Part shown: positions 1 through 57,415 of the stretch, one piece after another
Position numbering within the stretch: position 1 is the stretch's first letter
Layout: every line of letters starts with the position of its first letter
Source of the DNA: Dethiosulfovibrio faecalis
GTDB taxonomy: Bacteria; Synergistota; Synergistia; Synergistales; Dethiosulfovibrionaceae
Length of the DNA: 57,415 bases
Direction of reading: 5' to 3'
Assembly (NCBI RefSeq): GCF_021568795.1
Contig: NZ_JAKGUE010000005.1
Location: 79,089 to 136,503, forward strand
Made by a program: the position numbers and the translations under genes
The notes under the pieces: model-generated
What the model saw: the letters and a program-made list of their open reading frames with translations, nothing else
The model's database searches: none
What the model was told of the DNA's origin: nothing

Positions 1-37
1 GGGGTGTTTTTCGCCCCGCCCCCCCCACTCCTGTGGA

Positions 38-1231
38 TCAATCTCTTTTATTCAGGAAATCCCACGCCACCGACGAGAGAAGAGAGGCTCCGTCGGCCAG
101 GACCGACTCGTTCACCCTGAACTTCGGATGATGATGAGGCCAGTCCGCTCCTCCTTCGCCTCCCATCCCCAGGAAGACGAAGGCCCCCGGCACCTTCTCG
201 AGATAGAAACTAAAGTCCTCCGACGCCATGGTCGGACGGATCTTTCTCACCCTGTCCTCCCCGAAGAGCCCCGAAGCGACCTCGGAAATCCGCCGGGCCA
301 TTTCCCCGTCGTTTATGACCGGAGGCAGGTTTTTGAGATATTCCAGCTTCGCACCGCATCCAAAGGCCCTAGCGGTGTTGACCGCCAGTGTCTCGATCCT
401 TCCCGGCAGCTCGTCCCTTATCTCCCTAGAGAGGGTCCTGGCAGTTCCCTCGATCGTCACTACGTCGGGGATCACGTTGAACGCCTCTCCCGCCCTCAGG
501 TTCCCCACGCTGACCACCACGCTGTCGAGAGGGTCGGTCTGACGGCTGGCGATGGTCTGCAACGCCATTAGGAAGGCTCCGGCAGCCACTGTAGGATCCG
601 CCGTCTGATGGGGCATGGCTCCGTGACCTCCCTTACCCTCGATAGAGACCTTCCAGAAATCGGAGGATCCCATGAGGGGACCGTCCGACCATCCGAGGAT
701 CCCCGACTCCAGAGGCTGCCAGACGTGAAGACCGAATATGCCGTCGACTCCGTCCAGTACGCCGGCATCCACCATGGCGTCCGCACCGGATCGAGGCACC
801 GAGGCCTCCTCCGACGGCTGAAAGACGAGTCGAATCCGACCGGGAAGAGATTCTTTCCTCGACGAAAGTATCTCGGCGGCACCGAGCAATATGGCCATAT
901 GGGCGTCGTGTCCGCAGGCGTGCATCACCCCTGCGTTCTCCGACTCGAAAGGGAGCCCGGTATCCTCGACTACCGGAAGGGCGTCCATATCGGCCCTAAG
1001 TGCCACGGTAGGCCCTTCTTTCCCTATCTCGGCCACTACGCCGGAGGGAAAATCGCCGCACCCTACTCGGACGTCGTCGATTCCCATCTCCTCCAGCCTC
1101 TCGGCTATCCAACGGCTCGTCTCAATTTCCCTGAAGGAAAGCTCCGGATATCTGTGTAGATGACGATACCAGTCTGTCATCTTTCTCTCTATATCGCTGG
1201 CATGGTCTTTAAACGAATTCGAAACGGACAA
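38..1231 (-). CDS. M20 family amidohydrolase / amidase
   Basis: A 397-residue metal-dependent amidohydrolase of the M20/AbgB/HipO group, which cleaves N-acyl amino acids or related amides in the cytoplasm. Visible motifs: RADMDALP (about 79-86), MHACGHDAH (103-111, with metal ligands C106 and H108), PSEE (139-142) and GLHVW (167-171), with a late HHH near residue 366. The cysteine in the HACGHD motif marks the amidohydrolase rather than the carboxypeptidase G2 branch. The start is a TTG preceded by GGGGAGG at 8 bases, just after the stop of the upstream carrier gene, so the two form one operon. The pair suggests import of an acylated or peptide-like substrate followed by hydrolysis; the exact substrate cannot be read from the sequence. 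Confidence 0.9.
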   Translation of the reverse strand: MSVSNSFKDHASDIERKMTDWYRHLHRYPELSFREIETSRWIAERLEEMGIDDVRVGCGDFPSGVVAEIGKEGPTVALRADMDALPVVEDTGLPFESENAGVMHACGHDAHMAILLGAAEILSSRKESLPGRIRLVFQPSEEASVPRSGADAMVDAGVLDGVDGIFGLHVWQPLESGILGWSDGPLMGSSDFWKVSIEGKGGHGAMPHQTADPTVAAGAFLMALQTIASRQTDPLDSVVVSVGNLRAGEAFNVIPDVVTIEGTARTLSREIRDELPGRIETLAVNTARAFGCGAKLEYLKNLPPVINDGEMARRISEVASGLFGEDRVRKIRPTMASEDFSFYLEKVPGAFVFLGMGGEGGADWPHHHPKFRVNESVLADGASLLSSVAWDFLNKRD

Positions 1232-1246
1232 AACGGAGACCTCCCC

Positions 1247-2641
1247 TTACGCCGGACCCCAGTTTATCGCCACGGCGGCCGCCAGGAAAACCCAGCTCAT
1301 GACGAGTATCTTCAGAGCCAGAGGAAAGGCAAAGCGGAACCAGCGATCGAAGGGAACTCTGGCAAGAGCGATCATGGCGAGAAGGCCGCCCAACGTCGGG
1401 ACCAGGAGGTTCATCACCCCGTCTCCCACCTGGAAGGCCAGTATGGCGGTCTGACGAGTCATGCCTATGAGGTCGCTGAGGGGAATCATTATGGGCAGGG
1501 TAGCCATTGCCTGACCGCTGCCGGAGGGAATGAAGAAGTTGATGACGCTGTGCACCACCGTCATCAATATGGCAGAGAGGGTGACAGGCAGATCGGCGAG
1601 CGGGGCCGCCAGGGTCTGGACTATGGTATCGCCTATATGACCGGCGTCCAGTATGACCTGGATTCCTCTGGCCACGCCTATGATCAAGGCTCCTCCCACT
1701 ATGTCGCCCGCTCCCTTTACCATCTTGGCTATAATCTCGTCCGAGTTCATACCGGCCAAAAGCCCGGCCACAACCGCCATTATTATGAAGACCGCCGAGA
1801 TCTCGGTGATATACCATCCCCAGGTGAACACGCCGAACAATATGGTGGCCATCCCCAGAAGGAAGGACGCGAGGACGATCTTGTCCTTCCCGCAGAGAGA
1901 ATATTCCTCTATGGGATGGGTCAGTGAAAGTCCCTCAGTGCCGATCCCTGTGACCAGGCTGGCGGAGGGATCCTTCTTTATCTTGCCCAGATATCTACAG
2001 GTATGATGGGCCACCAAAGCCAGACTCGCCACGCAGAAACCGGTCCTCAACAGGGCTCCTGAGAACATGGGGAGACCGGCTATGACGTCTCCTACCCCTA
2101 CGGTGTAGGGATTTATAGGCGACGTGGCGAATCCCACACCGATACCTGCGACGGCCATTCCCGCACCGACCATGAGATCTCCGCCGAAGGCCAAAGCCAC
2201 CAAAACGGCTATGGGAACCAGAGCGATGTTGTTCTCAAAGCCTACAGTAGCGCCTAGAAATCCGAACACGAAGGTCATAAGCCATATGAGGCGATTGCTC
2301 TTGTTCACCCCTATACGGCGGACTATCACTCCCACTGCGTTCTCCAAAGCCCCTGTGGCGTTAAGAAGGTTGAAAAGGGCCCCGGAGATAAGGGTGATGA
2401 ATATGATGCTGGCAGCCTTGACCATCCCCATGGGAAGGGCCTTGAAAAGGTCGAAAAAACCGACTGGAGACTGCTCCACGTGATGATAGGTACCGGCTAC
2501 CACTCCCATACGGGTACCCACCTGAGCCCTATCGAACTCCCCGGCCGGAACTATATAGGTCATTATCCCTGCCGCTATTATGATCATGAAAAGAAGGACA
2601 TACGGATTGGGTATTTTATGATACCAACGTTTTTTCTCCAC
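1247..2641 (-). CDS. YfcC/DcuC-like anaerobic carrier membrane protein
   Basis: About 464 residues with many hydrophobic segments, matching the YfcC family (C4-dicarboxylate anaerobic carrier superfamily, related to arginine/ornithine-type and AbgT-like carriers). The N-terminus has the family's typical first helix followed by YIVPAGEFDR. The reading frame stays open upstream to 2794, but I chose the GTG at 2641, which has GGGAG in front and gives the normal family N-terminus; the promoter proposed at 2785-2812 would also leave the longer form untranscribed. It is the first gene of an operon with the M20 amidohydrolase, and divergent from an IclR regulator, which suggests substrate-controlled uptake of an amino acid, peptide or acyl-amino acid. 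Substrate unknown. Confidence 0.82.
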   Translation of the reverse strand: MEKKRWYHKIPNPYVLLFMIIIAAGIMTYIVPAGEFDRAQVGTRMGVVAGTYHHVEQSPVGFFDLFKALPMGMVKAASIIFITLISGALFNLLNATGALENAVGVIVRRIGVNKSNRLIWLMTFVFGFLGATVGFENNIALVPIAVLVALAFGGDLMVGAGMAVAGIGVGFATSPINPYTVGVGDVIAGLPMFSGALLRTGFCVASLALVAHHTCRYLGKIKKDPSASLVTGIGTEGLSLTHPIEEYSLCGKDKIVLASFLLGMATILFGVFTWGWYITEISAVFIIMAVVAGLLAGMNSDEIIAKMVKGAGDIVGGALIIGVARGIQVILDAGHIGDTIVQTLAAPLADLPVTLSAILMTVVHSVINFFIPSGSGQAMATLPIMIPLSDLIGMTRQTAILAFQVGDGVMNLLVPTLGGLLAMIALARVPFDRWFRFAFPLALKILVMSWVFLAAAVAINWGPA

Positions 2642-2784
2642 CTGGAACCACTCCCTATTTAGTTTTATAAAAAAGACTTCGGGAACTACGACGCCGTAGA
2701 GGACGGGTATTCTCGTCTTTATCGGGCCTCCTTCTCGTAAATTGAATACTATTCCTTTCTGTAGGACGCCATTCCCATTTCGAA

Positions 2785-2812
2785 ATTCTATCAATTTGTA
2801 GGATTATGTCAA
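2785..2812 (-). promoter_or_regulatory. Putative promoter of the carrier/amidohydrolase operon
   Basis: On the minus strand, TTGACA (2807-2812) is followed after 16 bases by TAGAAT (2785-2790). The -35 lies in a near-palindrome, AGTCAATTGACA, whose other half gives a TTGACT facing the IclR gene. One bound regulator could therefore affect both directions. The 5' untranslated region to the GTG at 2641 would be about 135 bases. Confidence 0.5.
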
Positions 2813-2892
2813 TTGACTTTACCTCCCCTATGAGTGGAAAATGTTGTCTGCCTCTTGAAAAAAACGGGTAATTCGGAGGGAGGACTCTGAAA

Positions 2893-3633
2893 ATGTCCAA
2901 CGGACTGACGGGAAAGGTCATGAAGCTTCTCGAGATCCTCTTTCTGGCCGGAGGAACCATGGACCTGAAGGAGCTATCGGAAAGAAGCGACATACCGAAG
3001 AGCACGGTGCACCGCATATTGACGTCCCTCGGAAAAGACAGATGGGTTATCCAGGACCCCAGGACCAGACTCTATCGCCTCGGACCGAGGATGATGATCT
3101 TCGCGAAGGGACGTCAGATGAGGCAGGAACTTGTCAGGCAGAGCGATATCCCTATGAGGGATCTGGTGAAAGAGGCAGGAGAGACCACGGTCCTGGCCGT
3201 ACCGGATGGCGAGGTGGCTCGATGCATCCACATAGTGGAGACCCCCAAGGCGATAAAGTTTTCCTTCTCGGTGGGAGGAGAGCTGCCCATATACGCCGGA
3301 GCGATGGGAAAGATCCTCCTGGCGTACTGTCAGGAGACCTTCAGAGAGTGGATGCTCGATCAAACTCTAAGACCTTTTACGGAAAACACCCTCATAGACT
3401 CAATAAAATTGAGGGAGGAGCTGTCAGCGATTCGAGAGAGAGGGTATTCCATCAGCATCGAGGAGATAAATCCTGGAGGAATGGCCATAGGAGCTCCGGT
3501 ATTGTCTCCGAGGGGAGACCTCATCGCCGGACTCATCCTCTCGGGACCGAGATTCAAGTTCGAGGATAAAAGCGAAGATCTCGTGATCCCGGTAATGGAG
3601 ACGGCCAAGAGGATAGAGAGAAATCTGGCGTAG
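2893..3633 (+). CDS. IclR family transcriptional regulator
   Basis: A 246-residue protein with the IclR layout: an N-terminal winged helix-turn-helix (about 5-65, including [12 protein letters not shown]) and a C-terminal ligand-sensing domain (about 85-245) with the family pattern of small residues around [12 protein letters not shown] and the late [16 protein letters not shown] segment. Length is normal for the family. It is transcribed divergently from the carrier/M20 operon across about 250 bases, the usual arrangement for a local regulator responding to the operon's substrate. That regulatory link is inferred from position. Confidence 0.9.
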
Positions 3634-3682
3634 ATCGGACCTTGATCGAGAGATTTTATTTCCGAAAAGAAAGGAAAATGCA

Positions 3683-4168
3683 ATGAAGGGAAACAGAAAG
3701 ACCAACGCCGTCAGGGAACTGGAGAGGCTGGGGATCTCCGTAGAACTCCTGGAATACGAGGTGGACGAGGAAGACCTCAGCGCCGTAGCCGCGGCGAGCA
3801 AGGTGAGCTTACCGATCGAGAGGATATTCAAGACCCTGGTGGCCCGGGGAGACGACCCCAAGAGGGACATCGTGATGGCCTGTATCCCCGGAGCCTCGGA
3901 GCTGGACCTGAAAAAACTGGCCGCGCTGAGCGGAAACAAGAGGATGGAGATGGTCCACCTGAAGGAGCTGCTGCCTCTGACGGGCTACGTGCGAGGAGGC
4001 TGCTCCCCGGTAGGTGCGAAGAAAGGCTACCCGGTCTACCTGGACGAGAGCGCCGTAGGACACGAGACAGTGGCGATAAGCGCCGGTCAGAGGGGGCTTC
4101 AGATGATACTGTCCCCGGAGGACCTGATAAGGGCCACCGACGCCACGGTGGGGAGGATCACCAGATGA
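3683..4168 (+). CDS. ybaK: YbaK/EbsC-type aminoacyl-tRNA deacylase
   Basis: A 161-residue single-domain protein of the YbaK/ProX editing family, which hydrolyses mischarged Cys-tRNA(Pro) (YbaK) in trans. The core features are present: an early lysine in ERIFKTLV, the [14 protein letters not shown] segment, and the [17 protein letters not shown] loop typical of YbaK. Full length. It starts 49 bases after the IclR gene and its stop overlaps the start of the next gene by four bases (ATGA), so it is co-transcribed with the polysaccharide deacetylase. No functional tie between those two is evident. Confidence 0.88.
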
Positions 4169-4944
4169 GATCCCTCTTCGGGATTCTGAAAACCCTCCTG
4201 GTGGGCTCGGCGACGGCCCTCATGGCTATATCGGCCTATGCGGCATCGGAACCGCCCTCGGATATGGACTGGGGCATGGATCTGCCGGGGATATTTAAGG
4301 GGATAGACACCGACGAAAAGGTCCTGGCCCTCACCTTCGACGCCTGTGGCAAGAGCTCCTACACCGGAGAAGAAAGGGACTACGACGAAGAGCTCATCGC
4401 CTTTTTGAGAAAAGACGATATACCAGCGACCCTCTTCGTAAACGAGCGATGGGTCAAGGCCCATCCGGACGAGTTCGCGTCCCTGGCGGAAGACCCTCTA
4501 TTCGAGATAGGCAACCACGGGACCAGACACGTGCCTCTTTCCCTGACGGGAAGATCGGCCTACGGCATAGCAGGGACTAAAAATCGGGAAGAGGTTATCT
4601 CAGAGGTAAAGACCTGCGGGGACACCATCGAAAGATCGACGGGGAAGAAACCTCGATTCTTCCGGGCCGGAACGGCCCACTACGACAGGGCCTCGGTGAA
4701 GATCGTAACGGAGCTGGGATACGTCGTGGCAGGTTTCTCCGTCAACGGCGACGGAGGCGCTACCTTCTCGGCCGATCGGGTCAGAGACAGCGTATCGTCG
4801 GTCAGGCCCGGCGGAGTGGTGCTCTGCCACATGAATCACCCCGAGTCCGGCACCGCCGAGGGAATTCGGGCCGCCGTGGAGGATCTCACCAAAAGAGGCT
4901 TCCGCTTCCTAACGTTGAGTGAGCTTTACGACATGGGTTGGTAG
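4165..4944 (+). CDS. Secreted polysaccharide deacetylase (CE4 fold)
   Basis: A 259-residue protein with an N-terminal signal peptide or anchor (residues 1-27, ending AYAA) and a NodB-homology domain. Motif 1 is LTFDACG, where a canonical enzyme has FDDG. Motif 2 is NHGTRH with the zinc-binding H-x3-H; FFRAGTAHYD and VVLCHMNHPE correspond to the later motifs. CE4 enzymes remove acetyl groups from N-acetylated sugars such as peptidoglycan or exopolysaccharide. The second motif-1 residue is A instead of D, but the first D (catalytic base) is kept and several bacterial subfamilies share the DACG form. Acts at or outside the cytoplasmic membrane. Confidence 0.86.
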   Translation: MRSLFGILKTLLVGSATALMAISAYAASEPPSDMDWGMDLPGIFKGIDTDEKVLALTFDACGKSSYTGEERDYDEELIAFLRKDDIPATLFVNERWVKAHPDEFASLAEDPLFEIGNHGTRHVPLSLTGRSAYGIAGTKNREEVISEVKTCGDTIERSTGKKPRFFRAGTAHYDRASVKIVTELGYVVAGFSVNGDGGATFSADRVRDSVSSVRPGGVVLCHMNHPESGTAEGIRAAVEDLTKRGFRFLTLSELYDMGW

Positions 4945-5007
4945 ATTACCCTCTTTTCCACGACTCGTTTAAGTGCTATCATGTTTGACAATAAAATATG
5001 CGACCCT

Positions 5008-5113
5008 GTTCCCATCACCGGATGGGAACTTTAAAGGCGTTCATGGTTTTGCCGTAGGTACGGCACACCGACAGGTGTGCTACAAGGCAGGCCGTGAACG
5101 CCTTTTTGTTTTA
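5008..5113 (+). ncRNA. Structured leader RNA with terminator-like closing stem
   Basis: The 200-base gap before the aminotransferase gene holds two units. The first is a perfect hairpin, GTTCCCATC-ACCG-GATGGGAAC (5008-5029). The second is an 11-bp closing stem, GGCGTTCATGG (5036-5046) with CCGTGAACGCC (5092-5102), enclosing two small hairpins: GCCGT-AGGT-ACGGC and CACACC-GACA-GGTGTG. A T-rich run, TTTTTGTTTT, follows directly at 5103. The outer stem plus T-run would act as an intrinsic terminator about 32 bases upstream of the gene, so this is a candidate riboswitch or attenuator. I could not match it to a named riboswitch class. Confidence 0.6.
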
Positions 5114-5144
5114 GGGTCCGAGAAACCACGAAGGAGGAGTTTAC

Positions 5145-6311
5145 GTGAAAATCGAGCCTTTCAAGGTGGAAGAATGGATGAACGCCTACGAGGTCGGAGC
5201 GAAGTACAACATCGCCGAGACCTGCGTCGATTCCATATCGATCGACGAGCTATTCGAGCTGGTCGGGGAGGACAAAGCGTCCTTTCTGGACGCTCTTTGC
5301 TCCAGACGCTTGACCTACGGAGACATAGAGGGAGCCGCACCTTTCCGCGAAGGGGTATGTCGGCTCTACAGGAGCCTCGAGCCACAAAACGTGGTCCCCA
5401 CCCACGGGGCGGCGGGGGCCAACCACCACGTCTTCTACTCACTTCTCGAGGCAGGAGACGAGGTAGTAAGCATAATGCCGACCTACCAGCAGCTCTACTC
5501 CATTCCGGAATCCTTCGGAGTGAGGACGAAGCTTCTGAACTTAAAAGAGGAGGACGGCTATCTGCCGGACCTGAAGAAACTCGGCAACTTGGTCACGTCG
5601 AAAACGAAGATGATCTGCCTCAACAACCCGAACAACCCTACGGGATCTCTCATGGACCTCGATACCCTGAGGAAAATAGTCGAGATAGCCCGTTCGGCCG
5701 ACGCCTACATTCTGTGCGACGAGGTATATCGCCATCTGACCCAGGAGGATGGATGGAACGAGTCCATAGCCGATCTATACGAAAAGGGAATATCGGTCTC
5801 CAGCATGAGCAAGGTCTTCTCCCTGGCCGGGTTGAGACTGGGCTGGATAGCTACCACCGACTCGGAGGCTATAGGGAAACTTCTCTCCCACCGAGACTAT
5901 ACCCTGATCAGCTGCGGCCTACTGGACGAGGCCCTGGCGGGAGTCGCCCTGAGACAGGGAGACAGACTACTCGACCGAAACCGGAGTATAGTTCGTCGAA
6001 ACCTCAGGATACTGGACGAATGGGTTCAAAGACAGCCGCACGTCCGATACGTCAGGCCCAAAGCCGGGACGACCGCCCTGGTCCATTACGATCTGGACAT
6101 GGAAAGCTACGACTTTTGCCGTGAGATGTACCATGATACCGGAGCCTTCGTCACTCCAGGTGACTGTTTCGAGATGGGACGCTGCATGCGTATAGGCTAC
6201 GGCTCCGACACGGAGACCCTGATGGATGGCCTGGCGGCAATAGACAGATACATAGCCCACAAGGTCGAAGCGGAAACGGACAAACTGAATGAACAGGAGG
6301 GAACTCTATGA
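5145..6311 (+). CDS. Fold-type I PLP aminotransferase
   Basis: A 388-residue class I/II aminotransferase. PLP-binding lysine K223 sits in SMSKVFSLAGLRLGW, and NNPNNPTG and the CDEVYRH aspartate/tyrosine motif are present. Length and motif order match aspartate/tyrosine-type aminotransferases of the AspC/AlaA superfamily. The start ATG-like codon is GTG at 5145 with AGGAGG seven bases upstream. It overlaps the next gene, an ornithine cyclodeaminase-family protein, by four bases, so the two form an operon controlled by the structured leader. Substrate is not identifiable from sequence; the pairing suggests metabolism of an amino acid or its imino derivative. Confidence 0.88.
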   Translation: MKIEPFKVEEWMNAYEVGAKYNIAETCVDSISIDELFELVGEDKASFLDALCSRRLTYGDIEGAAPFREGVCRLYRSLEPQNVVPTHGAAGANHHVFYSLLEAGDEVVSIMPTYQQLYSIPESFGVRTKLLNLKEEDGYLPDLKKLGNLVTSKTKMICLNNPNNPTGSLMDLDTLRKIVEIARSADAYILCDEVYRHLTQEDGWNESIADLYEKGISVSSMSKVFSLAGLRLGWIATTDSEAIGKLLSHRDYTLISCGLLDEALAGVALRQGDRLLDRNRSIVRRNLRILDEWVQRQPHVRYVRPKAGTTALVHYDLDMESYDFCREMYHDTGAFVTPGDCFEMGRCMRIGYGSDTETLMDGLAAIDRYIAHKVEAETDKLNEQEGTL

Positions 6312-7333
6312 GCGAAATCCGCATACTGAGCCGATCGAACATAGCTCATCTGCTCGCCCTTTCGGAGGTGATCGAGGCGGTGGAAAGAGCCTACGTCCAA
6401 AAGTCGACGGGGAAAGGATCCCTGTGGCCGATGGTTTTCCACGAGTTTCAGTCCGGTCGTGCCGATCTGGACATAAAATCGGGAGACCTGGGCGAAGAGG
6501 GAATCTTCGGCTTCAAGTTGGTTTCCTGGTTCGGAGACAACCGCGACAAGGGGCTTCCAGAGCTTTTCGGAACCGCAATGATCTTCGACATAACCTCGGG
6601 AAAACCAAAGGCCCTTCTGGACGCCGGGGCTATGACCCATCTCAGGACGGGAGCAGCGGGAGCCATAGGTGCAAAATACCTCGCCCGCCCCGACTCGAAG
6701 AATCTCCTGATGGTCGGGACGGGAGGGCTGGCTCCCTTCGAGATAGCGGCGACCCTGTCGGTATTACCGGACATTGAGAACGTCTGGATTTCCAATCCCA
6801 GGAATCCCAGACGGGCCATCGACAGGATCGACTCCATAAAAGAGAAGGTTCGCTCTATCTTGGCGGACTCCGGCACCGGAGACCATGGTGCCCGGATTTC
6901 CGTCGCTGACGACCTGAAAGAAGCCGTCGTAAAAAGTGACGTCATAGTGACTGCGACTCCCTCGACCAAGCCGATTATTCGGGCCGAATGGATAACCCCG
7001 GGAACCCATCTCAGCTGCATGGGCTCCGATATGAGCGGAAAACAGGAGCTGGAATCGTCGCTCTTTCGGAGGGCGAAGGTAGTCGTGGACGACGTGGAAC
7101 AGTGCTTGGCGGTTGGGGAATGCGAGATACCGACGAAAGAGAACATCTTCTCGAGGAACTCCATTCACTGCGAGATCGGGGAGATAATAGGAGGCCTAAA
7201 ACCGGGCCGCACCGATCGGGAGGAGATAACCCTTTTCGACTCGACCGGCATAGCCCTACAGGATCTGGCCTGTGCCGCTCTGGCTCTAGCGAAAGCCGAA
7301 GAGAGAAAAATGGGAACGGTGGTCGAGCTCTAA
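6308..7333 (+). CDS. Ornithine cyclodeaminase / mu-crystallin family protein
   Basis: A 341-residue NAD(P)-dependent enzyme of the OCD/mu-crystallin family, which includes ornithine cyclodeaminase, alanine dehydrogenase, ketimine reductases and opine-type dehydrogenases. Visible: the family start (LSRSNIAHLLAL), the substrate-binding K/T region around KLVSWFGDN, a Rossmann glycine motif MVGTGGLAPFEI (about 139-150), and VIVTATPSTKPI followed by GTHLSCMGSDMSGKQEL. The late AxxDxxEQC (DDVEQCLAVGE) segment is also typical. It starts within the aminotransferase stop codon. The two enzymes probably handle the same or linked substrates; which member of the family this is cannot be decided here. Confidence 0.87.
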   Translation: MSEIRILSRSNIAHLLALSEVIEAVERAYVQKSTGKGSLWPMVFHEFQSGRADLDIKSGDLGEEGIFGFKLVSWFGDNRDKGLPELFGTAMIFDITSGKPKALLDAGAMTHLRTGAAGAIGAKYLARPDSKNLLMVGTGGLAPFEIAATLSVLPDIENVWISNPRNPRRAIDRIDSIKEKVRSILADSGTGDHGARISVADDLKEAVVKSDVIVTATPSTKPIIRAEWITPGTHLSCMGSDMSGKQELESSLFRRAKVVVDDVEQCLAVGECEIPTKENIFSRNSIHCEIGEIIGGLKPGRTDREEITLFDSTGIALQDLACAALALAKAEERKMGTVVEL

Positions 7334-7351
7334 GAACGAAGCCACCGTCGA

Positions 7352-7393
7352 GTCGGCAGAAACTCGATCGAAACTATTCGAGTTCCTGCCGAC
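7352..7393. terminator. Convergent-gene hairpin without T-tract
   Basis: An inverted repeat, GTCGGCAG-a-AACTCGA paired with TCGAGTT-c-CTGCCGAC, lies at the 3' ends of two convergent genes and overlaps the last codons of the leftward one. No clear T-run follows on either strand, so termination by it is only plausible. Confidence 0.4.
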
Positions 7394-8360
7394 CCAACCC
7401 GTTCAAGGCCCTTCTCTGGGTCAGTATCTTACTTCGTCGGTCCTCGATATCGTCGCATATGAACTCGTGGGTAAGATAGTCGGGCTCCAACAGATCCAGC
7501 AACCGGCGACAGGCCGAGGTACTGAACGGACGATGCTGGTCGATCTTGGACATCCTTCTCCAGGCCCTGTCCAGTCGAACCATAAAGTCCTCCTCAGGAT
7601 CGTGATCCAGCCAATCATGGGCCTCCCTCATCTCACCGGACAGACTCAAGCTCAAATGAACCCCCTCTATGCGACTGCGAATCTCCTTTGGTAGCCCCCC
7701 CAAAACTGACGCCAGATAATCCATGGCATCGTCCTCGTCTCTACAGGTCGTCGTGGTGTTCAGAAGATGGCCAGTGTCCAGCAGAAAGGCCCAGTTGGAG
7801 AAGTTCAAAGACGACGCAAAGAGGTCTAGCAAATCTAGGTCAAGAAAGGTCAAGCCCTCCCACCACAAATTCTCGAAGAAAATCCTCACGGGGGGCTCCC
7901 CCTGGGGAAAAACCGACACCGCCTCGTTCACCATCTCCGCCGCGGAGAGAAGCACCGAACGGGAGCCGTTGGCCTTTACTCCCCCGAGTACCTCCCCTAC
8001 GGAGGTGTTGGTTAGGTGGAATACCCCGTAGGCCGGATCGAGGGACGACGCGTCGAAGAGATAGCGTCTCAGATTGGACACCAGATCGTCCCTGGAGGAA
8101 CCTCCCCTGAAGTAGACCTCCTCCTCCGGGGAGAACGATCCCTCAAGCTCCCCTCCGTTCCAAAGAGACATCCAGTCCATGCAGAATGGCAGATGGACCG
8201 CGGTGACCACGTCTTTAGGAACCTCCATGGTGCCGTCGAATGCCGTCAGGACCTCCAGACCGTCCAGCCCCAGAGACAGATGGAACTCCAGCGCCCTCTC
8301 CCAGGAACCGAAGGGCTCCAGGTCGAAGGGATACACAGATATGTTGGCCAATTCCTTCAA
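7374..8360 (-). CDS. Xylose isomerase-like TIM-barrel protein
   Basis: A 328-residue protein resembling the sugar phosphate isomerase/epimerase (AP endonuclease family 2) TIM barrel. Likely metal ligands appear in the right order: E in FFENLWW, D and H in LLDTGHLL, a later H in GVHLSLS, and E in THEFI. I chose the TTG at 8360, preceded by GGAGGA at about 7 bases; the frame is open to 8414. It lies downstream of the nitrogenase-like/ABC operon in the same direction, but a terminator at 8421-8450 separates them, so it may be expressed by read-through or from its own promoter. Function unknown; no substrate is suggested. Confidence 0.68.
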   Translation of the reverse strand: MKELANISVYPFDLEPFGSWERALEFHLSLGLDGLEVLTAFDGTMEVPKDVVTAVHLPFCMDWMSLWNGGELEGSFSPEEEVYFRGGSSRDDLVSNLRRYLFDASSLDPAYGVFHLTNTSVGEVLGGVKANGSRSVLLSAAEMVNEAVSVFPQGEPPVRIFFENLWWEGLTFLDLDLLDLFASSLNFSNWAFLLDTGHLLNTTTTCRDEDDAMDYLASVLGGLPKEIRSRIEGVHLSLSLSGEMREAHDWLDHDPEEDFMVRLDRAWRRMSKIDQHRPFSTSACRRLLDLLEPDYLTHEFICDDIEDRRSKILTQRRALNGLGRQELE

Positions 8361-8420
8361 GATCTTTCCTCCTCCCGCCCATAGCCACAAATTCTGACAC
8401 TCCATCGGTCGCACCGCAAG

Positions 8421-8450
8421 AAAAAACCCCGCCGAATGCTCTCGACGGGG
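8421..8450 (-). terminator. Terminator of the nitrogenase-like/ABC operon
   Basis: On the minus strand a nine-pair stem (CCCCGTCGA with TTCGGCGGGG, allowing a G-T pair) closes a short loop and is followed by TTTTTTC. It lies just after the ABC ATPase gene. Confidence 0.8.
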
Positions 8451-8477
8451 CGATTTCGCCTATTGAAAAATCATGAT

Positions 8478-9266
8478 CTACACAACGTGAAGAGGCACCA
8501 CCAGGTCGAACACGTCGCTATCGACGTTTATCCTGTCTATTCTGACGTTCACGGAGAAACTGGAGCGCATGGCCTCCTCGTTTATTATCGACTTGCTGTC
8601 GCCGAAACTGGCGTGGCCGCAGCCGTCCATGAGAAGGGATTTCGTCGCTATCCTGAGAGCGTGGGCGGGATAGTGGGTGTTGAAGATGGAACAGATTCCC
8701 CTCTCTCTGGCCAATTTCTCGATCACGTCCAGAACGATAAGCTGATTTCTGTAATCCAGATTGGACTCCGGCTCGTCCAGGACCAAAAGCTCGGGCTCCG
8801 CCGCCAAGGCTCTGGCTATCAGGACCATCTGGAGCTCCCCTCCGCTCATCCTGCAACAGGGCTTATCCCTCAGATAACTTATCCCGACTATCTCCATAGC
8901 CATCCTGGCAGAGGCGAGATCAGCCTTGGAGGGTTGCCCTATCGTGCTCACATAGGCACTTCGACCGAGGAGGACCATCTCCTCGGCACTGTAGGAAAAA
9001 GCCATACCCTTGGCCTGAGGGACGTAGGCCACCTTCCGCCACAGTTCCCCGGCGGAGAGTTCCCTTATATCCCTACCGTCGAGACGGCTACATCCCGTGC
9101 GCCACGGCAGAAGTCCCATCATACAGCGCAGCAGGGTGGTCTTTCCCGCTCCGTTGGGACCAAGGACCGCCATGACGTCCCCCTCCTCCACGGAGAAAGA
9201 GACATCGTTCAGCACGCCGTCGCCCGAAGGATAGGAAAAACAACCTTCCTCCACATCGAAAATCAT
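8478..9266 (-). CDS. FecE/BtuD-type ABC transporter ATPase
   Basis: A 262-residue ATP-binding subunit for an iron-complex/corrinoid-type importer. Walker A GPNGAGKTTLLR (about 35-46), signature MSGGELQM, Walker B LLVLDEPESNLD and a late NTHYP with the switch histidine are all present. Its start overlaps the permease stop by four bases. It energises uptake through the FecCD-type permease encoded next to it. The C-terminal 50 residues are somewhat longer than in typical FecE. It is the last gene of the operon that begins with the NifH-like protein. Confidence 0.92.
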   Translation of the reverse strand: MIFDVEEGCFSYPSGDGVLNDVSFSVEEGDVMAVLGPNGAGKTTLLRCMMGLLPWRTGCSRLDGRDIRELSAGELWRKVAYVPQAKGMAFSYSAEEMVLLGRSAYVSTIGQPSKADLASARMAMEIVGISYLRDKPCCRMSGGELQMVLIARALAAEPELLVLDEPESNLDYRNQLIVLDVIEKLARERGICSIFNTHYPAHALRIATKSLLMDGCGHASFGDSKSIINEEAMRSSFSVNVRIDRINVDSDVFDLVVPLHVV

Positions 9267-10282
9267 AGTCTGTTCCCTCCCGTCTTTTTAAGCAGGAATA
9301 TGAAAAAGGGAGCCCCTATGGTAGCGGTCAATATGGACACTGGAATCTCCGCCGCGGTGGCGCTTCTGGCTACCGTGTCTATTACCAGCATGAACACCGC
9401 TCCCAGGCTGATGCTAGCCGGGACCACGTAGCGATTGTTGCTCCCGAAGAGCATCCTCGCCACGTGAGGTACAAGAAGTCCGATCCAGCCCACCTGGCCG
9501 CACATGGAGATGGCCGAGGCAGTTATCATGGTCGCAGCGACCACTATCACGGCCCGCAGGGTATTTACGTCCAATCCCATAGAACGGGCCTCGTCCTCCG
9601 ACAGGGACAGGACGTTGAGCTTCCACCTGGTCGCAACGAGCACCGCCAACCCGAAGAGTATAAAAGGCGCCCCTATGGCGAGGCTCTTATAGGTTATGCT
9701 CGACAAGCTCCCCAGAAGCCAGTAGGTGATGGCAGGAAGCTTGTCCTCCGGATCGGCCAGATACTTCACCAAGGAGACGAAGGCCTGGAACATGGAGGAG
9801 ACCACCACCCCCGACAGTATCATCATCAAAACGGACGATTGGCCTCTGCTCCTGCTTATCCAGAAGGTAAGCGAGACCGCAGCCAACCCCGAGACAAGGG
9901 CCATCGCCTGAATCCATAACAGATTGTCCCAAAAAAGCAGGGCCAAGACCGCTCCGAAGGAGGCCCCGGCAGCCACGCCGAGAGTGTCAGGGGTGGCCAA
10001 AGGATTCGTGAAGATGGACTGAAACGCCGCCCCAGAGGCCGCCAAGCCGGCCCCGCACAGAAGAGCAAGCAGGACCCTGGGCAATCTTATGTTGACCACC
10101 ACGCTGTAGTTCATGGGATCCACACCGTCACGACCGAAAGCCAAGGCCCTGGCAAGCACTTTAAAGGACTCCCCTACGGTCAATGAATAGCGGCCCACGC
10201 CGATGCAGAAAAGCCCCGCCAAGAGAGGAAGCAACACCAGGGCCCAGAGCAGGACCAACCTAAAGTCGAACCGCTTCGTCAC
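9263..10282 (-). CDS. FecCD/BtuC-type ABC transporter permease
   Basis: A 339-residue membrane protein with about ten hydrophobic segments and the FecCD family landmarks RLPRVLLALLCGAGLAASG (about 65-83), the TPDTLGVAAGASFGA stretch, and GWIGLLVPHVARML near the C-terminus, where it contacts the ATPase. Family members import siderophores, haem, corrinoids and other metal chelates. It lies four bases after the substrate-binding protein gene, in an operon with the NifH-like protein and two component-1-like proteins. That context raises the possibility that the imported ligand is a metal complex or tetrapyrrole handled by those proteins; this is inference. Confidence 0.92.
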   Translation of the reverse strand: MTKRFDFRLVLLWALVLLPLLAGLFCIGVGRYSLTVGESFKVLARALAFGRDGVDPMNYSVVVNIRLPRVLLALLCGAGLAASGAAFQSIFTNPLATPDTLGVAAGASFGAVLALLFWDNLLWIQAMALVSGLAAVSLTFWISRSRGQSSVLMMILSGVVVSSMFQAFVSLVKYLADPEDKLPAITYWLLGSLSSITYKSLAIGAPFILFGLAVLVATRWKLNVLSLSEDEARSMGLDVNTLRAVIVVAATMITASAISMCGQVGWIGLLVPHVARMLFGSNNRYVVPASISLGAVFMLVIDTVARSATAAEIPVSILTATIGAPFFIFLLKKTGGNRL

Positions 10283-10285
10283 CGA

Positions 10286-11380
10286 TCAGACCCCTCCGGC
10301 TGCCTCTCTAACGGGATGGAAGATCCTGTCCACCTCTTCGTCGGAGAGATCCATGTGATAGAACCTCCTGTAGTAATCCCGTACCTCCTTATCGAGATCC
10401 ATGTCCTCGAAAAGCTCCGGGTGGTTGTGCTTGGCCAGGAACTTCAGGTTCAGAGGAGAGTCTCCCGACGGGGGAAACCAACGGTATATTCCCAGAGGAA
10501 ACTTGTACACCCTTCCCTCTCTTACGGCCTTGACCCCGCTCCAATCGTGGTTCGGCAGGGCCTTGTTCTCGTAGAGATCCTCCGGCATGAAGCTGGAGAA
10601 ATTCGTTATGTATATTATGTCGGGATTCCACTCGTAGACCTGCTCCATGTTTATATCCGTCATTCCCCTCAGCTCGGAGGCCACGTTCACAGCACCGGAG
10701 GCATCGCACCAGTACTGGCCGTAGAAGTTGCTCCCGGAGGTCATGAACTGGGTCTCGCTGTAGTGAAACAGTATCAGCACCCTGGGCTTGTCCTCCTCGG
10801 CCAGTCCGGCCAGACGAGACTGTATGGCATCGTAGGTCTGTCTGCCGTAATCCACTATCTCCTTAACGGAATCCTCCTTCTGGAAGACCTCACCCAAAAG
10901 CTTTACCCAGCTGTTCAGGGTATTCATCACGTTGAACTTCTCCACCGAGGTACTGAAGGCCACCGCGGGAATTCCGGCCTTCTCGAATATGGCCTTGTTC
11001 CTGAGGTTGGAGGCGTTGTAGAGCACCACGTCAGGTCTCATTTTCAACAGCTCCTCCACGTTGATCTCCCCGTTTTTTATAAAGGACGAGTCGACCTCCA
11101 CGACCTCCGGAGCGATCCGGGGCAACAACGAATACTTGGCGGCGCTGAGAGAGGCGGGGTGCATCCCTATCAGCTTATCCGCCGACCCGTGAAAGAGTAC
11201 GTACACCGAGGGGAGAGGCCAGGGGGAGGTTATAACCACCCTCTCGACCTTTTCAGGGATGGACACCTCCGTCCCGGTCTGATCGACCACGACCCTGCGA
11301 GAATCGGTCGCAAAAGCGGCACCCGCAGCCAGTTGGACCAAAAGAGAGACCGCGAATATGGATAAAATCGTTCTTCTCAC
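10286..11380 (-). CDS. ABC transporter substrate-binding protein (cluster 8 type)
   Basis: A 364-residue exported binding protein. The start is a GTG at 11380 that overlaps the preceding stop (GTGA) and has AGGAG about 9 bases upstream; a signal peptide follows (residues 1-25, ending AFA). The mature part has the two-lobed BtuF/FhuD-like (PeriBP_2) pattern: ERVVITSP near the N-terminus, MRPDVVLY, and WNPDIIYITN in the second lobe. A run IYRWFPPSGDSP near residue 305 is rich in aromatic and polar residues suited to the ligand cleft. It delivers a metal complex or tetrapyrrole-type ligand to the adjacent permease. The ligand cannot be named from the sequence. Confidence 0.88.
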   Translation of the reverse strand: MRRTILSIFAVSLLVQLAAGAAFATDSRRVVVDQTGTEVSIPEKVERVVITSPWPLPSVYVLFHGSADKLIGMHPASLSAAKYSLLPRIAPEVVEVDSSFIKNGEINVEELLKMRPDVVLYNASNLRNKAIFEKAGIPAVAFSTSVEKFNVMNTLNSWVKLLGEVFQKEDSVKEIVDYGRQTYDAIQSRLAGLAEEDKPRVLILFHYSETQFMTSGSNFYGQYWCDASGAVNVASELRGMTDINMEQVYEWNPDIIYITNFSSFMPEDLYENKALPNHDWSGVKAVREGRVYKFPLGIYRWFPPSGDSPLNLKFLAKHNHPELFEDMDLDKEVRDYYRRFYHMDLSDEEVDRIFHPVREAAGGV

Positions 11381-12534
11381 TCTAGAACTACTCCTTTCAA
11401 TAAACCATCCAAACCGTCTCCGACCAGTCTGATCGGATCGTTCCAATGGAGCTTACTGGACACAGCGACATGAGGGACATCTACGAAGATAGCGGACCGG
11501 CGAAGCAGGGACCTGTAGAGAGGATCCCCGACCACCAGCGAATACCCCTCGTCCTTCAGAACCGCCTCTACGGACTCCTCGGAGGGGAGAGACAGGACTC
11601 CGTCGCCCTTAAGAGGAGGGATCGTCATGAAGGGACAACCGACATTAACCGGTATCCCGTAATCGTCCTTAAGACATCGTCCGATAGACATTGCGGTAAC
11701 CTGCTCCCCTATCAAAAAAGCGGAGGCCTCGGCTGAACATGGAGACTCGGGCAGACGGGATTCCCCTGAAAATTCGGCCTCCTCGATTAACCGGCATAGA
11801 CCCTCTCTCTGGGCCCTGCCCACCGGCTGCCCCACCACGAAGGGGATGCCGTGGCGATCGAAAAACCATTCGGCCAGACGATAGCCCGAGGCGGAAATCA
11901 CCACGTTCACCGAAGCTGATGCGGCCTTCGACAGATCGTCAAGAGACGATCCCATGGCGAAGGTGGACAGCACTCGATAGCCCATATCCTCGAACTCGGT
12001 CCTCATGTCGGGGACAAGGTTTTCTATGCCGAAATCCAAGGGAGTGGCCCCGAGGAGGTTCAGGGTGCCGGAGGCCCGATCTCCACAGGGACGGACGAAC
12101 CTCTCGGCTATGCGGATCAGGGCATCGGAAACCCCTACGTCGTACAGCTGTAACCCGGTCGTGGCGAAACCGAAGGAAGGGATCCCGCTCCTGGCCTCTA
12201 TCTCCCTGGCTATGCCGTGGAAATCGACGCCTATAACGGTGGGAACGGGACTGCCCATGAGACCGATAAACCTCGGATTCAGGTCCTCAGCAGCCTCCAG
12301 AATTCTGTCTATCAGCTTATCGTCGTTTCCAAGAACGGCATCCAGCTCCCTAAGAGCCGTACAGTACACCTGGGCCCTGGAGCCGTACCATCTGGGCTCG
12401 TCGTACCCCGTGTAGTTTCCCGTACAGCCCGAGGCATCGTGGATAAGCAGCATGCCCCCCAGCTCGAACAGGGCGGAACAGACCCCGGAATAATCGGGCG
12501 AGAAGGGCGGAAGAGAGACCGTAAGCTTATGCAT
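11377..12534 (-). CDS. Nitrogenase component 1-like protein, subunit B
   Basis: A 385-residue member of the oxidoreductase/nitrogenase component-1 superfamily (NifD/NifK, BchN/BchB, CfbD). The N-terminus carries the superfamily pattern PPFSPDYSGVCSALFELGG then IHDASGCTGNY, with C19 and C37 where NifD has the first P-cluster cysteines. Where NifD has the third cysteine (C154) this protein has GSPVPTVIG, with S95. It is much shorter than NifD/NifK and close to CfbD/BchN in size. It follows subunit A by four bases and ends overlapping the binding-protein gene. It probably forms a heteromer with subunit A and receives electrons from the NifH-like protein. Not likely a true nitrogenase. Confidence 0.8.
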   Translation of the reverse strand: MHKLTVSLPPFSPDYSGVCSALFELGGMLLIHDASGCTGNYTGYDEPRWYGSRAQVYCTALRELDAVLGNDDKLIDRILEAAEDLNPRFIGLMGSPVPTVIGVDFHGIAREIEARSGIPSFGFATTGLQLYDVGVSDALIRIAERFVRPCGDRASGTLNLLGATPLDFGIENLVPDMRTEFEDMGYRVLSTFAMGSSLDDLSKAASASVNVVISASGYRLAEWFFDRHGIPFVVGQPVGRAQREGLCRLIEEAEFSGESRLPESPCSAEASAFLIGEQVTAMSIGRCLKDDYGIPVNVGCPFMTIPPLKGDGVLSLPSEESVEAVLKDEGYSLVVGDPLYRSLLRRSAIFVDVPHVAVSSKLHWNDPIRLVGDGLDGLLKGVVLE

Positions 12535-12538
12535 GGCC

Positions 12539-13819
12539 CTAGACCACTATCCCGTAATCGTCCAACAGAGCCCTGAGGTCCGTGGGACGCTCCACCGCCC
12601 GAGCCATCATGGCCGCCAACTTGGAGACGCCGTGATAACCGTACAGGGTCTCGTCGTTGGCCACGTTGGCCACGTACCGCGCTCCGGAAAGATACGCCCC
12701 CTCGAACCCCACCGCCAGGCGGAACGATTCGGCCTCCCTCGCAATGGGAGACCTATGATGCTCCGGCTGAAGCACCTCGGTATCGGGAAAATTCTCCGAT
12801 ATCCATTCCAGATAGGGCCGGTCCAGCGGTATGCACTTCTGGGCGTAGACCGTCTCAACCTTGAAACCGTTCATTAGGAGGGTCCTGGCCAAACAGAAGG
12901 GTCGGACCGTGGCGGAGGCATCCACCACCACAGGCAGTCCGTCCAGCCTATTCGCCGTCTCGTCCAGCGATCTCTGGGCCTCCCTACGGTAATCCCCCAG
13001 ATCCATGGACCTTCCGGACCGAGAGAGCAGTCTGCCGTAGCACTCGTCTATCTCGTCGAAATCGTAGCTCACGGGAACGTACTCGGAATCGATTCCCAAC
13101 GCCCTCTCTGCGTCCTTCGCCGCCAGCCGCCCGGTCGGGGTCGGCGCCAGGTTAAGGGACATCCTGGAGAGCTCGTCAAAATCGTCGAAATCGGAACAGC
13201 CGGAGATATGACGTACGTCGTGAAATCCGGAGGTCCTGAGGACCTCGAAGATCTCTCCTTCTTCGTCCAGAGGCACGTTGTTGCCGTAAAAGGCCGCAGT
13301 CCCAGGGATGGACGGCTCGTCGGAACGTTCCAGAAGACCGTACATGGACCTCTGTATATTGACCGCCGGCGGAACGTTGCCGTCCAGGGAGATGGGGTTC
13401 ATATGCCCTACTCCCACTCTTAGCCCCGGATGACGTTCTCTTATGACAGCCAGAAAAGCCTCGTGGTCGGTACAGAGCAGGTCGTCCAGACAGCTGACCA
13501 CTATCATCAAGGCCCTCGGCTCCTTAACCAGACGATCCAGAAGACGATCCACCGCCTCGGGGATCAACTCCTCGTAGCCACCGGAGACTATGTCGGCCTC
13601 GTCGATATAGAGGTAGGAAAGTCTGTCCTTGAAACCCTGAACTAAAGCCCCCAGAGCTCCGTGACGACCGCAGGCGAAGGGTGACACGAAAAGCTGATGA
13701 CACTCGGGAACAAGCATGGCGGTCCTCACTATGCCCCATCCGCCGTGAGAGGGGGAACAGTAGCGCACCGTATTTCGGAATATCCCCGACGCGACTGGAC
13801 AACCGCAACAGCTACGCAT
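12539..13819 (-). CDS. Nitrogenase component 1-like protein, subunit A
   Basis: A 426-residue member of the same component-1 superfamily as the gene after it, but only distantly similar to it. The start ATG at 13819 lies inside the last codons of the NifH-like gene, a translational overlap. Cysteines C4, C5, C7, C21, C40, C50, C110 and C116 are all in the first 120 residues; C21, C50 (SPFACGRHG) and C110 ([10 protein letters not shown]) sit where the three cluster ligands of NifD or BchN occur. The middle holds the Rossmann-like repeats of the family. Three cluster cysteines here and two in the partner resemble the asymmetric split in protochlorophyllide reductase (BchN/BchB). The substrate is unknown. 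Confidence 0.78.
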
Positions 13820-14573
13820 CGTCGACGCTCCTCTCCAGGACCTTCTCGGCCAGTGAAACGTACTCCTTCGCCATGGGGCTGTCGGGGAAAAGGCCAACGA
13901 CGGTTCCGTTCCCGTCCTCGGCCCTCTGAACCATGGGGCTTCTGCTGAGCACCTCCACCACGGACGTACCTATGCGGCCAGCCAAATCTTCCACCATCTC
14001 GACCTCTTTCTCGATGTTTCTCGAGTTGAGGATCAGGCCGGAGAGCCTGGCATAGCCCCTGGACTTGAAGTTAGACAGAGCCGTGGCTATGTTGTTCGCC
14101 GCGAATAGGGCCATCTTCTCTCCCGAGGTCACTATGAACACGTCTCTGGCGTAGCCTCCCCTTATCGGCATGGCGAATCCTCCGCACACCACGTCGCCCA
14201 ACACGTCGTACAGGACTATGTCGGGCCTGTATATCTCGTAGGCGTCCAGCTCCTCCAGCTTCTCGAAAGCCGTTATTATCCCCCTGCCGGCACACCCTAT
14301 GCCGGGGGTCGGTCCTCCCGCCTCGACGCAGAGAACCCCTCCTGCCCCCTGGACGACTATATCGTCCAGGGTCACTCCTTCCGGGTTGTTTCTCAAAGCG
14401 TCCAGAACCGTCGGAACATCCCTTCCGCCGTTCAAACCGGTGGTCGAGTCGGACTTGGGATCGCACCCTATCTGCATGACCCTGTACCCCATGGACGACA
14501 GAGCCGCAGAAAGGTTCGAAGTCGTCGTGGATTTTCCTATGCCGCCCTTACCGTATATAGCTATTTTTCTCAT
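13812..14573 (-). CDS. NifH/BchL/CfbC-like Fe-S reductase
   Basis: A 253-residue ATP-dependent electron donor of the NifH family. Walker A GKGGIGKS (8-15), switch I region CDPKSDST (37-44), C94 in [13 protein letters not shown], and C130 in [14 protein letters not shown] are all conserved; the two cysteines hold a 4Fe-4S cluster between the subunits of a homodimer, as in NifH. The arginine used for ADP-ribosylation in NifH is present (R97). It is the first gene of the operon and overlaps component-1 subunit A by eight bases. No nifB, nifE, nifN or nifV is in the window, so this looks like a nitrogenase-like (group IV or similar) reductase and not a nitrogen-fixing system. Confidence 0.93.
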
Positions 14574-14591
14574 GACCCCTCCAAAGTAATT

Positions 14592-14624
14592 CCTATAACA
14601 AAACTATGTTTGGCATATCAAACA
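14592..14624 (-). promoter_or_regulatory. Promoter and palindromic operator of the nitrogenase-like operon
   Basis: An 18-base inverted repeat, TGTTTG-N6-CAAACA, occupies 14607-14624. On the minus strand a -35 TTGATA (14616-14621) lies inside it, and TTATAG/TATAGG (14592-14598) follows after 17-18 bases. The gene's GGAGGGG ribosome-binding site and ATG come next. An operator covering the -35 suggests repression; the repeat is only loosely like a CRP/FNR site. Confidence 0.5.
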
Positions 14625-14683
14625 CAAGAAGTCTAACCTTTTTCCTTCGGACAGTCAATAACGGGAGAATCGCTGGAGGGGAC

Positions 14684-14728
14684 GATAAAGATATCGGGCC
14701 TCGTCCAAGTGCGACGAGACCCGATATC
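14684..14728 (-). terminator. Terminator of the Fe3+-type ABC operon
   Basis: A long stem, GATATCGGG-x-CTCGTC paired with GACGAG-x-CCCGATATC (14690-14728), with a seven-base loop. On the minus strand it is followed by TTTATC, a modest T-run. It lies between the ABC ATPase gene and the nitrogenase-like operon's promoter. Confidence 0.65.
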
Positions 14729-14772
14729 CTTACGAATCTTATTAAAGAAAGAATCCGTTACCTATTGTTTTC

Positions 14773-15786
14773 TCACTTAAAAATAGACATGTCACCGACG
14801 GAGAAGGACAGACCGACCATCTCGTCGTTCTGGAAACCCTCCCTGTCGGTCGGCAGATCGACCTTGATCGGTACGTCGACCTCATCCAGCTTCACAGAGT
14901 AACGGACAACCGCCCCCATGAAAGTCCTCTTGGCTATCCTTCCAACGGGATATCCTTCGGCTGGACGCGATAGATCGATTTTCTCCGGCCTTATAGCCAC
15001 GAGGCAATCCGACGGCAGAGAATCGAGGTCTTTGCTAAACGATCGGAAAATCGAGGGATCGAGCATGTTCACCCTTCCCAGGAAATCGGCGACGAACGGG
15101 GTTGCCGGTCTCTGATAGAGGTCTCTCGGCATTCCCTGCTGCTCTATACTTCCGGAATTCATCACCACGATACGATCCGCTATGCTCATGGCCTCCTCTT
15201 GATCGTGGGTAACCAACAGAGTGGTCACCTTCAGATCCTCCACCACCGTTCTGAGGTCCTCCCTGAGATCGGATCGAAGCCTGGCATCCAGGTTCGAAAG
15301 CGGCTCGTCCAGGAGCAGCAGTTCCGGCTCTATAACCAGAGATCTGGCCAAGGCCACTCGCTGCTGCTGTCCCCCCGATAACTCGGATATCCTTCTTTCC
15401 TCGTACCCTTTCAGACGGACCATGGAAAGGGCCTCTGCAACCTTGGCCGCGATCCTCTTTTTGGAGAATCTGCGCCGTCTCAGACCGTAGGCCACGTTTT
15501 CGTACACGTCCAGATGAGGGAAAAGAGCGTAGTTCTGAAAGACCATTCCTATATTTCTAGCGCCGGGAGGCAGTTTTGTTATATCCCTTCCTCCGAGCAG
15601 GACTCTGCCCTCGTCGGGAGCCAGAAGTCCCGTGACTATGCGGAGAGCCGTCGTTTTTCCACATCCCGACGGTCCCAGAAGGCAACAGAGCTCTCCTGAA
15701 GGGACCTCCAAGGAAAACCCCGACAGGACTTTCGTCTTTCCGTACCCCTTGGATATTCCGTCCAATCTGAGTCCTTCGGCGTTCAT
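14773..15786 (-). CDS. FbpC/PotA-type ABC transporter ATPase
   Basis: A 337-residue ATPase of the CUT1/Fe3+/polyamine ABC class. Walker A GPSGCGKTTALR, Q-loop NYALFPHLDVYENV, signature LSGGQQQRVALARSL, Walker B LLLLDEPLSNLD and switch VTHDQEEA are present. A TOBE-type C-terminal regulatory domain follows (about 240-337). The ATG at 15786 overlaps the permease stop (ATGA). It powers the fused permease encoded upstream. Sequence alone does not separate Fe3+ from 2-aminoethylphosphonate or related substrates. Confidence 0.92.
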   Translation of the reverse strand: MNAEGLRLDGISKGYGKTKVLSGFSLEVPSGELCCLLGPSGCGKTTALRIVTGLLAPDEGRVLLGGRDITKLPPGARNIGMVFQNYALFPHLDVYENVAYGLRRRRFSKKRIAAKVAEALSMVRLKGYEERRISELSGGQQQRVALARSLVIEPELLLLDEPLSNLDARLRSDLREDLRTVVEDLKVTTLLVTHDQEEAMSIADRIVVMNSGSIEQQGMPRDLYQRPATPFVADFLGRVNMLDPSIFRSFSKDLDSLPSDCLVAIRPEKIDLSRPAEGYPVGRIAKRTFMGAVVRYSVKLDEVDVPIKVDLPTDREGFQNDEMVGLSFSVGDMSIFK

Positions 15787-17441
15787 CTCGACACGTTCTC
15801 CCTGAACATCCAACGGTTACCCTCCCTTTTCCCCGATAAAAGCACTATGGCGGACATTCCTGCCGCAGAAAGACATATCATGACCACGGAGAGGGCGGCG
15901 GCAATACCGATATCTCCCTTAAAGACGGCCTCGAAAACGTCTATCGACAGGAGTTTCGTGCCTGGAGAGACTATAAATATCAACGCTCCTACGGTCTGAA
16001 CCGTTGCCACGAAAGAATGAAGAGCTGTGACGATCATAGCGGGTCGAGCGATGGGAAGCACTACCCTGAAGAAGACTCCAGAGGGGGAGTCTCCCAGCGA
16101 GACCGCCGCATCCTCCACCGCGCCGTCCATCTGACCCAGCATACCGACCCCGGCCCTAACGCCCAGAGGAAGCTCTCTTACGACGGCAAGGACCAACACC
16201 AGGACCCACGTTCCGGACAGAAGAAGAGGAGGTCCGTTAAAGGCCAGTATGTAGCCGACACCGAAGAACGTCCCCGGTATGGCGAAAGGGACGGTGGAGA
16301 GGAAGTCGAGAACCCTTCTTCCGAAAAAAGTCCTCCTCGCGATCAACCAGGCTATGACCATTCCGATCATCGCGGACGCAAAAGCGCTGGAGGAAGCGAA
16401 GATCACCGTGTTGACCATCCCACGCCATCCCCGTTGAAATGCGGCGACGAAGTACGACATGGTAAAGTCGAAATTGGCCCCCAGATGTTTCGTAAAGGCC
16501 GCTACGAACACCGATAACAGAAGAAACCAGACGGAGACGGAGAACAAGGCAGAGGCGGACCAGATGCAGGCGGAGGGCAAAGCCGGAAAATCAATCGCCT
16601 TGTGCGATCCTCCCGATGAACGTCGCACCCGGTCGGAATTCCTCTGGAACATCCGAAAGATCCAGAAAGCGACCAGACAGATGAAGAGCAACATGGCGTT
16701 CATGGTCGAGGCCATCTCGAGATCGTAAGACCCTATAAGCTGAGTGTAGGACGTAGAGGCCAAGGTCCCGAATCTCCCCCCGAGAAATAGAGGCGTGCTG
16801 AAATCCGCCATGGAACACATGAATATCAAGACCGCCGAAGCGGCCAACCCGGGACGCAAAAGAGGAAGTGTCACGGTTCGAAAGACATCCCACTCGGACG
16901 CCCCCAGCGTTCTGGCTGCGTCCTCTTCCCTGCCGTCGATGGAAAGCAGGGCCGCCGAGAGGATTAAAAAAGCCGTGGTCGTGAAGTTCATCGTCTGGAC
17001 TATAGCGACGCTTTTCCAGCTGTATATCGCCAGCTTGAGATGAAGCATCTTATAGGTTATAAGGCCGTTTCTACCGAAGAGAAACAGATAGGCGAGTGAG
17101 GCCACGAAACCCGGAATGACCAGGGGAATTACCGCCGCGACCCTGAAGAAGGGACGCAGCGGTAATTCGGTCTTGAACACCGTAAGAGAGAGACACAGCC
17201 CCATCGCGATGGAGCTGAACGCCACAAGAAGAGCCACGAGAACGCTCTGCCAAAGCACCTGAAAGAGGTGCGGCTGGGTCGCGAAGGACACGAAATTATC
17301 GAATCCCGGCGCTCCGTCCACAAAGAAGCTCTTCGTCAACACCATACAGGATGGATATACGACGAAGGTGATCAGAAAAACGAGAAGAACCGACGGAAGC
17401 GGAGCCGGCTTTTCTATTACGGAATTTCTCCAGGAAATCAC
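15783..17441 (-). CDS. Fused double-permease of Fe3+-type ABC importer
   Basis: About 552 residues containing two tandem binding-protein-dependent permease domains, as in FbpB/ThiP/PhnU. Two EAA-type loops are visible: EEDAARTLGASEWDVF in the first half and VEDAAVSLGDSPSGVF in the second, each followed by LP-x-x-RPG/A. The GTG at 17441 follows the binding-protein stop by ten bases; the frame is open further upstream into that gene, so the exact start is uncertain. It forms the membrane channel of the importer. Confidence 0.88.
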   Translation of the reverse strand: MISWRNSVIEKPAPLPSVLLVFLITFVVYPSCMVLTKSFFVDGAPGFDNFVSFATQPHLFQVLWQSVLVALLVAFSSIAMGLCLSLTVFKTELPLRPFFRVAAVIPLVIPGFVASLAYLFLFGRNGLITYKMLHLKLAIYSWKSVAIVQTMNFTTTAFLILSAALLSIDGREEDAARTLGASEWDVFRTVTLPLLRPGLAASAVLIFMCSMADFSTPLFLGGRFGTLASTSYTQLIGSYDLEMASTMNAMLLFICLVAFWIFRMFQRNSDRVRRSSGGSHKAIDFPALPSACIWSASALFSVSVWFLLLSVFVAAFTKHLGANFDFTMSYFVAAFQRGWRGMVNTVIFASSSAFASAMIGMVIAWLIARRTFFGRRVLDFLSTVPFAIPGTFFGVGYILAFNGPPLLLSGTWVLVLVLAVVRELPLGVRAGVGMLGQMDGAVEDAAVSLGDSPSGVFFRVVLPIARPAMIVTALHSFVATVQTVGALIFIVSPGTKLLSIDVFEAVFKGDIGIAAALSVVMICLSAAGMSAIVLLSGKREGNRWMFRENVSR

Positions 17442-17451
17442 CTTCGAAACC

Positions 17452-18450
17452 TTAGTTGAACTGCGGGAAAAGTTTCGAGAACTCCGCCAGGACATCGGCC
17501 CTGGAGGTCCCCCATTTGACGTGATCGTACGGAATCAGGTTCAGGTCCTTCAATCTCGGGACACCTTCCAGAGGCTCCACGTCCGTCGTGGGAACTCTGG
17601 GATTCGCTCTCATGAGAACCTTCTGTCCCTCCGGCGACAGGGCCCAATCGACGAATTTCTCGGCTCCCTCCATGTTCTTGGCTCCCTTGACTATCGCAAC
17701 CGGAGAAGGCCATGCCAACACACCGTCTTTAGGGAAAACCGTCTTTACCGGGGCATCCGGGTTGTTCATCTTTATGCTGTGAGGATCGGGGACTATCCCT
17801 ACGGCAAACTCGCCCTGAACGGCCTTGGTGCCAGGCGTACCGCCGCTCTTCTCGAGAAACGGAATGTTCCCGTACAGCCTCTCGAGATAACTCCACCCCT
17901 TCTCTTCGCCGAACATCTGCAACACACCGGAAACGGTGGTATAGGCGGTACCGGACGTCTTCGGATTGGAGGCCAGGACCTCGTCCTTAAAGGAGGAATC
18001 CGCTATGGCCTCCCACGAATCCGGAATCGGCAATCCCACGGACTCCGCCCTCTCAGTGTTGACCAGCAATCCGACGACCACGAGGGAAACTCCGGTCCAA
18101 TAGCCTTCGCCGTCCCTGAAGGCATCGGCCACCCTCTTGGCGTTCGGCGAATCGTAGGGGACTATCAGTCCGTCGGCCTTGGCCTGTATAAAGGCATCCG
18201 AACCGCCTCCGAACCATACATCCGTCCTAGGATTGGAACGCTCGGCCTTGAGCCTGGTCAAGACCTCTCCCGAGGACATCGGCAGAAATTCGACCTTTAT
18301 GCCGGTCGCCTTTTCGAACTCGGAGGCTATAAGCTCAGGATGGCTGTAAGCCACGTACATCCTCAAGGTTCCCTCGTCGGCGAAAACCGTACCGACTGCC
18401 AGGACCAAGACCACGATAGACGAAAAAAACACGGCGCTTATTCTCTTCAA
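17452..18450 (-). CDS. Fe3+/AEP-type ABC substrate-binding protein
   Basis: A 332-residue exported binding protein of the FbpA/FutA/PhnS class (SBP type 2). The start is a TTG at 18450 with GGAGGG 7 bases upstream; a signal peptide follows, ending VFA. Family features: YVAYSHPELIASEFEKATGI near the mature N-terminus, TDVWFGGGSDAF, and FVDWALSPEGQ near the C-terminus. It is the first gene of a three-gene importer next to the nitrogenase-like operon's own importer. Iron is the most common ligand of such systems but phosphonate is possible. Confidence 0.88.
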   Translation of the reverse strand: MKRISAVFFSSIVVLVLAVGTVFADEGTLRMYVAYSHPELIASEFEKATGIKVEFLPMSSGEVLTRLKAERSNPRTDVWFGGGSDAFIQAKADGLIVPYDSPNAKRVADAFRDGEGYWTGVSLVVVGLLVNTERAESVGLPIPDSWEAIADSSFKDEVLASNPKTSGTAYTTVSGVLQMFGEEKGWSYLERLYGNIPFLEKSGGTPGTKAVQGEFAVGIVPDPHSIKMNNPDAPVKTVFPKDGVLAWPSPVAIVKGAKNMEGAEKFVDWALSPEGQKVLMRANPRVPTTDVEPLEGVPRLKDLNLIPYDHVKWGTSRADVLAEFSKLFPQFN

Positions 18451-18566
18451 AACAAAACCCTCCAAATTTAAGTATTTGTTATAAACCCTATGAAAAATAC
18501 AACGGGTTACGGGAAATTATATTCGTACACCGGCGAAATCACAACCGGCACGGGGCAGTACGACGC

Positions 18567-18597
18567 AAAAAAAGGAGAACCCCGTACGGGGCCCTCC
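18567..18597 (-). terminator. Terminator after addA
   Basis: On the minus strand GGAGGG-CCCCGTACGGGG-TTCTCC forms a strong hairpin followed by TTTTTTT. It is placed to end the addB-addA transcript. Confidence 0.82.
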
Positions 18598-18625
18598 ATG
18601 AATTAACGATATACATCGGACGTCG

Positions 18626-21600
18626 CTATCCTCTAGACAAACGGTCCACACCGCGGCAGCGCCGGAAAAACGGACAGCTTTCGCAGCGCTCCTCTCTCTT
18701 CGGCCAGGGACCGGCAGCCGCGTCCAGCGAATCCTTACGGATCTCCTCGGCCAGACATTCCCAGTCGTCGAAGGGGCTCAGGAAAACTTTCTCCGATCGT
18801 CCCCCTTCCCTGAGACGCCACAGGGCCAGGTCGACGGACGAAGCGTCCATACCGAGGGTCACGGCCAAGCCGTAGAATCTAAGCTGGTCCTCGTATAGCC
18901 CTTCGGGAGCCCCTCCCTCCAGGGTTATCTTGTAATCCCGAATCGAATAGGCTCCGTCGCCTCCGGGCCACATAACGTCCACAGCCCCTACCAACAGGGG
19001 GCCGTTCCTCAAGGGAACCCTGAACGGAGCCTCTCTCATGAGAACTCCCGAATCCCTCAGAGGGCGAAGCTTTCGCCCCTCCTCGGAGGAGATCAGGTCG
19101 ACGAGCCACCCTCTCAGCCTCTCCTTGGTCTCCAGATCGCCCCATATGGGTCTAAGATCTCCTGGGAGCGAGGATCTTTCCGAGGAAAGCAGTTTTTCCA
19201 GCCCCTCGACGGAGAAGTCCCACCGGGCCAGGATCCAATGGGCGAGGCTTCCCATGTCCGGACCGCCTCCCGTCTCGCCGTCGGGCTGTTCCCAGGTCAG
19301 GTCCAGGCCCTGACGAAAACGGAGCCTCCAACCGTAGGGACAATGACGGTAAAGGGCCCAGGAGGTGGCGCTGATTCTCTCCAGTCCTCCGGACGATCCG
19401 GATATGGTCACTATCGGACCTCTCTCGGGCAGAGACCTCTCGACCGACCTTTCCGGGGGATCTCCCTCCGCATCGGACGCCTTATCGACCTCTCCGGAGC
19501 GGATCGCCATGTCGAACCAGGAGTCCTCCGGGGGATCCCACGAACCGCTCAACACCAGACAATCTCTGGCCCTGGTGCAGGCCACGTAAAAGAGCCTCTC
19601 GCTCTCCTCTTTCTCGGCTGTCTCCTCCAACAGTCTGTGGACCTTTCTGCTGATAGGGTCTCCGTCACCGCCGTCGTCCCTGGAAAGAGCGGCTCCCAGA
19701 TAGGCGGAGGGCATGAGCGACGACGGAAAACCCTTTCCGTTGGAGTCGCAACCGGCGACTACCACCACGGGAAACTCCAACCCCTTCGAGGCGTGGACAG
19801 TCATCACCCTGACGACGTCCTCATCCGGCCCGACCGCCCCGGCCTCCTCTTCCTTGGCCCTCTTCCTCAGGGCCTCCCCCAGCCACGAGGCGGCGCCGGA
19901 AAGTCCGTTGCCCAGGGTAGACTCGTATTCCCGAAGGAGGTCCACCGTTCTCCTCAGATTCGCCGCCACTCCCCGCCTCTTCCACTCGGCGAAACGGTCG
20001 AGAACGGCTCCGTCGGCGACCAGTTCCTCCATGACACGGGAGGCCCCCTGGACCAGCCCTATCTCCCTCCATCTCTCGAGCCGGGTGAAGATCTCCGGAT
20101 ACCGACCCTTCAGTTCCTCCGACAGGTCCTTTCCGGCGGACCGGTCGAGCAACCGCGATCCGTCCGCCAGAGAGAGACCGGAAAAGGGAGAACAGATGTA
20201 TCCCGCCAAGGAGAGATGGTCCTCTCGGTCGAATAGACACCGCAGCAGGGCGACGCAATCCTGCACCTCGGTCCTGGCGTAATAGCCGGTGTTCTTCTCA
20301 AAGTGGAGGGGGATGCCCCAGAGATCTCCCAGCACCCTCTGGATCGATGGGAAGAGAGTCCTGGAGGGAACCAGTATGGCTATATCCCTCCACCTCATTG
20401 TCCTCGCCGACGATTCCGCCTTGTCCCAGATCGTTTCCTCCCCTACCATGCCGGTCAGTTTGGCCGCCAGAAGGGATGCGGAACGATCCCGTCTGTCCTC
20501 GGCGGATAGACTTTCGTCCTCTCCCGCTTCCAGTACTATGTTTTCCCAGGGAACGACCGATACGTCTTGTCTGGCCCCGTGCCAGGGTTGATCCACCGGC
20601 GGTCTGAGCGATTCGTAACGGTGATGCAGAGCGGCTCCCAGGCCGTCTCTCCATATGTGGCCGAACAGGCGGTTCACTCGGTCGAGAAGGACATCCCTGG
20701 TCCTGAAGCTGACGTCGAGGGATACGTAACGCCCCCCATTCCGGGCTTTCGATATATAGCTCCCGAAGAGGGACAGGTCGGCGTGACGAAACCGATAGAT
20801 GGACTGTTTCAGGTCCCCCACCAGAAAGAGCCTTGCGTCCCCGTCCGATACCACCGAACGGATGAGCCTGTCCTGAAGACCGTTGGTGTCCTGAAACTCG
20901 TCCACCAGGACCTCTTTGAACCGCCCGGCGTATTCCCTGTTTCTCTCCAGGGCTCGACCGGCGTGGAGGAGCATGTCGTCGAAGGCTATGAGCCCTCTTC
21001 CGCTCTTTCTGCTTTCCCAACAGAACCAGCACAGGGCGACGAGTCTCAACAGCCCTCTGGTAAGGTCCAGCTCTCTCTGACTCCAGCCCTCCTCCGCCAG
21101 ACTCCAGATGAAGGATCGGTTCAATATGCTCTCTCGATGGTCCTTGACCTTCTCCTCCGGCAGGAGCGACGCTATGGAGTCGGCCAGCTTTCCCCGTGCT
21201 CCCTTTATCGCCTCACAGAGGTCCTTAAGAAAGGCTATATAGCGGTCCTCCTCGACCTCCTCGCACCACCGGTCCCTCAATGCGGCCAGACGAATTCCCA
21301 GCTTCGTGTCGCCCAGGGCCAGATCGGACAGTATCCCCCTCGGGCCGCACCACATCCGGTGGATCGACCGCCATTCCTCAACCGAGGCCGCGATCAAGGG
21401 GGCGATCACCGCCTCGTGACGTTCGTCGAGATCCTCCGCCCAGGAGAGCAGGTCTTCCGGACGGTCCCCTCTGCTGGAGGATATGTCCATAAGACCTTTT
21501 GCGAAATGGACCACGCCGGAGGGCCCGTAGTTTTCAAGAAGCTCCAGTGTCATGGGATGCTCCATCAGGGCCATGCCGAAATCCCTGACCTCGCCGGAGA

Positions 21601-22108
21601 GATTGCGGCCCACCCAGTGACGGTCCAGCCTGTCCAGACAGTCGGTCATCTGAGCCCAGAACAGGTCCTCCTCCGGAGCGGAGACCACCCGGCTGGCCGG
21701 ATCCAGATCCAGAGAGAGCCCCGACTCCCTTATGACCCTGGAGGAAAAGGAATGTATGGTCGATATGTAGGAATCCTCCAGGCTTTCCAGTCCCTCCCTT
21801 AGAGCGGCGGAAACGGTCGGAAGTCCCTTCGTTTTGGGAAGAAGCCCCTCCATCAGGAGTCGGATCCTCTCGGCCATCTCGGTGGCGGCCTTGTCGGTGA
21901 AGGTGAGGGTTAGGATCTCCCCCGCCCTGGCCCTTCCGGTGGCCACGGCCCAAACGAAGCGCCAGGCCAAGGTCCAGGTCTTGCCGGTGCCGGCTCCGGC
22001 ACTCACCACCACCAGAGACTCCTCTGCCGTAATGGCCTCCTTCTGTGCCGGGAGGGTCGCAGAGGTCACCATATCGGTCAGAGAGGTTATCTCCCTATCG
22101 ATCGTCAT
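18626..22108 (-). CDS. addA: AddA-like UvrD/Rep helicase-nuclease
   Basis: A 1160-residue helicase-nuclease subunit that processes double-strand breaks for recombination. Walker A SAGAGTGKT (36-44), helicase motifs FTDKAATEMAERI, VLVDEFQDTN, LVGDLKQSIYRFR and VMTVHASKGLEFPVVV are present, followed by a RecB-like nuclease domain with GAVDVMW and the catalytic DYK. Unlike Bacillus AddA, the nuclease domain also has a cysteine in RHCPYGWR and a C-terminal C-x2-C-x5-C (CESCPFFRRC), the arrangement that holds a 4Fe-4S cluster in AddB. The start ATG at 22108 lies within the end of addB (14-base overlap). Confidence 0.9.
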   Translation of the reverse strand: MTIDREITSLTDMVTSATLPAQKEAITAEESLVVVSAGAGTGKTWTLAWRFVWAVATGRARAGEILTLTFTDKAATEMAERIRLLMEGLLPKTKGLPTVSAALREGLESLEDSYISTIHSFSSRVIRESGLSLDLDPASRVVSAPEEDLFWAQMTDCLDRLDRHWVGRNLSGEVRDFGMALMEHPMTLELLENYGPSGVVHFAKGLMDISSSRGDRPEDLLSWAEDLDERHEAVIAPLIAASVEEWRSIHRMWCGPRGILSDLALGDTKLGIRLAALRDRWCEEVEEDRYIAFLKDLCEAIKGARGKLADSIASLLPEEKVKDHRESILNRSFIWSLAEEGWSQRELDLTRGLLRLVALCWFCWESRKSGRGLIAFDDMLLHAGRALERNREYAGRFKEVLVDEFQDTNGLQDRLIRSVVSDGDARLFLVGDLKQSIYRFRHADLSLFGSYISKARNGGRYVSLDVSFRTRDVLLDRVNRLFGHIWRDGLGAALHHRYESLRPPVDQPWHGARQDVSVVPWENIVLEAGEDESLSAEDRRDRSASLLAAKLTGMVGEETIWDKAESSARTMRWRDIAILVPSRTLFPSIQRVLGDLWGIPLHFEKNTGYYARTEVQDCVALLRCLFDREDHLSLAGYICSPFSGLSLADGSRLLDRSAGKDLSEELKGRYPEIFTRLERWREIGLVQGASRVMEELVADGAVLDRFAEWKRRGVAANLRRTVDLLREYESTLGNGLSGAASWLGEALRKRAKEEEAGAVGPDEDVVRVMTVHASKGLEFPVVVVAGCDSNGKGFPSSLMPSAYLGAALSRDDGGDGDPISRKVHRLLEETAEKEESERLFYVACTRARDCLVLSGSWDPPEDSWFDMAIRSGEVDKASDAEGDPPERSVERSLPERGPIVTISGSSGGLERISATSWALYRHCPYGWRLRFRQGLDLTWEQPDGETGGGPDMGSLAHWILARWDFSVEGLEKLLSSERSSLPGDLRPIWGDLETKERLRGWLVDLISSEEGRKLRPLRDSGVLMREAPFRVPLRNGPLLVGAVDVMWPGGDGAYSIRDYKITLEGGAPEGLYEDQLRFYGLAVTLGMDASSVDLALWRLREGGRSEKVFLSPFDDWECLAEEIRKDSLDAAAGPWPKREERCESCPFFRRCRGVDRLSRG

Positions 22109-24971
22109 CTTCGTCGTCCTCCCTTCCGTGGAGCTCGCCTCTGCGACAGAGGCCGCTGTAGGGACAGTTTCTACAGGCCTGGTCGTTATCGTAGTTCGGA
22201 GGGAAAAGCCCGGAGTTGGCGGCGAATGCGGCTCCCTCCATGACATCCGAGGCGTCTTTCAACCGGGTGTCCAGGGCGACCCTGCTCCTGGGAGAGATCC
22301 CCAGAAACTCCCGAAGGTCCTCGTCGGCGGCTCCTACGACCTTCTGATCCCTCTGACAGATAAAGCCGTATCCCCCCACTCGGGACATCTCGAAGGGCAG
22401 GCTGTCCGAGAGCTCGAGAGACCTGGCGTAGCAGGCCAGCTGAAGAGAGCGACCGTATTTCGAGGAGCCGCCGGATTTGTAGTCCCATATCAGCACGGTT
22501 CCGTCGTTCAACAGGTCTATTCTGTCCGCTATGCCCGTAAAGGGAACCCCGTCGACATCGAGGACCGGAAGCTCCCACTCGAGAAATGACGTGGTCCTCC
22601 TGTCTCTGAGTCCCGTATTCTCGAGTTCGCTCAGATAATCGGCTGTTTTCAGGATGTCCTTCAAAAGGACGTCGCCCCTCCGTTTGAGATCCGGAGAGTA
22701 GAGCAACCCTCTGTAGACCTCCTCGAGGACGGAGGGCCAGATATCGCAGGCCAGAGAGGCCAGATCCGCGTCTCTATCGGCTTCGTAGGCCTTCCAGACG
22801 TCCCGCCATAGCCTGTGGGCCGCCGTTCCCGCCAGCCGTCCGTCGTATCCCGGCCTTTCCGGCGGCTCGAGTCCCAGTATCTGGGAGCATCTGAACATGA
22901 AGGGACAGGCAGCGAAGGAGTCTATCGAGCTGAGCCTTATGGAGCGGATCTCCGCCGTGACCGGATCCGAGGGCAGCCGACGGTCCGGCCTGGCCGTCAC
23001 GATCCCCCTGGGCGGCTCCTGGACCTCGGAGGGCAGTAACGCCGGTTCCTCCCAGCGGGGAAGGACGTTCCCCACCGAACGGACCTCCCTCCCCAGTTCG
23101 TCTATCCAACGATCTCTCAAGGCGCCGCCGATGAAGGGGCTCTCCGGCAGTGGGCGCCCCGCCCCGTCCAGAGACGGAGAAGACAGTATCACCAGGTCGT
23201 CGCCGCAGGCCAGGATCCTCCTGAAAAGGACCTCCCTCTGAGCCCTTTTCTCCGATATGAGAGGCAGATGGGTCCTGTCCAGCCTGCTGCCCCTGAGATC
23301 CATATCGTGAAGAAGTTCCTTGTGGCAATCGCCGAGAAGGGGCGACTCAGCCATGGGTCCGGGCCAGTTCTTCGCTGTAACCCCGCAGAAGGCCCAGATA
23401 CGATGATGGGCCAACACCGGAGGAGTTCCTCCGTAAAGGGTCATGGTTCCGCTTCGGGAGGCTCCGGGCCAGACGACTGCGCTCTCTGCCCAGACGGAGA
23501 GGAACGCTATTCCGTCGCCGCCTTTCAAGACCGCCTTCCCCGGATCGCCCAGGTCGGCCTGGAGCTCGGCGATTCGGTCGAGCTTTCGATCCAATTCCTG
23601 GACCGCCGATCCGAGCTCCAGGACGACCTCGTCCAGTTCGGGACGATCCTCCAGCCGTGAGGACAGCACTTCCCGCCAATCCGGAGAGGAGGTCGCCAGT
23701 CGTTTCATCGCAAGAAGAAACTCCTCGGCGGTGCCGCCTTTACCGACGGCCTCGGCGAAGGCGACCACCCTCTCCAGAGGTTCAGCCAGACTCTTCTCCG
23801 AGGAGGCCAGATCCCGCCACCCCTTGAGACCTCTGGGAGAGGCCATAACAAGCCTCCGCTCCGAAAGACCGTGGCAAAACCAGGGCAGACAGAGAAGCTC
23901 CGCCGTAGGTTCGGGCTGCCATCCGTCCCTGTAGCAGTCCCAGGCCCTCCTGACAGTGTCCCACAGGATCGTCTCCGCCACGGTGCGGCCCTCGGACCTC
24001 CTGAACGGAACGGAGTAGCGCCTCAACACCTCCGAGGCCAGAGAGGTCGACCGAGAGTCTACTGTCATCCCGACCTCCCCCCAACCGGGGAATTTTCCCG
24101 TATCCACCAGAGGGCCTTCGCAGGAGCTCCAGAGGGCCAGGTCCCTGACCACTGTCTCCATCTCGCCTCTGGCCGCCCCTCCCGATATGACGAAACATCC
24201 CGCTTGGGAAGGTTTCGATCTTAAGACGTCCGCTCCCTCCAGCTGTGAAGGGGCTCCGTACTCTCCGTCCAGCCCCGCCTCGGGGGACAGCAACGTGACG
24301 TCCGCCCCATTTCTCACCATGGCCCGTACCATGCCGAGCTGAGAGTGGGTAAAACTGTAGAAGCCCACCAGGACGATCCTCCATCGCCTAAGCCATTTTG
24401 CCGCCTCCGGATTTTCTTCGATAAGGGAGGCCATCTCGGTGGAGACCGCGGCGCTGTCCATAAGGCCTCTGGATCTCAACAGCTCCAGGTAACGACGGTA
24501 GAGGTTCGCCAGCAGCCAGGACGGCTCTTCAGGATGATCCTCTCCGTCGGGGTATAGAGCCTCCGACAGGGCCTCCGGAGGGACCTCCTCCCTTATAAGC
24601 TCCCTGACCGTCTGCCCCAGGGTCTGGACGAAACTCGATTGTCCCGTGCCGGGAGGCATGGAATCGCCCCATTTAGTCAGGCTTTCCCGAACCAGATGGT
24701 GAAGGGCCAGCCAGTGGTCGGGCGGATCGATCTGCACCATAGGTGCCGATCCCGCGGCGGAGCAGGCCTCTCGATATAGGTCGTCCCAGCGCCAGATTCG
24801 GAAGGCTTCCCTGCCGAAGGCCCCTTCCTCGAGCAGGATATCCTTGAGCCACTCCCGATCCGACGATCCCGGGACGAGGTAGACCACCGGGTTGCCCGGT
24901 TCCCTCGAAATCCTCGACAGGATCGGTTTCATCGATCCGACTTTTCTGTATTCGTATATCCTCAAAGCCAT
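22095..24971 (-). CDS. addB: AddB-like helicase/nuclease subunit
   Basis: A 958-residue partner of AddA. The start ATG at 24971 has GGAGG seven bases upstream. The C-terminal PD-(D/E)XK nuclease has FTGIADRID and WDYKSGG, and four cysteines placed like an iron-sulfur staple: ACPFMFR plus C-x2-C-x5-C in CRNCPYSGLC. The N-terminus, VVYLVPGSSDREW, has no GxGKT, so the ATP site seems lost, unlike Bacillus AddB, which retains a Walker A. It is thus probably a structural and nuclease subunit. The gene overlaps addA and is the first of the operon. Confidence 0.86.
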   Translation of the reverse strand: MALRIYEYRKVGSMKPILSRISREPGNPVVYLVPGSSDREWLKDILLEEGAFGREAFRIWRWDDLYREACSAAGSAPMVQIDPPDHWLALHHLVRESLTKWGDSMPPGTGQSSFVQTLGQTVRELIREEVPPEALSEALYPDGEDHPEEPSWLLANLYRRYLELLRSRGLMDSAAVSTEMASLIEENPEAAKWLRRWRIVLVGFYSFTHSQLGMVRAMVRNGADVTLLSPEAGLDGEYGAPSQLEGADVLRSKPSQAGCFVISGGAARGEMETVVRDLALWSSCEGPLVDTGKFPGWGEVGMTVDSRSTSLASEVLRRYSVPFRRSEGRTVAETILWDTVRRAWDCYRDGWQPEPTAELLCLPWFCHGLSERRLVMASPRGLKGWRDLASSEKSLAEPLERVVAFAEAVGKGGTAEEFLLAMKRLATSSPDWREVLSSRLEDRPELDEVVLELGSAVQELDRKLDRIAELQADLGDPGKAVLKGGDGIAFLSVWAESAVVWPGASRSGTMTLYGGTPPVLAHHRIWAFCGVTAKNWPGPMAESPLLGDCHKELLHDMDLRGSRLDRTHLPLISEKRAQREVLFRRILACGDDLVILSSPSLDGAGRPLPESPFIGGALRDRWIDELGREVRSVGNVLPRWEEPALLPSEVQEPPRGIVTARPDRRLPSDPVTAEIRSIRLSSIDSFAACPFMFRCSQILGLEPPERPGYDGRLAGTAAHRLWRDVWKAYEADRDADLASLACDIWPSVLEEVYRGLLYSPDLKRRGDVLLKDILKTADYLSELENTGLRDRRTTSFLEWELPVLDVDGVPFTGIADRIDLLNDGTVLIWDYKSGGSSKYGRSLQLACYARSLELSDSLPFEMSRVGGYGFICQRDQKVVGAADEDLREFLGISPRSRVALDTRLKDASDVMEGAAFAANSGLFPPNYDNDQACRNCPYSGLCRRGELHGREDDEDDDR

Positions 24972-25169
24972 AAAAATCCTCCGATGCAGGCAAATTAAAG
25001 AGGGAGGCCATCCCGCCTCCCCTGACTCCACCTATCGTCAGGTCATCACCAACCCAGCGACCGACTTCATTTTTATAGTATCTACCAGTAGAACGGAAAC
25101 TTCAAGTTTCATATCGATCTAACTGATGTTACAATGGTGAAAATCTACGTAATCGAAGGAGGACTTGAA

Positions 25170-25727
25170 ATGGGAACATCGGCGATCATATTATCGGCGA
25201 TTGCGGCAGTCGGGGCTCTTTGGGCCGTCACGGCCTACAACGGTCTCGTCAAGAAGAGGACCATGGTCGAGGAGGCCTGGAGCGGGATATCGGTCCAGCT
25301 AAAACGCAGACACGACTTGATACCCAACCTCATGAACACGGTAAAGGGATACGCATCCCACGAGAAAGAGGTGTTCGAAAAGGTATCCGAGGCCAGATCG
25401 GCTTCCATGTCGGCCGGATCGGTAGGCGACTCCGCAAAGGCCGAATCCATACTGACCGGAGCTCTGAGAAGCCTCTTCGCCGTGGCCGAGGCCTACCCCG
25501 ACCTGAAGGCCAACGAGAACTTCGTCCAGCTTCAGGGACAGCTTTCCTCCCTGGAGGACGAGATCCAGATGGCGAGACGTTACTACAACGGCTCTGCCAG
25601 AAACCTGAACATCGCGGTACAGACCTTCCCCACCAACCTGATCGCGTCGACGTTCGGATTCAAGAAGGCCGAGTTCTTCGAGCTGGAGGACCGCTCCGAG
25701 GGAGAGGTTCCTCTGGTGTCCTTTTAG
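25170..25727 (+). CDS. lemA: LemA family protein
   Basis: A 185-residue LemA protein with an N-terminal transmembrane helix (about 3-22) and the conserved helical core: KKRTMVEEAWSGISVQLKRR, DLIPNLMNTVKGYASHE, and YYNGSARNLN near the end. The ATG at 25170 has GGAGG about 6 bases upstream. It is four bases from the next gene, a DUF2207 membrane protein; LemA-DUF2207 pairs are common in bacteria, but their function is poorly known. Confidence 0.92.
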   Translation: MGTSAIILSAIAAVGALWAVTAYNGLVKKRTMVEEAWSGISVQLKRRHDLIPNLMNTVKGYASHEKEVFEKVSEARSASMSAGSVGDSAKAESILTGALRSLFAVAEAYPDLKANENFVQLQGQLSSLEDEIQMARRYYNGSARNLNIAVQTFPTNLIASTFGFKKAEFFELEDRSEGEVPLVSF

Positions 25728-25731
25728 CGAC

Positions 25732-27666
25732 ATGAGGTCAAATATAAGGCCGGCGAAAGCGGTCGCCCTTTTTCTTCTGGGGCTGCTCCTCTGCGCTCTG
25801 CCCGTAGAGGCGACGGAGGTCATATCCGACTTCCGAAGCGACGTATCCGTCGAGATAGACGGAACCGTTAAGGTGACGGAGACCATATCGGTCATGGCGG
25901 AAGGCCGGGACATAAAAAGGGGTATATTCAGGGATTTCCCCACCGTCTACGAGAGACCAGAAGGAGAAACCGTGACGGTCCCCTTCGAGGTTAGCGAGGT
26001 GACGAGAGACGGAAGACCCGAGAAGTGGAGCACCGAGGGGCTGTCCAACGGAGTCAGGGTGAGGATAGGAAACCCGGATCACATTCTGTCCAGGGGGGAG
26101 CACCGCTACACCATCTCTTACACCACCGCCCGTCAGATAGGCTTTTACGAGGAATACGACGAGCTATACTGGAACGTCACGGGAAACGGCTGGATGTTCC
26201 CCATCGAAAAGGCATCCTGCACGGTAAACCTCCCGGAAGGAGCCAGGATACTCCAGACCGGAGCCTGGACCGGAATTCAGGGCTCGAAGGACAGACACGC
26301 CGTAATGAAGGCGGAGGGAGGCGAGGCATCCTTCACCATCACCAGACCCTTAGCTCCGGGAGAGGGGCTTACCATAGCTCTGTCCTGGCCTAAGGGAATC
26401 GTAGCTCCTCCCGCAAAAAACGCCTATTTCATGACCGATCACGGTCTGGACCTGGCGTTCGGGGGGACCACCCTGATCGGTCTGATCTACTTCTTCTGGG
26501 CCTGGCTGAAGGTCGGCAAAGACCCTAAGAAGGGCATCATCGTTCCGAGGTTCCTGCCTCCCGAGGGAATGTCTCCCGCAGCGGTGAGGCAGCTGTCCAT
26601 AATGGGTTTCGACGGCAGGTCCTTCTCCTCCGCCATAATATCCCTGGCCGTAAAGGGGTATCTGGTGATATCCGAGGAGGAGGGGTTCTTCAAAAAGTAC
26701 AAGATAACGAAGACCCCTGAAGACAGGCGAAAGGGAGCCCTTCCTCCGGAGGAGAAAAGGCTGTTCGACACCCTACTGGGCAGCAGGGAGAGCATCCTTC
26801 TGAAACAGGAAAATCACGAGACCCTGGGGGCGGCGAAGGAAGCCCTTTCGGACAGCCTTAACGCCGAATACGGAAGGCTCTACGATAACAACCTCGGCTA
26901 CGGAATAATAGGGACGTTGATCATGGCGGCCATCCTGGTTCCGTCGTTCTTCCTGTTCGGAAGAGGAGACGAAGAGATCTTCTTCGGACTGGGCACGACC
27001 GTGGCCACGTTGGTCATGGGCTTCATGGTCATGGGGCTGATCAGGAACCTGCGGAAGACGTGGAGGGAGAACTCCGGTTTCAAGGCATTCTTCAAGATCC
27101 TGATAAAAACGCTGGGATTGCTTCTGACGCTTTTCTTTATGCTGATGACCATATCTCTGGCTTTCTACATACTATCGCCCATATGCGCCATGACCATGCC
27201 GATAATAGCCTTCATACCGGTGTTCTTCATTCCCATACTGAGAGCACCTACCAAAGCGGGCAGAATCCTGATGGACGAGATAGAGGGATTCTCCATGTAC
27301 ATTAAGGTCGCGGAGGAAGATCGCCTCAACCTCCTCAACCCTCCGGAGAAAACCCCCGAGCTGTTCGAGAGATACCTGCCCTACGCCCTGGCTCTGGGAC
27401 TGGAGCAAAAATGGGGAGAGAAGTTCGCATCGGTGCTCTCCTCCGTCGATTCGGGCGACGGCGGATATAACCCGACGTGGTACGTAGGATCCGCCCCTCT
27501 GTATGCGGCAGGCATGGGAGATTTCGCGTCCTCTCTGGGGTCCTCCTTCTCGGACGCGATCTCCTCGGCCTCTACCGCCCCGGGGTCGGATTCCGCCTTT
27601 TCCGGGGGAGGCGGAGGCGGCTCTGCCGGAGGAGGCGGAGGCGGCGGCGGAGGAGGCGGCTGGTAG
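25732..27666 (+). CDS. DUF2207 (YciQ-like) membrane protein with glycine-rich tail
   Basis: A 644-residue protein with a signal peptide (residues 1-24, ending VEA), an extracytoplasmic beta-rich DUF2207 domain (about 25-220), a membrane segment near 240-260, a cytoplasmic stretch, and two more hydrophobic segments in the middle (about 390-435 and 460-505). The C-terminus ends in a low-complexity tail of serine then almost pure glycine closing with GGW, a hallmark of the family. It is the partner of the LemA gene four bases upstream. Role unknown; the family is associated with the cell envelope. Confidence 0.87.
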   Translation: MRSNIRPAKAVALFLLGLLLCALPVEATEVISDFRSDVSVEIDGTVKVTETISVMAEGRDIKRGIFRDFPTVYERPEGETVTVPFEVSEVTRDGRPEKWSTEGLSNGVRVRIGNPDHILSRGEHRYTISYTTARQIGFYEEYDELYWNVTGNGWMFPIEKASCTVNLPEGARILQTGAWTGIQGSKDRHAVMKAEGGEASFTITRPLAPGEGLTIALSWPKGIVAPPAKNAYFMTDHGLDLAFGGTTLIGLIYFFWAWLKVGKDPKKGIIVPRFLPPEGMSPAAVRQLSIMGFDGRSFSSAIISLAVKGYLVISEEEGFFKKYKITKTPEDRRKGALPPEEKRLFDTLLGSRESILLKQENHETLGAAKEALSDSLNAEYGRLYDNNLGYGIIGTLIMAAILVPSFFLFGRGDEEIFFGLGTTVATLVMGFMVMGLIRNLRKTWRENSGFKAFFKILIKTLGLLLTLFFMLMTISLAFYILSPICAMTMPIIAFIPVFFIPILRAPTKAGRILMDEIEGFSMYIKVAEEDRLNLLNPPEKTPELFERYLPYALALGLEQKWGEKFASVLSSVDSGDGGYNPTWYVGSAPLYAAGMGDFASSLGSSFSDAISSASTAPGSDSAFSGGGGGGSAGGGGGGGGGGGW

Positions 27667-27676
27667 ACGAAAGAGA

Positions 27677-27708
27677 GAGTGCGGGGATCACTCCCCGCAC
27701 TCTTCGTT
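27677..27708 (+). terminator. Terminator of the lemA operon
   Basis: GAGTGCGGGG, a six-base loop, then CCCCGCACTC and TTCGTT. A ten-pair perfect stem at the junction of convergent genes; it overlaps the last codons of the sensor kinase gene on the other strand. Confidence 0.65.
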
Positions 27709-29805
27709 CAAAAACCTCAAAGCTTCCTCGAAGCGATATTCCTCTATCATCACGCCTATCATCTCTGCATCCTCCTGGGACAGATCACCTCGATCGACCA
27801 TCTCCTCGAGAGCCAACCTGGACTCTCTCGGTCGATGTCCCGCAAGGGATTCCTCGAGAGAGTAGACCATATGGGGTACCTTCGGTTCCCCCTTCCGACC
27901 GGAATCCTCCAACCCCGACTCGGCCCTCTTGAGATCGCTACCACAGTATTCCTCCTTGAAGAGAGGCAAATACATAGAAACTATGGTTCCCTTTCTTTCC
28001 TCCGTCTCCATGGAAAAACCTCCACCGTGGGACCGAACTATACCGAAGACCTCCGGCAATCCCATACCGATCGAGTTCATCTTGGTGGAGAAGAAAGGCT
28101 CCATTATCCTGGAGAGATCGCTTCTGCGAATTCCCGAACCGTGATCCTCCACCGATATGCGGATGAAATCGCCCGGTGAGGGATCTCCCAACAGTTCCGC
28201 GCAGCTTTCCTCGTCCAGACGGGCAAAACCGGTGTAGACTGTGACGACGTCGCCTTCGGGATCGGCCTCCTTGGCGTTCAAAATCAAATTCATGAACGCA
28301 TTGTACAGCTGCCCCTCGTCGCCCAGCACTCGACCGATAGGGGCCTTCAGATACAGCTTGACCTTGGGGCCATCTTCAAATCCGTGGGAAAAAAGGCCTT
28401 GCAGCTTCAATAAAACATCGTGTACGTCCACCGGGCAGAAATCCACGTCTCCCTTTTTGGAAAACGCCAGAAGCTTCCTTATGAGCGACAAGGCCCGTTC
28501 GGAAACGTCGAGAATCCTGCTCCCTATGATCCTGGCCGAGGGATCGCTGGAATCCTCTCGAAGGGTCTCGCCGTAGCCGGAGACGGCCTGAAAATAGGCA
28601 ACGAAATCGTTGGCGATCCCACCGGTGAGCTCTCCCAGAGAACGGAGCTTCTCCGTCTGTCGGATAAGCCTCTCCAGCCGTCTCTCCTCCGTAACATCCC
28701 TGATCAAAAGGGCGAACTGCCCCTCTTCCGGCGAGAACACCACCATGTCCCAGACCGTTCCCTTTTCGATAGAGGAATGGACGAACCTCTTAGACTCTCC
28801 CGAGGCGGCTACCGAATGATACAGATCGAAAAGAAGAAAATCCTCGCCGGGAAACAGCTCCAAGGCGGTTTTTCCCACGAGTTCCTTCTTTTCTTTACCG
28901 GTCAGCTTCTCGTAGGCCCGATTGACCTCCAGCAGCCTGTAGTTCCACGGCTTGCCCTCTTCGTCCGTCATTATCTCGTTGAGGGACATGGCGTCCACCA
29001 GATTATCGAACAGCGATTCGTATCTTTTCTCGGCAAATCGCACCCTGCTGGAGGCCCTGACTTTATCCGAAAGATCCCTAACGACCGTCATCACGACGGG
29101 GTAATCCCACAGGGGGATGACCCTGGCCGATAACTCCGCCGGAAAGATCCGGCCGTCCTTTCTCAACAGATTCAGAGTAAGCAGCAGCTCCCCTTCGTCC
29201 AGGAGCCTGTCGAACATACCCTCCGCCTCGTCCCTGGAGCTGGAATCCACCATATCTATAACAGGACGACCGACCAGCTCCTCCATGGAGAAACCCAACA
29301 TACGGCAAAAACCGTCGTTTACCTCCGATATCCTATTCGGCATGCTCGAGCGAATGGTACCGCTTATGAAAGCACCGTCGCCCATGGAGTTGAAAAGCTG
29401 CCAGTATTTCTTCTCGCTCTCCCAATGAGACTCCTCCGCCCTCTTTCTCATGGAGATGTCCCTCAGGAACATAAGGGTTCCTCCCGCCCCATCCGGTTTC
29501 ATCGGAAATATCTCTATGTCCACCGGAGCCGAAGATCCGTCCTTTCTAAGGAGCCTCTCCTCCCCCACCACTATATGCCTGGTGGCGGCGTTGGGGATCC
29601 TATCCCGGATAACGGCCCTGTCGTCGGGATGTATAAGGTCGATCAGGGGACGACCGACTATGGCTTCCTGATCCTCGTAGCCGAGGATGCTGACGGCCTT
29701 TCTATTGGCGAACGATACCCCGTCGCCATCGTAGACCAACAGCCCGTAGAGTACCGAATCCAGTATGGAAAGACACATCTCGCCTTGGGGGAAAGGCAGC
29801 ACCAT
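27688..29805 (-). CDS. PAS-rich histidine kinase-like protein lacking the phospho-acceptor histidine
   Basis: A 705-residue soluble protein with at least three PAS domains (about 10-115, 135-240, 265-370), then a HisKA-like dimer helix (about 375-440) and a HATPase domain (about 490-600). ATP-site motifs are intact: FMNLILNAKEA (N box), VEDHGSGIRR (G1) and GMGLPEVFGIV (G2). The dimer helix reads LTGGIANDF where related kinases have GGIAHDF: the phosphorylated histidine is replaced by asparagine at residue 399 (codon 28609-28611). About 100 residues with no clear domain end the protein. No response regulator or other partner is next to it. It has no transmembrane segment, so it would sense an intracellular signal. 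Confidence 0.84.
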   Translation of the reverse strand: MVLPFPQGEMCLSILDSVLYGLLVYDGDGVSFANRKAVSILGYEDQEAIVGRPLIDLIHPDDRAVIRDRIPNAATRHIVVGEERLLRKDGSSAPVDIEIFPMKPDGAGGTLMFLRDISMRKRAEESHWESEKKYWQLFNSMGDGAFISGTIRSSMPNRISEVNDGFCRMLGFSMEELVGRPVIDMVDSSSRDEAEGMFDRLLDEGELLLTLNLLRKDGRIFPAELSARVIPLWDYPVVMTVVRDLSDKVRASSRVRFAEKRYESLFDNLVDAMSLNEIMTDEEGKPWNYRLLEVNRAYEKLTGKEKKELVGKTALELFPGEDFLLFDLYHSVAASGESKRFVHSSIEKGTVWDMVVFSPEEGQFALLIRDVTEERRLERLIRQTEKLRSLGELTGGIANDFVAYFQAVSGYGETLREDSSDPSARIIGSRILDVSERALSLIRKLLAFSKKGDVDFCPVDVHDVLLKLQGLFSHGFEDGPKVKLYLKAPIGRVLGDEGQLYNAFMNLILNAKEADPEGDVVTVYTGFARLDEESCAELLGDPSPGDFIRISVEDHGSGIRRSDLSRIMEPFFSTKMNSIGMGLPEVFGIVRSHGGGFSMETEERKGTIVSMYLPLFKEEYCGSDLKRAESGLEDSGRKGEPKVPHMVYSLEESLAGHRPRESRLALEEMVDRGDLSQEDAEMIGVMIEEYRFEEALRFLNEECGE

Positions 29806-29860
29806 CTGGAGACCTCCTTTTTTTACAAAAGTTCAATCCAATATTTTTTATGAATAAGGG

Positions 29861-29889
29861 TTGACAGGTTCACGGCCGAGGTATATCAT
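29861..29889 (+). promoter_or_regulatory. Promoter of the 49-residue repeat protein gene
   Basis: TTGACA (29861-29866), 17 bases, TATCAT (29884-29889). It lies about 55 bases before the ATG, and an ideal -35 suggests strong expression. Confidence 0.6.
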
Positions 29890-29943
29890 AAACTCAACTT
29901 CAAGAACGACACCAAAATAAACTATACTAAGGAGGAACGGACC

Positions 29944-30093
29944 ATGTGGAACAAGGACGACTGCGGGAACTGGTATCCCCTGATGAGCTCGGTAACCGAG
30001 ATCGAATCGACGTCTTCTCTGTGGGACAAGGACAGCGAGGGGAACTGGTATCTCCGAAGAGTCGTCCAGGAAAACACCGTTTCGGTTCACTGA
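29944..30093 (+). CDS. Small protein with two W-x-K-D-x2-G-N-W-Y repeats
   Basis: A 49-residue reading frame with its own promoter (29861-29889), a GGAGG ribosome-binding site eight bases before the ATG, and an intrinsic terminator right after the stop. Two similar motifs are seen: WNKDDCGNWY (2-11) and WDKDSEGNWY (27-36), joined by a serine/threonine-rich linker. The repeats recall short tryptophan-rich beta-hairpins that bind carbohydrates or other ligands, but no family is recognised. No signal peptide, one cysteine (C7). The complete monocistronic context is the main evidence that it is a gene. Confidence 0.68.
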   Translation: MWNKDDCGNWYPLMSSVTEIESTSSLWDKDSEGNWYLRRVVQENTVSVH

Positions 30094-30113
30094 TCCGTAA
30101 AAACATAAACGCA

Positions 30114-30145
30114 GGACGGGGCCTTTAAAGGTCCCGTCCTTTTTT
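30114..30145 (+). terminator. Terminator after the small repeat protein gene
   Basis: GGACGGG-GCCTTTAAAGGT-CCCGTCC followed by TTTTTT, overlapping the stop of the convergent RNase H gene. Confidence 0.85.
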
Positions 30146-30732
30146 CAGGGCGCGAACCCCGCGTCTCTACAGATTTTAAGGTGAACACAGTCGCCTCTGG
30201 AGGCGAACTCCTCGCAGCTGCACCGAAGACGAGGCAGATCTACGAAATACCGTCCATCTCCGTCGGAGAAGACGACTATCTCCACCACCGCCTGCCGAGG
30301 AATCTCGTCCTTCCCGGAGAACAGGTCGTCCGAGGGAGCCAGGCCGTCCATGGCGAGGTTGGCCATGCGGTCCGCCTCGGAGTTATCCTTCCTGGGAACC
30401 CAGCGGAACCTCACCGACAGGCCCTTAGCCAATGCGTTGAACTCCTCGGCCAGAACGCCCAGCCTCGGTTCCTTTATCTTCCAGGCTCCCGAGAGCTGGT
30501 TGATCACCAGCTTGCTGTCCCCGCAGAGCTCTATCTCGCTCAAGCCACGACGAAGCACCTCTTTAAGGGCCAAGATGGCCGCCATATATTCCGCCTCGTT
30601 GTTGGTCCTCTCTCCCAGGGGCTCTGCCCCCTTCCATACGAGACGTCCTCCGTCGTCGTACAGGGCCGCCCCCGCTCCGGCTACGCCGGGGTTGCCTCGA
30701 GAACCGCCGTCGAAATGGGCCTTCCAGACCAT
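30145..30732 (-). CDS. RNase HI with C-terminal SWIM-type zinc motif
   Basis: A 195-residue protein. Residues 1-130 are an RNase HI domain with the catalytic acids D8 (HFDGGSRGNPG), E48 (NNEAEY), D72 (GDSKLV) and D121 (ADRMANLA). It cuts the RNA strand of RNA-DNA hybrids. The tail (about 145-195) contains C171-x-C173-x8-C182-x-H184, exactly the CxCxnCxH pattern of SWIM zinc fingers, which bind nucleic acids or proteins. The usual bacterial domain of this type has an N-terminal hybrid-binding domain or none. It is one base from rlmN upstream and probably co-transcribed with it. Confidence 0.85.
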   Translation of the reverse strand: MVWKAHFDGGSRGNPGVAGAGAALYDDGGRLVWKGAEPLGERTNNEAEYMAAILALKEVLRRGLSEIELCGDSKLVINQLSGAWKIKEPRLGVLAEEFNALAKGLSVRFRWVPRKDNSEADRMANLAMDGLAPSDDLFSGKDEIPRQAVVEIVVFSDGDGRYFVDLPRLRCSCEEFASRGDCVHLKICRDAGFAP

Positions 30733-30733
30733 C

Positions 30734-31759
30734 TCAGCCTCTCTTGCCTCTGAGCTGTCCGCAGGCGGCGTCTATATCCGTTCCCTTTTCCTTCCTCAGC
30801 TCGACCTCCAGCCCCAATTCTCTCAAGGTCGCCATAAAGGGGTTTATCCGGCTGGCCGAGGGTCTGCCGTAACGGTCCACCACCGGGTTGTAGGGGATCA
30901 GGTTTATGTAAACATCCAGATCGGACAGAAGAGCCGCGATCTCGTAGGCCATGGAGGGCTCGTCGTTGATCCTCTTGAGCAGGACGTACTCCACGGTGAT
31001 CCTGTTGCCGGTCTTTTTCTGGAACTCCTGAAGGGCCTCTATCACCTGCCCCAGAGGGTAACGCTCGTTGACCGGCATGAGCTTCGAGCGAATTTCGTCG
31101 TTCGGAGCGTGCAGAGAAAAGGAGAGTCTAACGTCGAGCCCCGAATCGGCCAAGGCCAGAATGCCCGGAACTACCCCTGAGGTCGATATGGTTATCCTCC
31201 TGATCCCCATTCCCCTCATCTTGGGATGGTTAAGGATTTCGATGGCCTTCTTTACGTTCTCCCAGTTGAGCAAAGGCTCTCCCATTCCCATGAAGACTAT
31301 GTTCTTTATGTCCTGCCCCAGCCAGGATTCCATCGCCAGGAAATGCCCCACTATCTCTCCCACGGTGAGGTTCCGAACGAAACCCTGTCTTCCGGTAGCG
31401 CAGAAATCGCACCGGAGAGGGCATCCTACCTGGGTGGAGAGACAGGCGGTATGGTGGTTGCCGTGGTCCATCAGGACCGACTCCACCTCCTGACCGTCGA
31501 GAAAACGCCACAGAAACTTTACCGTTCCGTCCGAAGATTTCTGGACATCCACGGCGAAGGGCGGCTGAACGTACAGATGCCCCTCCAGCTTCGAACGAAG
31601 TTCCTTGGAGAGGTTCGTCATTCTGTGTATATCGAAAACCTTTTTCCCGTATATCCATTGACAGAGCTGATCCGCTCTGTAAGACGGCTCTCCCGTCTCG
31701 TCGACGAAATTCCGCCACTCATCGTAATTGAACTCTAGACCGTAGGTCATATCCGACAT
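30734..31759 (-). CDS. rlmN: 23S rRNA (adenine-C2)-methyltransferase RlmN
   Basis: A 341-residue radical SAM enzyme that methylates A2503 of 23S rRNA and A37 of some tRNAs. The radical SAM cysteines are C113, C117 and C120 in GCPLRCDFCATG; the methyl-carrying cysteine near the C-terminus is in DAACGQLRG. FMGMGEPLLN and SFSLHAPNDEIRS are also typical. The ATG at 31759 has GGAGG seven bases upstream; the frame is open 14 codons further upstream but without a ribosome-binding site. First gene of an operon with the RNase H gene. Confidence 0.95.
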   Translation of the reverse strand: MSDMTYGLEFNYDEWRNFVDETGEPSYRADQLCQWIYGKKVFDIHRMTNLSKELRSKLEGHLYVQPPFAVDVQKSSDGTVKFLWRFLDGQEVESVLMDHGNHHTACLSTQVGCPLRCDFCATGRQGFVRNLTVGEIVGHFLAMESWLGQDIKNIVFMGMGEPLLNWENVKKAIEILNHPKMRGMGIRRITISTSGVVPGILALADSGLDVRLSFSLHAPNDEIRSKLMPVNERYPLGQVIEALQEFQKKTGNRITVEYVLLKRINDEPSMAYEIAALLSDLDVYINLIPYNPVVDRYGRPSASRINPFMATLRELGLEVELRKEKGTDIDAACGQLRGKRG

Positions 31760-31918
31760 GGTGTTCCTCCTCAAAAAATAAACCTCTGTATGCCTCCCCA
31801 TTGTAACCTACATGGACAAAAGATAGCGATAAAAAAACGATCCCGTTGCAAAAACCCTACCGGCATGCTATGAATAGTGGGATAGATTTACGATGAAAAG
31901 AGAGGTGACCTTTACGAT

Positions 31919-32728
31919 ATGGAAAGCTTCGTTCTGCTGCATCCGGTACTTCAGGCGCTTATAGGGACCCTCTTCACCTGGGGAATGACCGCCGCCGGAT
32001 CCGGGATGGTGTACGTAAGCAAGGAACCGGGGCAAAAGACCCTGGACGTCATGCTGGGCTTCGCGGCTGGAGTGATGATAGCAGCCAGCTACTGGTCCCT
32101 TCTGGCTCCGGCCATAGAGATGTCCGAGGAGATGGGGATTCCCGGCTGGCTTCCGGCAGCCATAGGCTTTCTGGCCGGAGGCGGCGCCCTGAGGCTGGTG
32201 GACCGATATCTGCCCCACCTCCACCTGGGACTTCCCACCAGCGAGGCCGAGGGCGTACATACCAGATGGAAGAGAACCACCCTGCTGGTACTGGCCATAA
32301 CCCTGCACAACATACCGGAAGGGCTCGCGGTTGGAGTAGGCTTCGGAGCCGTGGCCTACGGTCTGCCGTCGGCAAGCCTGGCCGGGGCAGTGGCCCTGGC
32401 GCTGGGAATAGGGATACAGAACTTTCCCGAGGGCATGGCGGTATCCCTGCCTCTCAGAAGGGAGGGGCTTTCTCAGGGGAAAAGCTTCATGTACGGCCAG
32501 CTATCCGGCGTGGTCGAGCCCATCGCAGGGGTGATCGGAGCCGCCATAGTGGGGATATCCAGGCCGATCCTTCCCTACGCTTTGGCCTTCGCCGCCGGAG
32601 CCATGATATTCGTTGTGGTAGAGGAGGTCATTCCGGAATCTCAACAGAGCGGAAACGGCGACCTCGCAACGATGGGAGTCATGCTGGGGTTCACCGTTAT
32701 GATGATCCTCGACGTGGCTTTGGGCTAG
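31919..32728 (+). CDS. ZIP family metal transporter
   Basis: A 269-residue ZIP (ZupT-like) transporter with about eight transmembrane segments, moving Zn2+ or other divalent cations into the cytoplasm. The two metal-site motifs are HNIPEGLAVG (TM4) and QNFPEGMAVS (TM5). A histidine-containing loop (YLPHLHLG) lies between TM3 and TM4. The next gene, an NlpC/P60 peptidase, begins four bases after the stop, so they may be co-transcribed. Metal specificity is not clear from sequence. Confidence 0.9.
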   Translation: MESFVLLHPVLQALIGTLFTWGMTAAGSGMVYVSKEPGQKTLDVMLGFAAGVMIAASYWSLLAPAIEMSEEMGIPGWLPAAIGFLAGGGALRLVDRYLPHLHLGLPTSEAEGVHTRWKRTTLLVLAITLHNIPEGLAVGVGFGAVAYGLPSASLAGAVALALGIGIQNFPEGMAVSLPLRREGLSQGKSFMYGQLSGVVEPIAGVIGAAIVGISRPILPYALAFAAGAMIFVVVEEVIPESQQSGNGDLATMGVMLGFTVMMILDVALG

Positions 32729-32732
32729 CAGG

Positions 32733-34052
32733 ATGAGGTTAAAAACCGTTCGATCGACCGCTGTGGCTATGGCCCTTCTGTGTCTCCAGCTCCCCGCCTG
32801 GGGACTCGGAGGCATAGAGGGGATACCACAGTCGCCCATATATCACGCCGTATCCCAGACGGACCGACCGATAATACCCAAAGAAATTCAGCAAAGACAG
32901 TACGAAAAGCTCAAAACGCGTTTTTACTCTCCCTGGGACCAGGACGAGCCGAGAGAGGCCAAAGAGGTTATACAATGGGCTCTGGACCGTTACTGTAGAG
33001 ACGGGATATACGGCGAAAACCTCTCCCCTCGCACCGACGAATGGAAAAAGAGGATGGCCGAGTCATGCCGGGTCGACTCGGTCGGAGAGCTGGGGACGAA
33101 GGCCATCTCCTTGAGGGAGACCTCCTTGAGACTGTTCCCTACGGGATCACCCGCCTTTCTGTCTCCCGACCTGCCGGGAGAGGGGTACCCCTTCGACTAC
33201 CTACAGAACAGCCTGGTCCACGGAGGAGAGCCTCTCTACCTGTCTCACCTCTCCGAAGACGGACTTTGGGGATGGTGCGACACGTCCTACGCCTCGGGAT
33301 GGGTGGACATGGCCGACCTGGCGACGGTGAACGACGAAATGGCGACGCGATGGAGATCCATGGAGCTGGCTGCGGTAGTGAGAGAAGACGTCGTTCTGGC
33401 ACATCGCGGTAGGTCGCTCTTCAAGGCCAAGATAGGGACTCTGCTGCCTATGAAATCCAGAGGGGCGACCACCGTCACGGTGGAGATTCCCATGACAGGA
33501 CCGGACGGGATAGCCTCGTCCGTCGAGCTGAGGGCGCCGATGACCTCCGTGTCCCCGACACCACTAAGCCCTACCGCCTGGAGTGCGGCGGCCCTGGCGG
33601 AGCAGTTGATGAACGAGATCTACGGCTGGGGAGGCTTTCTGAAAAACCGGGATTGCAGCGCCACCACCAGAGACCTTATGCTGCCTCTAGGCATCTGGCT
33701 GCCCAGAAACTCAAGTGCTCAGGCCAAGGAGGGCAAGGTCATATCCCTGGATGGACTATCTCGGCAGGAGAAGATAGATACGATCTCGAGAGAGGGAGTA
33801 CCGTTTTTCTCCCTGATAGGCCAGCCGGGACACATAATGCTCTACGTGGGAACCTACAGGGGAAAACCCTTGATACTTCACGACATGTGGGGAATAAGGA
33901 CCGAGAGAAAAGGCCGTGAGGGACGCTATATAGTGGGCAAAACCGTGATATCCACACTGGACCTGGGAGAGGACCTTCCGGACCACGCCCCGGGCAAACT
34001 GATACTGGACCGAATCGACAGATTGACGATTCCATGGCTCCCCGAAACATAA
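32733..34052 (+). CDS. NlpC/P60 family peptidase with SH3-like domains
   Basis: A 439-residue exported cell-wall hydrolase. Signal peptide at residues 1-27. The middle (about 130-270) resembles the tandem SH3-type domains of NlpC/P60 proteins, with LWGWCDTSYASGWVD typical of a bacterial SH3b. The catalytic domain follows (about 285-430): cysteine in RDCSATTRD, histidine in GQPGHIMLYVG, and a further polar residue in ILHDMWG. Such enzymes cleave D-glutamyl-meso-diaminopimelate bonds in peptidoglycan peptides. It follows the ZIP gene closely. Confidence 0.86.
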   Translation: MRLKTVRSTAVAMALLCLQLPAWGLGGIEGIPQSPIYHAVSQTDRPIIPKEIQQRQYEKLKTRFYSPWDQDEPREAKEVIQWALDRYCRDGIYGENLSPRTDEWKKRMAESCRVDSVGELGTKAISLRETSLRLFPTGSPAFLSPDLPGEGYPFDYLQNSLVHGGEPLYLSHLSEDGLWGWCDTSYASGWVDMADLATVNDEMATRWRSMELAAVVREDVVLAHRGRSLFKAKIGTLLPMKSRGATTVTVEIPMTGPDGIASSVELRAPMTSVSPTPLSPTAWSAAALAEQLMNEIYGWGGFLKNRDCSATTRDLMLPLGIWLPRNSSAQAKEGKVISLDGLSRQEKIDTISREGVPFFSLIGQPGHIMLYVGTYRGKPLILHDMWGIRTERKGREGRYIVGKTVISTLDLGEDLPDHAPGKLILDRIDRLTIPWLPET

Positions 34053-34053
34053 G

Positions 34054-34082
34054 TTGACATTTTATCTCCAAGAAGATATAAA
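34054..34082 (+). promoter_or_regulatory. Promoter of the purine permease operon
   Basis: TTGACA (34054-34059), a spacer of exactly 17 bases, TATAAA (34077-34082): near-consensus sigma-70 elements, just after the preceding stop codon and upstream of GGAGGGAG and the ATG at 34121. Confidence 0.75.
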
Positions 34083-34120
34083 GTAAGCCATATCGTTTTT
34101 GGAGGGAGTTGCTCACAACT

Positions 34121-35224
34121 ATGTTCACCGATTTACTCGCCGCTCTTGCGGTGGTAGTCAACGGAATACCTCAGGGGCTGTTGGCCCTCATGTTCGGCTT
34201 CGCCGCCCTACCGACGGCGTTGGCCTTCGGGGTGGGAATAGCCGGGTCCCTTTACTTCAACTCGGTAGCCACCATATCGTTCCAGGCCGAGACCATCACC
34301 CTGGCAGGCACCATGGGGAAGGATCTGTCCGAAAGGCTCAGCATGGTCTTCTGGGGAGCCTTGTTCCTGCTGATCCCGTCTATGCTGGGCATGAACGAAA
34401 AGATAGTCTCGGCGATAGGCCCTGTGGTGGTCAACTCCATGATGGCCGGGGTGGGCCTGATGTTGGCCAACGTGGCCATAGACCTCTTCTCGTCGGAACG
34501 CTGGTCCGGTTCGGCCTCGGTAGCCGTGGCCCTCGTGGTGTGGTTCCTGACCAAAGATTTAGCCAGGACAATCATCGTGTCAGTCCTGGCCTCGACGCTT
34601 CTGTACAACTACCTGCTGAGATGCAGGGGGATGGACCTGGACGTTCACGTGATAGACGGGGCAAACGAGAAGTTCCGCTTCGGCATGGTCAAGTGGGATA
34701 TATGGCGCCATCCCAGGATACTCTACGGAGCCCTGGCCATGGCCTGCCTCAACATAGGGGCCAACATCTCCTTCGGAAAGATAACCGGCAGCATAGCAGG
34801 GGTCGGCACCGACATAGATCACCTGGCCATCTACTCCAGCCTCGCCGACATGGCCTCCACCCTGTTCGGAGGGGCTCCGGTGGAGTCCATCATATCCGGA
34901 ACCGCCACTGCTCCGAACCCGGTTAGATCGTCTGTCATGATGATGGCCATAATGGCCGCCCTGCTGCTGTTCAAGCTGCTGCCCACCATAGGACGGTACG
35001 TGCACCGCTCGTCCATCGCCGGCTTTCTGCTGGTGCTGGGGGTGTTCGTGACCTTCTCCACCAACATGGCCGCAGCGGTATCTCTGGTTCCGGATTTCCA
35101 GGGCCCCTTCGGCATGACCCCCTGGGGAATGGTGATCGGAGCTACCGTGTTCGCCTCGGCCAGATGGAATCCCTTCTTCGGATTGCTGGCGGGAGTGGCG
35201 GTAAGACTGGCCTTCGGGATATAG
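34121..35224 (+). CDS. NCS2/AzgA-like purine permease
   Basis: About 367 residues, almost all membrane-embedded, resembling the AzgA (adenine/guanine/hypoxanthine) side of the NCS2 family. The TTG at 34109 sits against the ribosome-binding site, so the ATG at 34121 (about 12 bases from GGAGGGAG) is preferred, though the spacing is long. The next gene, four bases after the stop plus a short gap, is a purine-type phosphoribosyltransferase, which supports uptake of a nucleobase followed by its conversion to a nucleotide. It is shorter than canonical AzgA (about 430) and NCS2 motifs are weak, so the substrate is inferred from context. Confidence 0.72.
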   Translation: MFTDLLAALAVVVNGIPQGLLALMFGFAALPTALAFGVGIAGSLYFNSVATISFQAETITLAGTMGKDLSERLSMVFWGALFLLIPSMLGMNEKIVSAIGPVVVNSMMAGVGLMLANVAIDLFSSERWSGSASVAVALVVWFLTKDLARTIIVSVLASTLLYNYLLRCRGMDLDVHVIDGANEKFRFGMVKWDIWRHPRILYGALAMACLNIGANISFGKITGSIAGVGTDIDHLAIYSSLADMASTLFGGAPVESIISGTATAPNPVRSSVMMMAIMAALLLFKLLPTIGRYVHRSSIAGFLLVLGVFVTFSTNMAAAVSLVPDFQGPFGMTPWGMVIGATVFASARWNPFFGLLAGVAVRLAFGI

Positions 35225-35237
35225 GAGGGTGGATTCG

Positions 35238-35786
35238 ATGGACTTTTACGAACTACACCTGGCGGGACTGGTCAGGCGACTGCCCAAGGTAGCGATCTCG
35301 AAGAACCTGTCCATAGCGTCTTTCGTGATGATGGGAGATACGGAACTGGTGGAACGATGCGCCGAGAAGCTGACCGAAAAGCTGGGCGATACATCCCTGG
35401 ACGCACTGGTCTGCCCCGAGGCGAAGGCGATTCCCCTGACCCACGCCATGGCCAGGATCATGAAGCTTAACTACGTCGTCATAAGGAAATCGGTGAAGGG
35501 CTACATGGTGGAGCCTCTGGTCGAGACGGTGAGATCGATAACCACCACAGAAGAACAGACCCTCGTCATGGACGGATCGGACGTGGCCAAGATAAGAGGG
35601 AGAAAGGTGTGTCTGGTGGACGACGTGGTGTCCACAGGGGCGTCTCTCCGATCGGCCAGACAGATACTCGACAGGGCCGGAGCCATAACGGTGGCTCAGG
35701 CAGCGCCTCTGCTCGAGGAGGGAGGTCACGACGGAGAAGGAGTGACCTTCTTGGAGACTCTGCCGGTATTCCCCACGGGAAAATAG
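35238..35786 (+). CDS. Purine-type phosphoribosyltransferase
   Basis: A 182-residue type I PRTase. The PRPP-binding loop is VCLVDDVVSTGASL, with the two acidic residues. A catalytic-site pattern VCPEAKAIPLTHAMARIM also appears, like adenine/xanthine PRTases (Apt/Xpt). The chosen ATG at 35238 has GGAGGG eight bases upstream. It is downstream of the purine permease and ahead of a strong terminator, so the two form a salvage operon. Which base is used is not determined. Confidence 0.85.
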   Translation: MDFYELHLAGLVRRLPKVAISKNLSIASFVMMGDTELVERCAEKLTEKLGDTSLDALVCPEAKAIPLTHAMARIMKLNYVVIRKSVKGYMVEPLVETVRSITTTEEQTLVMDGSDVAKIRGRKVCLVDDVVSTGASLRSARQILDRAGAITVAQAAPLLEEGGHDGEGVTFLETLPVFPTGK

Positions 35787-35801
35787 ATCGACCGATAGAC
35801 A

Positions 35802-35835
35802 GGAGGGACCCACGATCGGGTCCCTCCTTTTTTTT
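35802..35835 (+). terminator. Terminator of the purine salvage operon
   Basis: GGAGGGACCC-ACGATC-GGGTCCCTCC followed by eight T residues: a textbook intrinsic terminator that meets the convergent MBL gene's stop. Confidence 0.92.
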
Positions 35836-36728
35836 CAATCCACCGCTTTCCAGAGCAATCGCCCCCGGTCCTCCAGAGGTTCCACCTCTCCACGGTCTAT
35901 CAGATAGCTGAGATGAGCCGAAAGGGCCCCGAGGTTCAAGACGTATCTCAGGGGATCCATCTTCTTGTCCAGCCATTCCATCAACTTTCCCAACAGATCG
36001 TCTCTGGTCATCGGGGTTCTGCAAAGGGAGAGGACCCTGTCGGATATATCCAGCAGATGCCGTCTCGTCACGGAGATAAGCCTGGAGGGATCCTCCACGG
36101 TCGAAGCGTGGCAGGGAACGAACCACCGGGCCTCCAGCCTCTCCAGAAAATCGAGGGTAACGAGCCATTCCGCCACGTCCACCACGTAAAGCATTCCGTG
36201 AGCCTCCACCATATCGGAGTCGAACAACGAATCCCCCACGTAGGCGACCTCGTCCGGCGTAACGTAGCCCACCATCCCCGGGGAATGCCCCGCCAACGAG
36301 ACCAGTCTCAGGCCGGTTTCCTCCCACTCTCCACACTGAGGCAACCGTCGATCCACCTGACACACCGGGGCCATCAGAAACTTGTTCTTGAGAGCCCCGA
36401 AAGGCGACGCCCCCCACAGGAACGACGGCTCGTAGATCGTCTCCTCCAGAAACGGACTCTCGAAGGCCGGCATAGCCACGGAACATCCGGTGGACTTCTT
36501 CAGATAGGCACATCCGCCGACGTGATCGGCGTGAAAATGGGTGCAGGCTACCCAGTTCAGGTGCCGGTCTTCCCTTTCGATCATGCGCCTCAAAGCCCTG
36601 CCGGACGATTCGTCCATGCCCGAATCCAGAAGAACCGTATCGTCCTTAGGTCCCCAGAGCCCCAGCTTTATGCGCCCCTCCACGACATAGCTATCTCCCA
36701 AGAGATGTGTCAATTTCAGATCCGCCAT
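35835..36728 (-). CDS. Metallo-beta-lactamase fold hydrolase
   Basis: A 297-residue MBL-fold protein with THFHADHVGG (63-72, ligands H64, H66, D68, H69), a later histidine in AGHSPGMVGY, aspartate in VGDSLFDSDMV, and CHASTV. A C-terminal winged-helix-like stretch (about 225-290) is seen in the RNase Z/YcbL-like and LACTB2-like branches. Probably a glyoxalase-II-like or related hydrolase. It stands alone on the minus strand, followed by a terminator shared with the convergent operon. Substrate unknown. Confidence 0.85.
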   Translation of the reverse strand: MADLKLTHLLGDSYVVEGRIKLGLWGPKDDTVLLDSGMDESSGRALRRMIEREDRHLNWVACTHFHADHVGGCAYLKKSTGCSVAMPAFESPFLEETIYEPSFLWGASPFGALKNKFLMAPVCQVDRRLPQCGEWEETGLRLVSLAGHSPGMVGYVTPDEVAYVGDSLFDSDMVEAHGMLYVVDVAEWLVTLDFLERLEARWFVPCHASTVEDPSRLISVTRRHLLDISDRVLSLCRTPMTRDDLLGKLMEWLDKKMDPLRYVLNLGALSAHLSYLIDRGEVEPLEDRGRLLWKAVD

Positions 36729-36750
36729 GGCGACTCCATCCCCTTCATGT

Positions 36751-38301
36751 CTATCTACCCCCGAAGAACCGGTCCAGATCGGATTTAAGAACCGCCTTGG
36801 CGGATGGATTGGTGTACATCATGTGGCCGCCGTCGTAGGTCCTAACCGTGACGTTCTTCTTCAGCCTCTCCACGGGAACGTCCAGACGTCCCAGTGTATA
36901 GAGGATGGAATCGGCGGTACAGGTCATATCGTAAGCTCCCATGGCCACGAATACCTTGAGAAAATCGCACCGTCTCATAGCGCTGGCCAGGAGATCCACC
37001 GTGTTCGGGTACCCTACGAATGCCTCCGAGCCGGACTGGAAGTTCCAGCGGTAGAGGGCCTCGTCGTTGCCGCTCAGATATTCTCTATCTGTGGAAAAAT
37101 CGAGATCATCCCTGAGATAGGACATGAAAGCCGTGTAGTAAGGGGCACCGACCAGGGTGAACATGGGATCCTCTCCGTAGTCGTACCAGCCGCCCGGGCC
37201 GGTGAGCCTCGTATCGTAGCGACTGATCATGAGACGATCATCCTGGAGAAGCCCGGATAGAAATACTGCAGGGGGGACCCTCAAATTCAGGCTTTTTATG
37301 TCTCTCTCAGGAAGAGATGTGTAACGGTTCAGCCCCTCCAGCACCGCATCGAAATCCTCCTCGGACAACCCGTTGCCGGCCCATAGGGCCTTCAGATAGG
37401 CGCCGGAGGCCCAGTCCCTGACCTTGGAGAGGACCTTCTCCAGAGGCAGGCTTTGAAGATCCTCCGGAAGCTTGCCGTGATACCAGGCCGCTGCCGCCAT
37501 GGCGGGCAGGGCGTGGATGTAGGGCCTGTCGTTGCTGCTGTCCGGCACCAGGTCGCCGTAGCTCGCCACCGGAGCCACCAGAATGATACCGGAAGGCATT
37601 ATGCCCATGTCCATCAGAGCCGACGCCAGCCCGGTGGCCCTGATGCCGCCGTAGCTCTCCCCGGCGATATATATAGGCGATCCCCAACGGCCCTCTCTGG
37701 TCAGATACATCCTTATGAACTGGGCGACCGAGGCTACGTCCTCGGAAACTCCCCAAAAACGTTCGTTCGACTCGGGATCGCTCCCCCTGCTGAAGCCGGT
37801 TCCTATGGGGTCCACGAAAACCAGATCCGTATCCTCCAGGATCGTGTCTCCGTTGTCCTGAACGACGTAGGGCGGCCTTGGAAGGCCTATCCCTTTAGGA
37901 GACGACTTCACCACCTTGGGACCGAAAGCCCCCATGTGGAGAAAAAGAGACGAAGAACCGGGGCCTCCGTTGAAGGCGAAGGTCACAGGTCTGTCCTTTC
38001 CGGAGACCTTGGTCCTGGAGTAGGCCACGTAGAAGACCCTGCCAAGCTCCTCGCCCTTATCGTCGAAGACCGGCATCAACTCAGCCCTGGCCCGATAGTT
38101 CAACTTCTTGCCTGCCACCGTCACGGTGTGGTCGGTGACCGAGGCGTCCAAAGGCACGATCGCCTTTTCCGGAACGACCTCCTGAGACCTAGGCTGTTCC
38201 TCCGGGGCAACTACATCCTTTTCCGTCTCAGCCCATCCTATGGAGGACAAAGCAGTTAATATAAACGCCCCCAATAACAGAGCCAGATAAGATTTTTTCA
38301 T
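36751..38301 (-). CDS. Secreted S10 family serine carboxypeptidase
   Basis: A 516-residue exported peptidase of the S10 family, mostly known from eukaryotic vacuoles/lysosomes and some bacteria. Signal peptide at 1-24. The alpha/beta hydrolase triad is complete: S216 in GESYGG, D458 in MGAYDMTCT, H493 in YDGGHMM; NGGPGSS (111-117) forms the oxyanion site. It would remove C-terminal amino acids, in keeping with an organism that lives on peptides. The upstream chemoreceptor gene ends seven bases before it and may be co-transcribed. Confidence 0.9.
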   Translation of the reverse strand: MKKSYLALLLGAFILTALSSIGWAETEKDVVAPEEQPRSQEVVPEKAIVPLDASVTDHTVTVAGKKLNYRARAELMPVFDDKGEELGRVFYVAYSRTKVSGKDRPVTFAFNGGPGSSSLFLHMGAFGPKVVKSSPKGIGLPRPPYVVQDNGDTILEDTDLVFVDPIGTGFSRGSDPESNERFWGVSEDVASVAQFIRMYLTREGRWGSPIYIAGESYGGIRATGLASALMDMGIMPSGIILVAPVASYGDLVPDSSNDRPYIHALPAMAAAAWYHGKLPEDLQSLPLEKVLSKVRDWASGAYLKALWAGNGLSEEDFDAVLEGLNRYTSLPERDIKSLNLRVPPAVFLSGLLQDDRLMISRYDTRLTGPGGWYDYGEDPMFTLVGAPYYTAFMSYLRDDLDFSTDREYLSGNDEALYRWNFQSGSEAFVGYPNTVDLLASAMRRCDFLKVFVAMGAYDMTCTADSILYTLGRLDVPVERLKKNVTVRTYDGGHMMYTNPSAKAVLKSDLDRFFGGR

Positions 38302-38308
38302 TTTTCGA

Positions 38309-40378
38309 CTATCTCCTCTCGGTAGAGGATGCCAGAGCAGGAACCCCTGAACCCTTTCCGGAACACTCTCGGGCCAAGTCCATCAACAGAGAGGCCAATC
38401 GAGAGCTTACATCTCTCGCCTCCATCGTAGTCTTCTCAGCCGCCCCCTTCCTTCCCTCGGAAAGGTGGGCCTCTATTTCGTGACCCATGTGATGGAGCTT
38501 ATCGTGCAGAGAAACCACCTCTTTCCACCTGTCGGTCAGGTGATCAGGAGGGGTCGCCGTGGAAAGGAACAACCCGAAGCGACACTTGGTCGGGTCGGTC
38601 TCGAGATCCCAGAGACCTCCCTCGAGCAAGGACTCCAGACGATTCATCCATGCTCTGTGAGCATCAACCGCCTTTGACACAACCGACATCATGTCGGCAC
38701 AGGTACCCAGGTTCATCTTTGAAAGCTCCTCAAGAAGCTCCTCGCCTTCCCTGGCCCCGTCGTTCACCCTGCCGGACAAATCGTCGACCATGCCTGATAG
38801 GGACTTGACCGACTCCCCGGCGTCTCCTATAACCTGGTTTATCTCCGACGCGAACCGGGAAACCGACTCGGCTCCGGATGCCATCTCCTGAGAGGAGGCG
38901 GAGAGTTCCTGAGCGCTGGCGGCAACGGTCTGAGATACCTCGTTGGTGTTGTCCATGCCCTCAAGTATCACAGTTATGGCCTGGACCACTCCGGAGATCC
39001 TCTCGGCCACTCCCTGCATCTCGTCCGACATGGACATGACGTCTTTGGATGTACCGTCGACGCCATCCATAAGTCCCGTCAGGTTATCGCCTATCTGAAC
39101 TGCAGCACCTTTGCTCTCCTCCGCCAGTTTCCTGACTTCTTCGGCAACTACGGCGAATCCCCGCCCCGCCTCGCCAGCCCTGGCCGCCTCTATAGCCGCG
39201 TTGAGTGCCAGTAGGTTAGTCTGCTCCGCTATTCCCTGAATGGTCTGTACCACCTGGTGTATAACCTTAGCCTTATCCGCCAAGGATAAGGCCCTCTGGG
39301 ATACCTGCTCCGCCTGTCCTCTGGCTGATTCCATAGCGACGGAGGTCTCTCCCAAGGCGGCCTCTCCCTCTTTGGCCTTGGAAACCACGTCCGCCACGGT
39401 CTGGTTGAGGTCTTCCGCCATACGGGCCAAAGCCTGAGAGGTGGAGGCTATCTCCTCCGAGGTGGCGTACTGGGTCTCAACAGCGCTGGAGACCTGATCC
39501 ACCGCCTTGGCGCCTCGCACCACCCCCTCCTCCATGGACCTGAATGTACGGGAAAATAGCTCCAGAGAACGGGCCAGAGAGTTGAAAGCCGCCAGGAAGT
39601 CCTGGGTTCCCTGGGAGGTCTCCCAAAAATTGGTACGAAGGAGCTCCATAAAGTCGTTAAAACCCGATGCCATCCGTCCGGTCTCGTCAGCGGATCGAAC
39701 TGGAAGACGCCATGTGAGGTCGGCTTTCCCCTCGGTGGAACGCCCCATGAAGAGATTCATCTCCCTTATGGGGGTTACCAGGGATTTACGATAGAAAACC
39801 ACACACAGAAAAGCGATCAGAAGGGCCAGTACCAGCGAGACCTCCTGTATCCTCTCCAAGATTATGACCTTCCGTCCGGCGTAGGTCTCTATTGCAACGG
39901 TCGCCTTAGCCGCCGCGGCGAGTACGGACTGAGCCTTCTCGACGACGTCTTTCCAGGCCCCTTCGTCCGAACCGGACAACACCTTATCCACCGCCTTAAG
40001 ATAAGAAGAGAAAGATTTGTCCACCTCCCTGAGAAGCGCTACCACCTCGGGGGAAGCGGCGGGAATATCGGTCCAAGTGCCCGCCTTGGGATCCAGCGGA
40101 GCTTTTCCCCCCGATATCAGAACACGGTTGGTCTCCTTGAAAAGGGAGATGGAGGACAAAGCCTCCTCCTTATACTTGCTATCGCCGGATAATCCATAGG
40201 CCAAGGAGGCCTTGGCGATACTCTGGGAAAGCATCCTCTGCCTGCCTGCCAGGTTTATGACCATCCCGTCTTTGTCCTGACCGGAGGTTATAACCAAGGT
40301 AGACCCCAGTGACAGGGTGAACAGCCCCACCAAAACCCCTAAGGGCAACACCAGCTTGAGAAGAAGACTTCTTTTCAT
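38309..40378 (-). CDS. Methyl-accepting chemotaxis protein with C-terminal CZB domain
   Basis: A 689-residue chemoreceptor. An N-terminal transmembrane helix (about 6-28) leads to a periplasmic type IV pili methyl-accepting (PilJ-type) domain (about 35-175) that shows [13 protein letters not shown]; a second helix is near 180-200; then a HAMP region and a cytoplasmic signalling domain (about 240-545) with the hairpin tip [19 protein letters not shown]. The C-terminus (about 585-650) is a CZB domain: H-x2-W (HRAW), a cysteine in KCRFG, and [10 protein letters not shown], which bind zinc and can sense oxidants. No partner genes of the chemotaxis pathway lie in this window. Confidence 0.92.
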
Positions 40379-40496
40379 TTTTCATCCCTCCATATCGTTA
40401 GCTCGACAGACAACGAAGATGAACGTCATATGTTCGGTAATTATACACGGAAGAGGCTACAAAGCCCAAGAGAGCGATGGGCTACAGTTACAATCC

Positions 40497-40525
40497 TTTA
40501 TGATTCCCTCCATGTGATGTATAAT
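40497..40525 (+). promoter_or_regulatory. Putative prfC promoter
   Basis: A perfect -10 TATAAT (40520-40525) with a weak -35 TTTATG (40497-40502) 17 bases upstream, about 70 bases before the prfC start and in a divergent gap. Confidence 0.5.
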
Positions 40526-40594
40526 TTCTTGTTCTAGGGAGGTTCCTGGCCTTTGACCTCCCCTTTCATACTGAGACATATCGGGAGGATTCAC

Positions 40595-42205
40595 ATGACC
40601 GTCAGCAATTCCTCGGAACTTAAAAGACAGATAGAGCGTCGCAGGACCTTCGGTATAATAAGCCACCCCGACGCGGGAAAGACTACCCTCACGGAGAAGC
40701 TCCTGCTCTTCGGAGGAGCCATAACCATGGCGGGAGCGGTAAAATCACGCAAGGCCTCCCGTCACGCCACCAGCGACTGGATGTCCATCGAGCAGGAAAG
40801 GGGAATCTCCGTCACCAGCTCGGTGATGAAGTTCGAATATCGGGACTACGAGATAAACCTGCTGGACACCCCGGGACACAAGGACTTTTCCGAGGACACA
40901 TACAGGGTTCTCACCGCCGTGGACAGCGCCGTGATGGTTATAGACAGCGTCAAGGGGGTCGAGGAACAAACCAGGAGGCTCATGGAAGTCTGCCGGATGA
41001 GAAACACACCCATCATGACCTTCGTGAACAAGCTGGACAGGGAGGGAATGTCTCCCTTAGAGGTGATGTCCGACATAGAGGAAACCCTACAGATAGAGTG
41101 CGCCCCTCTCACCTGGCCGGTGGGAATGGGCAAGGGCTATAAGGGGACCTACGACATATACAGAAAAAAGCTCACCCTCTTCCGTGCCGGCTTCGAGTCC
41201 CTGAGGGAACAGGACATGGTGACGGAGATATCCGACCTGTCCGACCCCAGGCTGGACGAGCTTCTGGGATCCCAGGCGGACGACCTGAGAGGCGACGTGG
41301 AACTTCTGGAGGGAGCGGCCAACCCCTTCGACCTGGACGACTACCTTAAGGGCAGCCAGACCCCGGTCTTCTTCGGAAGCGCCGTGAACAACTTCGGCGT
41401 CAAGGAGATGCTGGACAGCTTCGTGGAGATAGCTCCCTGCCCCGGCCCCAGGGAGACTACGACCAGGACGGTATCTCCCGACGAGGAGGAGTTCTCCGGC
41501 TTCGTCTTCAAAATACAGGCCAACATGGACCTGGCCCACAGGGACCGCCTGGCCTTCATGAGGATATGCTCGGGAAAATTCCAGAGAGGGATGAAGGTCA
41601 AACATCACAGAATAGGCAAGGACATAACCATGTCCAACCCCACCATATTCATGGCCCAGGACAGAGAGCTGGTCGACGAGGCCTGGCCGGGAGACATCGT
41701 GGGCATACACAACCACGGCACCATAAAGATAGGGGACACCTTTACCGACAAAGAACCCCTTCAGTACACCGGAATACCGAGCTTCGCGCCGGAGCATTTC
41801 AGAAGAGTCAGGCTGGACTCTCCCATGAAGTCCAAACAGCTTCACAAGGGGCTGTTGCAGCTATCCGAAGAGGGAGCCATACAGGTCTTCCGGCCGATAA
41901 ACGACAATATATTCATACTGGGAGCCGTCGGCGTGCTTCAGTTCGACGTGGCTGTGGCCAGGCTCAAGGCCGAGTACTCGGTGGACGCAAGCTACGACTC
42001 CACCCCCTACTCGGTGGCCCGGTGGGTCCGTTGCGACGACCCCAAGAAAATGGCCGAGTTCGAGAAAACCCAGCAGAACAACCTGGCCAAAGACAGCGCC
42101 GACCAGCTGGTTTACCTGGCGGCCAACAACTGGGACCTTAAGTACGTGGAGAACCACTGGCCGGAAGTACAGTTTCTGAAGACATGTGAACACTCGGGGG
42201 AATAA
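40595..42205 (+). CDS. prfC: Peptide chain release factor 3
   Basis: A 536-residue translation GTPase that removes RF1/RF2 from the ribosome after peptide release. G1 [13 protein letters not shown], switch [16 protein letters not shown], and NKLDREG are visible, with the RF3-type domains II and III after them. The ATG at 40595 follows GGGAGG at a good distance, and the protein then begins in the usual RF3 way; the frame is open 14 codons further upstream. Length is normal. Divergent from the chemoreceptor gene. Confidence 0.95.
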
Positions 42206-42232
42206 CCTAAACATTACGGAGGAGGAAGCGGG

Positions 42233-43156
42233 ATGCTCACTCTAAAGGACACATGCAGGATCGCTGTGGTCCAGGCGGCACCGGTCATGTTCGACAGCAA
42301 AGCCTCTACGGAAAAAGCAGTCGACCTCGCTAAGAAAGCCGCCGAGAAAGGGGCTGAGCTGATCGTTTTCCCCGAGCTTTTCATTCCAGGCTATCCCTAC
42401 GGGATCACCTACGGGTTCACGGTGGGAAGCAGGACCGTCGAAGGTCGGGAGGACTGGAAAAAATACTACGACAACTCGATCGTCGTGCCAGGTCCGGAGA
42501 CCGAGGCTCTCGGTAAAGCCGCCGAGGAGGCCGGTGCGTTTTTGAGCATCGGAGTGTCGGAACGGGACTCCCTATCGGCGACGCTCTACAACTCCAACCT
42601 GCTGTTCTCCCCGGAAGGAGAGCTGCTCTTCTCCCACAGGAAACTGAAACCCACCGGCACAGAGCGGGTGGTATGGGGGGACGGTGACAAAGGGCTCTTT
42701 CCCGTGGCGGAATCGCCCTGGGGACCGATCGGAAGCCTGATCTGCTGGGAAAGCTACATGCCCCTGGCCAGGGTCGCCCTCTACGAAAAGGGAGTGACCC
42801 TCTACATCTCTCCCAACACCAACGACAACGAGGAATGGCAGTCCACCATCCGCCACATCGCCATAGAGGGACGGTGCTACTTCGTCAACTGCGACATGTA
42901 CTTCACAAAGGACACGTACCCCAAGGACCTGAACTGTTCCGACGAGATAGCCAAACTGCCGGAGACGGTCTGCCGTGGCGGAAGCTGCGTCATAGATCCC
43001 TACGGTCACGCCGTGACTGAGACCATATGGGACGAGGAAACAATCATATTCGCCGAGCTGGACATGCAGAAGGTGCCCGCCAGCCGAATGGAGTTCGACC
43101 CCTGCGGCCACTACTCCCGACCGGACGTGCTGAAACTGGTGGTGCAGGATAAATAA
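42233..43156 (+). CDS. Nitrilase family enzyme
   Basis: A 307-residue member of the nitrilase branch of the carbon-nitrogen hydrolases. Catalytic triad E48 (FPELFIPGYP), K137 (HRKLKPTGTERVVWGDG) and C171 (LICWESYMPL). The KPTxxERxxWGxGD segment is diagnostic of true nitrilases (aliphatic or aryl-aliphatic, or cyanide-hydrolysing), which turn a nitrile into acid and ammonia. It follows prfC by 27 bases with a good ribosome-binding site and is followed by a terminator. Preferred nitrile unknown. Confidence 0.92.
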   Translation: MLTLKDTCRIAVVQAAPVMFDSKASTEKAVDLAKKAAEKGAELIVFPELFIPGYPYGITYGFTVGSRTVEGREDWKKYYDNSIVVPGPETEALGKAAEEAGAFLSIGVSERDSLSATLYNSNLLFSPEGELLFSHRKLKPTGTERVVWGDGDKGLFPVAESPWGPIGSLICWESYMPLARVALYEKGVTLYISPNTNDNEEWQSTIRHIAIEGRCYFVNCDMYFTKDTYPKDLNCSDEIAKLPETVCRGGSCVIDPYGHAVTETIWDEETIIFAELDMQKVPASRMEFDPCGHYSRPDVLKLVVQDK

Positions 43157-43185
43157 TCGATCACCTCGTTTAGGTTATCGTACGA

Positions 43186-43220
43186 GACAGTCGGCTTTCT
43201 TGGAAAGCCGACTGTCTTTT
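43186..43220 (+). terminator. Terminator after the nitrilase gene
   Basis: GACAGTCGGCTTTC-TTGG-AAAGCCGACTGTC followed by TTTT, about 30 bases after the stop codon: a strong intrinsic terminator. Confidence 0.85.
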
Positions 43221-43236
43221 AGTCACAAGAGGACTA

Positions 43237-43354
43237 CTACCGTTTATCCGCAGGAGAGTTGTCGAGATACCCATCCACCAACGTCATCAAATCGTCCTCG
43301 TCTTTCGGATTATCGGCTTAATGTTACGAGATCTTCGGTCTCATCTACGCCCAT
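43237..43354 (-). pseudogene. Frameshifted small gene remnant
   Basis: On the minus strand an ATG at 43354 with AGGAGG nine bases upstream starts a frame that stops after 14 codons. A one-base shift joins it to a second frame of acidic, coding-like composition (ending LDNSPADKR then two stops at 43234-43239). Together they would give about 40 residues. The two parts share a D-L-x-T-L pattern. No homolog is recognised, and this could be chance. It sits in the 314-base gap between the nitrilase and the AAA ATPase, in which I see nothing else apart from the terminator. Confidence 0.3.
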
Positions 43355-43470
43355 ACCGTGAGTCCTCCTAACCTTGGATTGTCAGGAACTAAGCGAAAGT
43401 TCCACTTCGACACCCTTTATGCTACCATCCTACCTAACGGTAGGAGAAAATCCATCAGGAGGCATCTACA

Positions 43471-44580
43471 ATGAAAAACTCTCTGGATAAACTGACTATA
43501 AGAGGTTTTAAGTCGATTCAGTCCCTCGACAATTTTGAACTTAGAAACCTAAACGTTTTTATCGGTGGCAACGGGGCTGGAAAAAGCAACCTGATAGACT
43601 TTTTCCGACTGCTTAGAAACCTCATAGATGGCAACCTGAACTATTACGTCCGTATGTCTGGAGGAATCAGTGATCTGCTCTTTAACGGTCGCAAGACCAC
43701 CCATAAAATGGAGTTCGAAGCTTATTTCGGCCAACGAGGCTATCGTTTCAGCATAACTCCCGGCCCGGCAGAAGATTGCATATTAACCGAAGAGGCTCGA
43801 TACTATGACAACAGCTCTAGCGGTTGGTGGAAACTAACGGGAGAAAGAAGAGAAAACGAATCCTTGTTAGTGAAAGAAGCAAAGAGCAAAATCAAAGATT
43901 CAGAGTACAGCAGCCCTGTCTACGACGCTATTTCATCCTGGCAGATATATCATTTCCACGATACCGGCTCAACGGCAGGTATGAGGCACTACGAAATCGT
44001 CCAGGACGACAAAAATCTACGCTTCGACGGATCAAACATCGCACCATATCTCCTTAGGCTCAAGAACGAACACGTACAGGAATACCGGGAAATCCTGGAC
44101 GCAGTGCGTCTGGTTACACCCTTTCTCGATGATTTCATCCTTGAGCCATCGTTATTCGGCGAAAGGGAGAAGGTCAATCTTTCATGGACTCAAAAAGGAT
44201 CGGACTACCCCATGCAACCGTACCATCTTTCCGACGGTTCAATACGGTTCGTCTGTCTCGCAACGGCGCTTCTTCAACCGGCCCCCCCATCCACGATCAT
44301 AATAGACGAACCAGAACTAGGGCTTCACCCTTTCGCCATAGCTATACTGGCGGAACTAGTTCAAAATGCGTCGGACAGAACGCAGTTGATCGTAGCGACA
44401 CAATCGCCAAAATTCATAGATCACTTCGAGCTGGAAGATATCGTAGTAGTCAACAGGAAAGACGGCTCGTCCGATTTCAAACGTCTACAGAGGGCGGAAT
44501 ATGCCACCTGGCTGGATGATTACTCGGTAGGAGAGCTGTGGGACAAAAACGTCATCCCCGGAGGACCTCGCCATGAATGA
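43471..44580 (+). CDS. AAA ATPase (OLD/RecF-like, AAA_21), defence-pair component A
   Basis: A 369-residue ATPase of the SMC/RecF/OLD class. Residues 3-20 are the family start LDKLTIRGFKSIQSLDNF; Walker A GGNGAGKS is 32-39; signature-like HLSDGSIRFVCLATAL; Walker B TIIIDEPELGLHPFA with D279/E280; then ATQSPKFIDHF. It overlaps the next gene by eight bases; that gene encodes a DUF4276 protein, the standard partner of this ATPase type in phage-defence and retron-like contexts. More AT-rich than its neighbours, with a different codon style, so probably acquired horizontally. Confidence 0.88.
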   Translation: MKNSLDKLTIRGFKSIQSLDNFELRNLNVFIGGNGAGKSNLIDFFRLLRNLIDGNLNYYVRMSGGISDLLFNGRKTTHKMEFEAYFGQRGYRFSITPGPAEDCILTEEARYYDNSSSGWWKLTGERRENESLLVKEAKSKIKDSEYSSPVYDAISSWQIYHFHDTGSTAGMRHYEIVQDDKNLRFDGSNIAPYLLRLKNEHVQEYREILDAVRLVTPFLDDFILEPSLFGEREKVNLSWTQKGSDYPMQPYHLSDGSIRFVCLATALLQPAPPSTIIIDEPELGLHPFAIAILAELVQNASDRTQLIVATQSPKFIDHFELEDIVVVNRKDGSSDFKRLQRAEYATWLDDYSVGELWDKNVIPGGPRHE

Positions 44581-45244
44581 CTACATCGAAGTAGTCGCTA
44601 TTGTGGAAGGACAGACGGAACAGGCCTTCATAAATTATATTTTAGGAGAGTATCTCTACACAAAGAACATCTTCATAACCCCTATCATGGCATCTAAGCC
44701 AGGACAAAAGGGAGGAGATGTTAAATTTGCCAGAGTAAAAAGGGACATTAGTCATCAACTGAAACAACGAAAAGATACGTTTTTAACTACCTTCATAGAT
44801 TTCTACGGTATAGACAAAAAATGGCCCGGTGTCGATAAGGCGGTGGGACAGACAACACCTTCGATACAAGCGAAAACCCTAAACGACGCCACTAAACGGG
44901 AAATCGGTGAAAGTTTCCCCGACTTAGACTCAGATAGACGATTTATCCCTTACGTATCTATACATGAGTTCGAGGCTCTGCTTTTCAGCGACACGGAGGT
45001 TCTCTCGAGACACCTTGACGTTCCCTTAAAAAAGATCGATAAAATCATAGGACAATGCAAGGAACCAGAAAGAGTGAATAACTCACCGGATACCGCTCCG
45101 TCTAAAAGACTAAAAAAACTAAGCTCCAGGTTCCAGAAAACGACCATGGGAATAGCGATAGCGAAAGAGATAGGGATTCCCAAGATGCGTAAGAAATGCC
45201 CGGTTTTCAATGCCTGGCTCTCTGAGATAGAATCCTTGAGATAA
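44573..45244 (+). CDS. DUF4276 (TOPRIM-like) protein, defence-pair component B
   Basis: A 223-residue DUF4276 protein. The fold is TOPRIM-like: early acidic residue E12 in IVEGQTEQ, D76 in TFIDFYGI, and HEFEALLFSD (131-140). This family accompanies AAA_21 ATPases and is predicted to be a nuclease or effector controlled by the ATPase. Its start lies inside the ATPase gene's end. The C-terminal half (lysine-rich, KKLSSRF, IGIPKMRKKCP) is as in family members. AT-rich like its partner. The antiphage role is inferred from family context. Confidence 0.82.
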   Translation: MNDYIEVVAIVEGQTEQAFINYILGEYLYTKNIFITPIMASKPGQKGGDVKFARVKRDISHQLKQRKDTFLTTFIDFYGIDKKWPGVDKAVGQTTPSIQAKTLNDATKREIGESFPDLDSDRRFIPYVSIHEFEALLFSDTEVLSRHLDVPLKKIDKIIGQCKEPERVNNSPDTAPSKRLKKLSSRFQKTTMGIAIAKEIGIPKMRKKCPVFNAWLSEIESLR

Positions 45245-45274
45245 GACGATTCAGACGAATCCATTTTCTCATCC

Positions 45275-45303
45275 TTGACATCTCCCCCTGCATGCCCTAG
45301 AAT
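45275..45303 (+). promoter_or_regulatory. Promoter of the leucine operon
   Basis: TTGACA (45275-45280), exactly 17 bases, TAGAAT (45298-45303). It would start transcription near 45310, upstream of the leader peptide and the attenuator. Confidence 0.8.
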
Positions 45304-45342
45304 CCTCCTCAACTTACCGAACTCTGAAAGGAGAACCGCGAG

Positions 45343-45423
45343 ATGAATATAAACGTAATCGTCAATAGCCTCGCCCTATCGCTAACCATCGACCGCGGAG
45401 TCTCCCTCCGGAGTCGTCGGTAG
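45343..45423 (+). CDS. Leader peptide of the leucine operon
   Basis: A 26-residue reading frame with a GGAG ribosome-binding site before the ATG, between the leu promoter and the attenuator. It is rich in branched-chain residues: I3, V5, I6, V7, L10, L12, L14, I16, V20 and L22, so 10 of 26, as in leu/ilv leader peptides of enteric bacteria. The leucines L10, L12 and L14 are alternate, using CTC and CTA codons, and translation stalling there under leucine shortage would alter the folding of the RNA after it. Confidence 0.7.
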   Translation: MNINVIVNSLALSLTIDRGVSLRSRR

Positions 45424-45454
45424 CGTTTACCTCGTCTATCGATAACGACCTTCC

Positions 45455-45495
45455 AAGGGCCGATTTCGCACAGTCTTGCGGATCGGCCCTTTTCA
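45455..45495 (+). terminator. Attenuator hairpin before leuC
   Basis: AAGGGCCGAT paired with ATCGGCCCTT, ten perfect pairs, loop of about 17 bases (itself partly self-complementary: CGCA..TGCG), then TTTTCATTT. It stops transcription 50 bases before leuC unless an alternative structure forms; the run from the leader peptide's end includes the repeated GGAGTC (near 45395 and 45410), which could contribute. Confidence 0.75.
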
Positions 45496-45547
45496 TTTCT
45501 CTCGGGTCCTCCCAAGACCGTGCGCACAAAAACGCAAGGAGGACAAC

Positions 45548-46807
45548 ATGAAGAGAACCCTCGCATCTCAGATAATAGCCAGCCACACCACGGATCCCGT
45601 CAAAGAGGGAGCCATCTGCCGGGTATCGGTGGACTTCGCCTTCGTAAACGACATCACCGCTCCTCCCGCCATAGACGCCATGGCGGCCATGGGAAGAAAC
45701 CGGGTATTCGATCGGAAGCGATGCGCCATAGTTCCGGACCACTTCACCCCCAACAAGGACATAGCCTCGGCGGAGCAGGCAAAAAAATCCCGTATATTCG
45801 CCTCGGAGCAGGAAATGCTCTACTGGGAGGTTGGACGGGCCGGCATCGAGCACGCCATGCTTCCCGAAAAAGGCTACATACTCCCTGGCGACATCGTTCT
45901 GGGCGCCGACAGCCACACCTGCACCGGCGGCGCCATGGGAGCCTTCTCCACGGGGATGGGTTCCACCGACCTGGCCGGAGCCTGGGCCACAGGCGAGACC
46001 TGGCTCATGGTCCCTCCGACGGTACGCATAGATTTCCGGGGCTCCATATCCAGACACATCACGGGAAAGGACCTCATATTGGCGGTCCTGCGCGAGATAT
46101 CGGTACAGGGAGCCAGATACATGGCCCTCGAGTTCGGAGGGGATGCCTTGGCCTCCATGTCGATGGACCACCGATTCACCGTGGCAAACATGGCGGTCGA
46201 AGCAGGAGGCAAGGCCGGGCTCTTCGTCCCGGACGAGACCACCCTGGCCTACGCAGAGGCTAGAGCCTCACGCCCCTTCACCGCCAGATATCCCGACGAG
46301 GGATGCGAATACGCCAAACGGGTGGAGATCGACGTGGACAAGCTCACGCCGCTGGTGGCGGCGCCCCACTCTCCGGACAACGTAAGGCCAGCATCCACCT
46401 TCGGAGACACCGAGATACAGCAGGTCTTCATCGGATCCTGCACCAACGGAAGGCTGGAGGACATGGCGGCGGCGGCATCGGTGCTCGAGGGGAAGAAGGT
46501 CCATCCGTCGGTCCGGTGCATAGTCATACCGGCGTCCTACGAGGTATATAACGCCTGTCTGGAGAAAGGCTACATCCGGACCTTCACCGAGGCAGGGGCG
46601 GCGGTCTGCACTCCGACGTGCGGCCCATGCCTGGGAGGACACATGGGGATACTGGCGGAAGGCGAGAGATGCGTGTCCACCAGCAACAGAAACTTCGTCG
46701 GCAGAATGGGACACCCGAAGAGCGAGGTATATCTGGCCAGCCCTGTGACGGCGGCCTGGAGCGCCGTCAAGGGACACATCGCCGATCCGGCGCAGGAGGA
46801 GGCATAG
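45548..46807 (+). CDS. leuC: 3-isopropylmalate dehydratase large subunit
   Basis: A 419-residue aconitase-family large subunit of the archaeal/bacterial type (LeuC/HacA group, about 420 residues), shorter than enteric LeuC. The Fe-S ligands are C298 (IGSCTNGR), C358 and C361 (TCGPCLGG). With LeuD it isomerises 2-isopropylmalate to 3-isopropylmalate. The ATG at 45548 has AGGAGG directly upstream; the frame opens earlier, into the attenuator. First structural gene of the leu operon. Confidence 0.94.
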   Translation: MKRTLASQIIASHTTDPVKEGAICRVSVDFAFVNDITAPPAIDAMAAMGRNRVFDRKRCAIVPDHFTPNKDIASAEQAKKSRIFASEQEMLYWEVGRAGIEHAMLPEKGYILPGDIVLGADSHTCTGGAMGAFSTGMGSTDLAGAWATGETWLMVPPTVRIDFRGSISRHITGKDLILAVLREISVQGARYMALEFGGDALASMSMDHRFTVANMAVEAGGKAGLFVPDETTLAYAEARASRPFTARYPDEGCEYAKRVEIDVDKLTPLVAAPHSPDNVRPASTFGDTEIQQVFIGSCTNGRLEDMAAAASVLEGKKVHPSVRCIVIPASYEVYNACLEKGYIRTFTEAGAAVCTPTCGPCLGGHMGILAEGERCVSTSNRNFVGRMGHPKSEVYLASPVTAAWSAVKGHIADPAQEEA

Positions 46808-46809
46808 CC

Positions 46810-47298
46810 ATGAGAGGAAAAGCCTGGAAATTCGGAGACCACGTGGACACAGATGTAATAATACCGGCCAGATATCTGGTCACGGCCGATCCTGAGACGC
46901 TTGGCGCCCACTGCATGGAGGACGGCGACCCCGATTTCGCTAAAAAGATATCCCAGGGGGACATCATTATCGGAGGAGAGAACTTCGGCTGCGGATCCAG
47001 CAGAGAACACGCCCCCATCGCCATAAAGGGAGCGGGGATCTCCTGCGTCATAGCTAAATCCTTCGCCAGGATCTTCTTCCGCAACTCCATAAACGTGGGG
47101 CTGCCCATCTTCGTCTGCCCCGAGGCGGCAGAGAGAATATCCCAGGGCGACGAGGTGACGGCGGACATGGAGGTCGGAGTCATCTCGGACGAGACGACCG
47201 GGGAAAGCTGGACCGTACCGGCATTTCCCGAATATCTCCGTGGAATAATCGCCGCCGGCGGACTGGTGCCCTTCGTGGCGTCCGGAGCGGGGAGATAG
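46810..47298 (+). CDS. leuD: 3-isopropylmalate dehydratase small subunit
   Basis: A 162-residue swivelling small subunit. It begins as typical LeuD, GKAWKFGDHVDTDVIIPARYL-like, with GGENFGCGSSREHAPIA and a later FFRNSINVGLPI. It sits two bases after leuC; the start ATG at 46810 follows AGGAGG at the end of leuC. The true frame is open further upstream into leuC but the LeuD fold begins here. Confidence 0.94.
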   Translation: MRGKAWKFGDHVDTDVIIPARYLVTADPETLGAHCMEDGDPDFAKKISQGDIIIGGENFGCGSSREHAPIAIKGAGISCVIAKSFARIFFRNSINVGLPIFVCPEAAERISQGDEVTADMEVGVISDETTGESWTVPAFPEYLRGIIAAGGLVPFVASGAGR

Positions 47299-47302
47299 GG
47301 CC

Positions 47303-48442
47303 ATGACAGTTAAGATAATAGCCCAGATCGCAGGAGACGGAATAGGTCCGGAGGTAATCAGGCAGGGACGAAAGGCGGCGGACGCCGCCACGGCCAAGAC
47401 GGGGACGGATCTGGAATGGAGGACCTTTCCATGGGGAGCGTCCCACTACCTCTCCACCGGTGAGATCCTTCCGGACGACGCAGTGGAGAGGCTTTCGGAG
47501 TGCGACTCCATATATCTGGGAGCCATAGGGGATCCAAAGGTCAAGCCGGGGATACTGGAAAGAGGCATCCTTCTGACGCTGCGATTCGGCTTCGACATGT
47601 ACGTGAACCTCCGTCCCGCCAGAGCCTTTCCCAAGGTACCGGTTCCGATAGCGGGAGCGGACGGCCATTCGATAGACATGCTGGTGGTCCGGGAGAACAC
47701 CGAGGACCTCTACATGGGGCTCGGAGCCACCGGAGACGGAAGCATCGACGAGGCCATAGAGGCGAAAAGAGGGCTCTACGACCTGACTGGCAACGTAAAG
47801 CTGGAGACTGGACACAGGATGGCCATGCAGATGGGAATAGCCACAGAACCGGCTATCAGAAGGATAACCGCCACGGCCTGCCGCTTCGCCAAAGGACGAG
47901 GAGACGATTCGATACTTCTGGCAACCAAGGCAAACGCTATGCCCCAGCTTTACGGCTTCTGGGAGGAGATAGCCGCCGACGAGGCCAAGGCTCAGGGAAT
48001 GCCGATGGAGACGATGAACGTGGACGCCATGTGCTACCACGCAGTCAGAAGCCCTTGGGATTTCGGCACCGTGCTCTGCCCCAACCTGTTCGGCGACATA
48101 GTCAGCGACCTCTTCGCCGGAATAACCGGAGGGCTTGGAGTGGCGGCGGGAGGCAACCTGGGAGACGGGCTGGGGATGTTCGAGCCCATACACGGCTCGG
48201 CCCCGGACATTGCCGGAACGGACAGGGCCAACCCTCTGGCCGCCATCCTATCGGCGGGACTGATGCTCGACTCCCTGGGAGAACACCGGGCCGCCAAGAC
48301 GATAGACCGAGCGGTGGAGACCTTCCTTAGCGAAAACGACGGAGACGACCTTCCCAGAGAGATGGGAGGCCAGGCAGGCACAGAGGCGGTCGGAGACAGG
48401 GTCGCCGAGATAATAGAGAGAATCGGAGAGGAGACTCCTTGA
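47303..48442 (+). CDS. leuB: 3-isopropylmalate dehydrogenase
   Basis: A 379-residue isocitrate/isopropylmalate dehydrogenase family enzyme, oxidising and decarboxylating 3-isopropylmalate with NAD+. IAGDGIGPEV at the start, VRENTEDLYMG, NLFGDIVSDLFAG and EPIHGSAPDIAG are the conserved segments. Starts four bases after leuD. Bacterial LeuB and the homoisocitrate/tartrate dehydrogenase relatives overlap in sequence; the leu operon context decides the call. Confidence 0.93.
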   Translation: MTVKIIAQIAGDGIGPEVIRQGRKAADAATAKTGTDLEWRTFPWGASHYLSTGEILPDDAVERLSECDSIYLGAIGDPKVKPGILERGILLTLRFGFDMYVNLRPARAFPKVPVPIAGADGHSIDMLVVRENTEDLYMGLGATGDGSIDEAIEAKRGLYDLTGNVKLETGHRMAMQMGIATEPAIRRITATACRFAKGRGDDSILLATKANAMPQLYGFWEEIAADEAKAQGMPMETMNVDAMCYHAVRSPWDFGTVLCPNLFGDIVSDLFAGITGGLGVAAGGNLGDGLGMFEPIHGSAPDIAGTDRANPLAAILSAGLMLDSLGEHRAAKTIDRAVETFLSENDGDDLPREMGGQAGTEAVGDRVAEIIERIGEETP

Positions 48443-48443
48443 C

Positions 48444-49997
48444 ATGAAAGACACGGTTCGCATCTTCGACACCACCTTGAGAGACGGAGAACAGGCGGCG
48501 GGCATAAACCTCAACGGAACGGAGAAACTTCAGATAGCCAGACAGCTCGCAGCCCTAGGGGTGGACGTCATAGAGGCGGGCTTTCCTGCTTCCTCACAGG
48601 GCGATTTCGACTCGGTGAGATCCATCGCCTCCGAGATAGACGGTCCGATCATAGCCGGATTGGCCAGGGCAAACGAAGGGGACATAAGAAGAGCCGCCGA
48701 GGCCGTCAGGGAAGCATCTAGAAGCAGAATACACACCTTTATCGCCACCAGTCCCATCCACATGGAGCACAAGCTCAAGATGTCTCCCGAAGAGGTCGTT
48801 AAAAGGACGACCGACGCGGTTTCCCTGGCCGCCTCTTTGGTCAAGGACGTGGAGTTCTCCGCCGAGGACGCCAGTCGATCCGATCCGGAGTTTCTCATGG
48901 AGGTCTTCACCGCAGCCATAGCCGCGGGAGCCACGACGATAAACGTCCCGGACACGGTGGGCTACGCCACCCCGGGAGAGTTCGGCGACTTCCTCTCCCG
49001 CATAATGGAGGGCACCGAGGGATCGGAAAAGGCCATATGGTCCGTCCACGTCCATAACGATCTTGGGCTGGCTGTGGCGAACTCGGTGGAGGCGGTAAGA
49101 CGAGGAGCCAGACAGGTGGAATGCACCGTCAACGGCATAGGAGAGAGGGCGGGCAACGCGTCTCTGGAGGAGATAGTCATGGCCCTCAAGGTCCGCCGGG
49201 ACGTTTTCTCGGTGGACACCGCGATAGATACCACCAGGCTCTACGACACCAGCCGAATGGTCTCCCGGCTCACCGGGGTCCATCTTCCGCCCAACAAGGC
49301 CATAGTGGGAGACAACGCCTTCGCCCACGAAGCGGGGATACACCAGCACGGAGTCCTCTGCAAGAGGGAGACCTACGAGATAATGCATCCCAAGGACGTT
49401 GGGGCTCCGGAGACCAAGCTCGTCATGGGGAAGCACTCTGGTCACCACGCCTTCGCCAAAGAGCTCGAATCGATGGGATACTCCCTCACCGACCAGGAGC
49501 TCAAGAGGGCCTTCTCCCTCTTCAAGGAACTCTGCGACAAGAAGGAGATGGTGACGAAAAGCGACATGGAGGCCCTTGTTGTGGACGAGATCCTCTCGAT
49601 CTGCCCGGACAGAAAGTTCTCCGTCAAGGATTTCGCCGTCCACTCCGGCAGAGGAAGGGCGACCGCAGCCATATCTCTGATCGAGGGCAAAAACGAGATT
49701 CAAGACGCCGCCACGGGCAACGGCCCTGTCGACGCCTCCTACGCGGCGATAAGGAGGATCGTGGGAATAGAGCCGGAGCTGGCGGCCTACAGGATAATAT
49801 CGGCAAGCGAGAAATCGGACGCCCTGGGAGAGGCCAGAGTCACCCTGCGGCACGACGACATGGAGGTCCAGGGACGGGGAGTCAGCACCGACGTGATAGA
49901 GGCCAGCATAAAGGCATACGTAAACGGCATAAACCGACTGTATCAGACCGCCGCCGCCAGAGGGGTGGAGATAGTGCGACAGAGGCAGGCCGTTTAG
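48444..49997 (+). CDS. leuA: 2-isopropylmalate synthase
   Basis: A 517-residue LeuA: HMGL-type catalytic barrel (about 1-280) with [13 protein letters not shown], metal ligand H-x-H (HVHNDLGLA) and [10 protein letters not shown], then the linker and a C-terminal leucine-binding regulatory domain (about 390-515). It condenses 2-oxoisovalerate with acetyl-CoA, the committed step of leucine synthesis, and is normally leucine-inhibited. The operon order leuCDBA is reversed from the enteric leuABCD. Full length, last gene before the terminator. Confidence 0.94.
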
Positions 49998-50007
49998 ATT
50001 TCTAAAT

Positions 50008-50045
50008 AAGGCGGCTCGAATCATATACGGTTCGAGCCGCCTTTT
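50008..50045 (+). terminator. Terminator of the leucine operon
   Basis: AAGGCGGCTCGAA paired with TTCGAGCCGCCTT, loop of ten bases, then TTTT: strong intrinsic terminator directly after leuA. Confidence 0.9.
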
Positions 50046-50220
50046 CGTATATAAACACAGGCTCTTGCGAAGACCTAATGTTTTTATAGACCCTCTAAGT
50101 ATCTTTTACGGTAAAAGTCTTTTTATCTTGGTACATCGACATGGTAAATATGCTATGATCTACACATTCCAAAACAGGCAAAATAACAAAATGATCTACT
50201 TTGTGAGAGGAGGCTTTAGA

Positions 50221-51531
50221 TTGAAGCTAAAACAAAACTTAATTTTAATCTGCATCTTGGCACTTCTGACGACGGCGTTATTCGGAACCGGAGGATGTGG
50301 AGGAGGAAGCTCTCTTCCCACAACTCCCAAGGAGATCGAACCGGGATCGGAATATGAGGGAACTCTGTCCTTTAACGATAACGGAGAGGAGACCATCCTT
50401 ATGAGCACTAGGTACGAGGCTCATAATATCGAGACAAGCGCCAGCCTGCCTCCCGCAGTGGCCTTGTTCGTGACTGAGGAAAAATATCTCGACGAGACCT
50501 CCGGGAAACTGAAGGCATCGTCCAACACCTCCTTCACCACGGAAAACGACGTGGAAACATTCCTTAAAGACAGCTGGGATCCTTTTTACGATGGAAAGGA
50601 CGATGAAGGAGTTAACGCTCAAGAGTTTCTCGACTTCTTGACCGAGTACAACATGCCTATGGATCAGTTCTTCCGCTTCCTCAAGGCTACAGGCGATTCC
50701 GTAAGCGAGTTGGACGACATCGTGAAGGTTTATTCGTCTCAACTGGAAGAGCTGGACGGAAAGGACGTCTTCAACGAAATAGAGTCGTTCTGCGATCTTA
50801 CAGGTATAGAACTGGGTACCTATTTCACCGATGTCAAGGAGACATTCGCGACCTACTCCTCCTTTTGTTCGAAGCTTGTGGAACTTGGCACGGGACAATC
50901 GGGACTTTACAGCTCCTATGTCGACTGGTACATGGACCAAGAAACAGAGCTGGCCGACCCCTTCGACTCGTTTTTGAGCTATCTGAAGAACAAATCCAAC
51001 AACGCTAAAAACGGAGAAGATAAGATCGATCCGGTAAAGATAGCAAAGTTGGGTTTGGAGGTAGTGAAGTTCGGATGGGACGTCATAAAGGACGGCAAAC
51101 CCCAGCTTTCGGCGGACGGGGCCTTTACCTCCGTCCTGAGAAAGGACACCTCGGGACTGGACTACGAATACGCCAAGACGAACAAAACAGGGACCATAGA
51201 GTACAAGGTCACCGACGCTTGGATCAAGTCGTGGGTCCTGATAGATGCGAAGATGAAGGGCGTAGCCTCCTATGCAGCGACCAACCCCAATTTCGGGGGA
51301 CAATATCTTCCGAACGTCCAACTGGACGTGGAAAACTCCTATGCAATATGGGGCATGAATCTCAACATAAACGCCCAGGTATCAAACGTTATAAACGCCT
51401 CTTCGGTGGCAAACCCCGATCCCGAGATAGACGTTATAGCTAAAGTCAACGCAGGATGGCTATTTCAATCGTTCGGACAATCCGCCTATTTCAAGGTCCA
51501 GGGAAGCAGAGGTATCTCTTTTAAAGGATGA
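50221..51531 (+). CDS. Hypothetical exported protein, probable lipoprotein
   Basis: About 436 residues of no recognised family. The start is a TTG at 50221 with GGAGG about 7 bases upstream; upstream in-frame starts lack one. The N-terminus has lysines, a hydrophobic stretch (about 7-22) and then GTGGCGGGSS, a cysteine placed like a lipoprotein signal though the lipobox is not canonical. The mature part is acidic with few cysteines and ends in a beta-rich stretch with NINAQVSNVINASSVANPD. Bounded by terminators on both sides, so a single-gene unit. Function unknown. Confidence 0.72.
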   Translation: MKLKQNLILICILALLTTALFGTGGCGGGSSLPTTPKEIEPGSEYEGTLSFNDNGEETILMSTRYEAHNIETSASLPPAVALFVTEEKYLDETSGKLKASSNTSFTTENDVETFLKDSWDPFYDGKDDEGVNAQEFLDFLTEYNMPMDQFFRFLKATGDSVSELDDIVKVYSSQLEELDGKDVFNEIESFCDLTGIELGTYFTDVKETFATYSSFCSKLVELGTGQSGLYSSYVDWYMDQETELADPFDSFLSYLKNKSNNAKNGEDKIDPVKIAKLGLEVVKFGWDVIKDGKPQLSADGAFTSVLRKDTSGLDYEYAKTNKTGTIEYKVTDAWIKSWVLIDAKMKGVASYAATNPNFGGQYLPNVQLDVENSYAIWGMNLNINAQVSNVINASSVANPDPEIDVIAKVNAGWLFQSFGQSAYFKVQGSRGISFKG

Positions 51532-51556
51532 AAATAAGAAAGTTTGACGTTTAGCG

Positions 51557-51589
51557 AAAACTTCCCCTGTTTTTTCGGGGGAAGTTTTT
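51557..51589 (+). terminator. Terminator after the hypothetical lipoprotein
   Basis: AAAACTTCCCC-loop-GGGGGAAGTTTTT: strong stem with a T-run in the 3' arm. Confidence 0.88.
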
Positions 51590-51622
51590 ACTTGAAACTC
51601 AACTGAAAAAGGAGGAGCCACA

Positions 51623-52927
51623 ATGAGATATGCTCTAGCGATACTGTCACTTTTCTTCTTATCGATAGCACCGTCTCTGACGGAGGGATCGGAAAACGGG
51701 ACTATACCGAAGGGACTATCCAGGGGAGAGATTCTCCTCTCGTATTTTCAAGACACCGAGATGGATTTTCAGCTTCTTAGAAGTCTCGGAGCCGACGCGA
51801 CAGGAGGAGGTTCTCCCGGAGAGATTCTTCTGGCGGCCAAAGATATAGAGGAGGGTGACCCAGCTTCCTGGTCAGCTGCCTTTCTTTCCCTCGCAGAAAG
51901 GGTCGAGACGGACGGAAGGACTCGCCTGAAAAGGGGCCACGAAATAAGCGCAGGGGAAAGCCTTCTGAGAGCAGCGTCCTATTATCGTGCGGCGGAATAC
52001 TATGGCGATCCGACCTCTCCCGAAACCGCAAAGTGGGGAATGAAATGTCGAAAAGCTTTCATCGATGGGATGAAACTATCTCCCTGGGAAATAGAGGAAC
52101 TGTACATACCTTTTGGAGAGGACTCTCTTCCGGGATATTTCATATCGTCTCCTTCGAACGATACGCCGAGAAAAACCCTGATAGCCCAAAGCGGTTTCGA
52201 CGGTACGGCGGAGGAAATGTACTTCGCCGTGGGAGAAGCCGCCCTCAGAAGAGGATACAACGTCCTTCTCTTCGAGGGCCCGGGACAGGTGGGGAAACGT
52301 CGATTCGACAAAGAGTCTACCTTCGTTCCAGACACCTCCCCAGCTCTCAGGGCGGTGGTGGATTTCGCCCTGTCCAGACCTGAGATAGACCCTGAAAAGA
52401 TCGCCCTTTACGGGGCCAGCTTCGGAGGCTATTTCGCCCTGTCCGGAGCGGTCGGGGAAAGTAGGCTGAAAGCCCTTATAGTAAACTCCCCTATAATAGA
52501 CGCTCGGGAGTACTTTTTCGCCGCAGTAGGCCCCAAGTTCGTGGAGATGTTCGAGAAACAGGACCTGACGGTGGAGGAAATCCTGAAACTGCCAAAGGAA
52601 GAACTTCCTCCCAAATATCGTTTTTCCCTCCTGAACCTGTGCATCCGCTACGGCAAGCCATCCGTAAAAACCACACTGGAGGCCATGCAGGCGTTTCATG
52701 TCGACGAGGATCGTATCGAAGCCATGGAATTTCCGGCCCTGGGAATGGTGGGGGAAAAAGAGGGAACGGTACCGCTGAGCCAGGCGAAACGGTTCGAGAA
52801 ACTGGCCCAAAAGGGAAGCCTCCACATATTCGAGGAAAAAAGCGGAGCCAACATCCACTGCCAGCTGGACAACATGCCCCTGTCATGGGCGGTAGCCCTG
52901 GACTGGCTTGACGAACAGTTCGACTAA
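51623..52927 (+). CDS. Exported FrsA-like alpha/beta hydrolase
   Basis: A 434-residue protein with an N-terminal signal peptide (about 1-22) and a C-terminal alpha/beta hydrolase domain. The nucleophile is S266 in YGASFGGYFAL. The helical region before it (about 80-150, LLRAASYYRAAEYY) and QSGFDGTAEEMY match the FrsA/DUF1100-like esterase group (such as 2,6-dihydropseudooxynicotine hydrolase). The late EKEGTVPLSQA would hold the catalytic aspartate region and NIHCQLDN the histidine. Substrate unknown. A single-gene unit with its own terminator. Confidence 0.82.
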   Translation: MRYALAILSLFFLSIAPSLTEGSENGTIPKGLSRGEILLSYFQDTEMDFQLLRSLGADATGGGSPGEILLAAKDIEEGDPASWSAAFLSLAERVETDGRTRLKRGHEISAGESLLRAASYYRAAEYYGDPTSPETAKWGMKCRKAFIDGMKLSPWEIEELYIPFGEDSLPGYFISSPSNDTPRKTLIAQSGFDGTAEEMYFAVGEAALRRGYNVLLFEGPGQVGKRRFDKESTFVPDTSPALRAVVDFALSRPEIDPEKIALYGASFGGYFALSGAVGESRLKALIVNSPIIDAREYFFAAVGPKFVEMFEKQDLTVEEILKLPKEELPPKYRFSLLNLCIRYGKPSVKTTLEAMQAFHVDEDRIEAMEFPALGMVGEKEGTVPLSQAKRFEKLAQKGSLHIFEEKSGANIHCQLDNMPLSWAVALDWLDEQFD

Positions 52928-52936
52928 AGCGATAAA

Positions 52937-52982
52937 GGCATGCGACAGGCCTAATCGTCGGTCGCATGCCTTTCTGCTTTTT
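52937..52982 (+). terminator. Terminator after the alpha/beta hydrolase gene
   Basis: GGCATGCGAC paired with GTCGCATGCC, loop of 14 bases, then TTTCTGCTTTTT. Confidence 0.82.
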
Positions 52983-53332
52983 GCGTAAATTGTCTTATAC
53001 CATCCCGAAACATCTTGAAACTTTGAGATCTGTTCGTCTCAACGTCGAGGTTGAAATCCCCCTGATCCTCGTTTACTCCTTCCTCTTGCCCCTTCCAAGC
53101 GAGTCCCTTTCCATGCTCCAGAAAAAGAAAAGAAAAAGGCCAACCACGCTTCTGTCCCTTACGGCGCTGTCTAAGACACTCTCTAAGGACATAGGGTCTG
53201 CCTGAAGAGTCAACGTCTATCGATAAGACAACACAAAACATGCATCTATCGCTACTATACAAGGTAATTGGACCTTCCCACACGAACATGTGTAGACATA
53301 CCACTATTTGGAGTCAAAACGGTACACCATTT
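52983..53332. other. Intergenic stretch without a supported gene
   Basis: About 350 bases between the hydrolase terminator and the end of the convergent ceramidase-like gene. Reading frames of 79 (plus) and 117 codons (minus) are open, but neither has a ribosome-binding site, recognisable family or coding-like composition; the base composition is more AT-rich than its surroundings, so it could be a decayed insert. I see nothing more specific. Confidence 0.4.
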
Positions 53333-54655
53333 TTAGCTATAGACCACCATAAGTCTGTCGCTCACGGTGGAGACCAGCTCGTCGGCGCTCTCCCTCACCA
53401 AGGGCATGACCCTGCGGTGACAGCGGAAGAACAGAAGGTACGACCACAGCACCTCGAAACCGCCTCTGTCGAACTCCGCCGCGGTGGGCAGGTATCCCCT
53501 GCACCCGTTGGTGTAGCCTCCGAAGAAGACCAGTTCGCTGCCCGCCCTCTCGGCTATATCCAAGGCTATCCCGCACATGGCCTCCTCCGGAACACCGCAG
53601 ATACAGCCTTCGTCCAGAAGAAAATACTGAATCTCCATGTTCACCCTACCCTCGGTCATTCCGGCCTCTCTCAGCCCGGCGACCTCCGCCAGCCAGGAGG
53701 ATCCGTCTATTCCGCAGATATCCAGAGCCTCTTTGGCGATATCCTCGGCACGGACTTTCGAGGGGATCTCGAATCTAAAATCCTTCATCTCCGACAACAT
53801 CCTCAGCCTGGAAACGGGACGGACCACTATCCCGGACATCACGTCACCCACGGCCCGCTCTATCTCGTCGGCCATCTTTTCCAAAGCCTCTACGTTCTCT
53901 TCTTCAAGCCCCTTCAGAATATCCTCACCGAGGGACTCCGCCTCTCTGGAATATATCTCCAACCGCTCCCCCATGGAATTACGGAAACGGGGTCTCACGT
54001 CGCCGGAGGCACCCTGAGTGATCATCACAGGGCAGCCGTAACGTTTCTTTAGCCTCTCCCTGGCGAAGCCCACGTAGTCCGAGGAGATCTTTCGATTGTC
54101 TCCGACCAGCACGTTGGCGTGGGCGGTACACCTGAGCAAAAGGGCCTTTACATCTCCGGAGGATTCGTCCACCACCTTCAGCACCCCTACCCGCCTGTCG
54201 AGACATTCGGCATCTCCACGGCGGTTCAGGCCTATATCGCCGTAGGCCACTCCCCATCCGGCATGAACGGGAGACAGGTCCGCGACGGCTCGTGACACTC
54301 CGTCGGTCAGGCTCGACAGGAGAAAATCGACATATTCCCTCTCGAAAAGGCCGTCGGGAGCCGAATGGGTATGGGTGAAACAGACCATTATCCTCTCGGC
54401 CGGTATCCCCGACGATTGGGACAGCTCCGACCTGAGCCAGGTCGTTATCTCCACCGTGAGCCCTATGCTGTCCACCGAGATAAGGCAAAGACGCTCGCCG
54501 TCCTTCTCCCATAGGAACACCTGAGCGGCCAGGCCGTCCAACACCCCTACGGAGGTCTGATCCGACCTGTCGAACCCCACCATTGTCACCGGGTTCTTGG
54601 GGGTGATGTCCACCTCGGCACAGCCCATAGAAGTTTTTGAAGTTTTATAATTCAT
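53333..54655 (-). CDS. Neutral/alkaline ceramidase-like protein
   Basis: A 440-residue protein that matches the N-terminal catalytic domain of the neutral/alkaline non-lysosomal ceramidase superfamily: AEVDITPKNPVTMVGFDR near the start, then CLISVDSIGLT, FTHTHSAPDG with metal-binding histidines (about 93-103), and VMITQGASGDVRPR around residue 220, whose serine is the proposed nucleophile. It lacks the C-terminal immunoglobulin-like domain and any signal peptide, so it is probably a cytoplasmic amidase of the family acting on another substrate. The start ATG at 54655 is the first in frame. Single gene. Confidence 0.78.
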   Translation of the reverse strand: MNYKTSKTSMGCAEVDITPKNPVTMVGFDRSDQTSVGVLDGLAAQVFLWEKDGERLCLISVDSIGLTVEITTWLRSELSQSSGIPAERIMVCFTHTHSAPDGLFEREYVDFLLSSLTDGVSRAVADLSPVHAGWGVAYGDIGLNRRGDAECLDRRVGVLKVVDESSGDVKALLLRCTAHANVLVGDNRKISSDYVGFARERLKKRYGCPVMITQGASGDVRPRFRNSMGERLEIYSREAESLGEDILKGLEEENVEALEKMADEIERAVGDVMSGIVVRPVSRLRMLSEMKDFRFEIPSKVRAEDIAKEALDICGIDGSSWLAEVAGLREAGMTEGRVNMEIQYFLLDEGCICGVPEEAMCGIALDIAERAGSELVFFGGYTNGCRGYLPTAAEFDRGGFEVLWSYLLFFRCHRRVMPLVRESADELVSTVSDRLMVVYS

Positions 54656-54776
54656 GGCACCATCTCATTTCATAAAAAATCGAGTTCATTATAGACGGAA
54701 TAGGCTAAAAGACCAGTCCTACAGCTACGCTCCTGTGCATCCGATATAAATTCAACGACAATAGGAGGTGGAAGAC

Positions 54777-55307
54777 ATGCCCCACATAGAGGGTGAAAGA
54801 ATCGTACTGAGAGAGTTTAGGCTGACGGACAAGGAGTCCATCATAGCGTGGGTGAACGATCCGGAGGTGGTCGGAACCCTGTCGGACCGTTTTCTGCTTC
54901 CCCGCACCGAGCCTCAGATAGAGACATGGATAAAGACCCTCACCGAGAAGGAGACCGACAGAGAGGCCCATTTCGTGATAGCCGACAGGAAGACCCTTGC
55001 CTATATAGGTCAGATAGACTTCCACGTAATAGACTGGAAAAACCGTTCGGCGAGGATAGGGCTCGTCGTAGGCTCCCCCGGCAACAGGGGAAAGGGCTAC
55101 GGATCGGAGGCCCTGAACACCCTGGTCGATTACGGCTTTCGTTTCATGAATCTGCACAGAATGGACCTGCTGGTAAGGGAGGACAACCTGTCAGCCATAA
55201 AATGCTACGAAAAATGCGGTTTCGTGGAGGAAGGCAGGATGAGAGAGGCAATCTTCAGGGACGGACGTTACCTCGATATGATAGTCATGTCCATTTTGGA
55301 GGGATAG
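54777..55307 (+). CDS. GNAT family N-acetyltransferase
   Basis: A 176-residue acetyltransferase of the RimJ/RimL type (Acetyltransf_3). IEGERIVLREFRLTD at the start, ARIGLVVGSPGNRGKGYGSEAL holds the acetyl-CoA pyrophosphate loop (RGKGYG) and AIKCYEKCGFVEEGRMR is the C-terminal motif. The ATG at 54777 has AGGAGG eight bases upstream; an upstream GTG overlaps that site. Acceptor (protein N-terminus, aminoglycoside, polyamine) cannot be decided. Confidence 0.9.
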   Translation: MPHIEGERIVLREFRLTDKESIIAWVNDPEVVGTLSDRFLLPRTEPQIETWIKTLTEKETDREAHFVIADRKTLAYIGQIDFHVIDWKNRSARIGLVVGSPGNRGKGYGSEALNTLVDYGFRFMNLHRMDLLVREDNLSAIKCYEKCGFVEEGRMREAIFRDGRYLDMIVMSILEG

Positions 55308-55386
55308 AGCCCTTCACTTATTCCTACTTATATGGTATGTTTTTATCGTGCACCACGATAAAGCACCGTAAAAGGAGGGATCGATT

Positions 55387-56175
55387 TTGGATCTTGGACT
55401 GAGAGATAAGACAGCCATAGTGATGGCCTCCAGCGGAGGTCTCGGCAAGGGTATAGCCACCGAGCTCGCCAGAGAGGGAGCCAAGGTGATGCTGTTCAGC
55501 CCGTCGGAGGAAAAGCTGGCAGAAGCTCAAAGGGATATAGAGAAGGAGACCGGCAACAGGCCGTCCTTCTTCGTCGGAGATATCACCGCGGCGGAGGACA
55601 TAAAGGGCCTGGTGGACGCCACCGTGAAAAAACTAGGGCCTGTCTACGCCCTGGTGAACAACACCGGAGGGCCTCCTGCCGGTACCTTCGACGACTTCGA
55701 GGACACGGCCTGGCAAAAAGCCTTCGAGCTCACGCTTTTGTCCTATATCCGTACCGTCAGGGCGGTCCTTCCGTCCATGAGGGGCAACGGAGGCGGCAGG
55801 ATCGTGAACTCCACTTCGTCCTCGGTAAAATCGGTCCTGGACAACCTGATACTGTCCAACACCTTCAGGACCGGGGTCATGGGGCTGACGAAATCCCTGT
55901 CCCAAGAGCTCGGAAAGGACGGCATTCTGGTCAACGTCATAGGTCCGGGAAGGATAGGTACCGCCAGGATAGAGCATCTGGACTCGATCAGGGCGGAAAG
56001 GTCGGGGCTGTCGGTCGAAGAGGTCCGACGCAAGGCCTTCGACTCCATCCCCCTGGGAAGATATGGAACAGTGGACGAATACGGCCGATTGGCCGCCTTC
56101 CTCTGCTCCGAGGCCAACACCTACATAACGGGACAGACTATCCTCCTGGACGGAGGGATGGTCAAGGCGTTCTAG
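55387..56175 (+). CDS. SDR-like oxidoreductase with altered active site
   Basis: A 262-residue Rossmann protein of the short-chain dehydrogenase/reductase superfamily, closest in build to FabG-like 3-oxoacyl-ACP reductases. The glycine motif is MASSGGLGKG instead of TGxxxGIG, and where the catalytic YxxxK is expected (aligned with the segment ahead of TGVMGLTKSL) the sequence has SNTFR, so both Tyr and Lys are replaced. The catalytic Ser may be in NSTSSS. This is the pattern of a known BKR-like SDR subgroup that lacks the tetrad. The TTG start at 55387 follows AGGAGGGA. NAD(P) binding is plausible; reductase activity is doubtful. Confidence 0.83.
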   Translation: MDLGLRDKTAIVMASSGGLGKGIATELAREGAKVMLFSPSEEKLAEAQRDIEKETGNRPSFFVGDITAAEDIKGLVDATVKKLGPVYALVNNTGGPPAGTFDDFEDTAWQKAFELTLLSYIRTVRAVLPSMRGNGGGRIVNSTSSSVKSVLDNLILSNTFRTGVMGLTKSLSQELGKDGILVNVIGPGRIGTARIEHLDSIRAERSGLSVEEVRRKAFDSIPLGRYGTVDEYGRLAAFLCSEANTYITGQTILLDGGMVKAF

Positions 56176-56195
56176 CAAAGGAAGTTCTCACACAG

Positions 56196-56228
56196 GGGGC
56201 CGAGGCAAATTTTCGCCTCGGCCCCTTT
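56196..56228 (+). terminator. Terminator between convergent genes
   Basis: GGGGCCGAGGC paired with GCCTCGGCCCC, eight-base loop, then TTT. It serves the SDR gene and perhaps the DUF2000 remnant. Confidence 0.75.
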
Positions 56229-56231
56229 AGG

Positions 56232-56555
56232 TCACCTCAACAACGGCATGGCACCGGTGAGGCTGTTCACCTTCTTAGCGTCGCCGCAGATGGCCAACCC
56301 CAGATAGACGTAACAGCTCTCCTCCGTAGAGGCGGATTTTTCAACGTACTCTCCGTAGGTCCTGCAACCTCGGGCAACGTCGGAAAAGTCCACCACGGTC
56401 AGATCGTCGTAATCCTCCCGATAGAGCATGCCGCGGAGCTCCTTCAGCTTTTCCTCCGACCCTTTCAAGACCGGAACAGGGATCTTGACTATGCCCTCGT
56501 GGGAAAAGCCGCTCCCATCGGTCACGTCCTCCCCCACAGCCTCGGGAAACCTCAT
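56232..56555 (-). pseudogene. 5'-truncated DUF2000 gene
   Basis: A 107-residue frame whose residues match the middle and end of DUF2000 proteins (usually about 135-145 residues): FPEAVGEDVTDGSG near the start, then PIPVLKGSEEKLKELR-like and CGDAKKVNSLTGAMPLLR at the end. The first 35-40 residues of the fold (the first beta strand and the helix before FPEAVGE) are absent; an in-frame stop lies two codons upstream of the ATG, and the sequence further up is AT-rich and unrelated. Possibly still translated, but probably a remnant. Confidence 0.6.
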
Positions 56556-56768
56556 GGCTCATTTGATGTAGCAGTATCGCCCCAGTAACCTCCGGTGTTT
56601 ACAACATCTCATTGGATTTCAGTGTAGCAAACGACAAGGCACAAGTTCGCCCCCAAACACAAGGGGAAAAAGGCAGATAGGAGAAAGAAAGGCGATTGCT
56701 TTGGCTTAGAAGCCTTTTTTCCACTAGCTCAATTGAAACAGACAACGCCCAAAATCCTTTGACAAATA
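56556..56768. other. AT-rich junction without a supported gene
   Basis: About 210 bases between the DUF2000 remnant and the HEPN-type gene. An 85-codon minus-strand frame (56599-56856) overlaps but looks non-coding. The base composition shifts from GC-rich to AT-rich here, which suggests a boundary of inserted DNA. Confidence 0.4.
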
Positions 56769-57317
56769 TTAGAATAGCTCGGACATAAGATCTTTCTCTT
56801 TTGGCAAATGATTTCTCCTTACAATAGCATGCATTCCTTCTACAAGAAGGTGCCAAGCTCTTAGCAATTGTTCAAAAGTAACATCAACGGTCCTGCCATG
56901 AGCCACATTAGACCTAATTGTATAGCTAACCCTTGAAGCATCATAAACTTCCTTTCGCTCTTCACCCACTAGAAGAGACAATAACAATGAAACTCGAAAA
57001 GAAAGTTCTTGTGAAATTTCAAATAACGACTCAATTCCCTGCCATATTTGCATTAAGCACATGCCCGAATCCTTAATAGTAGGTGCCACAGAAATAGCCT
57101 TCCTTGCTAATCTAAGCTGGGGATGTTTTCTTTCCATATCAAGCCATTTTTTTGCAATATCAATAGAATCAATAAAAAACTTACTATTTATTTTTTGTTT
57201 GCCGTTAAAAATAGTATAGCTATAGAAGTTCTCAAAATCAGATATTTTAACAGAACCAATTTCTGCAACTTCCATTTCTTTTATCCAGTCTGGCAACTGA
57301 TCTCTACGATGTTGGCT
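56769..57317 (-). pseudogene. HEPN (ApeA-like) protein gene, probably 5'-truncated
   Basis: An AT-rich frame of about 175-183 codons encoding an all-helical protein with R-S-N-V-A-H-G (an Rx4H motif near residue 130), the RNase motif of HEPN domains, and a layout like the C-terminal HEPN of ApeA-type anti-phage proteins. A TTG at 57296 could start it, but no ribosome-binding site is evident and the frame stays open to 57317, where a stop occurs close to what looks like the end of an insertion sequence. ApeA-type proteins have a larger N-terminal region that is missing here. The codon use differs strongly from the chromosome. Confidence 0.5.
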
Positions 57318-57323
57318 TTATAG

Positions 57324-57415
57324 TGGACCCGGAAAAATGGACCACCGAGTAAGTTGCTAGGTTAAGGTCAAGAACAGGCTGCTGTATCATAGGTCTCAGA
57401 AAGAGGGGGACATAA
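57324..57415. mobile_element. Putative insertion-sequence end, cut by the window edge
   Basis: TGGACCCGGAAAAATGGACC at 57324-57343 resembles the terminal inverted repeat of IS3-type elements, and the last bases (AAAGAGGGGGACATAA) look like a ribosome-binding site followed by the first bases of a start codon for a transposase gene beyond the window. The element lies directly against the truncated HEPN gene. The other end and the transposase are not visible, so the family is tentative. Confidence 0.4.

Follow-up and report, generated by a model that had tools for sequence, protein, structure and literature searches.

A candidate Gd4v-class riboswitch with a predicted antiterminator strand ahead of an aminotransferase operon in Dethiosulfovibrio faecalis

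The Gd4v motif is a variant of the guanidine-IV riboswitch and an orphan ON-switch candidate, composed of two hairpins, a pseudoknot and a Rho-independent terminator (Lenkeit et al. 2022, PMC9788692). According to the text of that paper, more than half of its examples precede the transaminase PRK07324, COG2423 genes often lie in shared operons, and one of the RNAs that were probed came from Cloacibacillus, likewise a synergistote. The same text states that the D1 position is always G in guanidine-IV and never G in Gd4v, and that the D2 hairpin is always present with PRK07324. The assays it describes yielded neither a ligand nor a full-length product for Gd4v; the 95 Csp RNA bound guanidine above 1 mM, and guanidine binding by Gd4v is given as weak and without switching of expression. 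Guanidine-IV itself is an ON switch whereby guanidine promotes the kissing loop and lowers termination, and the model in the published text is a steric one, without strand exchange (Lenkeit 2020; 2024 single-molecule study). No later paper mentioning the Gd4v riboswitch was found in the literature searched. Published sequences number about 395 for Gd4v and 1,262 for guanidine-IV.

Two other systems bear comparison with the locus described here. By literature comparison, guanidine-II (mini-ykkC) RNAs also hold their ligand between two kissing hairpin loops, but they differ in sequence, lack the terminator overlap and have other loops, which are ACGR. The aspC motif (SRC-45-1, PMC11109978) is likewise a candidate riboswitch ahead of a putative aminotransferase; by its description it forms a junction of three stems and conserves very few nucleotides, whereas the loops of our leader are nearly invariant.

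A Gd4v leader ahead of an aminotransferase operon

The window, that is, the whole stretch of D. faecalis DNA analysed (57,415 nucleotides), contains a structured leader directly 5′ of an aminotransferase gene and an ornithine cyclodeaminase (OCD)/mu-crystallin gene. Its features are as follows.

4955–4982, + strand: promoter-like site TTTCCA-16-TATCAT with TG ahead of the second hexamer; weak, a consensus match only (consensus scan, 9/12 matches, 0.2 expected)
4993–5007, + strand: P0 5′ strand, the predicted antiterminator, AAAAUAUG-C-GACCCU; pairs with 5035–5050 in the pre-termination transcript (predicted, with family-wide complementarity)
5008–5029, + strand: P1 hairpin, nine perfect pairs, loop ACCG at 5017–5020 (sequence and fold; double-sided compensatory changes in 7/8 aligned pairs)
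5017–5019, + strand: kissing-loop strand ACC in the P1 loop (invariant together with GGU in 35 aligned leaders)
5033–5105, + strand: P2 terminator hairpin, 5033–5048 with 5090–5105, inner pairs 5051–5053/5086–5088 (energy fold; double-sided changes in 14/16 modelled pairs)
5057–5059, + strand: kissing-loop partner GGU in the P2 internal loop (invariant in the 35 leaders of alignment A1)
5063–5080, + strand: D2 (top) hairpin, 5063–5069 with 5074–5080 (double-sided changes in 6/7 pairs)
5083, + strand: putative D1 position, C (A1 column 81: U 27, C 8; pyrimidine in 35/35 leaders; G in guanidine-IV controls)
5103–5112, + strand: U-rich tail UUUUUGUUUU of the intrinsic terminator (sequence)
5113–5118, + strand: AGGGUC, enclosing helix with GACCCU at 5002–5007 (predicted to form with probability 1.0 in a transcript ending at 5118)
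5145–6311, + strand: regulated gene 1, PLP-dependent aminotransferase-fold enzyme of the PRK07324 family (NCBIfam NF005593, 519 bits, cutoff 476)
6308–7333, + strand: regulated gene 2, OCD/mu-crystallin family, COG2423-type (PF02423, 223 bits)

The NCBIfam model nearest to the OCD protein is archaeal alanine dehydrogenase, below cutoff. The promoter-like site would, as weak evidence, give a transcript start near 4990. A whole-genome copy search found the leader element as a single copy belonging to no repeat family. A YbaK-type tRNA-editing gene lies at 3683–4168, two genes upstream of the element, and another YbaK-type gene (L176:1664–2215) is found directly 3′ of a degenerate Gd4v-like element in locus L176; this proximity may be chance, and editing proteins also occur in guanidine-riboswitch regulons.

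The leader has two hairpins joined by a loop–loop pseudoknot, its 3′ hairpin is a predicted Rho-independent terminator, D1 is C, a D2 hairpin sits on top, and PRK07324 and COG2423-type genes lie downstream. From the pseudoknot, terminator, D1, D2 and gene context we assign it to the Gd4v motif, a class already published. P1, the kissing loop, the terminator with its internal loop, D2, the non-G D1 and the PRK07324 plus COG2423 context are all shared with the motif as PMC9788692 describes it; what differs is the new Dethiosulfovibrio copies and the P0 antiterminator, of which the text of that paper makes no mention, though the published Gd4v and guanidine-IV consensus figures might already draw it. 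D1 was placed at 5083 from the papers' text, the mutant numbering given in PMC7736828 and the guanidine-IV control loci.

It is improbable that the leader belongs to guanidine-IV proper, with guanidine as its signal and a role in guanidine stress. The two RNAs (guanidine-IV also being known as mepA or GGAM-1) share the overall two-hairpin architecture, the ACC/GGU kissing loop and the terminator ON-switch, and the millimolar guanidine binding of 95 Csp is in keeping with such a reading. However, guanidine-IV has G at D1 and exporter genes such as sugE or mepA downstream, and the D2 hairpin is absent from guanidine-IV control loci L148, L151, L180 and L182–L185, whereas our leader has C, D2 and the PRK07324/OCD operon. 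Guanidine is also, by the published binding and expression results, at best a weak ligand of Gd4v.

The earlier note on this DNA had matched the leader to no known class. Rfam 15 indeed gave no match at the gathering threshold in the window or in nine homologue and guanidine-IV loci, and only chance matches to the window leader at E-value thresholds; yet to call the RNA unrecognised was wrong, given the Gd4v publication. Because Rfam 15 also misses the guanidine-IV control loci, a check against it alone would make the leader look novel.

Fold, covariation and kissing loop

The 4980–5130 segment folds at −72.5 kcal/mol compared to −40.9 ± 4.2 kcal/mol in 200 shuffles (z = −7.5, 0/200 as good). 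Relatives were collected by a protein search with the aminotransferase, which yielded 80 loci, and 35 leaders were aligned (A1), with 34 pairs scored, kissing pairs included. Double-sided changes occur in 27 of these pairs. In A1, 96.3% of cells are paired, versus 84% in shuffled and ~29–43% in slid controls, and 179 cells carry double-sided changes versus 50 ± 8 in shuffles. In light of this covariation relative to the controls, we conclude that the leader RNA is real and its structure under selection. The Rfam search and the compensatory changes in homologues that the earlier note had put forward as decisive thus came out as no match and abundant changes, respectively, as for a real RNA, and its view of a structured, conserved and probably ligand-responsive leader agrees with both the shuffles and the covariation, the response to ligand being predicted. 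The covariance model scores the window element at 104 bits (E = 6e-22), the window sequence being included in the model. Weak matches of the model in two Acetobacterium loci (L144, L145) were discarded as, by eye, unrelated terminator-like repeats.

The perfect nine-pair hairpin and the long stem that ends in a T-run (5103–5107) and doubles as terminator, directly before the two genes, had both been recognised previously. By contrast, the three-way junction proposed in the same place is ruled out by covariation in A1: the 31 homologue-supported pairs make one terminator hairpin, which is interrupted by an internal loop and capped by a second hairpin. Homologues support P2 pairs 5036–5048 with 5090–5102, while an A-U foot (5033–5035/5103–5105) lies below them, the UUUUU run at 5103–5107 closing the 3′ side of the long hairpin. 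The strands of the internal loop are a nearly invariant GUAGGUACGG and, facing it, UAYAAGG. The first pair of the inner GCC/GGC helix covaries (GC 17, AU 5, UA 5, CG 1), which indicates that the partner of GCC lies across the internal loop and is not the local ACGGC. An alternative internal pairing of GGU (columns 55–81, 56–80 and 57–79) appears in RNAalifold and energy folds, with variation limited to G-U/G-C at one pair.

In three loci the kissing loop has changed on both sides, from ACC/GGU to GCC/GGC: L103, from Spirochaetales and ahead of the same aminotransferase; L183, of guanidine-IV type with a MATE gene; and L165, ahead of an SMR-like exporter. These double changes are natural compensatory variation that supports the predicted ACC/GGU kissing interaction. 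The L165 element (~1500–1611) combines the GCCG/AGGC kissing variant with a D2-like hairpin, and its SMR-type (SugE-like) exporter is 105 residues long.

The same alignment bears on two other readings of the leader. Leader-peptide attenuation, which the earlier note had raised as a means of switching, or a T-box-like tRNA-sensing leader is very improbable. The terminator does overlap a structured leader before amino-acid genes, and short reading frames exist on paper, but there is no Rfam T-box match, homologues differ by 1- and 2-nucleotide indels throughout their linkers and loops, and the loop nucleotides are invariant across phyla. It is barely credible that the element does no more than terminate the upstream polysaccharide-deacetylase gene, strongly but without any part in regulation. 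Its distance from the stop of that gene is ~60 nucleotides, and it does carry a U-run; however, conservation across phyla follows the downstream gene and not the upstream one, a promoter-like site lies in between, and the loop nucleotides are, again, invariant.

A predicted antiterminator strand, P0

The element is predicted to start further 5′ than 5008, as the leader from about 4993 carries the putative antiterminator strand. Across the family, the strand just 5′ of P1 is complementary to the foot of the terminator 5′ strand, as in CCUU/AAGG, GCUU/AAGC, CGCUU/AAGCG, CACUU/AAGUG, UGCUU/AAGCA and ACACC/GGUGU. Among 64 elements, a non-redundant set, complementarity of each flank to its own foot sums to 234 compared to 205.1 ± 6.3 when flanks are swapped (z = 4.6, 0/20,000 permutations as high), a comparison in which swapping does not fully model relatedness. 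The signal persists when the set is limited to Gd4v elements (z = 4.5) and when identity is capped at 70% (z = 3.4, p = 0.00085), and guanidine-IV controls L183 and L185 also show flank/foot complementarity. Control segments taken from the inner strand of the terminator, from its 3′ strand and from upstream gave no such signal. Several definitions of a thermodynamic P0 measure were tried: a first, cruder one was not significant (0.507 vs 0.463 ± 0.041), while a redefined one, which takes the first six nucleotides of the terminator and averages their pairing with the flank in the partition function, gave 0.30 vs 0.21 ± 0.02 for swapped and 0.16 ± 0.02 for shuffled flanks. P0 has five pairs in L056 and L159, and is missing or very weak in L068, L076, L083, L180 and L184.

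For the window RNA, the energy model gives the CCU/AGG core a pairing probability of 0.90–0.94 in transcripts ending at 5088–5092 and of 0 at 5103. The Watson–Crick core with family support is CCU 5005–5007/AGG 5035–5037 only, the longer helix being one energy prediction. Since the flank/foot complementarity is family-wide and the window P0 is predicted to persist until the terminator completes, we propose P0 as an antiterminator, a role that we infer for it in vivo. The enclosing six-pair helix 5002–5007/5113–5118, for which the other Dethiosulfovibrio copies have AGGGUU, can form only after read-through past the terminator; pairing of this kind with post-terminator sequence has no firm family-wide support (z = 1.5–1.9). 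Similar complementarity was seen by eye in L055, L059, L061 and L081.

We consider it likely that the leader is a Gd4v-class riboswitch that turns the aminotransferase/OCD operon ON at transcription termination, with P0 as the antiterminator and a toxic basic or guanidino compound as ligand. That it turns ON, that ligand drives the kissing loop and that control lies at the terminator are taken from the guanidine-IV literature and are probable in Gd4v, an orphan class. As RNA polymerase passes, P1 would form and be extended by P0, made of the 5′ flank and the foot of the future terminator 5′ strand. With ligand present, the ACC of the P1 loop would kiss the GGU of the internal loop, the ligand being held between both loops, and this P1/P0 arrangement would keep the terminator foot captured so that transcription continues. 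With ligand absent, the growing 3′ strand would displace P0, P2 and the U-run would be completed and transcription would stop.

Whether Gd4v and guanidine-IV RNAs in general switch by P0 as a conventional antiterminator, with strand exchange and not merely steric strain, we regard as evenly poised. A Gd4v RNA that switches by steric exclusion only, the kissing loop stretching the linker and so keeping the outer pairs of the terminator from closing, with no exchange of strands, is possible, if somewhat doubtful. This is the model that Lenkeit 2020 and the 2024 single-molecule study set out in their text for guanidine-IV, and the elements that lack P0 favor it. Against it, the flank 5′ of P1 tracks the terminator foot (the z = 4.6 above) while other segments do not; moreover, a joint action of P0 and the kissing loop is conceivable, such that the two models compete solely over strand exchange.

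Relatives, regulon and candidate ligands

In other Dethiosulfovibrio the leader before the same gene is 85–87% identical over the aligned stretch (leader DNA compared by BLASTN), and more distant homologues precede this gene in Oscillospiraceae, Lachnospiraceae and other gut Clostridia. The element was found in 6/188 Synergistota genomes, from three genera. Its rarity in Synergistota and its distribution in Clostridia suggest horizontal transfer.

Several relatives depart from the common form. In another Dethiosulfovibrio species (L035; G003 contig 2, 6688–6839) the leader is intact while an in-frame deletion has reduced the operon to a 123-residue reading frame, in which ~70 N-terminal residues of the aminotransferase run straight into the ~53 C-terminal residues of the OCD protein; here the switch outlives its operon. 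The L169 element (~1500–1602), directly ahead of a PRK08912-like aminotransferase alone, is a hybrid with D2 present but D1 as G. Upstream of 547–583 in L114, a Gd4v-like leader before PRK07324 has no D2 and an A near D1, an exception to the rule stated in the text of PMC9788692. Before PRK07324 in L062, L078, L084, L153 and L163, AGGUAAUACG or AGGUAUUCC replaces AGGUACGGC and the top hairpin is kept; this sub-variant could differ in ligand or affinity.

Gd4v-type elements are followed by PRK07324 and then by either an OCD-family gene or a second, PRK08912-like aminotransferase (e.g., L059, L063, L070, L073, L091). Argininosuccinate lyase comes last in three Gd4v operons (L051:3065–4495, L080:3654–5063, L082:6199–7608; TIGR00838 above cutoff for L051 and L080). 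Behind other Gd4v-type elements are GNAT acetyltransferases (L146, L156, L157, L170, L172, L174, L177–L179), half-size EamA transporters (L146, L159–L161, L166), MATE proteins (L168, L171, L173) and a LysO-type lysine exporter (L162), some of these downstream genes being assigned solely by sequence likeness to a scanned member. The amino-acid theme already read from the two genes behind the leader stands, and the wider regulon appears to break down, acetylate and export an amino acid of basic or guanidino type. This suggests as ligand a toxic amino acid of that type, or a derivative of one, that the operon would degrade, and argininosuccinate lyase is a clue to an arginine-like compound. Ornithine, proline and glycine, the candidates named earlier, have no specific support; from the relatives, guanidino or basic amino acids are the better candidates.

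By family score, PRK07324 comes closest, among characterised enzymes, to gamma-hydroxyarginine cyclase GntC and to capreomycidine synthase. Compared to the arginine cyclases GntC/VioD, the aminotransferase keeps E9, D186, Y189, the PLP lysine K219, R227 and R346 but has N52 changed to Y, T84 to A and H250 to I. We rejected a GntC-type arginine cyclase function, the PLP and carboxylate residues being kept and the guanidinium/gamma-OH pocket (T84, N52, H250) lost; PRK07324 is predicted to lie in the same subfamily neighbourhood as GntC/VioD with a different substrate pocket. Gamma-hydroxyarginine is a legume guanidino amino acid of lentil and Vicia (PMC11854323). Such compounds as the ligand would fit the gut enrichment, though this is a guess and a long shot.

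Gd4v is one of the orphan riboswitch classes that remain, and it is common in gut bacteria. The Dethiosulfovibrio leader, with its intact two-gene operon and predicted strong antiterminator, is a convenient test RNA, and the wider regulon of argininosuccinate lyase, a second aminotransferase and LysO and EamA exporters helps to focus the search for the ligand towards toxic basic or guanidino amino acids. Probing and transcription constructs without the 5′ flank may miss a ligand response. P0 is a new mechanistic lead that may apply to the whole Gd4v class and, if true, P0 strand exchange would take the place of steric exclusion, the published model, in both Gd4v and guanidine-IV.
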